DNA of 51,678 nt from assembly GCA_025457965.1 (NCBI GenBank), contig JALOTJ010000004.1, positions 1 through 51,678 of the forward strand, written 5' to 3'. The notes under the pieces are model-generated. The model was not told the DNA's origin. It ran no database searches and saw nothing but the letters and a program-made list of their open reading frames with translations. The translations under genes and the position numbers were made by a program. This DNA is from Spirochaetota bacterium. GTDB taxonomy: Bacteria > Spirochaetota > UBA4802 > UBA5368. Every line of letters begins with the position of its first letter. The stretch's first letter is position 1. This document shows, piece after piece, positions 1 to 51,678 of this stretch.

Positions 1-2
1 AA

Positions 3-134
3 AAGCTCCACAAATATTTTGACCATGCCCAGTACAGGGGGGCAGCCGAGAGGGCCGCAGCTCAGTTTTCCTTTATTATGGACTGGGACAGATTCCGGTG
101 CCTGAGGGAGCAGGGGTTGACGAATGAGTTATGA
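3..134 (+). CDS. C-terminal end of an unidentified protein, truncated by window start
   Basis: Frame 3 is open from the window edge and reads KLHKYFDHAQYRGAAERAAAQFSFIMDWDRFRCLREQGLTNEL*. No family recognised. Confidence 0.5.
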   Translation, partial: KLHKYFDHAQYRGAAERAAAQFSFIMDWDRFRCLREQGLTNEL

Positions 135-213
135 CTGTACAGCGACCGGTCCGGGTTCTCTTTGGCCACAGGGACATCGAGTCGATATATAACAACCGGG
201 CGAGGAAACGACC

Positions 214-630
214 ATGGAGAAATGTGAGATTACTGTGCGCGGTTACCATCTCGACCAGCATGGCCATGTAAATAATACGCGCTACATGGAATTCCTGGAG
301 GAAGGGCGTTACGTCTTTCTGGACAAACACGCCGGGCAGATGGAAGCCTGGAACGATCGCGGCATAACGCTGTTCGTCGTTAAAATCACCATCAATTACC
401 GCAGCCCCTCATTCCTGGGGGAAGTCCTGGAAATCCGGTCCGGCATAATCAGGGCCGGAGCCAGGAGCGGCGTCATCCACCAGGACGTGTTTCGTCGCGG
501 GACCGGCGACCTGATCATCGATGCGGATGTCACCTTCGTGGTCTTCGATACGCGCCTCGGGAAAGCGCTTCCGGTCGAGGGCGCGCTCCGTGCCGAACTT
601 CTGGCCATGGCGGAGCCCGGGTGCGAGTGA
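214..630 (+). CDS. Acyl-CoA thioesterase, 4HBT hotdog fold (YbgC/FadM-like)
   Basis: N-terminal YHLDQHGHVNNTRYMEFLEEGRY matches the 4HBT motif (D..GHVNN..Y..y.E..R). Confidence 0.85.
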   Translation: MEKCEITVRGYHLDQHGHVNNTRYMEFLEEGRYVFLDKHAGQMEAWNDRGITLFVVKITINYRSPSFLGEVLEIRSGIIRAGARSGVIHQDVFRRGTGDLIIDADVTFVVFDTRLGKALPVEGALRAELLAMAEPGCE

Positions 631-787
631 CACCCGGCCCCGTGGGTTCCCCGCGGAGCGAACGGGGGGGGCGGCGCGGCGGAAAAACGGCGATTCCCGC
701 GGCGAGGCGCGAATTCAATTGACAGCCCGCCCCGGGGCGGGTATGCACTCATACGGAACGGCGCGGCGCGCCGCGGGAGGGCATGAC

Positions 788-1338
788 ATGCAGGTGAATG
801 ATCTGGAGAAATATTGCGCGATGGCCATAGAGGGCGGGGCCACCCATGCCGTCCCCATCCGCCCGGACAGCGTCGTGACGGCGCCGTGGGTGCGGTTGAA
901 ATGCCAGTTCGGATGCCCCGGATACGGGAAGGGCTATTGCTGTCCGCCCCACACGCCCACCCACGAAGAGACGAGGAGCGTCCTGGACGCGTACCAGCGG
1001 GCGATACTGTTTCATATCGAGGCGCCGAAAACAGAGGATCGTGGTAAACGCTACCACGCTACCGCGCCTATATGGACATGCTCGTTCGTCTGGAAGGGGA
1101 GATGTTCAAGGACGGGTATTACAAGGCATTCGTTTTTCTCGCCGGGCCCTGCCTCAAGTGCAAAAAATGCGGAAAACTGGAGGGGACCCCCTGCGTACAC
1201 ATGGAAAGCGCGCGGCCGGCCATGGAGGCCTGCGGTATCGACGTCTATCAGACGGCGCGGAACAACGGATTCTTTATCGAGCCCCTGCGCGAGAAGTCAG
1301 AGACGCACAACGATTACTGCCTCATGCTCGTTGATTGA
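788..1338 (+). pseudogene. DUF2284-type cysteine-rich metal-binding protein, frameshifted
   Basis: N-terminal part (MQVNDLEKYCAMAIEGGATHAVPI...VRLKCQFGCPGYGKGYCCPPHTPTHEETRSVLDAYQRAILF) is in the 521..1342 frame. The C-terminal part (MDMLVRLEGEMFKDGYYKAFVFLAGPCLKCKKCGKLEGTPCVH...) continues in the 1072..1338 frame. Confidence 0.75.
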
Positions 1339-2220
1339 TTAAATTCTTTCCTTAAATTCCTTGCCGAACAGGCCTTCGGGCCTGACCAGCAGTACCAGGA
1401 TGATGATTAAAAACGGTACCGTGTTTTTGAATTCCAGTGATATGTACCCGCCGCTCAGGTTCTCTACGATGCCGATGATCAATCCGCCGACCACGGCGCC
1501 TACCAGGCTGTTCAGACCGCCAAGAATTGCCCCCGAGAAGCCCTTCAGGAACGGCTCGAGCATGAAGAACGGATCGAGGATCAGGGCCGGAGCAAGGAAC
1601 ATGCCGGCCAGTACACCGAACAGGGCCGCCAGGCCCCATGAGGTTGCCAGGACGGTCCGGGTAGGGATTCCCAGCGTCTGGGCGGCGGCCAGGTTCTCAC
1701 TGGTGGCCTTCATTGCAAGCCCCAGGCGGGTCTTTTGGATGAGAAAGTACAGCAGGATACTGCCGGTGATGCCGACGAGGAAAGTCCCTATGCTCAGTTG
1801 ATTGAAGTAGAACGGACCGACAGTCCAGACCCTGGTGTCGGAGAGCGGGAAGGGCATGATCTGCGATTCCGTTCCCCAGAAGAAGAGGAGCGCTCCCTGT
1901 AAAACCATGCTCAATCCTACCGTGATGGTGATCTGGCCGAGGATGGTCGCATCGCGGCGCTGCGCCGGGACGATGATCGCGAAATAAAAGAACATGGCAA
2001 GAAGCGCCCCGAATACCAGGCTGATCGGCAGGGCCAGATAGAAGGGCAAATCCCTGGACAGGAGTGTGAATGCCACGAAGGTTCCAACGGTGGCCTTGTC
2101 ACCATGCGCGAAATTCAGGATGCGTGTCGAACGGTAGATGAGTACGATGCCCAGCGCCACCAGGGCATACAGGCTGCCGGCCGAAAGCCCCGATATCAAA
2201 TATTGGAAAAAGGTAACCAT
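1339..2220 (-). CDS. livH: Branched-chain amino acid-type ABC transporter permease (LivH family)
   Basis: 293 aa, multi-TM, with GLSAGSLYALVALGIVLIYRSTRILNFAHGD, typical of LivH. Confidence 0.93.
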   Translation of the reverse strand: MVTFFQYLISGLSAGSLYALVALGIVLIYRSTRILNFAHGDKATVGTFVAFTLLSRDLPFYLALPISLVFGALLAMFFYFAIIVPAQRRDATILGQITITVGLSMVLQGALLFFWGTESQIMPFPLSDTRVWTVGPFYFNQLSIGTFLVGITGSILLYFLIQKTRLGLAMKATSENLAAAQTLGIPTRTVLATSWGLAALFGVLAGMFLAPALILDPFFMLEPFLKGFSGAILGGLNSLVGAVVGGLIIGIVENLSGGYISLEFKNTVPFLIIILVLLVRPEGLFGKEFKERI

Positions 2221-2240
2221 AGGTGTCTCCTGTATGATGC

Positions 2241-3221
2241 TTAACGAAACGGCCAGTTGCGCCAGTAGAGGCGCATCTTGAACCAGCGGCCCGCCAGGCC
2301 GAGAGGCTCGAAGATCATGATTATAACCACGGTGACGCCGAGGATGACCGGAGTCAGCTCATTATATCCGCTGAGAAGCTGGGGGATGAGGATGACGAAA
2401 GCGGCGCCGAAGAGGGCGCCTTCCACCGAGGCCAATCCTCCTATGATCACCGCCACGAAAATGAGGAGTGTCTCGGAGAAATTGAACATCTGCGGATCCA
2501 AAAATCCCATGAACATGCCGTACAGGGCGCCGCTAACGCCGGTGTAAAACGAGCTGATGGCAAAAGACAGGAGTTTGTAATTGGTAAGGTTCACCCCGAG
2601 CACCTCGGCGGCGATGTCGTTGTCCCTTATGGCCACGAAGGCCCTGCCGATATAAGAAGAAATGAGATTATAGGTAGCGGCCAGGAAAATGACGCACAGG
2701 AGGAATACGAAATAATACATCGAAACCTCGCTCGTCAGTCCGAAAAGGGCCGGGAATTTCGGCACGACCATGCCCATTCGGCCGCCGGAAAGAACTTCAT
2801 AGCTGGTGAACACCTGATAGATCGCGATCCCGAACCCGAGCGTAACAATGGCCAGATAGGGGCCTTTCAGGCGCAGTGAGGGGAAGCCCACCAGCACCCC
2901 GAAAACAGCCGCCATACAACCTGCACCGATCAGACACAGCCCGAGCGGCACGCCCATCTTGGTCAGATGGCCGAAGGTGAAGGCCCCGATGGCCAGAAAA
3001 CCGGCCTGCCCCAGGGATATCTGTCCGGTATACCCGATCAGAATATTCTGGCCGAGAATACCGATGGAGAAAATGAAAATGAGCGTGGCGAGATAGACAA
3101 AGTGTTCGCTCCCGAACAGGGGAAACAGAATCACGCCGACGATCAGCAGCGCGACCCAGCATCGCGTCCACGGTTTTTCAATGAGTTTGAGATCGTCCTT
3201 ATAGCTTTCAACAAGATTCAT
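2241..3221 (-). CDS. livM: Branched-chain amino acid-type ABC transporter permease (LivM family)
   Basis: NILIGYTGQISLGQAGFLAIGAFTFGHL and FVAIRDNDIAAEVLGVN, both LivM hallmarks. Confidence 0.93.
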   Translation of the reverse strand: MNLVESYKDDLKLIEKPWTRCWVALLIVGVILFPLFGSEHFVYLATLIFIFSIGILGQNILIGYTGQISLGQAGFLAIGAFTFGHLTKMGVPLGLCLIGAGCMAAVFGVLVGFPSLRLKGPYLAIVTLGFGIAIYQVFTSYEVLSGGRMGMVVPKFPALFGLTSEVSMYYFVFLLCVIFLAATYNLISSYIGRAFVAIRDNDIAAEVLGVNLTNYKLLSFAISSFYTGVSGALYGMFMGFLDPQMFNFSETLLIFVAVIIGGLASVEGALFGAAFVILIPQLLSGYNELTPVILGVTVVIIMIFEPLGLAGRWFKMRLYWRNWPFR

Positions 3222-3291
3222 GGAAGTGCGCCCTCGATTTCAGGTTTAGGTGCCGATCCGGAAGGTGGAAGTGGATTTGCCCTGTCGGCCA

Positions 3292-5100
3292 TCATTCCCC
3301 TCCCCGGTACATGCCGTCGATGAGGTCTTTGTACATTACGGCGATGTTGCGCCGCTTTACCTTCTGGGTCGGGGTTACGTCACCGTCTTCGGCATAGAAA
3401 CGCCGCGGAATGAGGCGGAACTTTTTAATTGTCTCCACCCGGGCGACGGTCTTGTTCACCTCGCGGACCTCGGCGTCGATCAGTTTGATGATTTCCGCAT
3501 TCTGCGTCAGATCCTCATAGGTGGTGAAGGGAATGCGGTTGTCCTGGGCGTACTGCATCACATTGTCCTCATCGATCAGGATGAGGCAGGTCAGATAGGC
3601 CCGCCCATCGCCGATGATGACGGCATCCTGGATATACGTGCTGAATTTCAGCTTGTTCTCGATAAATTCCGGGGTGATATTCTTGCCGCCGGAGGTTATG
3701 ATGATGTCCTTTATGCGCCCGACGATCTTGAGCCAGCCGTCGTCGATCATGCCCATGTCGCCGGTATACAGCCAGCCGTCGCGGATGGTTTCGGCGGTCA
3801 GGTCGTCATTTTTGAAATAGCCCTTGAAAACACCGGGACCTCTGGCAATGATTTCTCCTTCGTCGGTGATCTTCATCTCCAGTCCCGGCAGGGCCTCGCC
3901 CACAAAGCCATAGCGCGGCTCCTTCTCCAGGCGCTGGAGGGCGATGATTCCGGTCGATTCCGTCAGCCCGTATCCGTCGCGCAGGGGAATGCCGAGGATG
4001 TTGAAGAACTGGAACAGCTCCTTGGACGCGGCCGCCGCGGAACAGAGCGCCCAGCGGATGCGCTCGAAACCGAGCTGGCGCTTTAAATGGTAGAGCACAC
4101 CCCAGTACGCCAGTTGATAAAGCATCCGCCACCCGGTCACACCGGCGCCGCCGCCCGACCTGGCCTCCAGATAGCGCCGCCCGATCGTGAAGCTCAACCT
4201 GTAAAGCTGCCGTTTCAACCAGGTGGAATCGTCCATTTTAATGTTGATGTTGGAGGCGAATTTCTCCCACAGGCGTGGCACGCTTCCGAAGATGGTCGGC
4301 GAGATTTCGCGCAGGTTGGCGGCCAGGGTATCCATGCTCTCGACAAAATTGACCGTCACGCCGGTAAAAACCGGCATGAAGATGGATACGAGATTCTCAT
4401 AGATATGCGCAAGCGGAAGATAGGAGACCACTTCGTCCTCCTCGCTGACCGGGATGATCTGGAGGAAGGACTGGGTCACCATCGATATGTTATAATGGCT
4501 GAGCAGCGCCCCCTTGGGCCGCCCGGTCGTGCCCGAGGTGTAGATGACTATGGCCGTATCATCATCCCTTATGTCACTGATTCTCTGATCGACCGTTTCG
4601 GCCGTCACGGTTTGGGCCCGTTTGAGGAAGTCCTGGAAGAAGACTACCATGGGATGGGAATAGCCGAAGAGGCCCTTCTCGTCCCAGACCACGATGAGAT
4701 CCAGGGCCAGGTCGGGAAGGATATCGAGGATCTTATCGAGCTGCTCCTCGTTCTCAACAAAGAGCAGTCTGGCCTCGGAGTGGCTGATGACATAGTTGAT
4801 CTCGTCCGTGGATGAGGTGGGATAGATGCCGCAGGTGCAAAGACCGGCCGACATGGTGGCCATATGGCACATCGACCATTCCGGACGGTTGTCGCCCAGG
4901 ATGCAAACCACCTGACCCTTCGGCAGCCCCAGGGAAAGGATGGCGGCGGTCACTTCCCGCACCATCCGTCCGTATTCACTCCAGGTGACCTTGTGCCATA
5001 TCCCGTTTTTTTTATGTCGCTGCGCGATGCGCCGGGGAAATTTATCGACCTGTTCGAAAAAGGCGTGGGGGATCGCTTTGGAATTAATCCGCATTACCAT
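3292..5100 (-). CDS. AMP-dependent acyl-CoA synthetase (long-chain fatty-acid--CoA ligase family)
   Basis: AMP-binding motif IVIYTSGTTGRPKGALLSHYN; GYGLTEST; GWLYTGDMGMIDDGWLKIVGRIKDIIITSGGKNITPEFIE. Confidence 0.93.
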   Translation of the reverse strand: MVMRINSKAIPHAFFEQVDKFPRRIAQRHKKNGIWHKVTWSEYGRMVREVTAAILSLGLPKGQVVCILGDNRPEWSMCHMATMSAGLCTCGIYPTSSTDEINYVISHSEARLLFVENEEQLDKILDILPDLALDLIVVWDEKGLFGYSHPMVVFFQDFLKRAQTVTAETVDQRISDIRDDDTAIVIYTSGTTGRPKGALLSHYNISMVTQSFLQIIPVSEEDEVVSYLPLAHIYENLVSIFMPVFTGVTVNFVESMDTLAANLREISPTIFGSVPRLWEKFASNINIKMDDSTWLKRQLYRLSFTIGRRYLEARSGGGAGVTGWRMLYQLAYWGVLYHLKRQLGFERIRWALCSAAAASKELFQFFNILGIPLRDGYGLTESTGIIALQRLEKEPRYGFVGEALPGLEMKITDEGEIIARGPGVFKGYFKNDDLTAETIRDGWLYTGDMGMIDDGWLKIVGRIKDIIITSGGKNITPEFIENKLKFSTYIQDAVIIGDGRAYLTCLILIDEDNVMQYAQDNRIPFTTYEDLTQNAEIIKLIDAEVREVNKTVARVETIKKFRLIPRRFYAEDGDVTPTQKVKRRNIAVMYKDLIDGMYRGGE

Positions 5101-5867
5101 TTCCTCCGCTTCGTGTAGTAGCGATAGCCTTTCTCGCCTGACGTCTCCTGGTCCACACCGAGATACAGTTCCCTGACATCATCGTTTTCTTTCAGTTCTT
5201 GGGCGGTGCCCTTCAGTACGATGCGGCCGGCTTCCATGATGTAGCCGTAATGACAGATATCCAGGGCCATCTTCGCGTTCTGCTCGACCAGAAGGATGGT
5301 CATGTCGCGTTTGCTGACGGCGCGCAGGGTGTCATAGACACTGCGCGCCAGTTTCGGGGAGAGCCCCAGGGAAGGCTCGTCGAGCATCAGCAGCTTCGGC
5401 CGCCGCAGAATGCCCCGGGCGATCGCCAGCATTTGCTGCTCGCCCCCCGAGAGCTTGTCCGCCTGCTGGTCGCGACGCTCCGCCAGGATGGGAAAGAGCG
5501 AATACACATACTCCAGGTCGCTCTTCAGTTCCCTGTCGCGCCGGCCCCAACATCCCAGCTCGAGATTCTCCCATACGGACAGTTCCCTGAAGAGCCCTCG
5601 ATCCTCGGGAACATAAACGATTCCCCGGGACGATATCCGCTCGGGCGACATGCCGCTGATCCTGCGGCCGTTGAACTCTATAGTTCCTTTCTTCGGCTGG
5701 TCTTTAAGCAGCCCGGCAATAGTCTTGAGCAGGGTGGTCTTGCCGGCGCCGTTCGGCCCCAGTACGGTAAATATCTCGTGCTCCCTGATCTCGAGCGATA
5801 TTCCCTGCAGGGCATAGATTCGATCAAAATATAATGTTTCGATACTGGTTATTTTCAAAAGGCTCAT
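5094..5867 (-). CDS. livF: ABC transporter ATP-binding protein (LivF family)
   Basis: Walker A GPNGAGKTTLLK, LSGGEQQMLAIARGI signature, Walker B LLMLDEPSLGLSP. Confidence 0.92.
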   Translation of the reverse strand: MSLLKITSIETLYFDRIYALQGISLEIREHEIFTVLGPNGAGKTTLLKTIAGLLKDQPKKGTIEFNGRRISGMSPERISSRGIVYVPEDRGLFRELSVWENLELGCWGRRDRELKSDLEYVYSLFPILAERRDQQADKLSGGEQQMLAIARGILRRPKLLMLDEPSLGLSPKLARSVYDTLRAVSKRDMTILLVEQNAKMALDICHYGYIMEAGRIVLKGTAQELKENDDVRELYLGVDQETSGEKGYRYYTKRRKW

Positions 5868-6619
5868 GCTTCTTCCCCAACATAGGCGCGTATGACTTCG
5901 GGATTTTTCTGGACTTCCGCGGGCGTGCCTTCGGTCAATTTCTGGCCGAAGTTCAAAACTACCATGCGATCCGCCAGCCGGGAGACAATGCGCAGATCGT
6001 GTTCGATCAGCAGAATGGAGAGACCGAAGCGACCGCGAATTTCCGTCACCAGATAGGCGACACGGTTCTTTTCCTCTGCGGTCAGGCCGGCCACCGGTTC
6101 ATCCAGGAGCAGGAGCTTGGGCTCCATGACGATGGCCCGGCCGAGCTCGACCCGCTTCTGCACCCCGTAGGGACAATCCATGACCCTCATCTTGCGATAG
6201 GCCTGGAGGTCGAGGAAGCCGATGACCTCCTCAACTTTTTCACGATGCCTGAGCTCCTCCGTGCGGATACGCAGATACGCCTGCAGCGGATTGCGCCGGA
6301 ACCTGATATGCCGGCCAAGCATCAGGTTGTCGAGCACCGTCATGTTGTTGAAGAGCCGGATGTTCTGGAAGGTACGTCCTATCCCTTTCACGGCGATCCT
6401 GTCGGGAGAGAGCCCCAAGAGGCTCTCCCCCTGAAACAGAATTTCTCCACGGGTAGGCTGATACACTCCCGAGATGCAATTGAAGAGGGTGGTTTTACCC
6501 GCACCGTTCGGGCCGATAATCGAGAGTATTTCCCGATCGTCCATCGTGAACCCGACGTCCGAAAGGGCGGAAATTCCACCGAACCTTACTGTGAGTGCAT
6601 CAACCGTGAGTAACTGCAT
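5864..6619 (-). CDS. livG: ABC transporter ATP-binding protein (LivG family)
   Basis: Walker A GPNGAGKTTLFNCISGVYQPT, Walker B LLLLDEPVAGLTAEE, GIGRTFQNIRLF. The usual LSGG signature is replaced by PYGVQKRVELGRA. Confidence 0.92.
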   Translation of the reverse strand: MQLLTVDALTVRFGGISALSDVGFTMDDREILSIIGPNGAGKTTLFNCISGVYQPTRGEILFQGESLLGLSPDRIAVKGIGRTFQNIRLFNNMTVLDNLMLGRHIRFRRNPLQAYLRIRTEELRHREKVEEVIGFLDLQAYRKMRVMDCPYGVQKRVELGRAIVMEPKLLLLDEPVAGLTAEEKNRVAYLVTEIRGRFGLSILLIEHDLRIVSRLADRMVVLNFGQKLTEGTPAEVQKNPEVIRAYVGEEA

Positions 6620-6625
6620 GGCGTT

Positions 6626-7825
6626 TTAGTACAGAGGCTCGAAGATGATGTAGTCTGAAATCGGTATGTGCTTGCCCTTTTTCGCCTCACAGATGCGGAT
6701 CGCGTTCAGGCCGTAGTGCTGCTTGGCGGAGAAGGTGATCGGAGCGCCCATTCCGGCCGATTTGAAGCCGTTGATGCTTTCCATGCCGGTGATGAAGCTC
6801 TCACGGGTCAGGTTCTTGCCGGCCTTCTGCAGGCCCTCGGCGATCAGCATCATGGTCGTGGCGCCGGTGATTCCGAGGAATTCGCGGCCCTTGAGCGCCG
6901 GCTCGTACTTGAGGAGAATGTCGACGACCTTGTTCGCCTCGGCCTCGACATACGGCATCGAAACGTTACCCGATACCGCGGGGTAGGCGCCTTCCCACAA
7001 CTCGCCGGTGATCTTGTACATCAGCGGATCGCCGAGCGGATTGGCGGTGAAGATCTTGGGCTGGTAACCGATCTTGGCCATCTCCTTGATGATGAGTGAG
7101 GCGTGGGTCGGGGAACCATAGATCACCACTGCGTCGGCGCCGGTCTCTTTGAGCTTGACGGCGTGTCCGCCCAGGGCGCGATCCGTAAGCTCGAACGAAA
7201 CCATGCCCGCGTATTTGGCCTTGCCGCCGAGCTTCTGCATCCCGCGCTTGATGCCGACCTGGGCGGATTTGCCCCAGTCGTCGTTCTGGCCGAACAGCGC
7301 GACGTTCTTCACGCCCAGCTTGTTGACCGCGTAGGTGACGATGGCGTCGGCCTCGTCAATATAGTCCGGATAGGCGATGAACAGGTAGCGCAGCTGGTTT
7401 TTGGGAACCTTCTCCCATATGCGCGGGTTGGCATGGATGTGCACCACGGGGATCTTGCTCTTAAGCAGGAAATCCTTGCTGGCATTGGCCGTGGCCGAGC
7501 CTATGACGCAGCCGATGGCAAACACCTCGTTTTTCATCTCGGTAAGATTTGCCAGGGCCCGGCTTGGATTGTAGCCATCGTCCTTTACGACGAAATTGAT
7601 CTTGCGACCGTGGATGCCGCCCTTATCGTTGATATACTTGGCCCATGCCGAATTGCCGAGCGCCATGGCGCTCCACAGCGCGGCCGGTCCTGACATCGGA
7701 CAGGTCATCCCGATTGTTACCTCGGTATCCGTTACCCCCTTTTCCGCCGCCACGGATTCAGGTGTACACGGCATGAGCATTGCGCAGCCTAAAAGAAACG
7801 CCAGTAGAGACCTCTTCATAGCCAA
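6626..7825 (-). CDS. ABC transporter periplasmic substrate-binding protein (LivJ/LivK-type)
   Basis: Signal peptide, then KGVTDTEVTIGMTCPMSGPAALWSAMALGNSAWAKYINDKGGIHGRKINFVVKDDGYNPSRA, typical Peripla_BP_6. Confidence 0.92.
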   Translation of the reverse strand: MAMKRSLLAFLLGCAMLMPCTPESVAAEKGVTDTEVTIGMTCPMSGPAALWSAMALGNSAWAKYINDKGGIHGRKINFVVKDDGYNPSRALANLTEMKNEVFAIGCVIGSATANASKDFLLKSKIPVVHIHANPRIWEKVPKNQLRYLFIAYPDYIDEADAIVTYAVNKLGVKNVALFGQNDDWGKSAQVGIKRGMQKLGGKAKYAGMVSFELTDRALGGHAVKLKETGADAVVIYGSPTHASLIIKEMAKIGYQPKIFTANPLGDPLMYKITGELWEGAYPAVSGNVSMPYVEAEANKVVDILLKYEPALKGREFLGITGATTMMLIAEGLQKAGKNLTRESFITGMESINGFKSAGMGAPITFSAKQHYGLNAIRICEAKKGKHIPISDYIIFEPLY

Positions 7826-8081
7826 CCTCCGTTTTTTATGATTTTGTTTCTATGATGAAGATCAAGGATGTTCCGCCCCTTTCAGGAGCGGCCCGCCTCG
7901 ACCCGTCATCCCCTTTTTTGCACCGCTGTCAGGCTGGAGCGGAAAACATGCATCTCCCAAAAACCCCACTCGGGACCGTCGCGAAATTAATGTACCGTCT
8001 CCCGGGTAAGGAGGCGCCGCTCGTTTCGATCATACATCCGAATAATTCAGAGTGGAAGAAAATTAATGCCGTTATCATAAT

Positions 8082-8094
8082 TTAACATTGTTAA
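8082..8094. promoter_or_regulatory. 13-nt palindrome TTAACA-T-TGTTAA, candidate operator between the liv operon and tgt
   Basis: Perfect 6-bp inverted repeat with a 1-nt centre in the AT-rich divergent intergenic region 7826-8312. Confidence 0.4.
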
Positions 8095-8312
8095 CATAAG
8101 TTATTATTAGTACACCAACAAAAAATGAATTGTGTCAACCTTTTCTTGCAATTTTTTGAAAAATCTTAAACCCCCGTTCGGCGTGACGAGCAAGGTCTAC
8201 CGTCCGTTATGCCCGGAAGAAGGTCTGAAGGTGAGAAACAACACCGGGTGGTCGTTGATACCGCCCGTGTAAACTTATTGACAAAGGGTACCCGGCGTGG
8301 AGAAAGCATGGT

Positions 8313-9431
8313 ATGGAGTTCAGGGTACTCGGGCGCGATGCGCTCACGAACGCGCGCAGGGGCGAACTCATCACCTCGCGCGGCGCCGTGCTCACGCCGG
8401 TGTTCATGCCGGTGGCGACGCGGGCCGCCGTTCGGGCGCTTGGAATTCGGGACATCAGGGAGATCGGTTTCGACATCATCCTTTCGAATACCTATCACCT
8501 TTACATGCGTCCGGGGGTCGGCGTTCTGAAAAAGGCGGGCGGCCTCCACAGGTTTATGAGCTATGACCGCCCCATTTTGACCGATTCGGGCGGTTTCCAG
8601 GTCTTTTCCCTTTCATCACTCAGAAAACTCTATGACCACGGTGTAGAGTTCAGGTCGCACATCGACGGATCGCGCCATTTGTTTACGCCGCGGACGGTGC
8701 TGGATATCCAGCGCGTCATAGGTTCCGATATCATGATGGTGCTCGACCACTGCGCCGAGTATCCCGTCCCGGAAGAAGAGGCGCGCTCGGCGGTGGAGCG
8801 AACTGTCGATTGGGCCAGGGAATCCTATGACTACTGGCGCGCCGGCTTCGACACGGAAAAGCAGGCGCTTTTCGCGATTGTGCAGGGAAGCGTGTACGGA
8901 GGTCTTCGCGTGGAGTGCGCCGAGCGTCTCTGCGAAATGGACTTCCCGGGTTTTGCGGTAGGGGGGCTCTCGGTCGGCGAGCCGAAAGAGCTCTACCGGG
9001 AGATGACCGCGGTGACGCTTGCCCGACTTCCCGACAACAAGCCACGGTACATGATGGGGGTGGGCAGCCCCCTTGAGATACTGGACGCCATAGAGTGCGG
9101 CGTGGACATGTTCGACTGCGTTATGCCCACGCGAATCGCTCGAAACGGCACGCTCTACACCTCGGAGGGCAGACTGAACATAAAGGCCGCGCGGTACGAG
9201 GATGATTTCGCCCCGCTTGATCCGCTGTGCTCCTGTTATGTCTGTAAAAATTTCAGCCGGGCGTATCTCAGGCATATCTACCGCGCGGGTGAGATCGCGG
9301 CACTTATCTATAATACTTACCATAACCTCTATTTCATGAAAAATTTCATGGATGAAATTCAATCCTCCATCGGCTCCGGGGGATTCCCGGAGACCGCGCG
9401 TAAATGGCGGGCCGCCTTTAATCGGAGCTAA
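8313..9431 (+). CDS. tgt: tRNA-guanine(34) transglycosylase
   Basis: Catalytic/binding motifs LTDSGGFQVFSL, GSVYGGLRVECAERL, GVGSPLEILDAIECGVDMFDCVMPTRIARNG, and zinc ligands CSCYVCKNFSRAYLRHIY. Confidence 0.97.
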   Translation: MEFRVLGRDALTNARRGELITSRGAVLTPVFMPVATRAAVRALGIRDIREIGFDIILSNTYHLYMRPGVGVLKKAGGLHRFMSYDRPILTDSGGFQVFSLSSLRKLYDHGVEFRSHIDGSRHLFTPRTVLDIQRVIGSDIMMVLDHCAEYPVPEEEARSAVERTVDWARESYDYWRAGFDTEKQALFAIVQGSVYGGLRVECAERLCEMDFPGFAVGGLSVGEPKELYREMTAVTLARLPDNKPRYMMGVGSPLEILDAIECGVDMFDCVMPTRIARNGTLYTSEGRLNIKAARYEDDFAPLDPLCSCYVCKNFSRAYLRHIYRAGEIAALIYNTYHNLYFMKNFMDEIQSSIGSGGFPETARKWRAAFNRS

Positions 9432-9475
9432 ACAAATAAATTGTTTTGCACCAAAATTATTTCTATTGACAGGCG

Positions 9476-9504
9476 CATGAAAAGCAAATAGTATTTAAGG
9501 CTGT
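9476..9504 (+). promoter_or_regulatory. Putative sigma70 promoter: TTGACA-17 nt-TAGTAT
   Basis: Near-consensus -35 (9476-9481) and -10 (9499-9504), about 50 bp upstream of the STAS gene start. Confidence 0.55.
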
Positions 9505-9552
9505 CCCGGTTCCGGCGTCATTAACGGTAATCTCAGGAAGGAGAGAGCGCAC

Positions 9553-9891
9553 ATGGACATAACCAAGCGTACGAAGGGCGAAGTCGTCGTGCTGGATATC
9601 GCGGGCGAAATAGACCTGTACAACGCGCCGGAGATAAAAGATATTATAAACAAGCTCATCGAAGAGCAGAGATATAACGTGATCATCAATCTGGAAAAGG
9701 TTTCCTATATCGATTCATCCGGCATCGGCGCCCTGATTTCGAGCCTGTCCAATCTAAAAAAATACCAGGGCGGATTGAAGATAATCAACGTCTACGCCTC
9801 CGTAAGAAAGGTGTTCGAACTTACCAAGCTCACCTCTTTCTTCGATATTTACGATTCCGAAGAGGACGCTCTCGACTCGTTCAATAAGTAG
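9553..9891 (+). CDS. STAS-domain anti-sigma factor antagonist
   Basis: 112 aa; VVLDIAGEIDLYNAPEIKDIINKLIEEQ...VIINLEKVSYIDSSGIGALISSL, classic SpoIIAA-like STAS. Confidence 0.93.
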   Translation: MDITKRTKGEVVVLDIAGEIDLYNAPEIKDIINKLIEEQRYNVIINLEKVSYIDSSGIGALISSLSNLKKYQGGLKIINVYASVRKVFELTKLTSFFDIYDSEEDALDSFNK

Positions 9892-9900
9892 TTCGCATAA

Positions 9901-9948
9901 CCCGGCCGCGGGCCGGGCTTCCGCATGGACCGCCGCCCGCGCGGGCGG
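9901..9948. terminator. Two GC-rich hairpins after the STAS gene
   Basis: CCCGGCC-gcg-GGCCGGG at 9901-9917 and the perfect palindrome CCGCCCGCGCGGGCGG at 9933-9948. Confidence 0.4.
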
Positions 9949-9979
9949 ATCGGGTAATAATAATGATTGGGGACCGGAA

Positions 9980-11365
9980 ATGAACAGACCACGAAAGACG
10001 GCAGCCGTCATCGGCATTATTATAATGGCCGCGCTTGCGCTCGGCTGCGGCGAGCCGATACCGGTCCGCGAGATGTCGCTGGCCAGGATGGAGATTACAA
10101 GGGCGGAATCCGTCCGGGCCGACAAGTACGCTCCCGCGGAGATGTCGGAGGCCAGGAAGCTCCTTTTGGGAACGCACGAATACATTAAGAATGACGAGTT
10201 GGACAAAACGAAGCAGGGCGCTCTCGATTCGTTCAAAAAGGCGCGCGAGGCGTATGAAAAATCACTGCCGCTGCTCGCCCGGGACACAATGGAGATAGCC
10301 GAGAAGAGCCTGGGTGAGGCGGGCGAGGCCGGCGCCGACATGCTCGCGAAGGACGAGTTCGATCGCGCCCAGGCCGCGTACAAGAGTGCCGGTGAAAACT
10401 TCGAAAGCAAGAAATATTACGAGTCCTACCAGGCGGCCCTCGAAGCCGACAAGCTGGCGAAGAGCGCGCGGAATTCCGCGCTCGGCAAACGGGCCATATT
10501 GAAAGAGGCGATAGCCGAGGTCGATTCCGTAATAGCCGAGGCGGTAAAGCACAACGCGCGCAGACACTCCCCGGAGAAGCTGCAGACCGCGGAGGAGAAC
10601 AACAAAACGGCATCGGAGTCGCTTGACGGTCTCCAGCTTAAAAAGGGGTTCGCGGCCGTCGCCATCGCGAAGACCAGCGCGGACGAGGCCTACCTCGACG
10701 CGCTGAAGGGCTCTTCCGCCGATGACCTCGCCGCTGCGGAGGCCGCCGTCGCACGGGCCGGGAAGTCCGAAGGGGCGAGCCTTGCCAGGGACGAGTTTGC
10801 GGCCTCGAAGGAATCGCTTGTCCGCGCGAAGGAAGCGCACGAGGGGGGCCGCTACCGCGAATCGATGGTCCTCTCGGCCGAGGCGGCCCGGCTTGCCGCG
10901 TCGGCCGAGGGCGCGAAAAAGGCCGGTACGCTCGCAGGTGGGAAAGACAGGGACGCCGGAGTGGCCGGGGACCTGGAGAGGGATGGGAAGGAATATAAGA
11001 GCTACCGTGTCAAATACAACCCTGCCCGCCGCGATTGCCTGTGGCGGATAGCCGAGCGATACTACGGCAATCCGCGCCTGTGGACCCGCATCTACGCGGC
11101 CAACCGGGACAATATACGGAACCCCCATTTCATCAAGCCGGGGCAGACGCTGAGAATTCCGATTCTCAAACCGGCGAAGGGGAATCTTAAATCGTCAGAA
11201 GAGAAAGTGGTCGAGCAGAGCGCGATCCGCATGGAGGCCGCGCCCGAGGAAAAGGATCCCGAAGAGGATCCCGGACTTGACGAAGCACCCTCGGACGATG
11301 AGCCGGAAGAAGAAGTGCCATCGGACGAAACAGGTGAAGGCGTTCCGCTCGACGAGCAGATGTAG
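9980..11365 (+). CDS. LysM domain lipoprotein with helical repeats
   Basis: Lipobox-like ALALGCGEP; C-terminal LysM domain RDCLWRIAERYYGNPRLWTRIYAANRDNIRNPHFIKPGQTLRIP; acidic tail. Confidence 0.85.
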   Translation: MNRPRKTAAVIGIIIMAALALGCGEPIPVREMSLARMEITRAESVRADKYAPAEMSEARKLLLGTHEYIKNDELDKTKQGALDSFKKAREAYEKSLPLLARDTMEIAEKSLGEAGEAGADMLAKDEFDRAQAAYKSAGENFESKKYYESYQAALEADKLAKSARNSALGKRAILKEAIAEVDSVIAEAVKHNARRHSPEKLQTAEENNKTASESLDGLQLKKGFAAVAIAKTSADEAYLDALKGSSADDLAAAEAAVARAGKSEGASLARDEFAASKESLVRAKEAHEGGRYRESMVLSAEAARLAASAEGAKKAGTLAGGKDRDAGVAGDLERDGKEYKSYRVKYNPARRDCLWRIAERYYGNPRLWTRIYAANRDNIRNPHFIKPGQTLRIPILKPAKGNLKSSEEKVVEQSAIRMEAAPEEKDPEEDPGLDEAPSDDEPEEEVPSDETGEGVPLDEQM

Positions 11366-11390
11366 GTTTGATATACCAGGTACGCATGCA

Positions 11391-11417
11391 ATCCCCCGCC
11401 ATGGCGGGGGATTTTTA
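11391..11417 (+). terminator. Rho-independent terminator after the LysM lipoprotein gene
   Basis: Perfect 22-nt palindrome ATCCCCCGCCATGGCGGGGGAT followed by TTTTAT. Confidence 0.8.
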
Positions 11418-11618
11418 TACCTGTAACAAATCGACCGGTGGAAAACCAGATATCAGAGTTCCCGGCGGTTTATCTACTTAAAACATGTGGGCGTTTCGAG
11501 GTGCATTTTCTAATCAGATACGATGCGATTTCGGGGGGAGGGATTTCTCCGTATCCGGAGGCGCTTGCGCGCATATATGTTTTGTTCGACAATGTTATCA
11601 GGGTACAGGGGTAGGCGG

Positions 11619-12602
11619 ATGGATTATGCGGAAATAGAGAAGCTTTCGGAGCGAGTCAAGGAGGCGAGTGTCTTCGCCGCGCGTATCAGGGAAGAGATCG
11701 GAAAGATCATCATCGGGCAGGAGCGGCTCGTGGAGCGCATCATCATCGCGTTTATCTCGGGCGGGCATGTTTTGCTCGAGGGACTGCCGGGCCTCGCGAA
11801 AACGCTTACCGTTCGCGCCTTCGCGCGCAGTGTCGACGCCGGATTCAGCCGCATCCAGTTTACGCCGGACCTGCTCCCGGCCGATCTCATCGGCACGCGA
11901 ATTTACAATCCGAAGGAGCTCGATTTTTTCACGCGCAAGGGGCCCGTTTTTACCAACATCCTCCTCGCGGACGAGGTGAACCGCGCGCCGGCGAAAGTCC
12001 AGTCGGCTCTTTTGCAGGCGATGGAGGAGCACGCCGTAACCATCGGCGGGGAAACGCATGTCCTTCCCGCGCCCTTCATGGTGCTTGCCACGCAGAATCC
12101 CATCGAACAGGAAGGGACCTACCCGCTTCCCGAGGCCCAGGTGGACCGCTTCTTCATGAAATGCCTTGTGGGCTATCCCGCGGACGGCGAAGAGAAGGAG
12201 CTGCTGCGTCGCTACGGTGACATCGATCTGTCAAGGGTCGGGGTGGTGACCGACGCCGCCGCGCTTTCGGAAGTCGCCGCGCTTGTCGGCGGCATCTATA
12301 TCGACGAGCGGCTCATCGACTATATCGTGAACATCGTACGCGAGACCAGGAACCCCGCGAGCGCAGCGCTGGCGGGGCTTGTGGAGTTCGGGGCGAGCCC
12401 GCGGGCATCTATCGCGCTCATGAAGGCGGCGCGCTGCATGGCGTTTCTGCGGGGGCGAGGGTATGTTACGCCCGATGATGTCAAGGAGGTGGGAGCCGAT
12501 GTGCTGCGCCACCGCGTGGTGCTGAGTTACGAGGCCGAGGCCGCCCGCACGAGCGCGGACGACATCGTGAAGACCGTTTTCGACTCGGTGGAGGTGCCGT
12601 AG
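11619..12602 (+). CDS. MoxR-family AAA+ ATPase
   Basis: GGHVLLEGLPGLAKTLTVRAFA, FTPDLLPADLIGT, LLADEVNRAPAKVQSALLQAMEEHAVTIGG. ATG at 11619 preferred over the longer ORF start at 11523. Confidence 0.93.
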   Translation: MDYAEIEKLSERVKEASVFAARIREEIGKIIIGQERLVERIIIAFISGGHVLLEGLPGLAKTLTVRAFARSVDAGFSRIQFTPDLLPADLIGTRIYNPKELDFFTRKGPVFTNILLADEVNRAPAKVQSALLQAMEEHAVTIGGETHVLPAPFMVLATQNPIEQEGTYPLPEAQVDRFFMKCLVGYPADGEEKELLRRYGDIDLSRVGVVTDAAALSEVAALVGGIYIDERLIDYIVNIVRETRNPASAALAGLVEFGASPRASIALMKAARCMAFLRGRGYVTPDDVKEVGADVLRHRVVLSYEAEAARTSADDIVKTVFDSVEVP

Positions 12603-13439
12603 ATGGAGCCTGCCGAACGGGCGCTTTTCAGAAAGCTCCGTATAAAGGTACGCAGGAGGGTGGACGCCCTCTTCGCCGGGGAATACCACTCGGCGTTCCG
12701 GGGCTACGGACTCCTGTTCGACGGAGTGCGCGAGTACCTGTACGGAGACGATGTCCGCAATATCGACTGGAACGTCTCGGCGCGGGCGAACCACCTGTAT
12801 GTGAAGGAGTACATAGAGGAGCGCGAGCTTTCCATCGTGCTGGCCGTTGACATGTCGGCATCGATCGATTACGGGACCGCGCTCAGCAAGCGGGACCTGC
12901 TCCTGGAGGCGGCGGCGCTTTTACTGTATCTCGCGCGCGTGAACAACGACCGGATATCGGTGCTGATCTTCACCGACAGGATCGAGAAATATATACCCCC
13001 GCGAAAGGGGCGGGGCCTCATGTACGCGTTGCACGACGAGATCGCGCGCTTCGAGCCCGTCGCCAGGAGGACCGATATTTCCGTTGCGGTCGACTTCCTT
13101 CGCAAAGTGTTAAAAAAAAGAAGCGTTATTTTCATGCTCTCCGATTTTCTTGACAGCGACTATCTTACGGGACTTCGCCTTCTCGGCAGGAGGCATGACG
13201 TCATTCCGGTCGTCCTTGCGGACCCCGCGGAGCGGGGGGCGGGTTTTCTGGGCCTTGCGGAATATGTCGATCTCGAAACGGGGGAAAACATTCTCACCGA
13301 GACCGTGCCGGAGGGAATTTCCGCTCCGGATTTTCGGGGATTCGATACCGTCCGCCTGAGCACCGACGGGCCGGTTGAAAAGCCGGTACTCGAATTTTTA
13401 CGAAAACGAAGCCGCGCCCGTCGCGCGGCGTCCCGGTAA
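12603..13439 (+). CDS. DUF58 domain-containing protein (Bat operon)
   Basis: FAGEYHSAFRGYGLLFDGVREYLYGDDVRNIDWNVSARANHLYVKEYIEERELSIVLAVDMSASIDYG is the DUF58 signature. Confidence 0.92.
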   Translation: MEPAERALFRKLRIKVRRRVDALFAGEYHSAFRGYGLLFDGVREYLYGDDVRNIDWNVSARANHLYVKEYIEERELSIVLAVDMSASIDYGTALSKRDLLLEAAALLLYLARVNNDRISVLIFTDRIEKYIPPRKGRGLMYALHDEIARFEPVARRTDISVAVDFLRKVLKKRSVIFMLSDFLDSDYLTGLRLLGRRHDVIPVVLADPAERGAGFLGLAEYVDLETGENILTETVPEGISAPDFRGFDTVRLSTDGPVEKPVLEFLRKRSRARRAASR

Positions 13440-13446
13440 TCACGCC

Positions 13447-14430
13447 ATGCGCGGACTGATCGCCACCGGCATGGTCGTTCTGACGCTGGCCTGCGCGTCG
13501 GCGGGTATCGCGCGCGCAACGGAAGAATACCCGGTGGTGACGGCCGCGGTGCGGCCCGAAAAAGCCACGGTAGGCAGCCGGCTGGAATATATCATTACGG
13601 TCGGCGAAGGAAATGTCGCGGGTATAGAAATCTCACCTCCGGAGACGCGAGAATTTATTCCGCCGCCGCACGACGCGGCGGAAGAGCCCTCTCCGGCGGC
13701 GGGAGTGCTTCCTCTCTACATAATTCACTCGGCCGAGAGGAGAGAGAGCGGCCCGGGCCGGGGAAACTCGGTTTCTCTCGTGATGAGCGTCGCATATTAC
13801 CGCACCGGAAGGCATCCGCTTCCCACGGTAGAGGTGCGCGGCGCGGACGGCGTGGCTATCGGATACCGTGTGCCCGAGGTGATGATAGAAGCGAGCAATC
13901 CATCCGGGGATTTGCAGGAGATAGAGCCACCGCTCGATCTGGGTGGCAATTATTACAGGCTGTTGATAGTCGTTTCGATCATGGGAGCCCTTGCGGCTGC
14001 CGCTTACCTGGTCCTGCGCCGTTACGAAAGTCGTCGGAAAAATGATACTCCCGTCCCGTACGAAATCCCGGCGATCGATGAATTTCTGGCGCGAATGCAG
14101 ACCCTTCGCGCGCGGGGACTGGTTGAAGAGGGGAGGCGCGAGGAGTATGTCGTGGAGGCCTCCCGTTTTTTTCGAATGTTTCTTTCCCGCCTCATCGGCA
14201 TCGATGCCATGGAGATGACCGGTCTTGAGCTTGCCGACGCCCTGGAGCGGTATCTCGGTCAGGCCGTCTATTCCCGATTGCGCGGCGACCTCTCGCGCGT
14301 AACGGGGCTCTGGGACCTCGCGAAATTCGCGGAGTTCGCGCCCTCTTCCGCGGCGCTCGGGGACAACCTGGAACTGGCGATGGACCTCGGCAGAAGGATC
14401 GCCCGGGAGGAACGCAGTGGCAGGTCCTGA
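13447..14430 (+). CDS. Bat-operon membrane protein, periplasmic domain plus TM and cytoplasmic helical tail (DUF4381-like position)
   Basis: Signal peptide MRGLIATGMVVLTLACASAGIARA; single TM LLIVVSIMGALAAAAYLVLRRY; sits between DUF58 and VWA genes. Confidence 0.7.
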   Translation: MRGLIATGMVVLTLACASAGIARATEEYPVVTAAVRPEKATVGSRLEYIITVGEGNVAGIEISPPETREFIPPPHDAAEEPSPAAGVLPLYIIHSAERRESGPGRGNSVSLVMSVAYYRTGRHPLPTVEVRGADGVAIGYRVPEVMIEASNPSGDLQEIEPPLDLGGNYYRLLIVVSIMGALAAAAYLVLRRYESRRKNDTPVPYEIPAIDEFLARMQTLRARGLVEEGRREEYVVEASRFFRMFLSRLIGIDAMEMTGLELADALERYLGQAVYSRLRGDLSRVTGLWDLAKFAEFAPSSAALGDNLELAMDLGRRIAREERSGRS

Positions 14431-15415
14431 CTTCAAAGATCCGCTGTATCTGTTACTGTTGATACCGTTCGCGGCGATGGTCGCCTGGTATGTGTACCGG
14501 CGCATCGGTGAACGCGGCGCGGCGATTGCCGTCTCTTCCGCGATGGTCGTCGGGTTGCGCGGATCGATCCGGGTGGCCACATACCGTTTTCTTCCCGTTC
14601 TGCGCTTCGCCTCGATCTTCGTGCTCATCGTCGCACTTGCGAGGCCGGGCAAAAGCGTCGATCTGACCAGTATCAAAAACCCCGGCATCGATATCATGAT
14701 CGCGCTTGACGTTTCCGACTCCATGATGGGCGAAGATTTCGAACCGGATAACCGCCTGGGGGTCGCCAGACGGGTCGTGAAGGATTTCATCGCGCGCAGG
14801 TCGAACGACCGTCTTGGCCTGGTAGTATTCTCGGGCGACGCGTATCTGCACTGCCCGCTGACCGTGGACCACGCCGTGGTGGGGGAGCTCATCGACGAGC
14901 TCGATTTCGACACGGTCGAGGAGGAGGGGACCGCCATCGGCGAGGCGATCGCACTTGCGGCGTCCCGGATGATCGCCAGCCCCGCGAAGAGCCGGATCAT
15001 CCTGCTTCTCACCGACGGCATGAACAACCGCGGGAGTATCGATCCCGAAACGGCGGCCGCGTTGTGCGCCGAAGCCGGCATCAAGGTGTATCCCGTTGGG
15101 ATCGGCAGGGAGGGGCGCGTCCCCTATCCCGCCGGCGGCGGAATATTCCGTTCCAGACAGTTTATCCTGAACCACTTCGACGAAAAGACGCTTCGCGGCG
15201 TCGCCGAAGTTACGGGCGGAAAGTTCTACCGCGCCGAATCGGGAGGCGTCCTGTGGGAGAACGTGCGGGATATCGACCGGCTCGAGAAAAGCGATATCGA
15301 GACAAAAGTATACCGGGAATTCCATGACGGATTCCAGTATTTCCTCGCGGCGGCGATGCTGTTGTTTTTTCTCGAAATAATGCTGCGTTCGGTCTTTTAC
15401 CGGAAGGTGCCATGA
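14417..15415 (+). CDS. batA: von Willebrand factor A domain protein, BatA-like
   Basis: N-terminal TMs; VWA/MIDAS DIMIALDVSDSMMGEDFEPDNRLGVARRVVKDFI; LLLTDGMNNRG. Confidence 0.9.
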   Translation: MAGPDFKDPLYLLLLIPFAAMVAWYVYRRIGERGAAIAVSSAMVVGLRGSIRVATYRFLPVLRFASIFVLIVALARPGKSVDLTSIKNPGIDIMIALDVSDSMMGEDFEPDNRLGVARRVVKDFIARRSNDRLGLVVFSGDAYLHCPLTVDHAVVGELIDELDFDTVEEEGTAIGEAIALAASRMIASPAKSRIILLLTDGMNNRGSIDPETAAALCAEAGIKVYPVGIGREGRVPYPAGGGIFRSRQFILNHFDEKTLRGVAEVTGGKFYRAESGGVLWENVRDIDRLEKSDIETKVYREFHDGFQYFLAAAMLLFFLEIMLRSVFYRKVP

Positions 15416-17133
15416 TGGATTTTGCGAACTACCGGTATCTGGTGTACGTGCTGCTTGCGGGAGCGATTGTTCTCGCGTTTTATGCGGTCTATAGTGCATG
15501 GAAACAACGCGTACTGCGTTCCCTGGCGCCGCGAGCCGACATGCGGGCGGCATTGCTTGCAGGATCGCCGGTTGTGCGCGCGCTCAAAACAGTGCTGATC
15601 GTGCTGTGCGTTGTGCTGTTCTCCGCGGCCGTTCTCAGGCCGCGATGGGGCGAAACCGTGCGTGAGGCCCGAAGCGAGGGCGTGGACCTGCTTGTCGCGC
15701 TCGACGTCTCGAGGAGCATGCTTGCGCGAGATGTCCCCCCGTCGCGGCTTGAGCGCGCCAAAGACGCCGTGCGCCTGATGGCCAATTCGCTGGGAGGCGG
15801 AAGGGCGGGAATGGTACTCTTCGCGGGCGACGCTTTTTTGCAGTGCCCGCTCACGGAGGATGCCGGCGCTTTCATGATGTTCCTGGATTCGGCCGGAGTC
15901 GGTTCGGTGCGCAGGCAGGGAACGGATATCGGCAGAGCCCTCGAGACGGCGGAAAAGGTCTTCGCGTCGAAGCGCATGACCTCAAAAATGCTCGTTCTCA
16001 TCACCGACGGCGAGGATCACGAGGGCCGCGCGGCGGATGCGGCGCGTCGCCTGCGGGAACACGGCGTTTCGGTGCATACGGTCGCTATCGGAACGGCCAC
16101 CGGCGACGCGGTGCCGCTTGACGAGGGCTCGGACGAATACCTGCGCGACGAGAGCGGTGGAACGGTCATGAGCGGTAAAAATTCCGGGGTGCTCGAGCGG
16201 ATCGCCCGCGAGACGGGCGGAGAGCATTTCGATATTACCGCTGACCTCTCCGGCGTTTACCGGCTCATCCGACTGGCGGGCGACCAGGAAAAGCTGAGCC
16301 ATGGCAGCCGCATTGTAAAAGAAAAAGTCGAGCGTTATCAGCTTTTCGTGCTGGCGCTCATAGTGCTTATGCTACTTGAACTCATGCTTCCCGAAAGATC
16401 CCTCGTCCCGCGTTACAAACGATCGGGGATCTCCGCCCGTTCGCGGGATGGACGCGTTCGGGCGGCGCCCGCAATCGTGCTTGCGGCATGTTTGCTTTTT
16501 ATCTCATGGATCGATCCGTACCGGGACGAAGTTCGGGAGGGAAACCGGCTCTTCGGTGAAAAGGATTATCCCGGGGCCGGTGAGCGCTACCGCGCGGCCG
16601 AGAGATATGCGCCGCGCGAGAGGGACAGGGACAGGCTGCGCTTCAACCATGGAGATGCCCGTTATATGCAGGGAGACTATGATGGCGCGCTGGACCATTT
16701 CAGGGGCTCCCTGCGCTCGGGCGACCCCGAGACCCAGAAGAAGGCTCTCTTCAACGCGGGCAACGCGTATTTGAAAAAAGAAGATTACCGCGCCGCGTCG
16801 GGAGCGTACATCGACGCGCTCAAGATAGACCCTGAATACCTTCCGGCGAAGAAAAACCTTGAACATCTGATGCGCATGAATAAAAAGGAACAGGGCAAGC
16901 AGCGCGAGGCGGGTGACCGCAACGGGAGTGGTGGGATCGGAAAGAACAGGGAAGGCGGCGGGGGCGACGGGCGAAGCGGCGCTCGAAAACAGGATGCCGG
17001 CGACTCGAAGAAGGCCGGCGGCCGGATCAGCGCCGAGCAGGCGCGAAACCTCCTGGAATCGATGAAGAACAAGCCGGTGCGCAGGGAGAAGGGAACGGGC
17101 GATGGAAGGCGGGAGCTTGATAAGCAATGGTAA
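15412..17133 (+). CDS. VWA domain protein fused to a C-terminal TPR region (BatB-BatC fusion)
   Basis: VWA: VDLLVALDVSRSMLARDVPPSRLERAKDAV; C-terminal TPRs RFNHGDARYMQGDYDGALDHFRGSL...ALFNAGNAYLKKEDYRAASGAYIDALKIDPEYLPAKKNLEHLM; BatC-like tail LLESMKNKPVRREKG. Confidence 0.9.
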   Translation: MMDFANYRYLVYVLLAGAIVLAFYAVYSAWKQRVLRSLAPRADMRAALLAGSPVVRALKTVLIVLCVVLFSAAVLRPRWGETVREARSEGVDLLVALDVSRSMLARDVPPSRLERAKDAVRLMANSLGGGRAGMVLFAGDAFLQCPLTEDAGAFMMFLDSAGVGSVRRQGTDIGRALETAEKVFASKRMTSKMLVLITDGEDHEGRAADAARRLREHGVSVHTVAIGTATGDAVPLDEGSDEYLRDESGGTVMSGKNSGVLERIARETGGEHFDITADLSGVYRLIRLAGDQEKLSHGSRIVKEKVERYQLFVLALIVLMLLELMLPERSLVPRYKRSGISARSRDGRVRAAPAIVLAACLLFISWIDPYRDEVREGNRLFGEKDYPGAGERYRAAERYAPRERDRDRLRFNHGDARYMQGDYDGALDHFRGSLRSGDPETQKKALFNAGNAYLKKEDYRAASGAYIDALKIDPEYLPAKKNLEHLMRMNKKEQGKQREAGDRNGSGGIGKNREGGGGDGRSGARKQDAGDSKKAGGRISAEQARNLLESMKNKPVRREKGTGDGRRELDKQW

Positions 17134-17155
17134 TGCGGGAAAGCTGATCGGCGTG

Positions 17156-18769
17156 ATGAAGGCGATAGTCTTGACGATGATTACGCTTTTGATCGCGGTT
17201 CCAGCCGCGTTCGGCCTGACTGCCGAGACGGGCATCGAGCCCGCCCGCGTGCGGGTGGGGGAGGCGGCGACGCTTTCCATCAAAATCGACGGTGCCGACG
17301 CTCCCGAGCCGGTTTCAGTTCCCGAAGTGGAGGGGCTTTCGATCGCGTTTACGGGCACGCGGCGGAGCTTCCAGTTCATTAACGGGAAGGGCCGCTCGGA
17401 AACGGCATTGACCTTCCGCGTGGTTCCGGATCGAAGCGGAAGCTTTACCGTCCCGCCCATCACGCTGAAGCGCGGCGGGGAAACAATCCGCTCCAATGCC
17501 GTAACATTTCTTGCGCACGCGGAAGGCACGCCCTCCCCGCGCGGCACGGGCCCGGTCGGGGGACTGGTGCGCGCATCGACACGGAACGTGGTGGCGGGGG
17601 AGCCCATACTTCTGCGTTTTTATCTGGTACACCCGGGAGTCGAGTTTGCCCGGGCCCCGGTTTTCGATAAAATACCCGCCGTACGGGGTTTTATCCTTAA
17701 ACAGATCGACGAAACGCAGCCGGATGGAAGTATGCGCACTGAGAGGGGCGAATTCATCAAGTCGCATATCGCCACCTTTGCGGCCGTGCCTCTGGAGAGC
17801 GGGAGCTTTTCCATCGGGGGCGGTTCGGTCAGTGTCACGGTTGCCGAGTCCGATTCCGGGTCGTTTTTTCCCTTTCTGGTGCCGTCGACACGGCGCATCG
17901 ATTTTGATACCATACCGGTTACGGTGAATCCCTTGCCGGCCGCCGGGAAACCGGCCGGTTTCCGGGGTGATGTCGGCGTCTTCACGGTAAAGATGGAATT
18001 CCCCGACCGGTCCTTTCCCGTCTTCACGGAGTTTCGCCTGAAGGTGAAGGTCGCCGGCAGGGGAAACCTTCTTTCGCTCTCGCGGCCCGAGTTCGCGAAA
18101 GTCGAGGCGCTTTCGATAATTGGTAGCGATGGAGAGGTCAGGCTCACTGTCGCAAACGGATTTATTGAGGGCGAACGGGAATTTATCTATACGGCCATAC
18201 CGCAGAGACCGGGACCGTTTGTTCTGCCGGGCCTCAGTCTCGGCTATTTCAATCCGATCTCGGGGCGCTATGAGGTGGCCCGAACCGCCGACCATGCCTT
18301 CGAGGCGGCCCCGGGCGCCGCAATGCGGAAGGGCCCGGGGAAAGACGGCACCGGAGTAACGTCGCAGGGACTGGAGTTCGATCCGCTGGCGGTGCTGGGG
18401 ATCATCCTGCTCGCAGCCGGGGGCGTCGCGGCGGCCATGTGGTGGAGGCGCCGTGTTTTTTCCGTTTCGCCGAAATCGGGTCCGAGGATGGAATCGTCGG
18501 CCGCGCCGGTGCCGGCGCGGCCGAAAGACCGGCGGGCGGAGCTCGCAAATGCCGCACGCCGGCGGGATCCCGGGTTATTTCTGAAAACGGCCGCTCTTAT
18601 GCTCGATGAAACGTGCACCGCCACATGGTACGGAGCGGCGGAAGATTCGGTAAGGCAAAGCGTCGATGATCTGAAGCGGCGGGTTTACCAGCACCGGTAC
18701 GCCGGTAGGGCCCTTGCGGACCGGGAGATGGATGAGCTTTATCGACGGTTCAGGGAAATATTCCGATGA
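17156..18769 (+). CDS. batD: BatD family protein (aerotolerance operon)
   Basis: Signal peptide from M19 of the 17102 ORF (MKAIVLTMITLLIAVPAAFG); repeated beta domains (VEGLSIAFTGTRRSFQFINGKGRSETALTFRVVPDRSGSFTVPPITLKRGG); C-terminal TM. Confidence 0.85.
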   Translation: MKAIVLTMITLLIAVPAAFGLTAETGIEPARVRVGEAATLSIKIDGADAPEPVSVPEVEGLSIAFTGTRRSFQFINGKGRSETALTFRVVPDRSGSFTVPPITLKRGGETIRSNAVTFLAHAEGTPSPRGTGPVGGLVRASTRNVVAGEPILLRFYLVHPGVEFARAPVFDKIPAVRGFILKQIDETQPDGSMRTERGEFIKSHIATFAAVPLESGSFSIGGGSVSVTVAESDSGSFFPFLVPSTRRIDFDTIPVTVNPLPAAGKPAGFRGDVGVFTVKMEFPDRSFPVFTEFRLKVKVAGRGNLLSLSRPEFAKVEALSIIGSDGEVRLTVANGFIEGEREFIYTAIPQRPGPFVLPGLSLGYFNPISGRYEVARTADHAFEAAPGAAMRKGPGKDGTGVTSQGLEFDPLAVLGIILLAAGGVAAAMWWRRRVFSVSPKSGPRMESSAAPVPARPKDRRAELANAARRRDPGLFLKTAALMLDETCTATWYGAAEDSVRQSVDDLKRRVYQHRYAGRALADREMDELYRRFREIFR

Positions 18770-18796
18770 GGATGAGCCGCCGCATAAAGTATTCGT

Positions 18797-19588
18797 CTAA
18801 CGCAATTTCGCCGACTCCCACATCTCATCCATTTCGGAGAGAGCCATGTCTTCCAGCTTCATGCCCCGCGCCGAGGCCTCTTTCTCGAGGGTCCTGAAGC
18901 GGTCAATAAACTTTTTCACGGTGCGGTTAAGCGCGTCTTCCGCGTTGATGCCGAGGAAGCGCGCGATATTTACCATGGTGAAGAGGATGTCGCCCATCTC
19001 ATCCTCAACGCGGGACGTCCTGTCCGCATCAGGAGTTGCCGACAGCGCTTCCTTGAATTCGGCGACCTCTTCATCGAGCTTGGCGATCACGTCCTCGGTT
19101 TTCTCCCAGTCGAAACCGACCCGCGACACCTTCTGCTGTACCCGGTAGGCCTTGAGGAGCGACGGCAGGTGCGCCGGGACGCCGTCGAGTATCGATTCCC
19201 TGTGCGCCTTCTCCTTTTTCTTAATCCTTTCCCAGCGCTCTATAACCTCGTTTGCGCTCGACGCCTTCTCACCGCCGAAGACGTGGGGATGGCGAAAGAC
19301 CAGCTTATCGAGGATTCCCCGCGCCACGTCATCAATCGTAAACCGGTTCTCTTCGCGGGCTATCTGGGCATGGGCGTAGACCTGGTAGAGCAGATCGCCC
19401 AGTTCTTCCCTGAGGTTTTCGGGATCGCCGCTGTCGATCGCCTCGTACACCTCGTACGCCTCTTCAATCAGATAGGGCTTCAGGGTCCGCGAGGTCTGCT
19501 CCCTGTCCCAGGCGCACCCGTTATCGGCGCGCAGTATCGATGCCAGCTCTTCGAGCGCGTAGAGCGGTCGTTTTTCCTTGAATTCCAT
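18797..19588 (-). CDS. mazG: Nucleoside triphosphate pyrophosphohydrolase
   Basis: From internal Met: CAWDREQTSRTLKPYLIEEAYEVYEAIDSGDPENLREELGDLLYQVYAHAQIA...EDEMGDILFTMVNIARFLGINAEDALN, two MazG domains. Confidence 0.93.
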   Translation of the reverse strand: MEFKEKRPLYALEELASILRADNGCAWDREQTSRTLKPYLIEEAYEVYEAIDSGDPENLREELGDLLYQVYAHAQIAREENRFTIDDVARGILDKLVFRHPHVFGGEKASSANEVIERWERIKKKEKAHRESILDGVPAHLPSLLKAYRVQQKVSRVGFDWEKTEDVIAKLDEEVAEFKEALSATPDADRTSRVEDEMGDILFTMVNIARFLGINAEDALNRTVKKFIDRFRTLEKEASARGMKLEDMALSEMDEMWESAKLR

Positions 19589-19692
19589 GGCCGTCCCTCT
19601 TCGCTCACACAATGGACGCGTGGATCCGGTATTGTCAATATAAAATGAATGATGACCGCGCGGCGATGCGTTGTCACCGCGCGTTCGGGGGG

Positions 19693-19893
19693 TCAGTCTT
19701 TCCTGGTGTTGATTCCCAGCGGCACGTACAGCGGGCAGGTCGAGACTATACTGGTCGCGATGAATATTATCGCGATGATCCCGAGAACCACGGCGGCGAG
19801 TCCGCTGATATTGCCGGTCAGGTATAAAACCCCAATTATTACCGCGACCGTCACGCGCAATAATCTGTCTATGGTGCCCATGTTTTTCCTCAT
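19693..19893 (-). CDS. Small DUF2892-type membrane protein
   Basis: MRKNMGTIDRLLRVTVAVIIGVLYLTGNISGLAAVVLGIIAIIFIATSIVSTCPLYVPLGINT matches the YgaP-like DUF2892 pattern. Confidence 0.8.
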   Translation of the reverse strand: MRKNMGTIDRLLRVTVAVIIGVLYLTGNISGLAAVVLGIIAIIFIATSIVSTCPLYVPLGINTRKD

Positions 19894-20027
19894 GTCCTTC
19901 CTCCACGCGGTTTGTAGAATATAGCCCTGGGCCGTTACAAGCCTGAATCCCTGATGAACGCGGCCCGCTGAAAAATAATACTGAGCGATTATGAACAAGT
20001 CAAAAAATAATTGTCGCAGGAGACGGG

Positions 20028-20318
20028 ATGGTATGGAATATAAGAATCAATTTTATCTCCGCCGGAGGATCCGAGCCGCAGTCTTTTTCTATGCAGGTTT
20101 CGGCCGTAAGCGCTGAAACGGATCCGAAGGTATTCACATCGATCGAGCCCGTCTATGACGTGCGCGGGGGCACGGAACGGGAGAAGCTCATCAAGGCGGT
20201 GGAACTGTCGCAGGGGATCTACTGCAGCGTTTCGATAATGGCAAAGCGGATATGTCCGTTAAGGTATTCCGTGGTGCTTAACGGCGAAACGGTCACCGGG
20301 GGCCAGCGGGGCGGGTGT
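20028..20318 (+). pseudogene. OsmC-family remnant missing much of the N-terminal/central domain
   Basis: SMQVSAVSAETDPKVFTSIEPVYDVRGGTEREKLIKAVELSQGIYCSVSIMAKRICPLRYSVVLNGE resembles the OsmC C-terminal half (PKVFT.i...Y.v.G......l.raVelS..kYCsVs.ml). The usual N-terminal GGxxxGPxPxELLLxALGxC segment is absent. Confidence 0.55.
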
Positions 20319-20698
20319 CAGTTGGCAATCGTTATAACATACTCCGTGGCCGTTTCCTTGACCTCGAGCCTGATGTTCGACAGAAAGGTCTGTTCCAGCT
20401 CGAATTCCAGCTTTGATATCCAGCGCTCAAACCGGATTGATTCGAAATGCTTCCGGCCGATCACCAGGTCGAGTGTGCGGCCGTTCGACTGGAGTTCGTA
20501 AGAGACTTCTCCCATGGATAGCTGCATGGTCACCTCGAAGATATCGATGGTTTTATGGGCGGCCTTTATCTCGACGTCACGCTTTCCATCGAATGCTTTT
20601 GTGATGCATGCAATCGCCTTCATGTAATCGACCGGTGCCATCGTGCTCCCCCCGCTTTTCGAAAAATCCTTGCATATCATGGCCGGATCGAGCAGCAT
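20318..20698 (-). CDS. Hypothetical protein
   Basis: 126 aa ORF, possible internal starts; overlaps the 3' end of the 20028 ORF. No family recognised. Confidence 0.5.
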   Translation of the reverse strand: MLLDPAMICKDFSKSGGSTMAPVDYMKAIACITKAFDGKRDVEIKAAHKTIDIFEVTMQLSMGEVSYELQSNGRTLDLVIGRKHFESIRFERWISKLEFELEQTFLSNIRLEVKETATEYVITIAN

Positions 20699-20712
20699 AG
20701 TGCAACAAGAAA

Positions 20713-21147
20713 ATGGAAATAGAAAAGATAATCAGGGTGCTTACCGCCAACAGCCGCTTCTTCCACGCCTTCGGCGAAGAGGAGATGATGGATTTCCTGA
20801 AGCGGTGCACCAGCAGGTCTCACAAGGACGGCGAGGTCATATTCCGCGAGGACTCGAACGGGACCGAGCTCTTCATCATCGTTTCCGGCTCGGTCAGGGT
20901 GAAAAAGGACGGCCGCATAATCGACGTCGTCCGCTCGGGCGAGTGTTTCGGCGAGATGGGTGCGCTTTCCGGGGAGAAGCGCTCGGCGACCATGGAGGCG
21001 AACGGCGACGTGGTGCTTCTGGCGATAGACGAGAAAAAGATCGCGACGCTTCCCGTTGAGGCGCAGGCGAAGCTCTTTAAAAATACGCTCATGGTCGTGT
21101 CCGAGCGGCTTCGCAAGCGCCTTGAGGAGCGAAGCCATGGGGGTTGA
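20713..21147 (+). CDS. Cyclic nucleotide-binding (Crp/Fnr-type sensor) domain protein without HTH
   Basis: HKDGEVIFREDSNGTELFIIVSGSVRVKKDGRIIDVVRSGECFGEMGALSGEKRSATMEANGDVVLLAID is a cNMP-binding fold; the protein ends at 144 aa. Confidence 0.9.
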   Translation: MEIEKIIRVLTANSRFFHAFGEEEMMDFLKRCTSRSHKDGEVIFREDSNGTELFIIVSGSVRVKKDGRIIDVVRSGECFGEMGALSGEKRSATMEANGDVVLLAIDEKKIATLPVEAQAKLFKNTLMVVSERLRKRLEERSHGG

Positions 21148-22036
21148 TCTTACGGGTCCGGTGCTCGAAGTGCGCGCGCTGGTCAAGGATTTCCCCGAGG
21201 TGCGCGCCGTCGATGATGTCAGTTTCGCGATCGGGCGGGGGACCTGCTTCGGTCTGCTGGGGCCCAACGGCGCGGGGAAGACCACCACGATCGAAGTGGT
21301 CGAGGGTATTTTACGGCCCACCGCGGGCGATGTGCTCTACAAAGGAGCGCCCCGCACGGCGGGCTTTCGCGAAGAGGTCGGGATTCAATTTCAGAACACC
21401 GAGCTGCCTCAGTACCTCAGCGTTCGTGAAACGCTCCAGTTTTTCCGCACCCTGTACGACAAGAAAGCGAACCTGGAGTATCTGATAGAGATATGCCGTC
21501 TGGAAGAGATCCTCGACCGCGACAACCGTAAGATCTCCGGCGGACAGCGGCAGCGGCTCCTCCTCGCGATGGCGCTTGCAAACGATCCCGAGCTCGTGTT
21601 TCTCGACGAGCCGACCACCGGCCTCGATCCCCAGGCCCGCCGCCACCTGTGGGAGATCGTGGCGAGGATCAAGTCCGAAAACAAGACCATCGTCCTCACC
21701 ACGCACTACATGGAGGAGGCGCAGATTCTCTGTGATACGATCGCGATAATGGACCGCGGCAGGGTGATCGCCATGGGAGCGCCCGAGGAGCTCCTCGCCA
21801 TTCACGGAGGGGGGGCGTCGATCCTTTTGCCCGGCAAACTCGATGCGGGAAAGCTCGAGGGTGTTTCGTGCAGGTGGTTCGAGGTCGAGGACGGGATCGA
21901 GATACAGACCGATTCGCTGAACGACTGCATCCACGCGCTTGTGGGGCGGGGGGTCGATCTTTCGGGGATGAGTGTTCGTTCGCAGAACCTCGAGGACCTG
22001 TTTTTGAAACTCACCGGGTCGCAGCTTCGAAGCTAG
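21137..22036 (+). CDS. ABC transporter ATP-binding protein (ABC-2 type exporter)
   Basis: GPNGAGKTTTIEVVEGILRPTAGDVLY, KISGGQRQRLLLAMALANDPELVFLDEPTTGLDPQARRHLWEIV. ATG at 21137 overlaps the upstream stop by 11 nt. Confidence 0.93.
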   Translation: MGVDLTGPVLEVRALVKDFPEVRAVDDVSFAIGRGTCFGLLGPNGAGKTTTIEVVEGILRPTAGDVLYKGAPRTAGFREEVGIQFQNTELPQYLSVRETLQFFRTLYDKKANLEYLIEICRLEEILDRDNRKISGGQRQRLLLAMALANDPELVFLDEPTTGLDPQARRHLWEIVARIKSENKTIVLTTHYMEEAQILCDTIAIMDRGRVIAMGAPEELLAIHGGGASILLPGKLDAGKLEGVSCRWFEVEDGIEIQTDSLNDCIHALVGRGVDLSGMSVRSQNLEDLFLKLTGSQLRS

Positions 22037-22050
22037 AGGGGGGACGGTCC

Positions 22051-23085
22051 ATGTGGAAGCGGATCAGGATTCTGTTTATCGCGCGCAACAAGGAGTTCTA
22101 CCGCGACCGCTCGGCCCTGGGATGGAACCTGCTCTTCCCCTTCCTCATCATTATAGGGTACAGCTTTCTCTTCGGCGGGAACGGCCAGGCGCTCTACAAG
22201 GTCGGTGTCGTGGTCGAATCGAGCGCTGCCGCGAAACTCCTCCCCCCGCAATTCGCCGAATTTAGAAAAACCAGGCACGTCGAATTCGTGGAATTTTCAT
22301 CCGTTGAGGAAGGGCTGGAGAAACTAAGACATCACCGTATCGACCTCCTGGTGCAGCCATTATTGAAACGGTACTGGATGAGTTCGACCTCTCCGAAGGG
22401 TTATGTGAGCGAGCGTCTGCTCGCCTCATCGGGAGCGACGCGCCCGGACGGCTTCGAAAAGCAGAGCGTTGTAGGGAGAGAAATCCCCTATGTGGAGTGG
22501 CTCTTCCCCGGCATCCTCGGAATGAACATCATGTTCAGCGCGCTCTTCGGGGTGGGATACACGGTGGTGCGATACCGTAAAAACGGGGCGCTCAAACGCA
22601 TGAGCGTGACGCCGGTGCGTCCGCACGAGTTCCTGACCGCTCAGGTGCTCTCGCGAATGTTTCTGATTCTCATCACCACGGCGGTGGTCTACGCGGGTTG
22701 CGCGGCGCTGTACGGTTTCAGCTGCAGGGGGTCGTACGCCACGCTCTTCCTGGTCTTTGCCGTCGGAGGCTTCAGCATGGTCGCGCTGGGACTCCTGGTG
22801 GCCTCGCGCAGCTCGAGCGAGGAGTTCGCCGGGGGCGTGCTGAATTTACTTAGCTGGCCGATGATGTTTCTTTCCGAGGTATGGTTTTCCCTGGAGGGCG
22901 CGCGTCCCTGGGTGCAGAAACTCGCGAAGTTGTTTCCGCTCACGCCCATGATCGACGCGGCGCGGCGCGTCATGAATGACGGCGCCGGGCTCGTCGAGGT
23001 CGGCCCCCGGCTTCTGGCCATGGCCGCGATGTCCGCGCTGTTTCTCCTGGCGGGCTCGCTCCTGTTCACCTGGCGCAAGGAGTGA
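22051..23085 (+). CDS. ABC-2 type transporter permease
   Basis: N-terminal ARNKEFYRDRSALGWNLLFPFLIIIGYSFLF; GILGMNIMFSALFGVGYTVVRYRKNGALKRMSVTPVRPHEFLTAQVLSR. Confidence 0.92.
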   Translation: MWKRIRILFIARNKEFYRDRSALGWNLLFPFLIIIGYSFLFGGNGQALYKVGVVVESSAAAKLLPPQFAEFRKTRHVEFVEFSSVEEGLEKLRHHRIDLLVQPLLKRYWMSSTSPKGYVSERLLASSGATRPDGFEKQSVVGREIPYVEWLFPGILGMNIMFSALFGVGYTVVRYRKNGALKRMSVTPVRPHEFLTAQVLSRMFLILITTAVVYAGCAALYGFSCRGSYATLFLVFAVGGFSMVALGLLVASRSSSEEFAGGVLNLLSWPMMFLSEVWFSLEGARPWVQKLAKLFPLTPMIDAARRVMNDGAGLVEVGPRLLAMAAMSALFLLAGSLLFTWRKE

Positions 23086-24399
23086 TTACAGCCGGTCCTC
23101 CCAGTCCACGCCGGCGGTCGCGCGCATGAGCCCGATGAACGCGATGATACTCGCCACCGTTATGAGAAAACCAGTGTGCTCGGGAAAGAAGAACGCCGTC
23201 GAGAATACCCACTGGAATATCCCAGCTCCCGCGAGGATGATGCGAAGCAGCGCGCGGTCCTTTCCCATCAGAGAGCAGTAATATGACACGATTCCGGTCG
23301 ATACGGCGAGCGAAGCGAAAACCGCCGCGACGATGTGCAGGTAGCTGATGAGGTACGAGCCGAGCAGGTAGAAGATGAAGAACCCGGTGACGATGAAGAG
23401 GTGGTTCATGGGATGCAGTTGTATCCGCCGTGCGGCCGTCATCACAATCAGGAAGCCGAGAAACAGGAAGATGGCCAGCGGCGCATAGAAGAAGAGCTTC
23501 GAGACGATCTTGCCGTAATTGCCCGGGATGTCGAACTTCATGGCGATGTTCTGTCCCGTCACCAGGTTCTCTCCCTTCCAGGTCACGCGGGTCGTGGCGC
23601 CGTCGGTGTCCTGTTTTGTGGGGACCATCGCACCGTCGGGAACGACGGTGTCGGCAAAGCCGGTAGAGAGCTCCACGTCAAGTTTCCGTATCTGCATCTG
23701 CCGCTGCCCGAGCGCGTAGCTGAATATTGAGGTCCCCTGTGCGCTGTAGGATATCGTGAAGGTGCGTTTCTCGCCGGGGTTCATTTCGCTCTGCCAGTCG
23801 ATGCCGTCGGCGAGGCTGGCGTCGCCGGTGTAGGCGACGCCGTCGACGGTCACGGCGATGTCGGTGATGTTGCCCGCCCCCGAGGGGAGCGCGAAACGGA
23901 AGTACACCTTCTTCCTGGCGTTGTGAAGGTTTTTTATCTCGTAGGAGCCGGTGAAGCGCAGCATGTAGCCCGGGAATTTCAGCAGGCCCTTGGTGCGGAC
24001 ACTGGGTTCGATCTTTATTCCGAGGCGTTGCGATTCGAAGCCCATATCGGTCGAAATGAGCCGTTTGCGGAACTGCATCTGGCCGGAGTTCTTGTCCTCA
24101 TACTGTTCCGTTGAGTAGCCCTCGTACGAGAACTCCGGCGGCGCCTGTTCGATCGCGCCGCCCCATATCTCACTTACCGATTTAAGGCTGCGGCTGTACG
24201 ATTCGTTGTGCCGGCTGTCGATGCGCAGGCCGATGGCGACCGCGACCACGCTGAACACCAGCCCTATGCCCGCGATAATCGCGTAGCGCAGGAGCTTTTT
24301 AACGAGGTCGGGCCGCACCTGGTAAATGCGAACCGACATGATGATGAACGCGCCGATGATGACGCACAGTCCGAGAAAAACAAGCCCGCCAGCAGTCAT
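23086..24399 (-). CDS. Polytopic membrane protein with CreD-like C-terminal region
   Basis: N-terminal TMs, large periplasmic domain, then RIQLHPMNHLFIVTGFFIFYLLGSYLISYLHIVAAVFASLAV...SIIAFIGLMRATAGVDWEDRL, similar in layout to CreD (HP..Yllvg...FyLLL.s...TR.vDWY). Confidence 0.5.
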   Translation of the reverse strand: MTAGGLVFLGLCVIIGAFIIMSVRIYQVRPDLVKKLLRYAIIAGIGLVFSVVAVAIGLRIDSRHNESYSRSLKSVSEIWGGAIEQAPPEFSYEGYSTEQYEDKNSGQMQFRKRLISTDMGFESQRLGIKIEPSVRTKGLLKFPGYMLRFTGSYEIKNLHNARKKVYFRFALPSGAGNITDIAVTVDGVAYTGDASLADGIDWQSEMNPGEKRTFTISYSAQGTSIFSYALGQRQMQIRKLDVELSTGFADTVVPDGAMVPTKQDTDGATTRVTWKGENLVTGQNIAMKFDIPGNYGKIVSKLFFYAPLAIFLFLGFLIVMTAARRIQLHPMNHLFIVTGFFIFYLLGSYLISYLHIVAAVFASLAVSTGIVSYYCSLMGKDRALLRIILAGAGIFQWVFSTAFFFPEHTGFLITVASIIAFIGLMRATAGVDWEDRL

Positions 24400-24653
24400 G
24401 GCACTCCTCCGCGTGTCGTGATTCGGTCATAAGAGCCGGGGAGGATTCCCCGGGACCGGTCGACGTATACATCATTTATAACGTTCCGTCAAGGCAAATG
24501 CCGGCCGGCCTGTCCGCCCCCGCCTACGCACATGAAAACACCCGATTGTGAATATTTTCTGTTGACACGATGCGTGGCATCCCATGAAGCTATGCGCGCG
24601 GAGGCCCTCCCCGGGCCGACCATCCGCAATATCTATGTTGTGCGAGGTTAGCA

Positions 24654-25937
24654 ATGGCAGCTTCATCTTCCCGATACAGATATCTTGCCCAAAATGATCC
24701 CGAGGTGGCCGCGATTCTCCGCCGCGAGAACGAACGGCAGGAGGATTCACTCATCCTGATCGCCTCCGAGAACTACACGTCCCAGGCGGTCCTCGAGGCC
24801 TCGGCCTGCGTGATGACCAACAAATATGCCGAGGGCTATCCAGGGAAACGCTATTACAACGGATGCGCGTTCGTCGACGAGGTAGAGGTCCTCGCGATCG
24901 AGCGCATTAAAAAGCTCTTCAGCGCGGACGTCGCCAACGTCCAGCCGCACAGCGGCACGCAGGCGAACATGGCCGTGCTGATGTCGTTGCTCTCGCCCGG
25001 CGACACCTTCATGGGCATGAACCTGGCCCACGGCGGACACCTCTCTCATGGTTCGCCGGTCAACTTTTCGGGCCTGTATTACCGCGTGGTCTCATACGGG
25101 GTGAAGCAGGACACCGGCCGCATCGACTATGACGCCGCGGCGTCGACCGCAAGGGAGTTCAGGCCGAAGGTCATCATCACCGGCGCCTCTGCGTATCCGC
25201 GCCTCATCGACTTCGCCAAATTCAGGGAGATCGCCGATTCGGTCGGCGCTCTCCTGGTGGCTGACATCGCGCACATCGCGGGGCTCGTGGCGACCGGCGA
25301 CCATCCCTCCCCGGTCGGCATCGCCGATTACGTGACCATGACCACGCACAAGACCCTCAGGGGACCGCGCGGCGGCGTGATCCTGGCGAAGAAGGACCAC
25401 GAGGCCGTCATGAACAAGTATATCTTCCCCGGCATCCAGGGCGGGCCGCTCATGAACACCGTCGCCGCGAAGGCCGTCGCCTTCGGCGAGGCGCTCGAAC
25501 CGGCATTCGGCGCGTACTCGAAACAGGTCGTTAAAAACGCGGGCGCGCTCGCCCAGACGCTCCTCTCGCGGGGCCTCAAACTCGTATCGGACGGCACGGA
25601 CAATCACCTTATGCTGGTGGACCTCCGTAATAAAAACCTTACCGGCCGCGACGTCGCCAACCGCCTGGACTCCGCGGGCATCACCTGCAATAAAAACGGA
25701 GTACCCTTCGACGATAAGTCGCCGATGGTTACCAGCGGCATTCGCCTCGGCAGCCCGGCGCTTACCACCCGCGGGTTGAAGGAGGAAGAATTCAGGCGGG
25801 TAGGTACGCTCATCTGCGACATCATCGACGGCATGGCCGACGACGTCGTTCTCGCGCGCGTCAGGGCCGGAGTCGCAGAGCTCTGCTCATCGTTTCCGGT
25901 GGATTTCCTGCGCCTTCCCTTTCGCGAGGCCAGGTAA
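24654..25937 (+). CDS. glyA: Serine hydroxymethyltransferase
   Basis: [47 protein letters not shown]-lysine motif [35 protein letters not shown]. Confidence 0.98.
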
Positions 25938-26127
25938 CTAATCGGCAATAAATGCTTGACGACCGGGCATTTTCGGCGTTTATTGTGGTTATTGAACAGA
26001 TACTGCGAATCGTCATCTGACTTGTGGCATGATTGAATAATAAGGGACGACTCCTGCCTGTGGAGGGGGCGACACTGATGGTTCATGTATTCGCAACAAG
26101 CCTATTCAAATCATACGGGAGGATCTT

Positions 26128-27114
26128 ATGAGACGCATTGTTACACTGCTCGCCGTCGTTGCTTTTATGTTCGCGGCATACGGCTGCAAGAAGGACAAGG
26201 ATGTAACCGTTGAACGCACCGGCCTCGTGAATTTTATCAGCGGCGATGTGTTCCTGGTCGGAAAGGACGGCAAAGAGGCAAAGGCCGCCGTGGGCAACGA
26301 GGTGAAGCAGGGTATGAAGATAAAGACCGTCGGCAAGAAATCCTTCGCCGACATCTATTTCGGAGAAAACGCCGTCAAGGTCCTCGGAGACACGGTCGTC
26401 GAGGTGCAGACGCTGGTGACGAATGTCACCACCAACGGCGAAGAGTCGGCCTTTTACGTGGAGAAGGGGCAGTTTTTCTCCAAGGTGGGAAAGAAGCTCG
26501 CGAAGGACGACAGGTACACGGTGAAGAGCCAGACGACCACGGCGGGTGTGCGCGGCACGGATTTTCTCATCAGCGAAGAAGAGGGCAAGGCAAATATCGC
26601 CGTGCTCGAGGGAAGCGTTGAAGTGCTGAACAACTCGCTCGCGGGCAAGGAGCCCATTGTGGTCAACGACAAGGAAGAGGTCGACGTGCTCTCCGGTCAG
26701 GACATGGTGAAGAAACAGCTTTCCGAGGACCGCATGCGGGCGCTTGCCATCCTCCTGGAGATCAAGGCCATGCGCGAGGAAATATGGAACAAGATGCGCA
26801 TGCAGCGCGAGGAGATCCGCAAGGCGGTTGAGGATCAGCGCCAGGTGAACAAGGAGATGCTGGAAAAACAGCGCGAGGGAGACAAGGCGCTGGTCGAGGA
26901 CCAGAAGCGCCGCGACCAGGAGATGATCGGAAACATCAAGGACGAGACGAAGAGCCTGGGCGAAGCGGCGAAGGGCCTTGCGAAGGACCAGATGGCCGAC
27001 GCCAAGAACGTGGACAAAGACGCGGCGAAGGATGAGGCCAACCGCCAGAAGGAAGCCATGAAGCCGACCATCGAGAAAATGAAGATCGACAAGGACCAGT
27101 TCAAGACGAAATAG
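26128..27114 (+). CDS. FecR-domain lipoprotein with charged coiled-coil C-terminus (LipL45-like architecture)
   Basis: Lipobox MFAAYGCKK; FecR-like GKKSFADIYFGENAVKVLGDTVVEVQTL...YTVKSQTTTAGVRGTDFLISEEEGKANIAVLEGSVEV; Lys/Glu-rich C-terminal helices. Confidence 0.85.
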   Translation: MRRIVTLLAVVAFMFAAYGCKKDKDVTVERTGLVNFISGDVFLVGKDGKEAKAAVGNEVKQGMKIKTVGKKSFADIYFGENAVKVLGDTVVEVQTLVTNVTTNGEESAFYVEKGQFFSKVGKKLAKDDRYTVKSQTTTAGVRGTDFLISEEEGKANIAVLEGSVEVLNNSLAGKEPIVVNDKEEVDVLSGQDMVKKQLSEDRMRALAILLEIKAMREEIWNKMRMQREEIRKAVEDQRQVNKEMLEKQREGDKALVEDQKRRDQEMIGNIKDETKSLGEAAKGLAKDQMADAKNVDKDAAKDEANRQKEAMKPTIEKMKIDKDQFKTK

Positions 27115-27145
27115 CGGTTCCGGTCGTAGAGTGAAGCGATACGCG

Positions 27146-27178
27146 TGGCGGCATGGGACACCGTGCCGCCATTGTTGT
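27146..27178 (+). terminator. Rho-independent terminator after the FecR lipoprotein gene
   Basis: TGGCGGCATGG-gaca-CCGTGCCGCCA followed by TTGTTGT. Confidence 0.7.
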
Positions 27179-27297
27179 ATCGGGGGTGGCTGATAAGGTT
27201 GGATGCATGCGCGGCCTTTTCCCGGACGGGGGTGACGCTTCGTTAACCGTTTGTGCGGCGGCTGGATGATTGATTCCTGTGCGCCGGAGGATTGAAG

Positions 27298-27786
27298 ATG
27301 AAGATACTTGCCGAAATAATGGACCTGGTCGTTTATAGTGTACAGAAGCTCAGGGACCTCCTGCTGTATGTGGTCGATCAGCTTTACCGGCTCGTCGATC
27401 TGGCGCTGGGGCGGTTTCGCGATGCGGGCATAGCGGAAAAGGTGGTGGTTCTCAACAGCGTCCCCGCGTTTTTCGCGATCATACTTTCCGTGGCTCAGTA
27501 TTACATCTTCGAGACATGGTTCTATATCAACAATCCGCTGGCGGTGTACCTCATTGTGATCGTTTTCGGTATGCTGGTCTCGGTCTTTTTCGAGGGACCG
27601 GTCAAGTTCCTCGCCCGGCTTCTGCTCAACGCCTACTATCTGGCATGGGTGGTGTATCTTCCCCTTGCCGGGGAGCTCACGAAGGCCGATCCGCATACGC
27701 TGCGCTTCGGGTACTACCTCAATATTGTCGTTCCGGTGGTGTACATGGGGGCGTCGCTGGTCACCTATCTCTTCGACGAGCGGTGA
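27298..27786 (+). CDS. Hypothetical integral membrane protein
   Basis: Several hydrophobic segments (VPAFFAIILSVAQYYIF, LAVYLIVIVFGMLVSVFF, YYLNIVVPVVYMGASLVTYLF). Confidence 0.75.
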   Translation: MKILAEIMDLVVYSVQKLRDLLLYVVDQLYRLVDLALGRFRDAGIAEKVVVLNSVPAFFAIILSVAQYYIFETWFYINNPLAVYLIVIVFGMLVSVFFEGPVKFLARLLLNAYYLAWVVYLPLAGELTKADPHTLRFGYYLNIVVPVVYMGASLVTYLFDER

Positions 27787-27798
27787 AGCGGGCGGTAC

Positions 27799-28215
27799 TC
27801 AGTTCTCCAGGGTTCCGGCCGGGGGCAGCGGAAGCACGCGGATGCCTTCTTCAATGAGCTCCTTTATCTCCTCCTGCGTGGATTGACCGTAGATGTTCCT
27901 CTCTTCCTCGATGCCGTAATATATGGCGCGGGCGGTCTCGGCGAAATCGTTTCCCACGTTGTCGAAATTCGCCCTGACGTGGCTTTCTATCTGCCGCATA
28001 ACCTCGAAAAGATTGGGAGTCTTTCGGTCGATGACCGTGACGGTCGAAGGGCGGGCATGTATGGAACAGCCTCTGAAGAGACGCCTGACGTCGCCGCTAT
28101 CGCAGAACGGGCAGGTCACCATTCCCCTGGCCATCTGGTCGATGAAAGAGTCGTAATCCCTGAAAATTCCCTCAAAGCGGTGTTCGTTCCCGCACTCAAG
28201 GTCGAATGAGATCAT
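27799..28215 (-). CDS. DUF1178 family protein
   Basis: From internal Met: MISFDLECGNEHRFEGIFRDYDSFIDQMARGMVTCPFCDSGDVRRLF is the DUF1178 N-terminus. Confidence 0.85.
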   Translation of the reverse strand: MISFDLECGNEHRFEGIFRDYDSFIDQMARGMVTCPFCDSGDVRRLFRGCSIHARPSTVTVIDRKTPNLFEVMRQIESHVRANFDNVGNDFAETARAIYYGIEEERNIYGQSTQEEIKELIEEGIRVLPLPPAGTLEN

Positions 28216-28315
28216 CTTCGGCACCCCGGTGACTTTGTTAAGGCCTTGTATAAGTATACCACGGGAGGAGGCCCGGGGCAAGTTCCCCCGATCGCTTTTC
28301 GCGTCCCGCGCCGCG

Positions 28316-30961
<2,646 letters not shown>

Positions 30962-31168
30962 GGCTCGGTCCTGTATGCGTAATAATGCGCGAATGCCCGG
31001 TGAGACCGGGTTGTTTCACCCGCGCGATCTTCCCTGTACAGCCGGTCCCGGAAAGAGCGGGCCCGGAATGCGCGGCGAAATCTCTTAAATGATTAAAACA
31101 GAGTGATTATCGACGATTCCGGCACAAGGGATTATCTCTATGGACCGAGACGGAGTGTCAATATATTT

Positions 31169-32170
31169 TTAGCGGGGAGCTTTCGGCTCCTTCCGGTTCT
31201 TTTTGAAAAATTCCTCGAAGAGTTGCCTGTCGATCTGCATGAGGCGTGAACGGATTTCGCTCAGGCTCTCGAAATTGTACTGCTGGAACTCGAAATAGTC
31301 GAGCATCCATAGGTACTTGTTGATGAGACGTGGGGCGATGTTCGAGTTCTCGATGCGTTCCCTGCCGAGGGTCTGGTAACTCTTCTCGAGGCTGTAAATC
31401 TCCCTGCGGATCCCCTCGACCTGTTGCATGTTCAGCTGGCGCTTTACGAAAAAGATGTCCTCGATGAAGCCGATGACCGGGACCCATTCGCGCGCATCGG
31501 CCGCCGAAGGCTTTTTCTCCGCCACGGCGACCAGTGTTTCCTGTATGGGTTTGGCCTTGAGAAGTCCCATTTCTATCTCGGCGGGATTTATCGAGAACGC
31601 CTCGCGGAAAAGCAGCAGGGATTTCGGGATTTCGTTCGTGTGGTAATATGCCTCCGCGAGAAGGGAGAGCAGGCGCGCGCTGGAACGGTATGAGCTGCGT
31701 GCGTATTCAAGAGTTTCCACGGTCTGGCGGTATTCGCCGAGGGTCAGAAAGCAGAGGCCCAGGTTGAGCAGCAGATCGAAGTTGTCGGCGGTGCTCTCCT
31801 GGCTCTGGAACGCCGTCTTGTAGTTCTCGGATGCGGTGAAGAAAATGTAGCGCATCGCCGACTTGTAGGCGCTGGAGTTCTGTAAATTTTTTTCCTGTGC
31901 GTAGGCCTTGAATATCTCCCACTGCGTCATCAGAAAATCGGCCGTCTGTTTGCCGCGATCGAGCCGCGCGATCTCACGCTGGCGGTTGTTCCAGAATTTC
32001 GCCGTGCGGTAGCCTTCCGCCAGCCCCGGATATTCCGGGTTTACCGAAAGCAGCTCGTCTATTTTGTTAACCGCTCCGGTAAAATCTCCCTCCTCGATGA
32101 GCTGGTGTGCGGCATTGACGCCGACCAGGAGAGGGTCGTCGGAAAATGTTAGCTGTCCGTCGCGGTCCAT
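31169..32170 (-). CDS. TPR-like hypothetical protein, third gene of the nuclease/ATPase operon
   Basis: Helical repeats NFDLLLNLGLCFLTLGEYRQTVETLEYARSSYRSSARLLSLLAEAYYHTNEIPKSLLLFREAFSINPAEIE; starts 3 nt after the upstream gene stop. Confidence 0.75.
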   Translation of the reverse strand: MDRDGQLTFSDDPLLVGVNAAHQLIEEGDFTGAVNKIDELLSVNPEYPGLAEGYRTAKFWNNRQREIARLDRGKQTADFLMTQWEIFKAYAQEKNLQNSSAYKSAMRYIFFTASENYKTAFQSQESTADNFDLLLNLGLCFLTLGEYRQTVETLEYARSSYRSSARLLSLLAEAYYHTNEIPKSLLLFREAFSINPAEIEMGLLKAKPIQETLVAVAEKKPSAADAREWVPVIGFIEDIFFVKRQLNMQQVEGIRREIYSLEKSYQTLGRERIENSNIAPRLINKYLWMLDYFEFQQYNFESLSEIRSRLMQIDRQLFEEFFKKNRKEPKAPR

Positions 32171-32173
32171 CGA

Positions 32174-34327
32174 TTATAACTCTATTCTCGCAGAACGGTC
32201 GGAAAGCGATCCGTGCTGGGTGAATACGATTATCTGCCGCTCCCGCGCCGCCTCGGCGAGCATCCGTTCCAGGTTTTCGCCCCGACGGTCGTCCATGAAG
32301 ATAAATGGGTCGTCGACGATCAGCGGTGGCGCGATCCCCCACTCGAGGATAAAATCGGCCAGTGCTATTTTTACGGCCAGCAGCAGGAGGTGCGCGAGCG
32401 CCGGGTTGAGGTCGTCGAGGCGACCACCCGCCCTGATGAATCGGATTATCGCGTCGTCGTCGATCTCGGTTATATGCCGGTTCTCGGTAATGGTGTTGAA
32501 CTTCTCCCTGGTTGAGCGGGCAAGCCTCGCGATCTGGCGGGCTTCTCTACGACCGATGACCTCTTCGAAGATGGAGCCGATCAGATTCATCGTTTTCTTT
32601 CGGGCCGTAAGTCGTTCGTAGCGTTGCTCGGCCATCGCGCGCTTCTCTCCCAATAGCCTGAGTTCGTCTTCATAATTTCCGGCGGTATCGACCTCGCCGG
32701 CCAGCTGTTCGAGTATTTTTCCCTCGGTCTGCCGCTCGCCATCAAGCCTGGCGATTTCCCTGTCGATATCCTCCATGACGGAACGAATACGAACCTCGTC
32801 GATTTCGCGGGAGCCGTACCGCGCGAGCCTGGGCAGGTTGGCCAGCACCTCCTCCCTCTTCAAGCTGGCGGCACGTGACAACTCCTGCCGTTCATCCTGC
32901 AGGGCGCTCAGGTAATCGGGGCTTTTAAGACCTTCGCGGAGCCTGAAAAGCTCAAGGAGGCCGTCCGCATATTCCCCGTATTCCTCAAAGTACTGGAGCA
33001 GAAATCCGTACACCGCTTCCAGCTTGTAGTCGAATAATTCTATCTCATTCTCTTTTAGTATCTCCTGGAGCTTTGTTTCTATTACATTTCTCGAGTCGAG
33101 GAGGGCCGCCAGTTCGCGCGGTCTTCGGGGTATTACGAGGGGCAGGTACAGTACGGCCGCCATGAGGACAAGCAGCCCCATGAGGCCGGTAAGCAGGTAC
33201 ATCCTGACCCTGACCGGGAGCGCGAGCAAGCCCCTGCTCACAAGGAAGTAAATGAGCGCAATTCCGCCGGAACCGGTAAGCGCGAGGATCCCCGTGGCCT
33301 TTTGAAAACGGGCTTTTCTCGCCGAGGTATAGTTGTCGAGCGCCACGTGTATGTCCCTGATCTCGCGGTAGGTTTCCTGGAGGCGCTTGAGGTTCTGTTT
33401 TTTCTGGTCGGTGAAGTCCCTGAACTGTGGAAACCTGCTTTCGATGGAGGCCTCACGGGCGGCTATTGTTTTTATCAGCTCATCCGAGTCCAGTAATTCC
33501 GCGCCTATGTCGTCGATTCGTTTTTCGACCGATCCAAGATTGTCGACCATCATGATGAGCTTGCCCGCGAGCATGTGCTCCACCCTGAGCGCAGCGATCC
33601 GGTTGTCGATACGGGCGATCTCGTTTTCCACCTGCCTGCGTTCCTTCAGGATTTTATCTCCCCGCGATTGCTGAATCTCGATTATGCGCGTTTTTTTCTC
33701 GATCTCCCTCAGTTCGGCTTCGGCATTGAGGAATTCATCGAGAAGCCGGTCCCCCGGCCTGCGCTCCGCCGTGGCACCATAGGCCGCACGGTAAATGCCG
33801 TAGAAGCCGGAGGCATCTTGCAGAAGCATGTACCGTACAATGTCGTAGGCAAGTGGCGGTGTTTCCGGGGCGTCGGTGGGCGATGCAATGAACGATATGG
33901 CGCTGAACGCGTCGGCGTTCAGGGAGGAGTACATGCCGCGCAGTGCGGGATCATTAACGGTCGACGTGAGCCGGTCGAAAAGCGCGCTTCGCACGGATTC
34001 CGGAGGCGTGGCGGGATCACCCCGGAACAACTCGGCCCCGGGCTTCCCGTCGCCGCCCAGTATGGAGAGGAGCCTGTCACTGTTGCGTATAAACGAATAA
34101 TTGAACGACGTGGCCAGGTGAACTTCGAGATAGAAGTTCTCCCAGATTTCTTTCTTCAGCAGGGTTATCGGGTAAGCGCTCCCCCATACGAGTTCGATCA
34201 TGGCGCGCGCGAGTACGCTCTTGCCCGAGCCGTTGCGCCCGTATACGATCGTCAGGCCCTCGTTGAATTCGAGAGTGCGGTTGTTGAAGAGCCCCGGCCT
34301 GGAGGCGACACATCGTTTTATACGCAA
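32174..34327 (-). CDS. SMC/Rad50-like AAA ATPase with two TM helices inside the coiled coil (YhaN-like)
   Basis: Walker A LTIVYGRNGSGKSVLARAMIEL; ABC signature-like region LNPALAHLLLLAVKIALAD; Walker B PPLIVDDPFIFMDDRRGENLERML; hydrophobic pair GILALTGSGGIALIYFLVSRGLLALPVRVRMYLLTGLMGLLVLMAAVLYLPLVI. Confidence 0.85.
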   Translation of the reverse strand: MRIKRCVASRPGLFNNRTLEFNEGLTIVYGRNGSGKSVLARAMIELVWGSAYPITLLKKEIWENFYLEVHLATSFNYSFIRNSDRLLSILGGDGKPGAELFRGDPATPPESVRSALFDRLTSTVNDPALRGMYSSLNADAFSAISFIASPTDAPETPPLAYDIVRYMLLQDASGFYGIYRAAYGATAERRPGDRLLDEFLNAEAELREIEKKTRIIEIQQSRGDKILKERRQVENEIARIDNRIAALRVEHMLAGKLIMMVDNLGSVEKRIDDIGAELLDSDELIKTIAAREASIESRFPQFRDFTDQKKQNLKRLQETYREIRDIHVALDNYTSARKARFQKATGILALTGSGGIALIYFLVSRGLLALPVRVRMYLLTGLMGLLVLMAAVLYLPLVIPRRPRELAALLDSRNVIETKLQEILKENEIELFDYKLEAVYGFLLQYFEEYGEYADGLLELFRLREGLKSPDYLSALQDERQELSRAASLKREEVLANLPRLARYGSREIDEVRIRSVMEDIDREIARLDGERQTEGKILEQLAGEVDTAGNYEDELRLLGEKRAMAEQRYERLTARKKTMNLIGSIFEEVIGRREARQIARLARSTREKFNTITENRHITEIDDDAIIRFIRAGGRLDDLNPALAHLLLLAVKIALADFILEWGIAPPLIVDDPFIFMDDRRGENLERMLAEAARERQIIVFTQHGSLSDRSARIEL

Positions 34328-35442
34328 TGCCAGTCCTCCGGTTTCCGGGAGCCCGGCGTTGCCGTCATCCGGAAGATAATGGAGGCAAGCACCTGGCGGT
34401 CGACATCGTCCGGCAGCTCGTTTCTTTCGATCATTTCCCTGAGACGTTCAAAAAACGCCCCGCGCAGGGAGTTTTCGCCGGTATATTCGTGGGCGAGGAG
34501 GGATAGTTTTGGTGAGGATTCATCGATAACATCAAGCCGCTCAAAGGCGCGCCCGCGTTCCAGTACGGTGTCGATGTCGAGGGGAAACCCCCGTTCCCCG
34601 GTCAGGACGACGGTCAGCGTGGTCCGCGGCGCCGCGTTTTGTTCTACAATATCCGCCAATTCGCGCGAGGATCTGACCTCGCCGCAGGGGATGGAAAGCC
34701 GTTTTACGGTGACGGTATTGACGGCGAGGCGTTTGACCTGGACTATTTCACTGTCTTCGATCATTATAGACAGAACGTACCGTTCACCTGTTTCGTCCGT
34801 CCCGACCGCTTCGGGGCTTCCAGGATACGCGCCGATGACCCTGTTGCGGGATTTGAATATTCTGAAGTTATGATTATGCCCAAGGGCATAGAAATCGAGA
34901 TTGAGGGCGCGTAGATCGTCCTTGCCGAGGCTGGTGATTTCCGCGTTCGTCGTGGCATCTTCGTTGCAGAAATCCGCATGCAACAGGGCCATGTGAAATC
35001 CGCCGGCGTCTTTTCTTCTCAGGTTCCCGAGGCCCTGCCCCGAGCCCGCCGGGAGACCGTAGACCGTGACGGTCTCGCCGCCGCGCGTTATCGAATAACC
35101 GGCGTTGTCATCATCAGAGAAAATGTGGGTAAAGCAGTCGCGTGGAATGCGTCCGGGGGCCTCCAGCAGCGAGCGGTCGCACTCGCCCGGCGAGAACAGA
35201 ACGGCCGTCCCTCGCTCACACAGCGCCGCAAGCTCCTGCGATGCCATGCCCACGACTGCGTCCATCGCCGCCGCGTTGCCGGAGTCCTGGAAAAGATCGC
35301 CGGCGATCATGAAAAGATCATGATCGGTCGCAAGCGCGCAGATTTTACGGAACGTGTTCATTCTTGCGGGGCCGGGGGCCGCGGCGGAGCGTTCGTCGAT
35401 TCCAAGGTGGAGGTCGGATGTCAGGAGGATCCTCATAATCAA
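34318..35442 (-). CDS. Mre11/SbcD/YhaO-like metallophosphoesterase (DNA repair exonuclease family)
   Basis: LLTSDLHLGIDER, LFMIAGDLFQDSG, MALLHADFCNED, DFYALGHNHNFRIF metallophosphatase motifs. Confidence 0.88.
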   Translation of the reverse strand: MIMRILLTSDLHLGIDERSAAAPGPARMNTFRKICALATDHDLFMIAGDLFQDSGNAAAMDAVVGMASQELAALCERGTAVLFSPGECDRSLLEAPGRIPRDCFTHIFSDDDNAGYSITRGGETVTVYGLPAGSGQGLGNLRRKDAGGFHMALLHADFCNEDATTNAEITSLGKDDLRALNLDFYALGHNHNFRIFKSRNRVIGAYPGSPEAVGTDETGERYVLSIMIEDSEIVQVKRLAVNTVTVKRLSIPCGEVRSSRELADIVEQNAAPRTTLTVVLTGERGFPLDIDTVLERGRAFERLDVIDESSPKLSLLAHEYTGENSLRGAFFERLREMIERNELPDDVDRQVLASIIFRMTATPGSRKPEDWHCV

Positions 35443-35679
35443 CCATTCCCGGACGGTACGCCGGATTCGCCCGGGCGCGTCCCGTATTTTTTCTTTACAT
35501 CATAGAAAGAATTTATTGAAATGTCCATACTTATTTTTTACCATATGCGTGATTTCAATCGGACATCGGTCCTGTCGCGTATTTCGAACCTTCGGTGAAG
35601 TCTTCCCCGCCGCCGGGGTTGTGCCGGTTGGTACGGCGGCCGTCGTCACGAAAATATTCCCGGAAAAACCACAATCGGT

Positions 35680-37032
35680 ATGGGTAACATATTAATTGTC
35701 GATGATAACCCCGCTATTCTTAAATATATTGAGGATATCCTGGAGTCGAGCGGACATACCATCGTCAAATGCGCCGACGGAATGTCCGCGATCGATGCCG
35801 TTCACTCGGATTCATTCGACCTCGTGGTTTCCGACCTCGCGATGCCCGGCATGGACGGTTTTGAACTCGTATCGGAGATACGAGTGCTTTATCCCGATAT
35901 CCCGATTGTCATTATAACCGGTGTCGGTGGCGTCGACGAGGCGGTTACGGCGATAAAAAAAGGCGCCAGCGATTTTGTGATCAAGCCGTTTCAGCCTCAG
36001 GAATTCAGGGTAAAGGTCGAACAGAACCTCGAGCACTACCGACTTAAAAAGGAGATCGAGCGGTTGAAGCGCGACCGTTCGGCCAGGGGAGGGGTCGCAA
36101 TAGTGGGCGAGGGACCCGCCATGAAGAAGCTCAGGGCCACAATGAAGCAGGTGGCGAAATCGAATGCGCCGGTGATACTGTTCGGGGAGAGCGGAACGGG
36201 TAAAGAACTCGTTGCGCGGGCGATCCACGAGGAGAGCGAACGGAGGGAAAAACTCTTTCTGCCGGTTGATTGCAGCGCCCTGAGCGAGACGATCATTGAA
36301 TCGGAACTTTTCGGGCACGTGCGCGGGGCCTTTACGGGCGCCGACAGGACGAAGAAAGGCCTCTTCGAGGAGGCGAACGGCGGCACGGTCTTCCTCGACG
36401 AGATCGGAAATCTGACCTGGCAGACCCAGAGCAAGCTTTTGCGCTTTCTACAGGAGCGCGAGATCAAGCCCGTCGGTTCGAGCAAGGTGATGAAGATAAA
36501 TGTCCGCATCATCAGCGCGACGAACGTGAACCTGCGCAAGGAGATAGAAAACGGCACGTTCCGCGAGGACCTGTTTTACCGCCTGTCGGGAATAGAGCTC
36601 GTCGTACCGCCCCTTCGCGACCGCGTGGACGACATTCCGCACCTTGTCGATCACTTTATACGAAAGTACTCGCGCGAGCTTGGGAAAAAGATCGATTTTA
36701 TCGAGGATGAGGCGCTGGAGATTCTCAAGCGGCGCCCGTGGAACGGAAACGTCCGTGAGCTCGAGCACCTCATCGAATACGCCCTGGTGCTGGAGAGCCG
36801 CAGCAGGATCGAGGCAAGTACGATCCTTCACATCCTTCCGGAGGGCAAGGAGGGGGCGTCCGTGCCGGCTTCGTTCGAGCCCGACCTGTCCCGGGCGGTC
36901 AGTTTCTTCGAGAAGGAGCATATTGAGCGCGTTATCGGCCTTGCCCGGAACAACAAGGCCAAGGCCGCGCGGCTTCTCGGCATCAGCCGCAGCGTACTCT
37001 ACGAAAAGATGAAGAAGTATACTATAGAATAG
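35680..37032 (+). CDS. NtrC-family sigma54-dependent response regulator
   Basis: Receiver ILIVDDNPAILKYIEDIL...LVVSDLAMPGMDGFEL; AAA+ GESGTGKELVARAIHEES; GHVRGAFTGAD; Fis-type HTH NNKAKAARLLGISRSVLYEKMKKY. Confidence 0.96.
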   Translation: MGNILIVDDNPAILKYIEDILESSGHTIVKCADGMSAIDAVHSDSFDLVVSDLAMPGMDGFELVSEIRVLYPDIPIVIITGVGGVDEAVTAIKKGASDFVIKPFQPQEFRVKVEQNLEHYRLKKEIERLKRDRSARGGVAIVGEGPAMKKLRATMKQVAKSNAPVILFGESGTGKELVARAIHEESERREKLFLPVDCSALSETIIESELFGHVRGAFTGADRTKKGLFEEANGGTVFLDEIGNLTWQTQSKLLRFLQEREIKPVGSSKVMKINVRIISATNVNLRKEIENGTFREDLFYRLSGIELVVPPLRDRVDDIPHLVDHFIRKYSRELGKKIDFIEDEALEILKRRPWNGNVRELEHLIEYALVLESRSRIEASTILHILPEGKEGASVPASFEPDLSRAVSFFEKEHIERVIGLARNNKAKAARLLGISRSVLYEKMKKYTIE

Positions 37033-37219
37033 GGCTGCTGAAACCTGAACAATCCGTTTCCGGCCACCGTGAGTCCGGCCCGAAACCATGATTTTCGATG
37101 AACGGACCGCCAATCCGCGCTATGCTGGTTTCTGGCTGATATCATGGTTTTTTTCGTATGGCCGGGGGAGTCCCGGCCATACGGAGGATAGTATAATATG
37201 GAGAGCGGGGTTGCAGGCG

Positions 37220-37360
37220 ATGGCGCGGTATAAAATCGATGGCGCGAAATTTCAGAGCGTCGAAGAGCTCAAGGAGGGCCTGTGGCCCCTTTACGAGGGA
37301 AAGATGACGCGAGAAGAGTTCGAAAAATACGTTGAGGAGAGGATGGAGGTCGTGGAGTAG
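37220..37360 (+). CDS. Small hypothetical protein
   Basis: MARYKIDGAKFQSVEELKEGLWPLYEGKMTREEFEKYVEERMEVVE; start at Met45 of the 37088 ORF chosen because upstream residues span a hairpin. Confidence 0.45.
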   Translation: MARYKIDGAKFQSVEELKEGLWPLYEGKMTREEFEKYVEERMEVVE

Positions 37361-37365
37361 GATCC

Positions 37366-38157
37366 TTACGCGAAAAGACGCATCACCGCCTCGGTGAAGC
37401 CTTCGGGCCCTATTCCCTCCGTTATCATCGCGTCAATTTCCGCACCGACAACGCTTCCATCCGGCTTCCTTACCAGCACCGGACGCTCTACGGCATGGAG
37501 CATCGGCAGGTCGTTTTCGCTGTCGCCAATCCCGGTCGTCACGATCTCCGCTTCTCCCGCCGCCGGCCTGAATGTCTCACAAATTCTCCGAACCGCGCGG
37601 CCTTTATCGACTCCGGCGGCGCCGAAATGATAGAACCTCCCGCCGCGGGTGACACCGAGGCCGTCCTTGGCGAGGGCCATGTTCGCCGCGTGCAGATCGA
37701 TCGCGGAGCCGTCAGTCGTAATAAACGGGATGGTGAAGGAGCGCTCACGGGCAAGGGCGGCGGCGGCGCGGTCGAGCTTCGTCCGTTCGGCGATCTCCTC
37801 GATGCTCATGTCGGAGAAAAGCCGTACGCTTTTACCGGTCGCCTCCGCAAGCAGACATATGCGCGCGGCCAGGTCGTTCACTCCCATTCCGTATGCTTCC
37901 AGGCGCGGGGGTTCGCCCGGCCTTACGGGAAAAACTATCCCGCCGCCGTTCTCGCAAACAAAAGGCCCGTCGAGCCCGAGTTCGTGATGCAGGATTTCCA
38001 TTTCGGCAGCGGTTTTACTCGAAACCAGTATGAGCGGTATGCCGATTTCCCTCAGTAACCGTATACCCGGCAGTGATTGTTCGTAACCGTAATCGTTGTG
38101 GTCGAGGAGGGTGCCGTCCAGATCGGTGAACACGATGTGAAAGGCGGGCCTATTCAT
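37366..38157 (-). CDS. Mannosyl-3-phosphoglycerate phosphatase-like HAD-IIB hydrolase
   Basis: HIVFTDLDGTLLDHNDYGYEQSLPGIRLL, VSSKTAAEMEILHHELGLDGPFVCENGGGIVFP, TGIGDSENDLPMLHAVERPVLV. Confidence 0.88.
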   Translation of the reverse strand: MNRPAFHIVFTDLDGTLLDHNDYGYEQSLPGIRLLREIGIPLILVSSKTAAEMEILHHELGLDGPFVCENGGGIVFPVRPGEPPRLEAYGMGVNDLAARICLLAEATGKSVRLFSDMSIEEIAERTKLDRAAAALARERSFTIPFITTDGSAIDLHAANMALAKDGLGVTRGGRFYHFGAAGVDKGRAVRRICETFRPAAGEAEIVTTGIGDSENDLPMLHAVERPVLVRKPDGSVVGAEIDAMITEGIGPEGFTEAVMRLFA

Positions 38158-40588
38158 GGGCCTCGTCGCGTATCAGGATGAACTCCACGCGCCGGTTTCG
38201 GCGCCGGTTTTCGGGGCCGGTATTCGGTAAAAAGGCGGCTGTTTCTCCCATGCCTCTGAAGCTCAGCCGCTCGCGGGCAATGCCCCTCGTTATCAGATAG
38301 TCCATTACCGCTTTTGCCCGTTCCTCGGAAAGCCGCAGGTTGTACTCCTCTTCGCCGATATCATCGGTGTGGCCTTCGATCCGAATGCCGTAGGCCCGGT
38401 AGCGGTTCAGGATGTCCGCTACACGCCCGAGTATGGGAAAGGCCCTTTCGGTGAGGCCGGCGCTGTTGAATGCGAACTCGATATTACTGATTCGTATCTT
38501 AAGGCCCCGCTCGGTAACCATCACCAGTATGTCGATCGGGAGCCGCAACCTCCCGCTTCTGGCGTGGTTTCCGGCGATATCCACCGCATCCATCTCGATG
38601 TAGTAATCCGCGGCCGATTCGACAACCTCTCCGGTTACGCTCAGGCCGTCCCATTTTATCTCGGGGGCCGGATCGGCATGCCCGCTGAACGATTTGAACA
38701 GATCTCCGGCGCTCGAATAAATCAAAATGGACCAGCGCGCTATTCCGAAGCCGTCCGAGGCAGAAGGGTACAGTGTAAGAATGTCATTCGCCCCGTCGCC
38801 ATCGGGAGAAAAGAGCGAGGGCGAAAAACGCAGTGAAAGCTCCGGCGGGGTGCCGTCGAGAATAATCTCCTTCGGGTACGACGAAGGGGTATTACCGCTG
38901 TTGAATCGCGTGGCGAGGGTGTAATAATACGGTCCGTCAGGGAGCGCCTTTCCCGCGGCGTCGGTGCCGTTCCACTGGACGAGGCGGTCGAGCGCGGAGC
39001 CGCCTGAAAATTCGCGAACGATTTTGCGGTCGGCATTCTCGATGGTGAGTTTCCACGCCTCCAGGCCCGAGATAGATGAAAGAGAAAGCATCAACGTGAG
39101 CTCCCGGTGCAGCGCCGGCGAGAAATAACGCCGTGAGGCCGTGGCATCGGCGGTCTCGTAGCGCCGCGTGAGGGTGATCTCGCCGATCGATTTCATGGCG
39201 CTGTTCCCGGCCCTGTCCGTGCACTCTATAAAATAGGAGTAAAGCCCTTCGGGGGCCTCCCCGCCGTCGTCGGTTTTGCCGTCCCAGACGACTTTGCGTG
39301 GAACCTCGGTGCCGTTCCACCGAAAATATTTTACCGGAGTTCCGGCGGCGTCCCTGAATCCCGCCGTCCACTCATCATCCGGGGCGGTGACGACCTGCTG
39401 CCCTATTGTCAGGGTATCCTTTTTGCGGTCGTTGTTCGGCGAGAACAGCAGGTCCTCGACCGTAAGCTCCACCGATGGCGAAGTAATGTCGACGTGCACG
39501 ACCCCGGTACGCGCCGCCGAGATGTTGTCGCGCTCGTCCCATACAATAAATGAATACCGATAGCGTCCGTCGGGAACCAGTCGCCCCCTTGCGTCGGTGC
39601 CGTCCCAGAGCACCGATTCGGGCACGACGGTCGATTCCTTCCTCAACGCTATCTTTTTGATAAATGAGTATGGCGTCAGTCTCTCTACCATGTCCCGGTC
39701 GGAAAGCCGGTACTCCCGGACAACACCGCCGTCGGGGTCCAATATCTGCAGGCGCCATCCACTGATCCGGCTGGCGTCGCGGACGGTGGTCTTAAAGATA
39801 ACATAGTCCCGCTTTCCGTCGTAGTTCGGGGAGATGTGCGTCTCGGCGGGCGCGATAGTGATAAAAGGAGGGTCGCGGTCCAGCGCGCCGTAATTCATGG
39901 TGAGACCGAGGAAATGCGAAAGGCCCTCGCTTCGATGATAGCCGAGGGAGTAGTCGAGCCGGGCGTCAAATTCGCTGCGGGATATCCGCCATCCCGCGCC
40001 GAGGCTTAGCGCGTTATGCCCGTATGCGCCGGGCACGGTGCACCCCGCCCGCAGCGCGTAAGTGTCAAAAAGCCGCGATTCCAGCCCGAATTTAACCGGG
40101 TAGCCGCCGGCCTTTGCATCCGCGGCGATTTCGTTGAGAAATACGATGCTGTGGCGCGTCCCCCGATAGAAGGTGAAGTCGTACCCCGCGGAGGCCGTGT
40201 CGATGTCCGAGGTTTTTTTTTCGCTGCCCAGGGTGATGCCCGCCCTGCCGGCGAGGCCGAATGAAGGATCGAAAATACCGAACCCTTTGCCGAGGGCGAA
40301 CGAAAATCCAGTCGCATACCTGGCCCCGAGGCCGGCGCCGATGAAATGACCGGGGCCGTCCGGGGTGGTTCCGTGGAGCACGTCGAGGGCGGCCCCGAAC
40401 GAAAGGCGGTCGGTGAATTCCTTTGCCCCGCCGATCGACAGGTAGCGTGCCGTGCGCAGCGCCCCCGGTCGTGATGCCGTGGAGATCGAGTTAAACGATA
40501 TTCCGAAAGCCCCGTATGATGAGGGGAAGGCCGCGGCGAATCCGGTGTTGTTGTAGTCTCCTCCGATGCTTCCATGCCCCAGGAACAT
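38150..40588 (-). CDS. Outer-membrane-type protein with FlgD-Ig repeats and C-terminal OmpA domain (5' end separated by an in-frame TAG)
   Basis: SPNYDGKRDYVIFKT, FSPNNDRKKDTLTI and FSPDGDGANDILTLYPSA repeats; OmpA-like GIRIEGHTDDIGEEEYNLRLSEERAKAVMDYLITRGIARERLSFRGMGE. Confidence 0.85.
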   Translation of the reverse strand: MFLGHGSIGGDYNNTGFAAAFPSSYGAFGISFNSISTASRPGALRTARYLSIGGAKEFTDRLSFGAALDVLHGTTPDGPGHFIGAGLGARYATGFSFALGKGFGIFDPSFGLAGRAGITLGSEKKTSDIDTASAGYDFTFYRGTRHSIVFLNEIAADAKAGGYPVKFGLESRLFDTYALRAGCTVPGAYGHNALSLGAGWRISRSEFDARLDYSLGYHRSEGLSHFLGLTMNYGALDRDPPFITIAPAETHISPNYDGKRDYVIFKTTVRDASRISGWRLQILDPDGGVVREYRLSDRDMVERLTPYSFIKKIALRKESTVVPESVLWDGTDARGRLVPDGRYRYSFIVWDERDNISAARTGVVHVDITSPSVELTVEDLLFSPNNDRKKDTLTIGQQVVTAPDDEWTAGFRDAAGTPVKYFRWNGTEVPRKVVWDGKTDDGGEAPEGLYSYFIECTDRAGNSAMKSIGEITLTRRYETADATASRRYFSPALHRELTLMLSLSSISGLEAWKLTIENADRKIVREFSGGSALDRLVQWNGTDAAGKALPDGPYYYTLATRFNSGNTPSSYPKEIILDGTPPELSLRFSPSLFSPDGDGANDILTLYPSASDGFGIARWSILIYSSAGDLFKSFSGHADPAPEIKWDGLSVTGEVVESAADYYIEMDAVDIAGNHARSGRLRLPIDILVMVTERGLKIRISNIEFAFNSAGLTERAFPILGRVADILNRYRAYGIRIEGHTDDIGEEEYNLRLSEERAKAVMDYLITRGIARERLSFRGMGETAAFLPNTGPENRRRNRRVEFILIRDEAHE

Positions 40589-40612
40589 TTCGATACGCTC
40601 TGCCGGCGCGAT

Positions 40613-40798
40613 CTATGCGGGGTTCAGGAAGAACGAGTTAATACCGGTGTCCGAAACGCCGGTCCCGCCCCGACCGAGTGATGCCGCCGAGCCCCCGGGC
40701 AGCAGGATGAGCCTGCTGTTACGGGCATCGGCTGTCGCGGATGTCCACAGAAGAAGGATGATCGTCAGGGATGTGGCAAGTATTCGTGGTTTCATCAT
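40613..40798 (-). pseudogene. N-terminal fragment (signal peptide plus start of PorV/UPF0164-like region) of the OmpA/FlgD-Ig protein
   Basis: MMKPRILATSLTIILLLWTSATADARNSRLILLPGGSAASLGRGGTGVSDTGINSFFLNPA*, then in the same frame IAPAERIEMFLGHGSIGG. Confidence 0.75.
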
Positions 40799-41040
40799 TG
40801 TTCGATATTTGCAACAATACGGGGCCCGGCGCCGGTTCGTCCAGCGGTTTTATCGACAGGTGCCGTTTTTCCGAGGAGTGCCGCCCGCAGCCGACCGGAT
40901 GGTCGGATTTACCCCGGGCGGTCGACATATCAGGGTGGAATAGGCATGTCGAAAAAACCCACATTACCGCCTTTTTTTGATAAAAAAATAAAAAGCCTTC
41001 AAAATTTAATAAAAAAAATAATAAAATTAAAAAAAATAAT

Positions 41041-41071
41041 TTGACTTATGTTTTTCTCACTTTCTACTATC
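41041..41071 (+). promoter_or_regulatory. Putative promoter TTGACT-N17-CTACTAT in an A/T-rich tract upstream of the CoA-transferase operon
   Basis: -35-like TTGACT at 41041 and -10-like CTACTAT at 41064, immediately after a roughly 100-bp A/T-rich segment. Confidence 0.4.
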
Positions 41072-41215
41072 GTAAGGCTATTAGTGCAGTATCAAAACAT
41101 CATTATTGGTTCAGTTTTGTCAGGCAAAATGAGTACAAATTTTTTTGAATTGTCAAACAGTGATATAATGTTCAGTGATGCCGGGTAAGAACCTGTTTGC
41201 GGGAGAGACAAGGGG

Positions 41216-43120
41216 ATGAGCCAGGAAGGCAAAAAAACAAAGCTTGATGAAATCAAAAAGCTTTTTCCTGAAAAATTTCTTCCCGAGGAGAAGGTTTTCA
41301 GTCGCATCAACCGCGGAGACCGGATTTTTATCGGGACCGGCTGCGGCGAGCCGCAGTATCTGGTCAATGCCCTCGTCAACTATGCGGCGTCGTATCCCAA
41401 GGCATTTTTCGACGCGGAAGTGATTCACGTCTGGACCATGGGGGTTGCTCCCTACGCGGACGCGAAATTCAAGGCCAACTTCAGGCATAATTCCTTTTTC
41501 GTGGGCGATAATACGCGTGATGCCGTAAACACCGGCCTGGCGGATTATACTCCCATTTTCCTCTCGGAGGTCCCGGACCTCATACATCGTAAACTGGTCG
41601 AGATCGACGTGGCGCTTATTCAAACCTCGCCTCCCGATGATCACGGCTACCTGAGCCTTGGCATCAGCGTCGATATCGTAAAGGCGGCGGTCGAAAACGC
41701 GCACCTCGTAATCGCGCAGGTGAACTCGTCCATGCCCCGGGTCCATGGCGACGGTTTTCTCCATGTCGATGATATCGATTACATCATCCCGTACGACGAG
41801 CCGCTCCTGGAGTTCACCTCGGAGGTCCCCGACGACATCGCCGACCGCATAGGCGGACACGTTGCGAAGATCGTACAGGACGGTGATACCATCCAGGTCG
41901 GCTACGGCAGCATCCCCAACGCGGTGCTCTCCAATCTGAAAAACAAGAAACACCTCGGCGTTCATACGGAGCTTCTGTCCGACGGGATCGTCGAGCTCAT
42001 CAGATGCGGTGCCGTCGATAATTCGAACAAGAGCATCGACCGCGGCAAGACGGTGGCCTCCTTCTGTATGGGGCATACCGACACGTATAAATTCATACAC
42101 GACAATCCGGGCGTTGAGTTTCGTTCCATAGAGTATACCAACAATCCCATGACGATCGCCAGCATTAAAAACATGACGGCGATCAATGCGTCCCTGCAGA
42201 TCGATCTGACCGGGCAGGCGACGGCCGAGTCCATCGGCAGGACGTTCTACAGCGGCATCGGCGGCCAGGCCGATTTCATGCGCGGTGCCGTGCTCGCTCC
42301 CGGCGGCAAGACCATCCTCACGATGCGCTCCACGTCGAACGATGGCGAGGTGTCGAGGATAGTCCCGTTCCTGAGCGAGGGCGCGGGTGTTACCCTGGGC
42401 CGGGGGGACGTCCATTACATCGTTACGGAATACGGTATCGCCTATCTGCACGGAAAGAACATCCGCGAGCGTGCCATGGACCTTATCGCCATCGCCCATC
42501 CCAGGTTCAGGCCGTGGCTGATCGAAGAGGCCAAAAAAGTGGGCCTCATCTACAAAGACCAGGCGTTCATCCCCGGTAAAAAGGGCGAGTATCCCGAAAC
42601 ACTTGAGGTATACCGGACCACCAAGGCGGGACTGAAGCTTCTGCTTCGGCCCGTGCGGATCAGCGACGAGCCGCTGCTCAAGGATTTTTTCTATTCGCTT
42701 TCCGACAGGAGCATTTACCGGCGCTTTATCTCCACGCGCAAGGATATGCATCACGAACGGCTGCAGGAATTCGTGATCATCGACTACACGCGGGAGATGC
42801 TGATCCTGGCCGTGGTCGAACAGCTCCAGAAAGACCGCGTCGTCGGGATCGCGCAGTACGGCAAGCAGGAATTCGCCCACACCGCCGAGGTCGCGGTTGT
42901 TATCAGCGATGACTTTCAGAACAAGGGTGTGGGCACGGAGCTTTTATCGTTTGTAACATATCTTGCAAAAAAAGAGGGCCTTTTGGGATTCACCGCGGAG
43001 GTGCTGGTGGAGAACAGGCCCATGCTCCATCTTTTCGAAAAGATGGGCTTCATTATAGAGAAGAGAAGTGGCGCGGGAGTATACGAGTTAAAGATGCAAT
43101 TCAGAGGAGAAACGCTATGA
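41216..43120 (+). CDS. Acetyl-CoA hydrolase/transferase-family protein fused to a C-terminal GNAT acetyltransferase domain
   Basis: CoA-transferase: GIGGQADFMRGAVLAPGGKTILTMRSTSNDGEVSRIVPFLSEGAGVTLGRGDVHYIVTEYGIAYLHGKNIRERA; GNAT: LRPVRISDEPLLKDFFYSLSDRSIYRRF...VVISDDFQNKGVGTELLSFVTYLAKKEGLLGFTAEVLVENRPMLHLFEKMGF. Confidence 0.92.
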   Translation: MSQEGKKTKLDEIKKLFPEKFLPEEKVFSRINRGDRIFIGTGCGEPQYLVNALVNYAASYPKAFFDAEVIHVWTMGVAPYADAKFKANFRHNSFFVGDNTRDAVNTGLADYTPIFLSEVPDLIHRKLVEIDVALIQTSPPDDHGYLSLGISVDIVKAAVENAHLVIAQVNSSMPRVHGDGFLHVDDIDYIIPYDEPLLEFTSEVPDDIADRIGGHVAKIVQDGDTIQVGYGSIPNAVLSNLKNKKHLGVHTELLSDGIVELIRCGAVDNSNKSIDRGKTVASFCMGHTDTYKFIHDNPGVEFRSIEYTNNPMTIASIKNMTAINASLQIDLTGQATAESIGRTFYSGIGGQADFMRGAVLAPGGKTILTMRSTSNDGEVSRIVPFLSEGAGVTLGRGDVHYIVTEYGIAYLHGKNIRERAMDLIAIAHPRFRPWLIEEAKKVGLIYKDQAFIPGKKGEYPETLEVYRTTKAGLKLLLRPVRISDEPLLKDFFYSLSDRSIYRRFISTRKDMHHERLQEFVIIDYTREMLILAVVEQLQKDRVVGIAQYGKQEFAHTAEVAVVISDDFQNKGVGTELLSFVTYLAKKEGLLGFTAEVLVENRPMLHLFEKMGFIIEKRSGAGVYELKMQFRGETL

Positions 43121-45228
43121 AGGAAGAATCAAACATGAATCTGTTGTTCGAGCCCAGGTCGATCGCCGTCGTGGGCGCGTCGTCCAAGCCGGGGAAAATC
43201 GGTTTCAGCGTGGTCCGCAACCTCAAGCAGGGCGGATTCAAGGGAAAGATATATCCCATCAACCCGCAGGGCGGAGAGATCCTCGGCGAGCAGGTGTATA
43301 ACAGCGTCAAGGACATCCCCGGAGAGGTGGATGTCGCTTCGATCATCGTCCCGGCGAAACTCGCCTTCGAGGCCGTGAAGGAATGTGCCGACAAGGGCGT
43401 AAAGCACATCCAGATCATCACCTCGGGCTTCTCGGAAGTGGGCGAAGTCGAGCTCGAGCACAAGATCGTCGATTACGCGAAATCCAAGGGGTCCCGCATA
43501 CTCGGTCCCAACATTTTCGGCGTGTTCTCGGCGACCTCCAATTTCAACTCGACCTTCTCCGCCACCGAAATAGCCCGCGGGCACGTGGCCATTCTTACCC
43601 AGTCCGGCGCGCTCGGTATCGCCATGATCGGAAAGACCGCGGTCAATAACATCGGTCTTTCGGCCATCGTCTCGATCGGAAACAAGGCCGACATCGACGA
43701 GGCCGATTGCCTCGAATATGTTGTCAAGAGCGAGCTGACCAAGGTCATTTTAATGTACGTGGAAGGCATCAAGGGCGGCGAGCGCTTTATCGAGGCCCTC
43801 GGGGCGGCGACCAGGGTGAAGCCGGTTGTCGTTCTCAAATCGGGCCGTTCGAAGCGGGGGGCCGCGGCCGCCGCTTCGCACACCGGTTCGCTCGCCGGCG
43901 CCGACGAGATAACCGACGCCATCCTGAAGCAGTGCGGCGCGCTTCGCGCGGAGAGCCTGCAGGAGGCCTTTAACTGGTGCAAGTTCCTTTCCAACGCCCC
44001 GGAGCCCAAAGGGAATCGCGGCGTCATCGTCACCAACGGCGGCGGTATCGGCGTAATGGCGACCGACGCGTGCGAGAAGTACGGTGTCGAGCTGTATGAC
44101 GACCAGGCCGTTCTGAAAGATGTTTTCGCGCCGGCAACCCCGGAGTTCGGTTCGCTCAAGAATCCGATCGACATAACCGGCGGCGCGAACTCGGCGGCCT
44201 ACGACCTCGCGCTTTCCGCCCCGGCCGTAAGCGACAAGATGGACGCCACGATGGCCCTTTACTGCGAAACGGCGACCTTCGATTCCGAGAACCTGGCGCC
44301 GATGATCCGCAACACCTACAAGAAGCACATGGATACCGGCACGCCGGTCGTTTACGCAATCGTGGGCGGATCGGCCGTTGAGAACGCCATTGTTACGCTG
44401 AGCAATGAGAACGTTCCCGTTTTCGCCGACCCGTACGACGCCATCTCGTGCATGGGCGCGCTGTATCGCCATCACGACTTCAACAAGAGCCGCGACGATT
44501 CGGTCAACGAGTCCAAGATCGACCTTGCCGCGATCGAAAAGGTGATAGACAAAGCGCTTGCCGACGGACGCACCTTCCTTCTCGCCAACGAAGGTCAGGA
44601 CGTCATGAGGGCGGCGGGCATCATGATCCCCGGCGCGGCTATCGCGAAATCGATCGACGACGCGGTCAAGTGCGCCGAAAAAATCGGTTACCCGGTTGTC
44701 ATGAAAGTCGTTTCCCGCGACATCCTCCACAAGAGCGACGCGGGAGGAGTCGCGCTCAATATCGAGAACAAGGACGAGGTGGTGGACGCCTATGAAGCGA
44801 TCATGCGCAACTGCAAGGCCTACAAGGCCGACGCGGTGATCGACGGCATCGAGGTCTGCGAGATGGTGAAGAAGGGAACCGAGATCATCATCGGCGCCCG
44901 CAAGGACCCGCAGATGGGTCCCATCGTCATGGCCGGCATGGGCGGTATCTATGTTGAAGTCATGAAGGATGTCGCCTTCCGTTCGGCGGCCCTTAACAGG
45001 GGCGAGGCCCTGAAGATGATAGCGGAGACAAGGTCGTACGCGCTGCTGCTGGGCGCGCGCGGCGAGGACCAGAAGGACATCGACGTGGTCATCGACTCGG
45101 TCATCAAGGCGTCGACGATCATCCGGAAGGTCTCGAGGATATCCGATATCGAGATCAACCCGATCGTTGTTTACGAGAAGGGCAAGGGAGTAAAGGCGGT
45201 CGATGTTCGTATTCTGATTACGAAGTAA
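43117..45228 (+). CDS. ADP-forming acyl-CoA (acetyl-CoA) synthetase, fused alpha/beta
   Basis: LLFEPRSIAVVGASSKPGKIGFSVVRNLKQGGFKGKIYPINP; HTGSLAGADEI catalytic His region; ATP-grasp part GYPVVMKVVSRDILHKSDAGGVALNI. ATGA overlap with the upstream gene. Confidence 0.94.
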   Translation: MKEESNMNLLFEPRSIAVVGASSKPGKIGFSVVRNLKQGGFKGKIYPINPQGGEILGEQVYNSVKDIPGEVDVASIIVPAKLAFEAVKECADKGVKHIQIITSGFSEVGEVELEHKIVDYAKSKGSRILGPNIFGVFSATSNFNSTFSATEIARGHVAILTQSGALGIAMIGKTAVNNIGLSAIVSIGNKADIDEADCLEYVVKSELTKVILMYVEGIKGGERFIEALGAATRVKPVVVLKSGRSKRGAAAAASHTGSLAGADEITDAILKQCGALRAESLQEAFNWCKFLSNAPEPKGNRGVIVTNGGGIGVMATDACEKYGVELYDDQAVLKDVFAPATPEFGSLKNPIDITGGANSAAYDLALSAPAVSDKMDATMALYCETATFDSENLAPMIRNTYKKHMDTGTPVVYAIVGGSAVENAIVTLSNENVPVFADPYDAISCMGALYRHHDFNKSRDDSVNESKIDLAAIEKVIDKALADGRTFLLANEGQDVMRAAGIMIPGAAIAKSIDDAVKCAEKIGYPVVMKVVSRDILHKSDAGGVALNIENKDEVVDAYEAIMRNCKAYKADAVIDGIEVCEMVKKGTEIIIGARKDPQMGPIVMAGMGGIYVEVMKDVAFRSAALNRGEALKMIAETRSYALLLGARGEDQKDIDVVIDSVIKASTIIRKVSRISDIEINPIVVYEKGKGVKAVDVRILITK

Positions 45229-45242
45229 GATGATTTGATGAT

Positions 45243-45303
45243 CGGCATACCGGGCCGCACGGTATGCCGACAGCCCTTCTTCCGCGGCAGGAGGAAGGGC
45301 TGT
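45243..45303 (+). terminator. Tandem hairpins after the ADP-forming acyl-CoA synthetase gene
   Basis: CGGCATACCG-ggccgca-CGGTATGCCG followed by ACAGCCCTTCTT-ccgcggcagga-GGAAGGGCTGT. Confidence 0.7.
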
Positions 45304-45370
45304 TATCAGACCGGCGAAGATGGAGTGTCGCGGCCGGTTGCGGGTATTGCCGTTAGGGAGGCGTAAAAGC

Positions 45371-45398
45371 TTGACATATTCTATTTTGATGATAATAT
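45371..45398 (+). promoter_or_regulatory. Putative sigma70 promoter TTGACA-16 nt-TAATAT
   Basis: -35 at 45371-45376, -10 at 45393-45398, about 50 bp upstream of the first DRTGG gene. Confidence 0.65.
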
Positions 45399-45447
45399 TG
45401 ATTTATCGAAATTATTTTGAATTTAACGTACAGAAAAGGGGTGGTCT

Positions 45448-46479
45448 ATGGACAAGTTAGTGATTTCATCGTCAAGGGAGAGCGCCGGCAAGACCAGCAT
45501 AATAGTGGGCCTGGCGAAGGCCATGGGCAAGACCTACGGGTACATCAAACCTTTTGGTGATCGGCTGCTGTACCGTAAAAAGAGGTTGTGGGACTACGAT
45601 GCCGCCCTTGTGACGCAGGTGCTCGGCCTTCATGAGAGCCCGGAGGATATTACCATCGGTTTCGAGCATTCCAAGCTGCGCTACATGTACGATGAAGTGC
45701 GCATCGGGGAGAAGGTAAAGGAACTTGTCGCCAACACCAGCAAGAACAAGGACCTTCTTTTCGTGGAAGGCGGTAAAGACCTCTCGTACGGGGTTTCGGT
45801 GCACCTGGACGCGGTGTCGCTCGCGCAGAACATCGGCGGGAAACTGATCGTCGTGGTGAGCGGGAACGATGATTCGATCGTCGACGACATCATGTTTATC
45901 AAGAATTATGTCGGCCTGGGCAAGGTCGATTTCCGCGGGGTCATCATCAACAAGGTGCACGATATCGAGGACTTCATTGCGACCTATCTGCCCGCCATAG
46001 AGAAGACCGGTGTCAAAGTGCTGGGTATCGTTCCGATGCAGCCTGATTTAAAGAACTTCACCGTCGGCTATCTTTCGGAGTGCCTGTTCGCGAAGGTGAT
46101 CGCGGGAGAGGGCGGCTTGAACAATGTCGTTAAGACCATCTTCGTCGGTGCCATGTCGACTAACGAAGCGATGCGCAATCCGCTTTTTAACAAGGAAAAC
46201 CGCCTTGTGGTTACCAGCGGAGACCGCAGTGATATGGTGCTGGCCGCGCTCGACAAGAGCACCATCGGGATACTGCTCACCAATAACATCCTGCCGCCTT
46301 CGAATATTATCTCGAAGGCGTCCGAGATGAACATACCCCTGCTTCTGGTGCCCTCCGATACCTACCAGGTGGCGCGGCAGATCGATGCGATGGAGCCGCT
46401 TTTAACCAGGGACAATACCGAAAACATCAATCTTCTCACGGAGCTTATAAGGAAAAACGTTAAGATCAAGGAAATCTGA
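45448..46479 (+). CDS. P-loop (AAA_26/BioD-like) plus DRTGG domain protein, resembles the phosphotransacetylase N-terminal region; copy 1
   Basis: P-loop ISSSRESAGKTSIIVGLAKAMGKTYGYIKP; LLFVEGGKDLSYG; DRTGG-like VVTSGDRSDMVLAAL...GILLTNNILPPSNIISKASEMNIPLLLVPSDTYQVARQI. Confidence 0.85.
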   Translation: MDKLVISSSRESAGKTSIIVGLAKAMGKTYGYIKPFGDRLLYRKKRLWDYDAALVTQVLGLHESPEDITIGFEHSKLRYMYDEVRIGEKVKELVANTSKNKDLLFVEGGKDLSYGVSVHLDAVSLAQNIGGKLIVVVSGNDDSIVDDIMFIKNYVGLGKVDFRGVIINKVHDIEDFIATYLPAIEKTGVKVLGIVPMQPDLKNFTVGYLSECLFAKVIAGEGGLNNVVKTIFVGAMSTNEAMRNPLFNKENRLVVTSGDRSDMVLAALDKSTIGILLTNNILPPSNIISKASEMNIPLLLVPSDTYQVARQIDAMEPLLTRDNTENINLLTELIRKNVKIKEI

Positions 46480-46531
46480 TGGATCGTTTCCGGGGTCGAG
46501 GGTCCAGGAAAATTTTTTGATGAGCGCCGTT

Positions 46532-46560
46532 AAAAGGCGGGACACGAAGTCCCGCCTTTT
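46532..46560. terminator. Rho-independent terminator between the two DRTGG paralogs
   Basis: AAAAGGCGGGAC-acgaa-GTCCCGCCTTTT. Confidence 0.85.
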
Positions 46561-46668
46561 CCATGTGCGCCCGGGAGTATTTCCGTTTGCTGTTCAATTG
46601 TGCATATTTGTTTTTTATGTATATGAATGGTAAAATCCTATTATTTAAAAAAAACTAGAAATAAATGC

Positions 46669-46697
46669 TTTACAGGGATTTTGATCGCCGTTATATT
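46669..46697 (+). promoter_or_regulatory. Putative sigma70 promoter TTTACA-17 nt-TATATT
   Basis: Upstream of the second DRTGG paralog; TATATTATA overlaps the -10. Confidence 0.55.
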
Positions 46698-46808
46698 ATA
46701 ACGATAAGCGCCTCCGGGAGTGTGCGCGATAAACGCTCCATGGGGCTGTAATGTTCAGGTACTATTGCGCGCGAAATTACTATAGATAAACTCACGCAGG
46801 AGGGGCCG

Positions 46809-47840
46809 ATGGACAGATTAGTAATTGCTTCAACAAGGAGAAGCGCGGGGAAGACCAGCATAGTCGTGGGCCTGGCCAAGGCTCTCGGTAAAAAATACGG
46901 GTACATCAAACCGCTGGGCGACCGGCTGGTATATCGTAAGAAACGCTCGTGGGACTACGACGCGGGGCTTGTAACGTACATCCTCGACGCCAGGGACAAT
47001 CCCGAGGACGTGACGATCGGATTCGAGCATTCCAAGCTGAGATACATGTACAGCGGTGATACCATAAAGGGCAAGCTCGACGACATGGTGAGCAAGGCCT
47101 CCACCGGGAGGGACCTGCTTTTTATCGAGGGCGGGCGCGATTTACAGTACGGCGTGTCGGTGTATCTCGATGCGATATCCCTGGCAAAAAATCTGAAGGC
47201 GAAGCTCCTGCTCGTGGCCAGCGGCAATGAGGACGCCGTCATCGACGATATTACGTTCGTCAAGAAAAGCGTTGATATGGCTGGAGTCGATTTTCGGGGC
47301 GTGATCGTGAACAAGGTGCATGATATCGACGATTTCAACAGCACATACCTGAAAAGCATCACCGACCTTGGCGTGAAGGTTCTCGGCGTAATCCCCTACG
47401 AGAGCGAGCTAACGGGGTTCACCATGGATTATCTTTCGGAATACCTGTTCGCGAAGGTGATCAGCGGCGAGCGCGGGCTTGCTAATTTCGTGAGAAACAT
47501 CTTCGTCGGCGCGATGTCAACGAACGAGGCGATGCGCAATCCGCTCTTCAACCGCGAGAACAAGCTCATCGTAACCACGGGTGACCGCGGCGACATGATC
47601 ATCACCGCGCTCGAAACGAAGACCTCCGGGGTGCTGCTGACGAACAATCTGCTGCCTCCGTCGAATATCATCGCGAAGGCGTCGGAACTCAACATCCCGC
47701 TGCTCCTCGTTTCAGACGATATCTATAACGTCGCGCGGCAGATCGACGCCATGGAGCCGCTGCTGACACGGGACAACACGGCGAACATAAATCTGATCGC
47801 CGAACTTATCAAGAAGAACGTGAAGTTAAAAGAAATATGA
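46809..47840 (+). CDS. P-loop (AAA_26/BioD-like) plus DRTGG domain protein; tandem paralog, copy 2
   Basis: 343 aa like copy 1 and alignable without gaps: MDRLVIASTRRSAGKTSIVVGLAKALGKKYGYIKPLGDRLVYRKKRSWDYDAGLVT...AMSTNEAMRNPLFNRENKLIVTTGDRGDMIITALE...VARQIDAMEPLLTRDNT. Confidence 0.85.
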   Translation: MDRLVIASTRRSAGKTSIVVGLAKALGKKYGYIKPLGDRLVYRKKRSWDYDAGLVTYILDARDNPEDVTIGFEHSKLRYMYSGDTIKGKLDDMVSKASTGRDLLFIEGGRDLQYGVSVYLDAISLAKNLKAKLLLVASGNEDAVIDDITFVKKSVDMAGVDFRGVIVNKVHDIDDFNSTYLKSITDLGVKVLGVIPYESELTGFTMDYLSEYLFAKVISGERGLANFVRNIFVGAMSTNEAMRNPLFNRENKLIVTTGDRGDMIITALETKTSGVLLTNNLLPPSNIIAKASELNIPLLLVSDDIYNVARQIDAMEPLLTRDNTANINLIAELIKKNVKLKEI

Positions 47841-47885
47841 CCGATTAAATCCCGGGGCGCGCAGTCGTGCGTCCCGGGGCGATAA

Positions 47886-48368
47886 TTACCGTAACTCGCC
47901 GAGCTTCAGTATCACTTCTTCCACATGCCCCGGCACTTTCACCTTCCGCCACACGTGACCGATATTGCCGTTGGGATCGATAAGAAAAGTGCTTCGCAGT
48001 ATGCCCGCGACCTCTTTCCCGTACATCGTCTTTTTCCCCCAGGCCCCGTAGAGCTTGGCGACCTCCCGCTGCGAGTCGCTGAGGAGTGTCAGATCGAGGG
48101 CGTGTTTGTCGCTGAACCGGCAGTGGCTTTCGGGCGAATCGGGGCTTATGCCGAGCACGACCGCTCCCATGCGCGTCAGATCCCGGATGCGTGCGGTGAA
48201 ATCAAGCGCTTCCATCGTGCAGGCGCTCGTGTTGTCTTTCGGGTAGAAATACAGTACTATCCATTTCCCCCTGTAGTCGCCAAGACTGGTCTCCGTGCCG
48301 TCCTTGTCGGGGAGGCGGAAATCGGGCGCTCGTTCGCCGGGGGAGGGGCAACTGCTGTCGTTACTCAT
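47886..48368 (-). CDS. bcp: Peroxiredoxin, Bcp/PrxQ-type
   Basis: GERAPDFRLPDKDGTETSLGDYRGKWIVLYFYPKDNTSACTMEALDFTARI; STFLIDPNGNIGHVWRKVKVPGH. Confidence 0.92.
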   Translation of the reverse strand: MSNDSSCPSPGERAPDFRLPDKDGTETSLGDYRGKWIVLYFYPKDNTSACTMEALDFTARIRDLTRMGAVVLGISPDSPESHCRFSDKHALDLTLLSDSQREVAKLYGAWGKKTMYGKEVAGILRSTFLIDPNGNIGHVWRKVKVPGHVEEVILKLGELR

Positions 48369-48442
48369 GGATCACCTCGTTTCAATGGATTGGGACGGCC
48401 TTAACGTGGTGCCGGTTTATTGATCGATTGTATTGCGGGATT

Positions 48443-49156
48443 TCATCCGGCGGATGCATAGCGGGTTTTTATGAAATACGCGAAATTCTCGGCCGCTCCT
48501 TCCGGAAGCGGCGGCCCGGATTGACGCGTGATGACCGATGGGATGCTCTCGCAGGATGCCATGGTGATTTCCGCGCAATTATCCATGATGAAGGTCCCGG
48601 TGTCGGATAAAACCAGTACGGGACGCGGCAGTACATCAACCTGGTACGTTTTTTTCATGAGGATGCCCAGGAAATGGCAGGTGCGCCAGAGCAAGGCCAC
48701 CTCCTTTTCAAGGGAATGGTCGCCGACCCGTGGGATTCCATTTTCACACGCCGTTGCACCCGTCCCTTCAATTTTTGACAGCAGGTATACTCCCCGGCGG
48801 GAAATCACCAGGTACTCGATGTGGAACAATTCCACCGTGGTATTCGCCAGTACCAGGTGTGTATCATCAAGCCGCCGGAGCGATTCAATCACGCGCCGGT
48901 CCAGCTCGCGCAGGCGTTCATAGCCCTGCCTGTCGAAGATTCGCTTCCATGCGTACGGATCCATTTTTAAATATATAAAGGCGATCAGGAGGCATAAAAC
49001 GACCGCGAGCGTCATGGTTGAAAAAGCCGTCCACCTTGTCGTCGAGAACAGGAAGACGAGCAGCACCACCAGCGCGCCGGAAAGGGAGAGTATGACAAGC
49101 CGTTTCGCACCGGCATTGGCGCTTTCGCCCATCATTTTTCCTTCGATATATGCCAT
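48443..49156 (-). CDS. Membrane-anchored protein with NERD-like region
   Basis: Two N-terminal TMs; VELFHIEYLVISRRGVYLLSKIEGTGATACENGIPRVGD resembles the NERD core (H.d.lvi...Gv.liE.K...g). Weak match by eye. Confidence 0.45.
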   Translation of the reverse strand: MAYIEGKMMGESANAGAKRLVILSLSGALVVLLVFLFSTTRWTAFSTMTLAVVLCLLIAFIYLKMDPYAWKRIFDRQGYERLRELDRRVIESLRRLDDTHLVLANTTVELFHIEYLVISRRGVYLLSKIEGTGATACENGIPRVGDHSLEKEVALLWRTCHFLGILMKKTYQVDVLPRPVLVLSDTGTFIMDNCAEITMASCESIPSVITRQSGPPLPEGAAENFAYFIKTRYASAG

Positions 49157-49291
49157 TGACCTGATTCTCAGCTTTGTCGTTTACTAAGCCGTTTCCGGTG
49201 TTCGTGTCTGACCCATTGATTTTCAGTATGTACGCTTTTTGTGCTGTCCGATTATGTCATGTGTTTTCATTCCGTCCACCAATAAAAGTAG

Positions 49292-49324
49292 CGAATGCCG
49301 CGGCGCAGGCCTCCGCGGCATTCG
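49292..49324. terminator. Strong hairpin in the intergenic region between the permease and NERD-like genes
   Basis: CGAATGCCGCGG-cgcaggcct-CCGCGGCATTCG; no clear T-tract. Confidence 0.4.
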
Positions 49325-49408
49325 ATGATCAGGTAAGAGGCCGGGCGGAATCGTTTGCATGAAGCCGGGAGTATCGCCTCTTCATGCGGCTTCCCCCCGG
49401 TTGATCGA

Positions 49409-50851
49409 TCAATGCGATTTCTCCATGGTCTCCTTCACTTCCCTGGCGATGCATTCGGGGGAATCGCACGGGAATACCGGTTCTTCCTTCTCATATGCCT
49501 TCTTCCAGTTTTTACTGATGTATACGAGCGCGGTGAGTATCAACGCGGCCGAGAGCCCCCACGAGGCGCCGCGGACCGCGAGGATTGCCCCTGCGACGCC
49601 CGCGATCCCCAGGTCGTTGAAGGCACGTGACTTGAGCACGCCCACGCGTACGCTCACGTAACCCTGTATCAGCATAGTGGAGGCCAGCCCGACGCCGAGT
49701 ATCGGCTTAACCGTGGAGACGATGGGGGCGAAGAAATAACCGGCGAAGGTGCCCCAGCGGAATGAGCCCGCGCCGCTGTTCACCGATTCCATGGCCCTGG
49801 GGCCGTGCTTGTATCGTTCACATACCACCACCTGCATGGCGGCCCAGAGGGGACCGCACATCGAGATATCTGGACCCGCTATGCTCATTACGAGGTTGCG
49901 TCCGCCGAAGATGATATGGGACCTGTTGGGGTTGTAGTTGACGTTCTCATCCGGACGGTATTTCTGAGCGTCGTCAAGCAGCGCCTGGCTCTGGATGACG
50001 TCTCCGAACACGACGATGTACGCGCTTATCACCATCGGTATGCCCGAGAGGAACATTTCCAGCGGTGGAAAGGGTATGGAGCCCAGTATCGTGAAATCCC
50101 TCCATAGTGTCGAGAAATCAGGGGAGGTGAAAATGTTGCCGTCATAGGTCGGCCAGGGGATTTCGCCAAACAGCGGTCCCAGGATGACGGCGAGCGCGAG
50201 CGCGGGCATCATGCCGAGGTTCCCGAGATAGTAGGCCCATCGGTGTTTACGGCGAAAGGACTTGAAGCTTTCGGAGAAAATGAGGTAGAAGGCCAGCCCC
50301 ACACAGACACTGATCGTAATCGGGCTGGTGCTGAAGCTCCGTATACCCTGTTTCGCGGGATCGAAGATGAGCATCACGGCGGCAAATCCCGCGCCTATAA
50401 GGATGGCCGACTGCACCGCGTTCGGTATGAGGGCGATGAACCGCCGGGCGAGGCCTGTGAGGCCAAGCACGATGCAGAAGACGCCGAATGTCATCTCGAA
50501 GGCGATGAGGGCTTGCATTCGCTCGACTCCCATGGGGAAGGTCTCGCAGTAGGCGATCAGGAGCGGTATGGCCGGAGTCACCCAGCCAGGTACAACGGGA
50601 TCACCGAAGGTGACATGCGCCAGGTACAACGCCCCGTTAAGAATGACGATGGCCAGTGCGACCTCGAAGGACATGCCGAGCTTGGCGGTGAGCACCGTGA
50701 TGATAGAGAGGCATACGGTGCACATCAGAAGACCCTGCGCAAAATCGGCCCATTCGAATCGATAATGAATAAACGGCACTCTCAGCATCAGCGGGCCCAG
50801 GGGTATGCCGGGTTGGACCGCACCGAACTCTCTCTTGATGCTCATACTCAA
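49409..50851 (-). CDS. Polytopic inner-membrane transporter, NCS2/SulP-like
   Basis: 480 aa with many TMs; PGWVTPAIPLLIAY, GLARRFIALIPNAVQSAILIGAGFAAV. Exact family not assigned. Confidence 0.6.
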   Translation of the reverse strand: MSMSIKREFGAVQPGIPLGPLMLRVPFIHYRFEWADFAQGLLMCTVCLSIITVLTAKLGMSFEVALAIVILNGALYLAHVTFGDPVVPGWVTPAIPLLIAYCETFPMGVERMQALIAFEMTFGVFCIVLGLTGLARRFIALIPNAVQSAILIGAGFAAVMLIFDPAKQGIRSFSTSPITISVCVGLAFYLIFSESFKSFRRKHRWAYYLGNLGMMPALALAVILGPLFGEIPWPTYDGNIFTSPDFSTLWRDFTILGSIPFPPLEMFLSGIPMVISAYIVVFGDVIQSQALLDDAQKYRPDENVNYNPNRSHIIFGGRNLVMSIAGPDISMCGPLWAAMQVVVCERYKHGPRAMESVNSGAGSFRWGTFAGYFFAPIVSTVKPILGVGLASTMLIQGYVSVRVGVLKSRAFNDLGIAGVAGAILAVRGASWGLSAALILTALVYISKNWKKAYEKEEPVFPCDSPECIAREVKETMEKSH

Positions 50852-50970
50852 TCCTCCTCCTGTCTATTTATCATGTCTTTCAGGTCGTGTGAGTGAGACC
50901 GCTCCCCGGACATTTTTAATACGTGTTTTTCCGTTCATTAACGGAGCGCTTCTCAGCGGATATCACCGCC

Positions 50971-51678
50971 TTATTGTTTATACCTCTCTTGAAAACGTTT
51001 TGAGAGCCCTTCCCGAAAATCCGGATGTGCGATCGCGATCAGTGCCTCGGCCCTCTGTCTGACCGTCCTTCCGTACAGTTCGGCGATTCCATATTCGGTA
51101 ACGATGAAATGAACGTCCGTACGGGGCGTGGTCACCGTTGCCCCCTCGTCTATAAGCGGCACTATTTTGGATATTTTTCCGCCCGAGGCGGTCGAGTGAA
51201 AGGCGAGGATTGACCGCCCTCCCCTGGACCATGCGGCGCCGCGAATGAAATCTCCCTGGCCGCCAGACCCGCTGAACTGTCGGTAGCCGATGGTGTCGGA
51301 AACGGCCTGCCCGAGAAGGTCGACCTGCAGCGCCGAATTGATTGAAACCATGTTGTCGTTTCGCGCTATGATGGCGGGATTATTGGTGTAGTCGACGGGA
51401 TACATTTCCACCATGGGATTGTTGTTGACGAACCGGTAGAGCTTCTCGCTGCCCATGAAGAAGGTGGCGACCATCTTGCCGGGATGGTAGTTTTTACGGG
51501 CGCAGGTGATGACGCCGGAATTGACCAGGTCCACCACTCCATCCGAGAACATCTCGGTATGTATTCCGAGGTCCTTCTTGTGTTTCAGGAAACAGAGCAC
51601 CGCGTCGGGTACGGCGCCGATGCCGAGCTGCAGGCAGTCGCCGTCGCGGATGAGCTCCGCGCAGAACTTTCCGATCTT
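50971..51678 (-). CDS. Acetyl-CoA hydrolase/transferase family protein (C-terminal part; truncated by window end)
   Basis: DLGIHTEMFSDGVVDLVNSGVI...FSGSGGQGDFIRGAAWSRGGRSILAFHSTASGGKISKIVPLIDEGATVTTPRTDVHFIVTEYGIAELYGRTVRQRAEALIAIAHPDFR; frame stays open to 51678 (KIGKFCAELIRDGDCLQLGIGAVPDAV). Confidence 0.92.
   Translation of the reverse strand, partial: KIGKFCAELIRDGDCLQLGIGAVPDAVLCFLKHKKDLGIHTEMFSDGVVDLVNSGVITCARKNYHPGKMVATFFMGSEKLYRFVNNNPMVEMYPVDYTNNPAIIARNDNMVSINSALQVDLLGQAVSDTIGYRQFSGSGGQGDFIRGAAWSRGGRSILAFHSTASGGKISKIVPLIDEGATVTTPRTDVHFIVTEYGIAELYGRTVRQRAEALIAIAHPDFREGLSKRFQERYKQ

Follow-up and report, generated by a model that had tools for sequence, protein, structure and literature searches.

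The YhaN/YhaO pair and related systems

Mre11-Rad50 is regarded as a universal DNA-repair machine that is defined by its nuclease and ATPase activities. In Listeria, a member of the Bacillota, the YhaN/YhaO locus (L189) consists of a metallophosphoesterase gene followed by an overlapping gene for an AAA_27 ATPase that has no CxxC motif. This ATPase, YhaN (907 aa), carries two hydrophobic helices in the middle of its coil, at 431 and 452, while YhaO retains the nuclease motifs GNHD and GHIH; the gene 3′ of the pair looks like yhaM when read by eye. The membrane hinge and the gene pairing are therefore not new, since both are seen in Listeria. No membrane hinge is described in the searchable literature on YhaN/YhaO, Rad50 and Mre11, and an ABC ATPase classification may already mention TM-containing YhaN. 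Within that literature, membrane hinges of the YhaN type are widespread and essentially unstudied. Lamassu (LmuABC) likewise encodes an SMC/Rad50-like ATPase within a small operon.

Organization of the three-gene operon

We analysed a stretch of 51,678 nucleotides from the metagenome-assembled genome of a Spirochaetota bacterium (GTDB lineage Spirochaetota; UBA4802; UBA5368), hereafter referred to as the window. It harbours three genes on the minus strand, with open reading frames at 35442/35436–34318, 34327–32174 and 32170–31169. The first encodes an Mre11/YhaO-type metallophosphoesterase (34318–35436; Metallophos PF00149, 5.7e-7, above the Pfam cut-off), which most likely starts at the ATG at 35436 and not at the alternative TTG at 35442. 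The second (32174–34327) encodes a Rad50/YhaN-type ABC ATPase of 717 aa with a TTG start (AAA_27, PF13514, 1e-7, above the cut-off), and the third (31169–32170) a TPR protein (Pfam TPR_2, 4.5e-7). The nuclease and ATPase genes share 10 nt, and 3 nt separate the ATPase stop from the TPR start, which agrees with the three-gene operon proposed in the preliminary description. The valyl-tRNA synthetase gene valS (28316–30961, minus strand; tRNA-synt_1, 4.5e-149) lies downstream and outside the system.

With Mre11-Rad50/SbcCD, the locus shares the overall fold and the gene pairing, but it has a TM hairpin instead of a zinc hook, has lost nuclease motif III and includes a TPR partner. Compared to the Listeria pair, the ATPase is shorter and bears the arm motif YxxLLQYFEE, and the third gene encodes a TPR protein. 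The dismantled nuclease, the degenerate ABC signature and Q-loop with a Walker-less branch, and the conservation and distribution of the TPR protein are new. Two parts of the preliminary interpretation stood, the membrane-hinged YhaNO-like pair and the constant TPR component, whereas the label 'Mre11-type nuclease' was not supported.

The gene order nuclease-ATPase-TPR is identical in all 41 genomes of the order with enough contig, across seven families. Junctions range from −22 to +14 nt between nuclease and ATPase and from −1 to +7 nt between ATPase and TPR, apart from one outlier gap of 150 nt that adjoins an assembly run of N. The cassette is single copy and near-universal in the order, and its trees roughly follow family boundaries. 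The four order genomes that lack the ATPase are the same four that lack the TPR gene, although this is weak evidence of linkage, as both would disappear with a single deletion or a gap in the assembly. With dN/dS values of 0.07–0.21 for nuclease and ATPase and 0.05–0.08 for the TPR gene, all three are under purifying selection, indicating that the complex is not decaying.

A membrane hairpin at the apex of the coiled coil

Two hydrophobic segments interrupt the middle of the coiled coil of the ATPase, at residues 345–363 (33239–33295, minus strand; Kyte-Doolittle mean 1.80 over 19 residues) and 381–399 (33131–33187, minus strand; mean 2.49 over 19 residues). The pair keeps its position in the first 29 homologues, where the weaker segment always reaches at least 1.46, and the phylum's soluble YhaN-like proteins and its SbcC-like proteins with a CxxC are free of any hydrophobic segment. 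Judging from these sequences, the hydrophobic pair at the apex is not due to chance. In the AlphaFold2 model (mean pLDDT 81, only about 56–77 around the apex), helices 307–364 and 372–397 form a hairpin where the ascending arm turns into the descending arm. The window ATPase has a single cysteine (C6) and hence no zinc hook; a hook hidden in the coil centre was also rejected, as none of the first 29 homologues contains a CxxC. All this bears out the earlier claim of two hydrophobic helices in place of a CxxC at the coil centre. Neither of the two outcomes named beforehand as contradicting that description, an ATPase centre free of predicted TM helices or a TPR gene not conserved beside the pair, arose. 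A third hydrophobic stretch, near residue 643, was rejected as a TM helix and corresponds to the C-lobe helix after the ABC signature.

Lysine and arginine are enriched beside the hairpin (5.0 and 3.2) compared to its loop (1.6), which fits arms located inside the cell. The loop of the window ATPase itself contains three Arg, which weakens this topology argument for that protein.

The TM hinge is not peculiar to the TPR-linked pair: Listeria YhaN has it, and so do spirochaete pairs that have an intact nuclease and no TPR gene beside them. Such pairs were found in three Spirochaetota genomes (G056, G068 and G078), whose ATPases of 715–728 aa are, outside the order, the best matches to its profiles and carry the hairpin at the same place. 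Unlike the window pair, they retain GNHD and GHFH in the nuclease and the LSCGAEEQ signature and Q-loop Gln in the ATPase, and they have neither a TPR neighbour nor the arm motif.

Degeneration of the ATPase head

The ATPase has an ABC head split by the coiled coil, with an N-terminal Walker A (GRNGSGKS, residues 30–37, aligned at 34217–34240, minus strand) and a C-terminal Walker B (LIVDDPF, near residues 669–675), as had been noted in the preliminary description. It matches Rad50 structures in both profile (best 1.4e-14) and fold searches (best 6.7e-12, to Chaetomium Rad50). The ABC signature, however, reads LNPAL, compared to LSCGAEEQ or LSDGT outside the order, and the Q-loop Gln is replaced (FIASP). 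Alignment showed that both elements are degenerate throughout the order, with LNPAL and variants in place of the signature. The signature of Listeria YhaN is also altered (LSQAT), yet it stands beside an intact nuclease.

Both Walker motifs remain intact in the window ATPase, and 34 of the 41 order members have them, so that ATP binding probably matters in most of the order. The other seven genomes form a monophyletic branch, sister to the window, in which Walker A and B are lost while the genes for the nuclease and the TPR protein persist, as do the coiled coil and the arm motif of the ATPase.

Loss of nuclease motif III

In the window nuclease, the DxH of motif I and the GD of motif II provide the ligands D8, H10 and D47, and motif V (GHNH) keeps the GHxH pattern. 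Motif III, in contrast, reads GECD in place of the GNHD retained in Listeria YhaO. Across the order, the metal-ligand Asn of this motif is present in none of 41 members and the catalytic His in two, compared to 13 of 13 for each in related nucleases outside the order. The first His of motif V is kept in 19 of 41 members (13/13 outside) and is thus missing in 22, while the second His is retained in 39. A single change at the motif III His, H84Q, renders E. coli SbcCD nuclease-deficient (PMC6265447). The residues that substitute the Asn vary widely (E, D, K, R, P, T, I and others), which looks like relaxed constraint rather than a new fixed ligand. From these motifs, the metallophosphoesterase is probably a pseudo-nuclease with a dismantled motif III, and it is this order-wide loss, together with the degenerate ABC signature and Q-loop, that leaves the nuclease label unsupported.

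A different reading is that the pair remains an active YhaNO-type nuclease bound to the membrane, with an atypical and perhaps mononuclear active site and the TPR protein as regulatory subunit. The residues of metal site 1 are mostly kept in the order (D8 in 41/41, H10 and D47 in 37/41 each), so some phosphoesterase activity is possible; GHxH is kept in the window, Walker A/B are kept in most members, and the phylum does contain TM-hinged pairs with intact nucleases. Nevertheless, we regard this reading as rather unlikely, given the varied replacement of the motif III Asn in every member, the frequent loss of the first motif V His and the branch that is also devoid of Walker A/B. The cassette is not a mere back-up of canonical SbcCD either, as only 11 of 45 order genomes yielded an SbcD-like gene, plus a weak twelfth match; in the window's own genus the same SbcD query found none.

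A spirochaete core TPR protein and the arm motif

The TPR protein had been proposed as an additional third component, and the survey of relatives upheld this by finding its gene beside the pair in every order genome with enough contig. The window protein belongs to a family present in 314 of 393 Spirochaetota genomes (full-length family-profile match), in nearly all of them as a single copy. Among the three proteins it shows the strongest conservation, and it evolves much more slowly than nuclease and ATPase. Its AlphaFold2 model is all-helical (pLDDT 90), and a fold search with this model returned generic TPR superhelices only. Outside the order, the gene usually precedes one for a GreA fusion of about 900 aa, which was present in 26 of 28 loci examined. 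In G096 and G113, for instance, TPR genes of the same single-copy family adjoin this fusion and not a nuclease and ATPase as in the window. Within the order, the TPR gene is not beside the fusion, which most genomes encode elsewhere; in the window's own incomplete assembly, the GreA-like ORF found was short only. The TPR protein is thus a spirochaete-wide core protein normally beside greA, and not by origin an accessory of the pair.

Among the ATPases of the order, the arm motif YxxLLQYFEE (YGFLLQYFEEY in the window, residues 440–450; 32978–33010, minus strand) is 85–100% conserved, with most positions kept in 5–7 of the seven Walker-less members. It is missing from 3/3 TPR-free TM-hinge ATPases. 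Based on this pattern, we propose the motif as a candidate docking site for the TPR protein.

The linkage might instead be purely positional, if an ancestral rearrangement placed a core TPR gene after a nuclease-ATPase operon with which it has nothing to do. Consistent with this, TPR gene and pair are unlinked within one genome outside the order (e.g. in G056), and the TPR protein evolves at a much slower rate than its two neighbours. Tight junctions in 41/41 genomes of seven families, the restriction of the arm motif to TPR-linked ATPases and, weakly, the co-loss in four genomes make such a coincidence quite improbable.

A possible membrane scaffold

The membrane seat, the lost cutting residues and the constant co-encoding of the TPR protein suggest that the complex is probably a membrane scaffold, not DNA scissors. 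We lean, by a little more than even confidence, towards a Mre11-Rad50 relative that is largely or wholly retired as a nuclease and serves as a membrane-anchored scaffold with a spirochaete core TPR adaptor. Its ancestor would have been a pair with a TM hinge and a working nuclease, of the sort that a few other spirochaetes still have; in the order, the TPR gene would have moved from beside the greA fusion to a place next to the pair. Two antiparallel coiled-coil arms would lead from the ABC head up to the hairpin in the inner membrane, so that the heads and pseudo-nuclease would be suspended in the cytoplasm. This complex would hold the TPR protein, probably at the arm motif near residues 440–450, which lies opposite a break around F302 and at a distance of some 45 residues from the membrane. 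More tentatively, and unlikely in this full form, the scaffold may be a catalytically inert, SMC-like pseudo-enzyme complex throughout the order, devoid of both nuclease and ATPase motifs in one branch, and position the TPR adaptor, GreA-linked elsewhere, to organize transcription or the chromosome at the membrane. If the scaffold reading is true, motif loss under purifying selection would reveal what arms and heads are capable of without cutting, much as pseudo-kinases did for kinases. A first lead also emerges for the TPR protein, apparently core to Spirochaetota, which is linked to a membrane-anchored complex in one order and to a GreA fusion elsewhere.

That the three genes are anti-phage defence of the Lamassu or SMC-like kind is highly improbable: the PADLOC LmuB profile matches most of the ATPase length (4.4e-14) and solved Lamassu complexes are among its fold matches, but PADLOC finds no LmuA effector or LmuC, leaves the nuclease unmatched and gives the TPR protein just a weak match (0.0083), and the cassette is absent from 50,697 phage records and is inherited vertically as a near-universal single copy among housekeeping neighbours such as valS, whereas defence islands are patchy. 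A Lamassu or other defence identity was therefore rejected on gene content and inheritance, and a phage origin because the phage records gave no match. Vibrio LmuB is also thought to be poor in ATP hydrolysis, owing to a change in Walker B (PMC10586767). In several families of the order, the valS-containing cluster likewise lies 3′ of the TPR gene.

Operon layout and conservation

In the window, three genes lie head to tail on the reverse strand, encoding a metallophosphoesterase (35436-34318, Pfam Metallophos), an ABC ATPase (34327-32174, Pfam AAA_27) and a TPR protein (32170-31169, Pfam TPR). The first two overlap by 10 nt, and 3 nt separate the ATPase and TPR genes. Upstream of the operon lies a promoter-like sequence, TGGACA-17-TATGAT (35527-35499), which is a consensus match only (10/12). 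Rad50 was the first match for the ATPase in both a PDB profile search and a fold search. The source genome is a spirochaete MAG of 3.2 Mb that is 78% complete.

Within the spirochaete order of the window, the ATPase was found in 42 of 46 genomes and the TPR gene in the identical 42. The genomes used are mostly MAGs of varying completeness, and one sequence (locus L007) holds N runs. All 41 genomes with enough contig show the one-strand arrangement nuclease-ATPase-TPR, with junctions nearly always between -22 and +14 nt. The ATPase and TPR trees mostly respected family boundaries. The nuclease tree did so less, probably due to a lack of signal. Nuclease and ATPase gave dN/dS values of 0.07-0.21, and the TPR gene gave 0.05-0.08, all taken from unsaturated or mildly saturated pairs; many synonymous distances were above 1 and are unreliable.

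Membrane hinge of the ATPase

Hydropathy and one predicted model were used to assign transmembrane (TM) segments. The ATPase has two hydrophobic segments (residues 345-363 and 381-399), spaced by about 12 residues on family average. In the AlphaFold2 model these are located at the apex, where the long ascending helices (192-298 and 307-364) meet the descending arm, with moderate confidence in this region. The hairpin flanks contain on family average 5.0 and 3.2 Lys/Arg compared to 1.6 in the loop, the pattern expected of cytoplasmic arms. In the same phylum, soluble YhaN-like ATPases (807-835 aa) and SbcC-like ATPases with CxxC (800-806 aa) served as controls, and neither group has such segments. 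The TM hinge is not unique to the order, since three TPR-free spirochaete pairs and Listeria YhaN also carry it. The Listeria pair (locus L189, in the 2.9-Mb L. monocytogenes record NZ_CP030101.1) has a YhaN with a TM hairpin and the signature LSQAT; the record is labelled 'plasmid' but has the size of a chromosome. In unrelated spirochaete families, YhaNO-like pairs with a TM hinge keep their nuclease motifs intact (loci L155, L156 and L157) and are useful active controls.

Loss of nuclease and ATPase motifs

We compared 41 nucleases of the order with 13 from outside it. Motif III Asn was present in none of the 41 and motif III His in two, whereas all 13 outside nucleases had both; the first His of motif V was kept in 19/41 compared to 13/13. 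Motif I Asp (41/41) and His (37/41), motif II Asp (37/41) and the second His of motif V (39/41) were largely retained within the order. Thus, the order has lost the motif III half of the binuclear site but largely keeps the other. We take the motif III His to be H84 of E. coli SbcCD. The H84Q variant of this complex serves as a nuclease-deficient mutant (PMC6265447).

In the alignment, the ABC signature and Q-loop Gln of the ATPase are degenerate throughout the order and intact in the TM-hinge outgroup. Walker A and B are kept in 34/41; the other seven have neither, and their operon is still kept. These seven (loci L093, L094, L095 and L179-L182) form a single branch in all three gene trees (support 0.99-1.0), and their Rad50-like proteins retain the coiled coil and arm motif. 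Seven ATPase columns (Q317, Y440, L443, Q445, Y446, F447 and E448) are 88-100% conserved in the order. Of the seven Walker-less members, 5-7 retain them, and TPR-free ATPases with a TM hinge have almost none of them. The columns are located on opposite arms at a similar distance from the membrane (about 28 to 50 residues) and form a candidate docking site. In proteins that have lost the ATP site, no other part is kept as well, so these columns probably hold a partner, for which the TPR protein would be the simplest candidate.

The TPR protein and its GreA neighbourhood

Of the three proteins, the TPR protein is the most strongly conserved, with a mean pairwise identity of 56% compared to 38% and 29% for the other two. 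Its profile matched one copy in 314/393 Spirochaetota genomes (138/168 genera), including one genome of 1,139,633 bp and one 917-kb chromosome. At the fetched loci outside the order, neither a nuclease nor an ATPase gene adjoined the TPR gene; 26 of these 28 loci instead hold a protein of about 900 aa ending in a complete GreA, usually encoded immediately after the TPR gene. In most Spirochaetota, a single-copy TPR gene thus lies directly ahead of this fusion, whose N-terminal part is long and helical (loci L065-L092, e.g. L080 and L074). Within the order, the fusion persists at another locus in most genomes. Together, these arrangements point to a single relocation at the base of the order, which brought either the TPR gene next to the pair or the pair next to the TPR gene.

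The evidence for these readings is entirely sequence-based. Most economically, the operon would encode a YhaNO-type membrane-hinged Mre11-Rad50 complex that has given up its nuclease function. This function would have been abandoned at the base of the order, on joining the TPR protein, and the ATPase function later, in one branch. Selection would still act on the scaffold that is left, in which the membrane anchor, the arms and the heads are combined with the pseudo-nuclease and the TPR protein. The adjoining GreA fusion elsewhere in Spirochaetota weakly hints at transcription as the process served.

Elsewhere in the window, 38150-40588 encodes an OmpA-family protein of 812 aa with several FlgD_ig/CHU_C Ig-like repeats, adjoined by a HAD phosphatase gene, and 26128-27114 encodes a 328-aa FecR-domain protein with a charged, helical C-terminal half.
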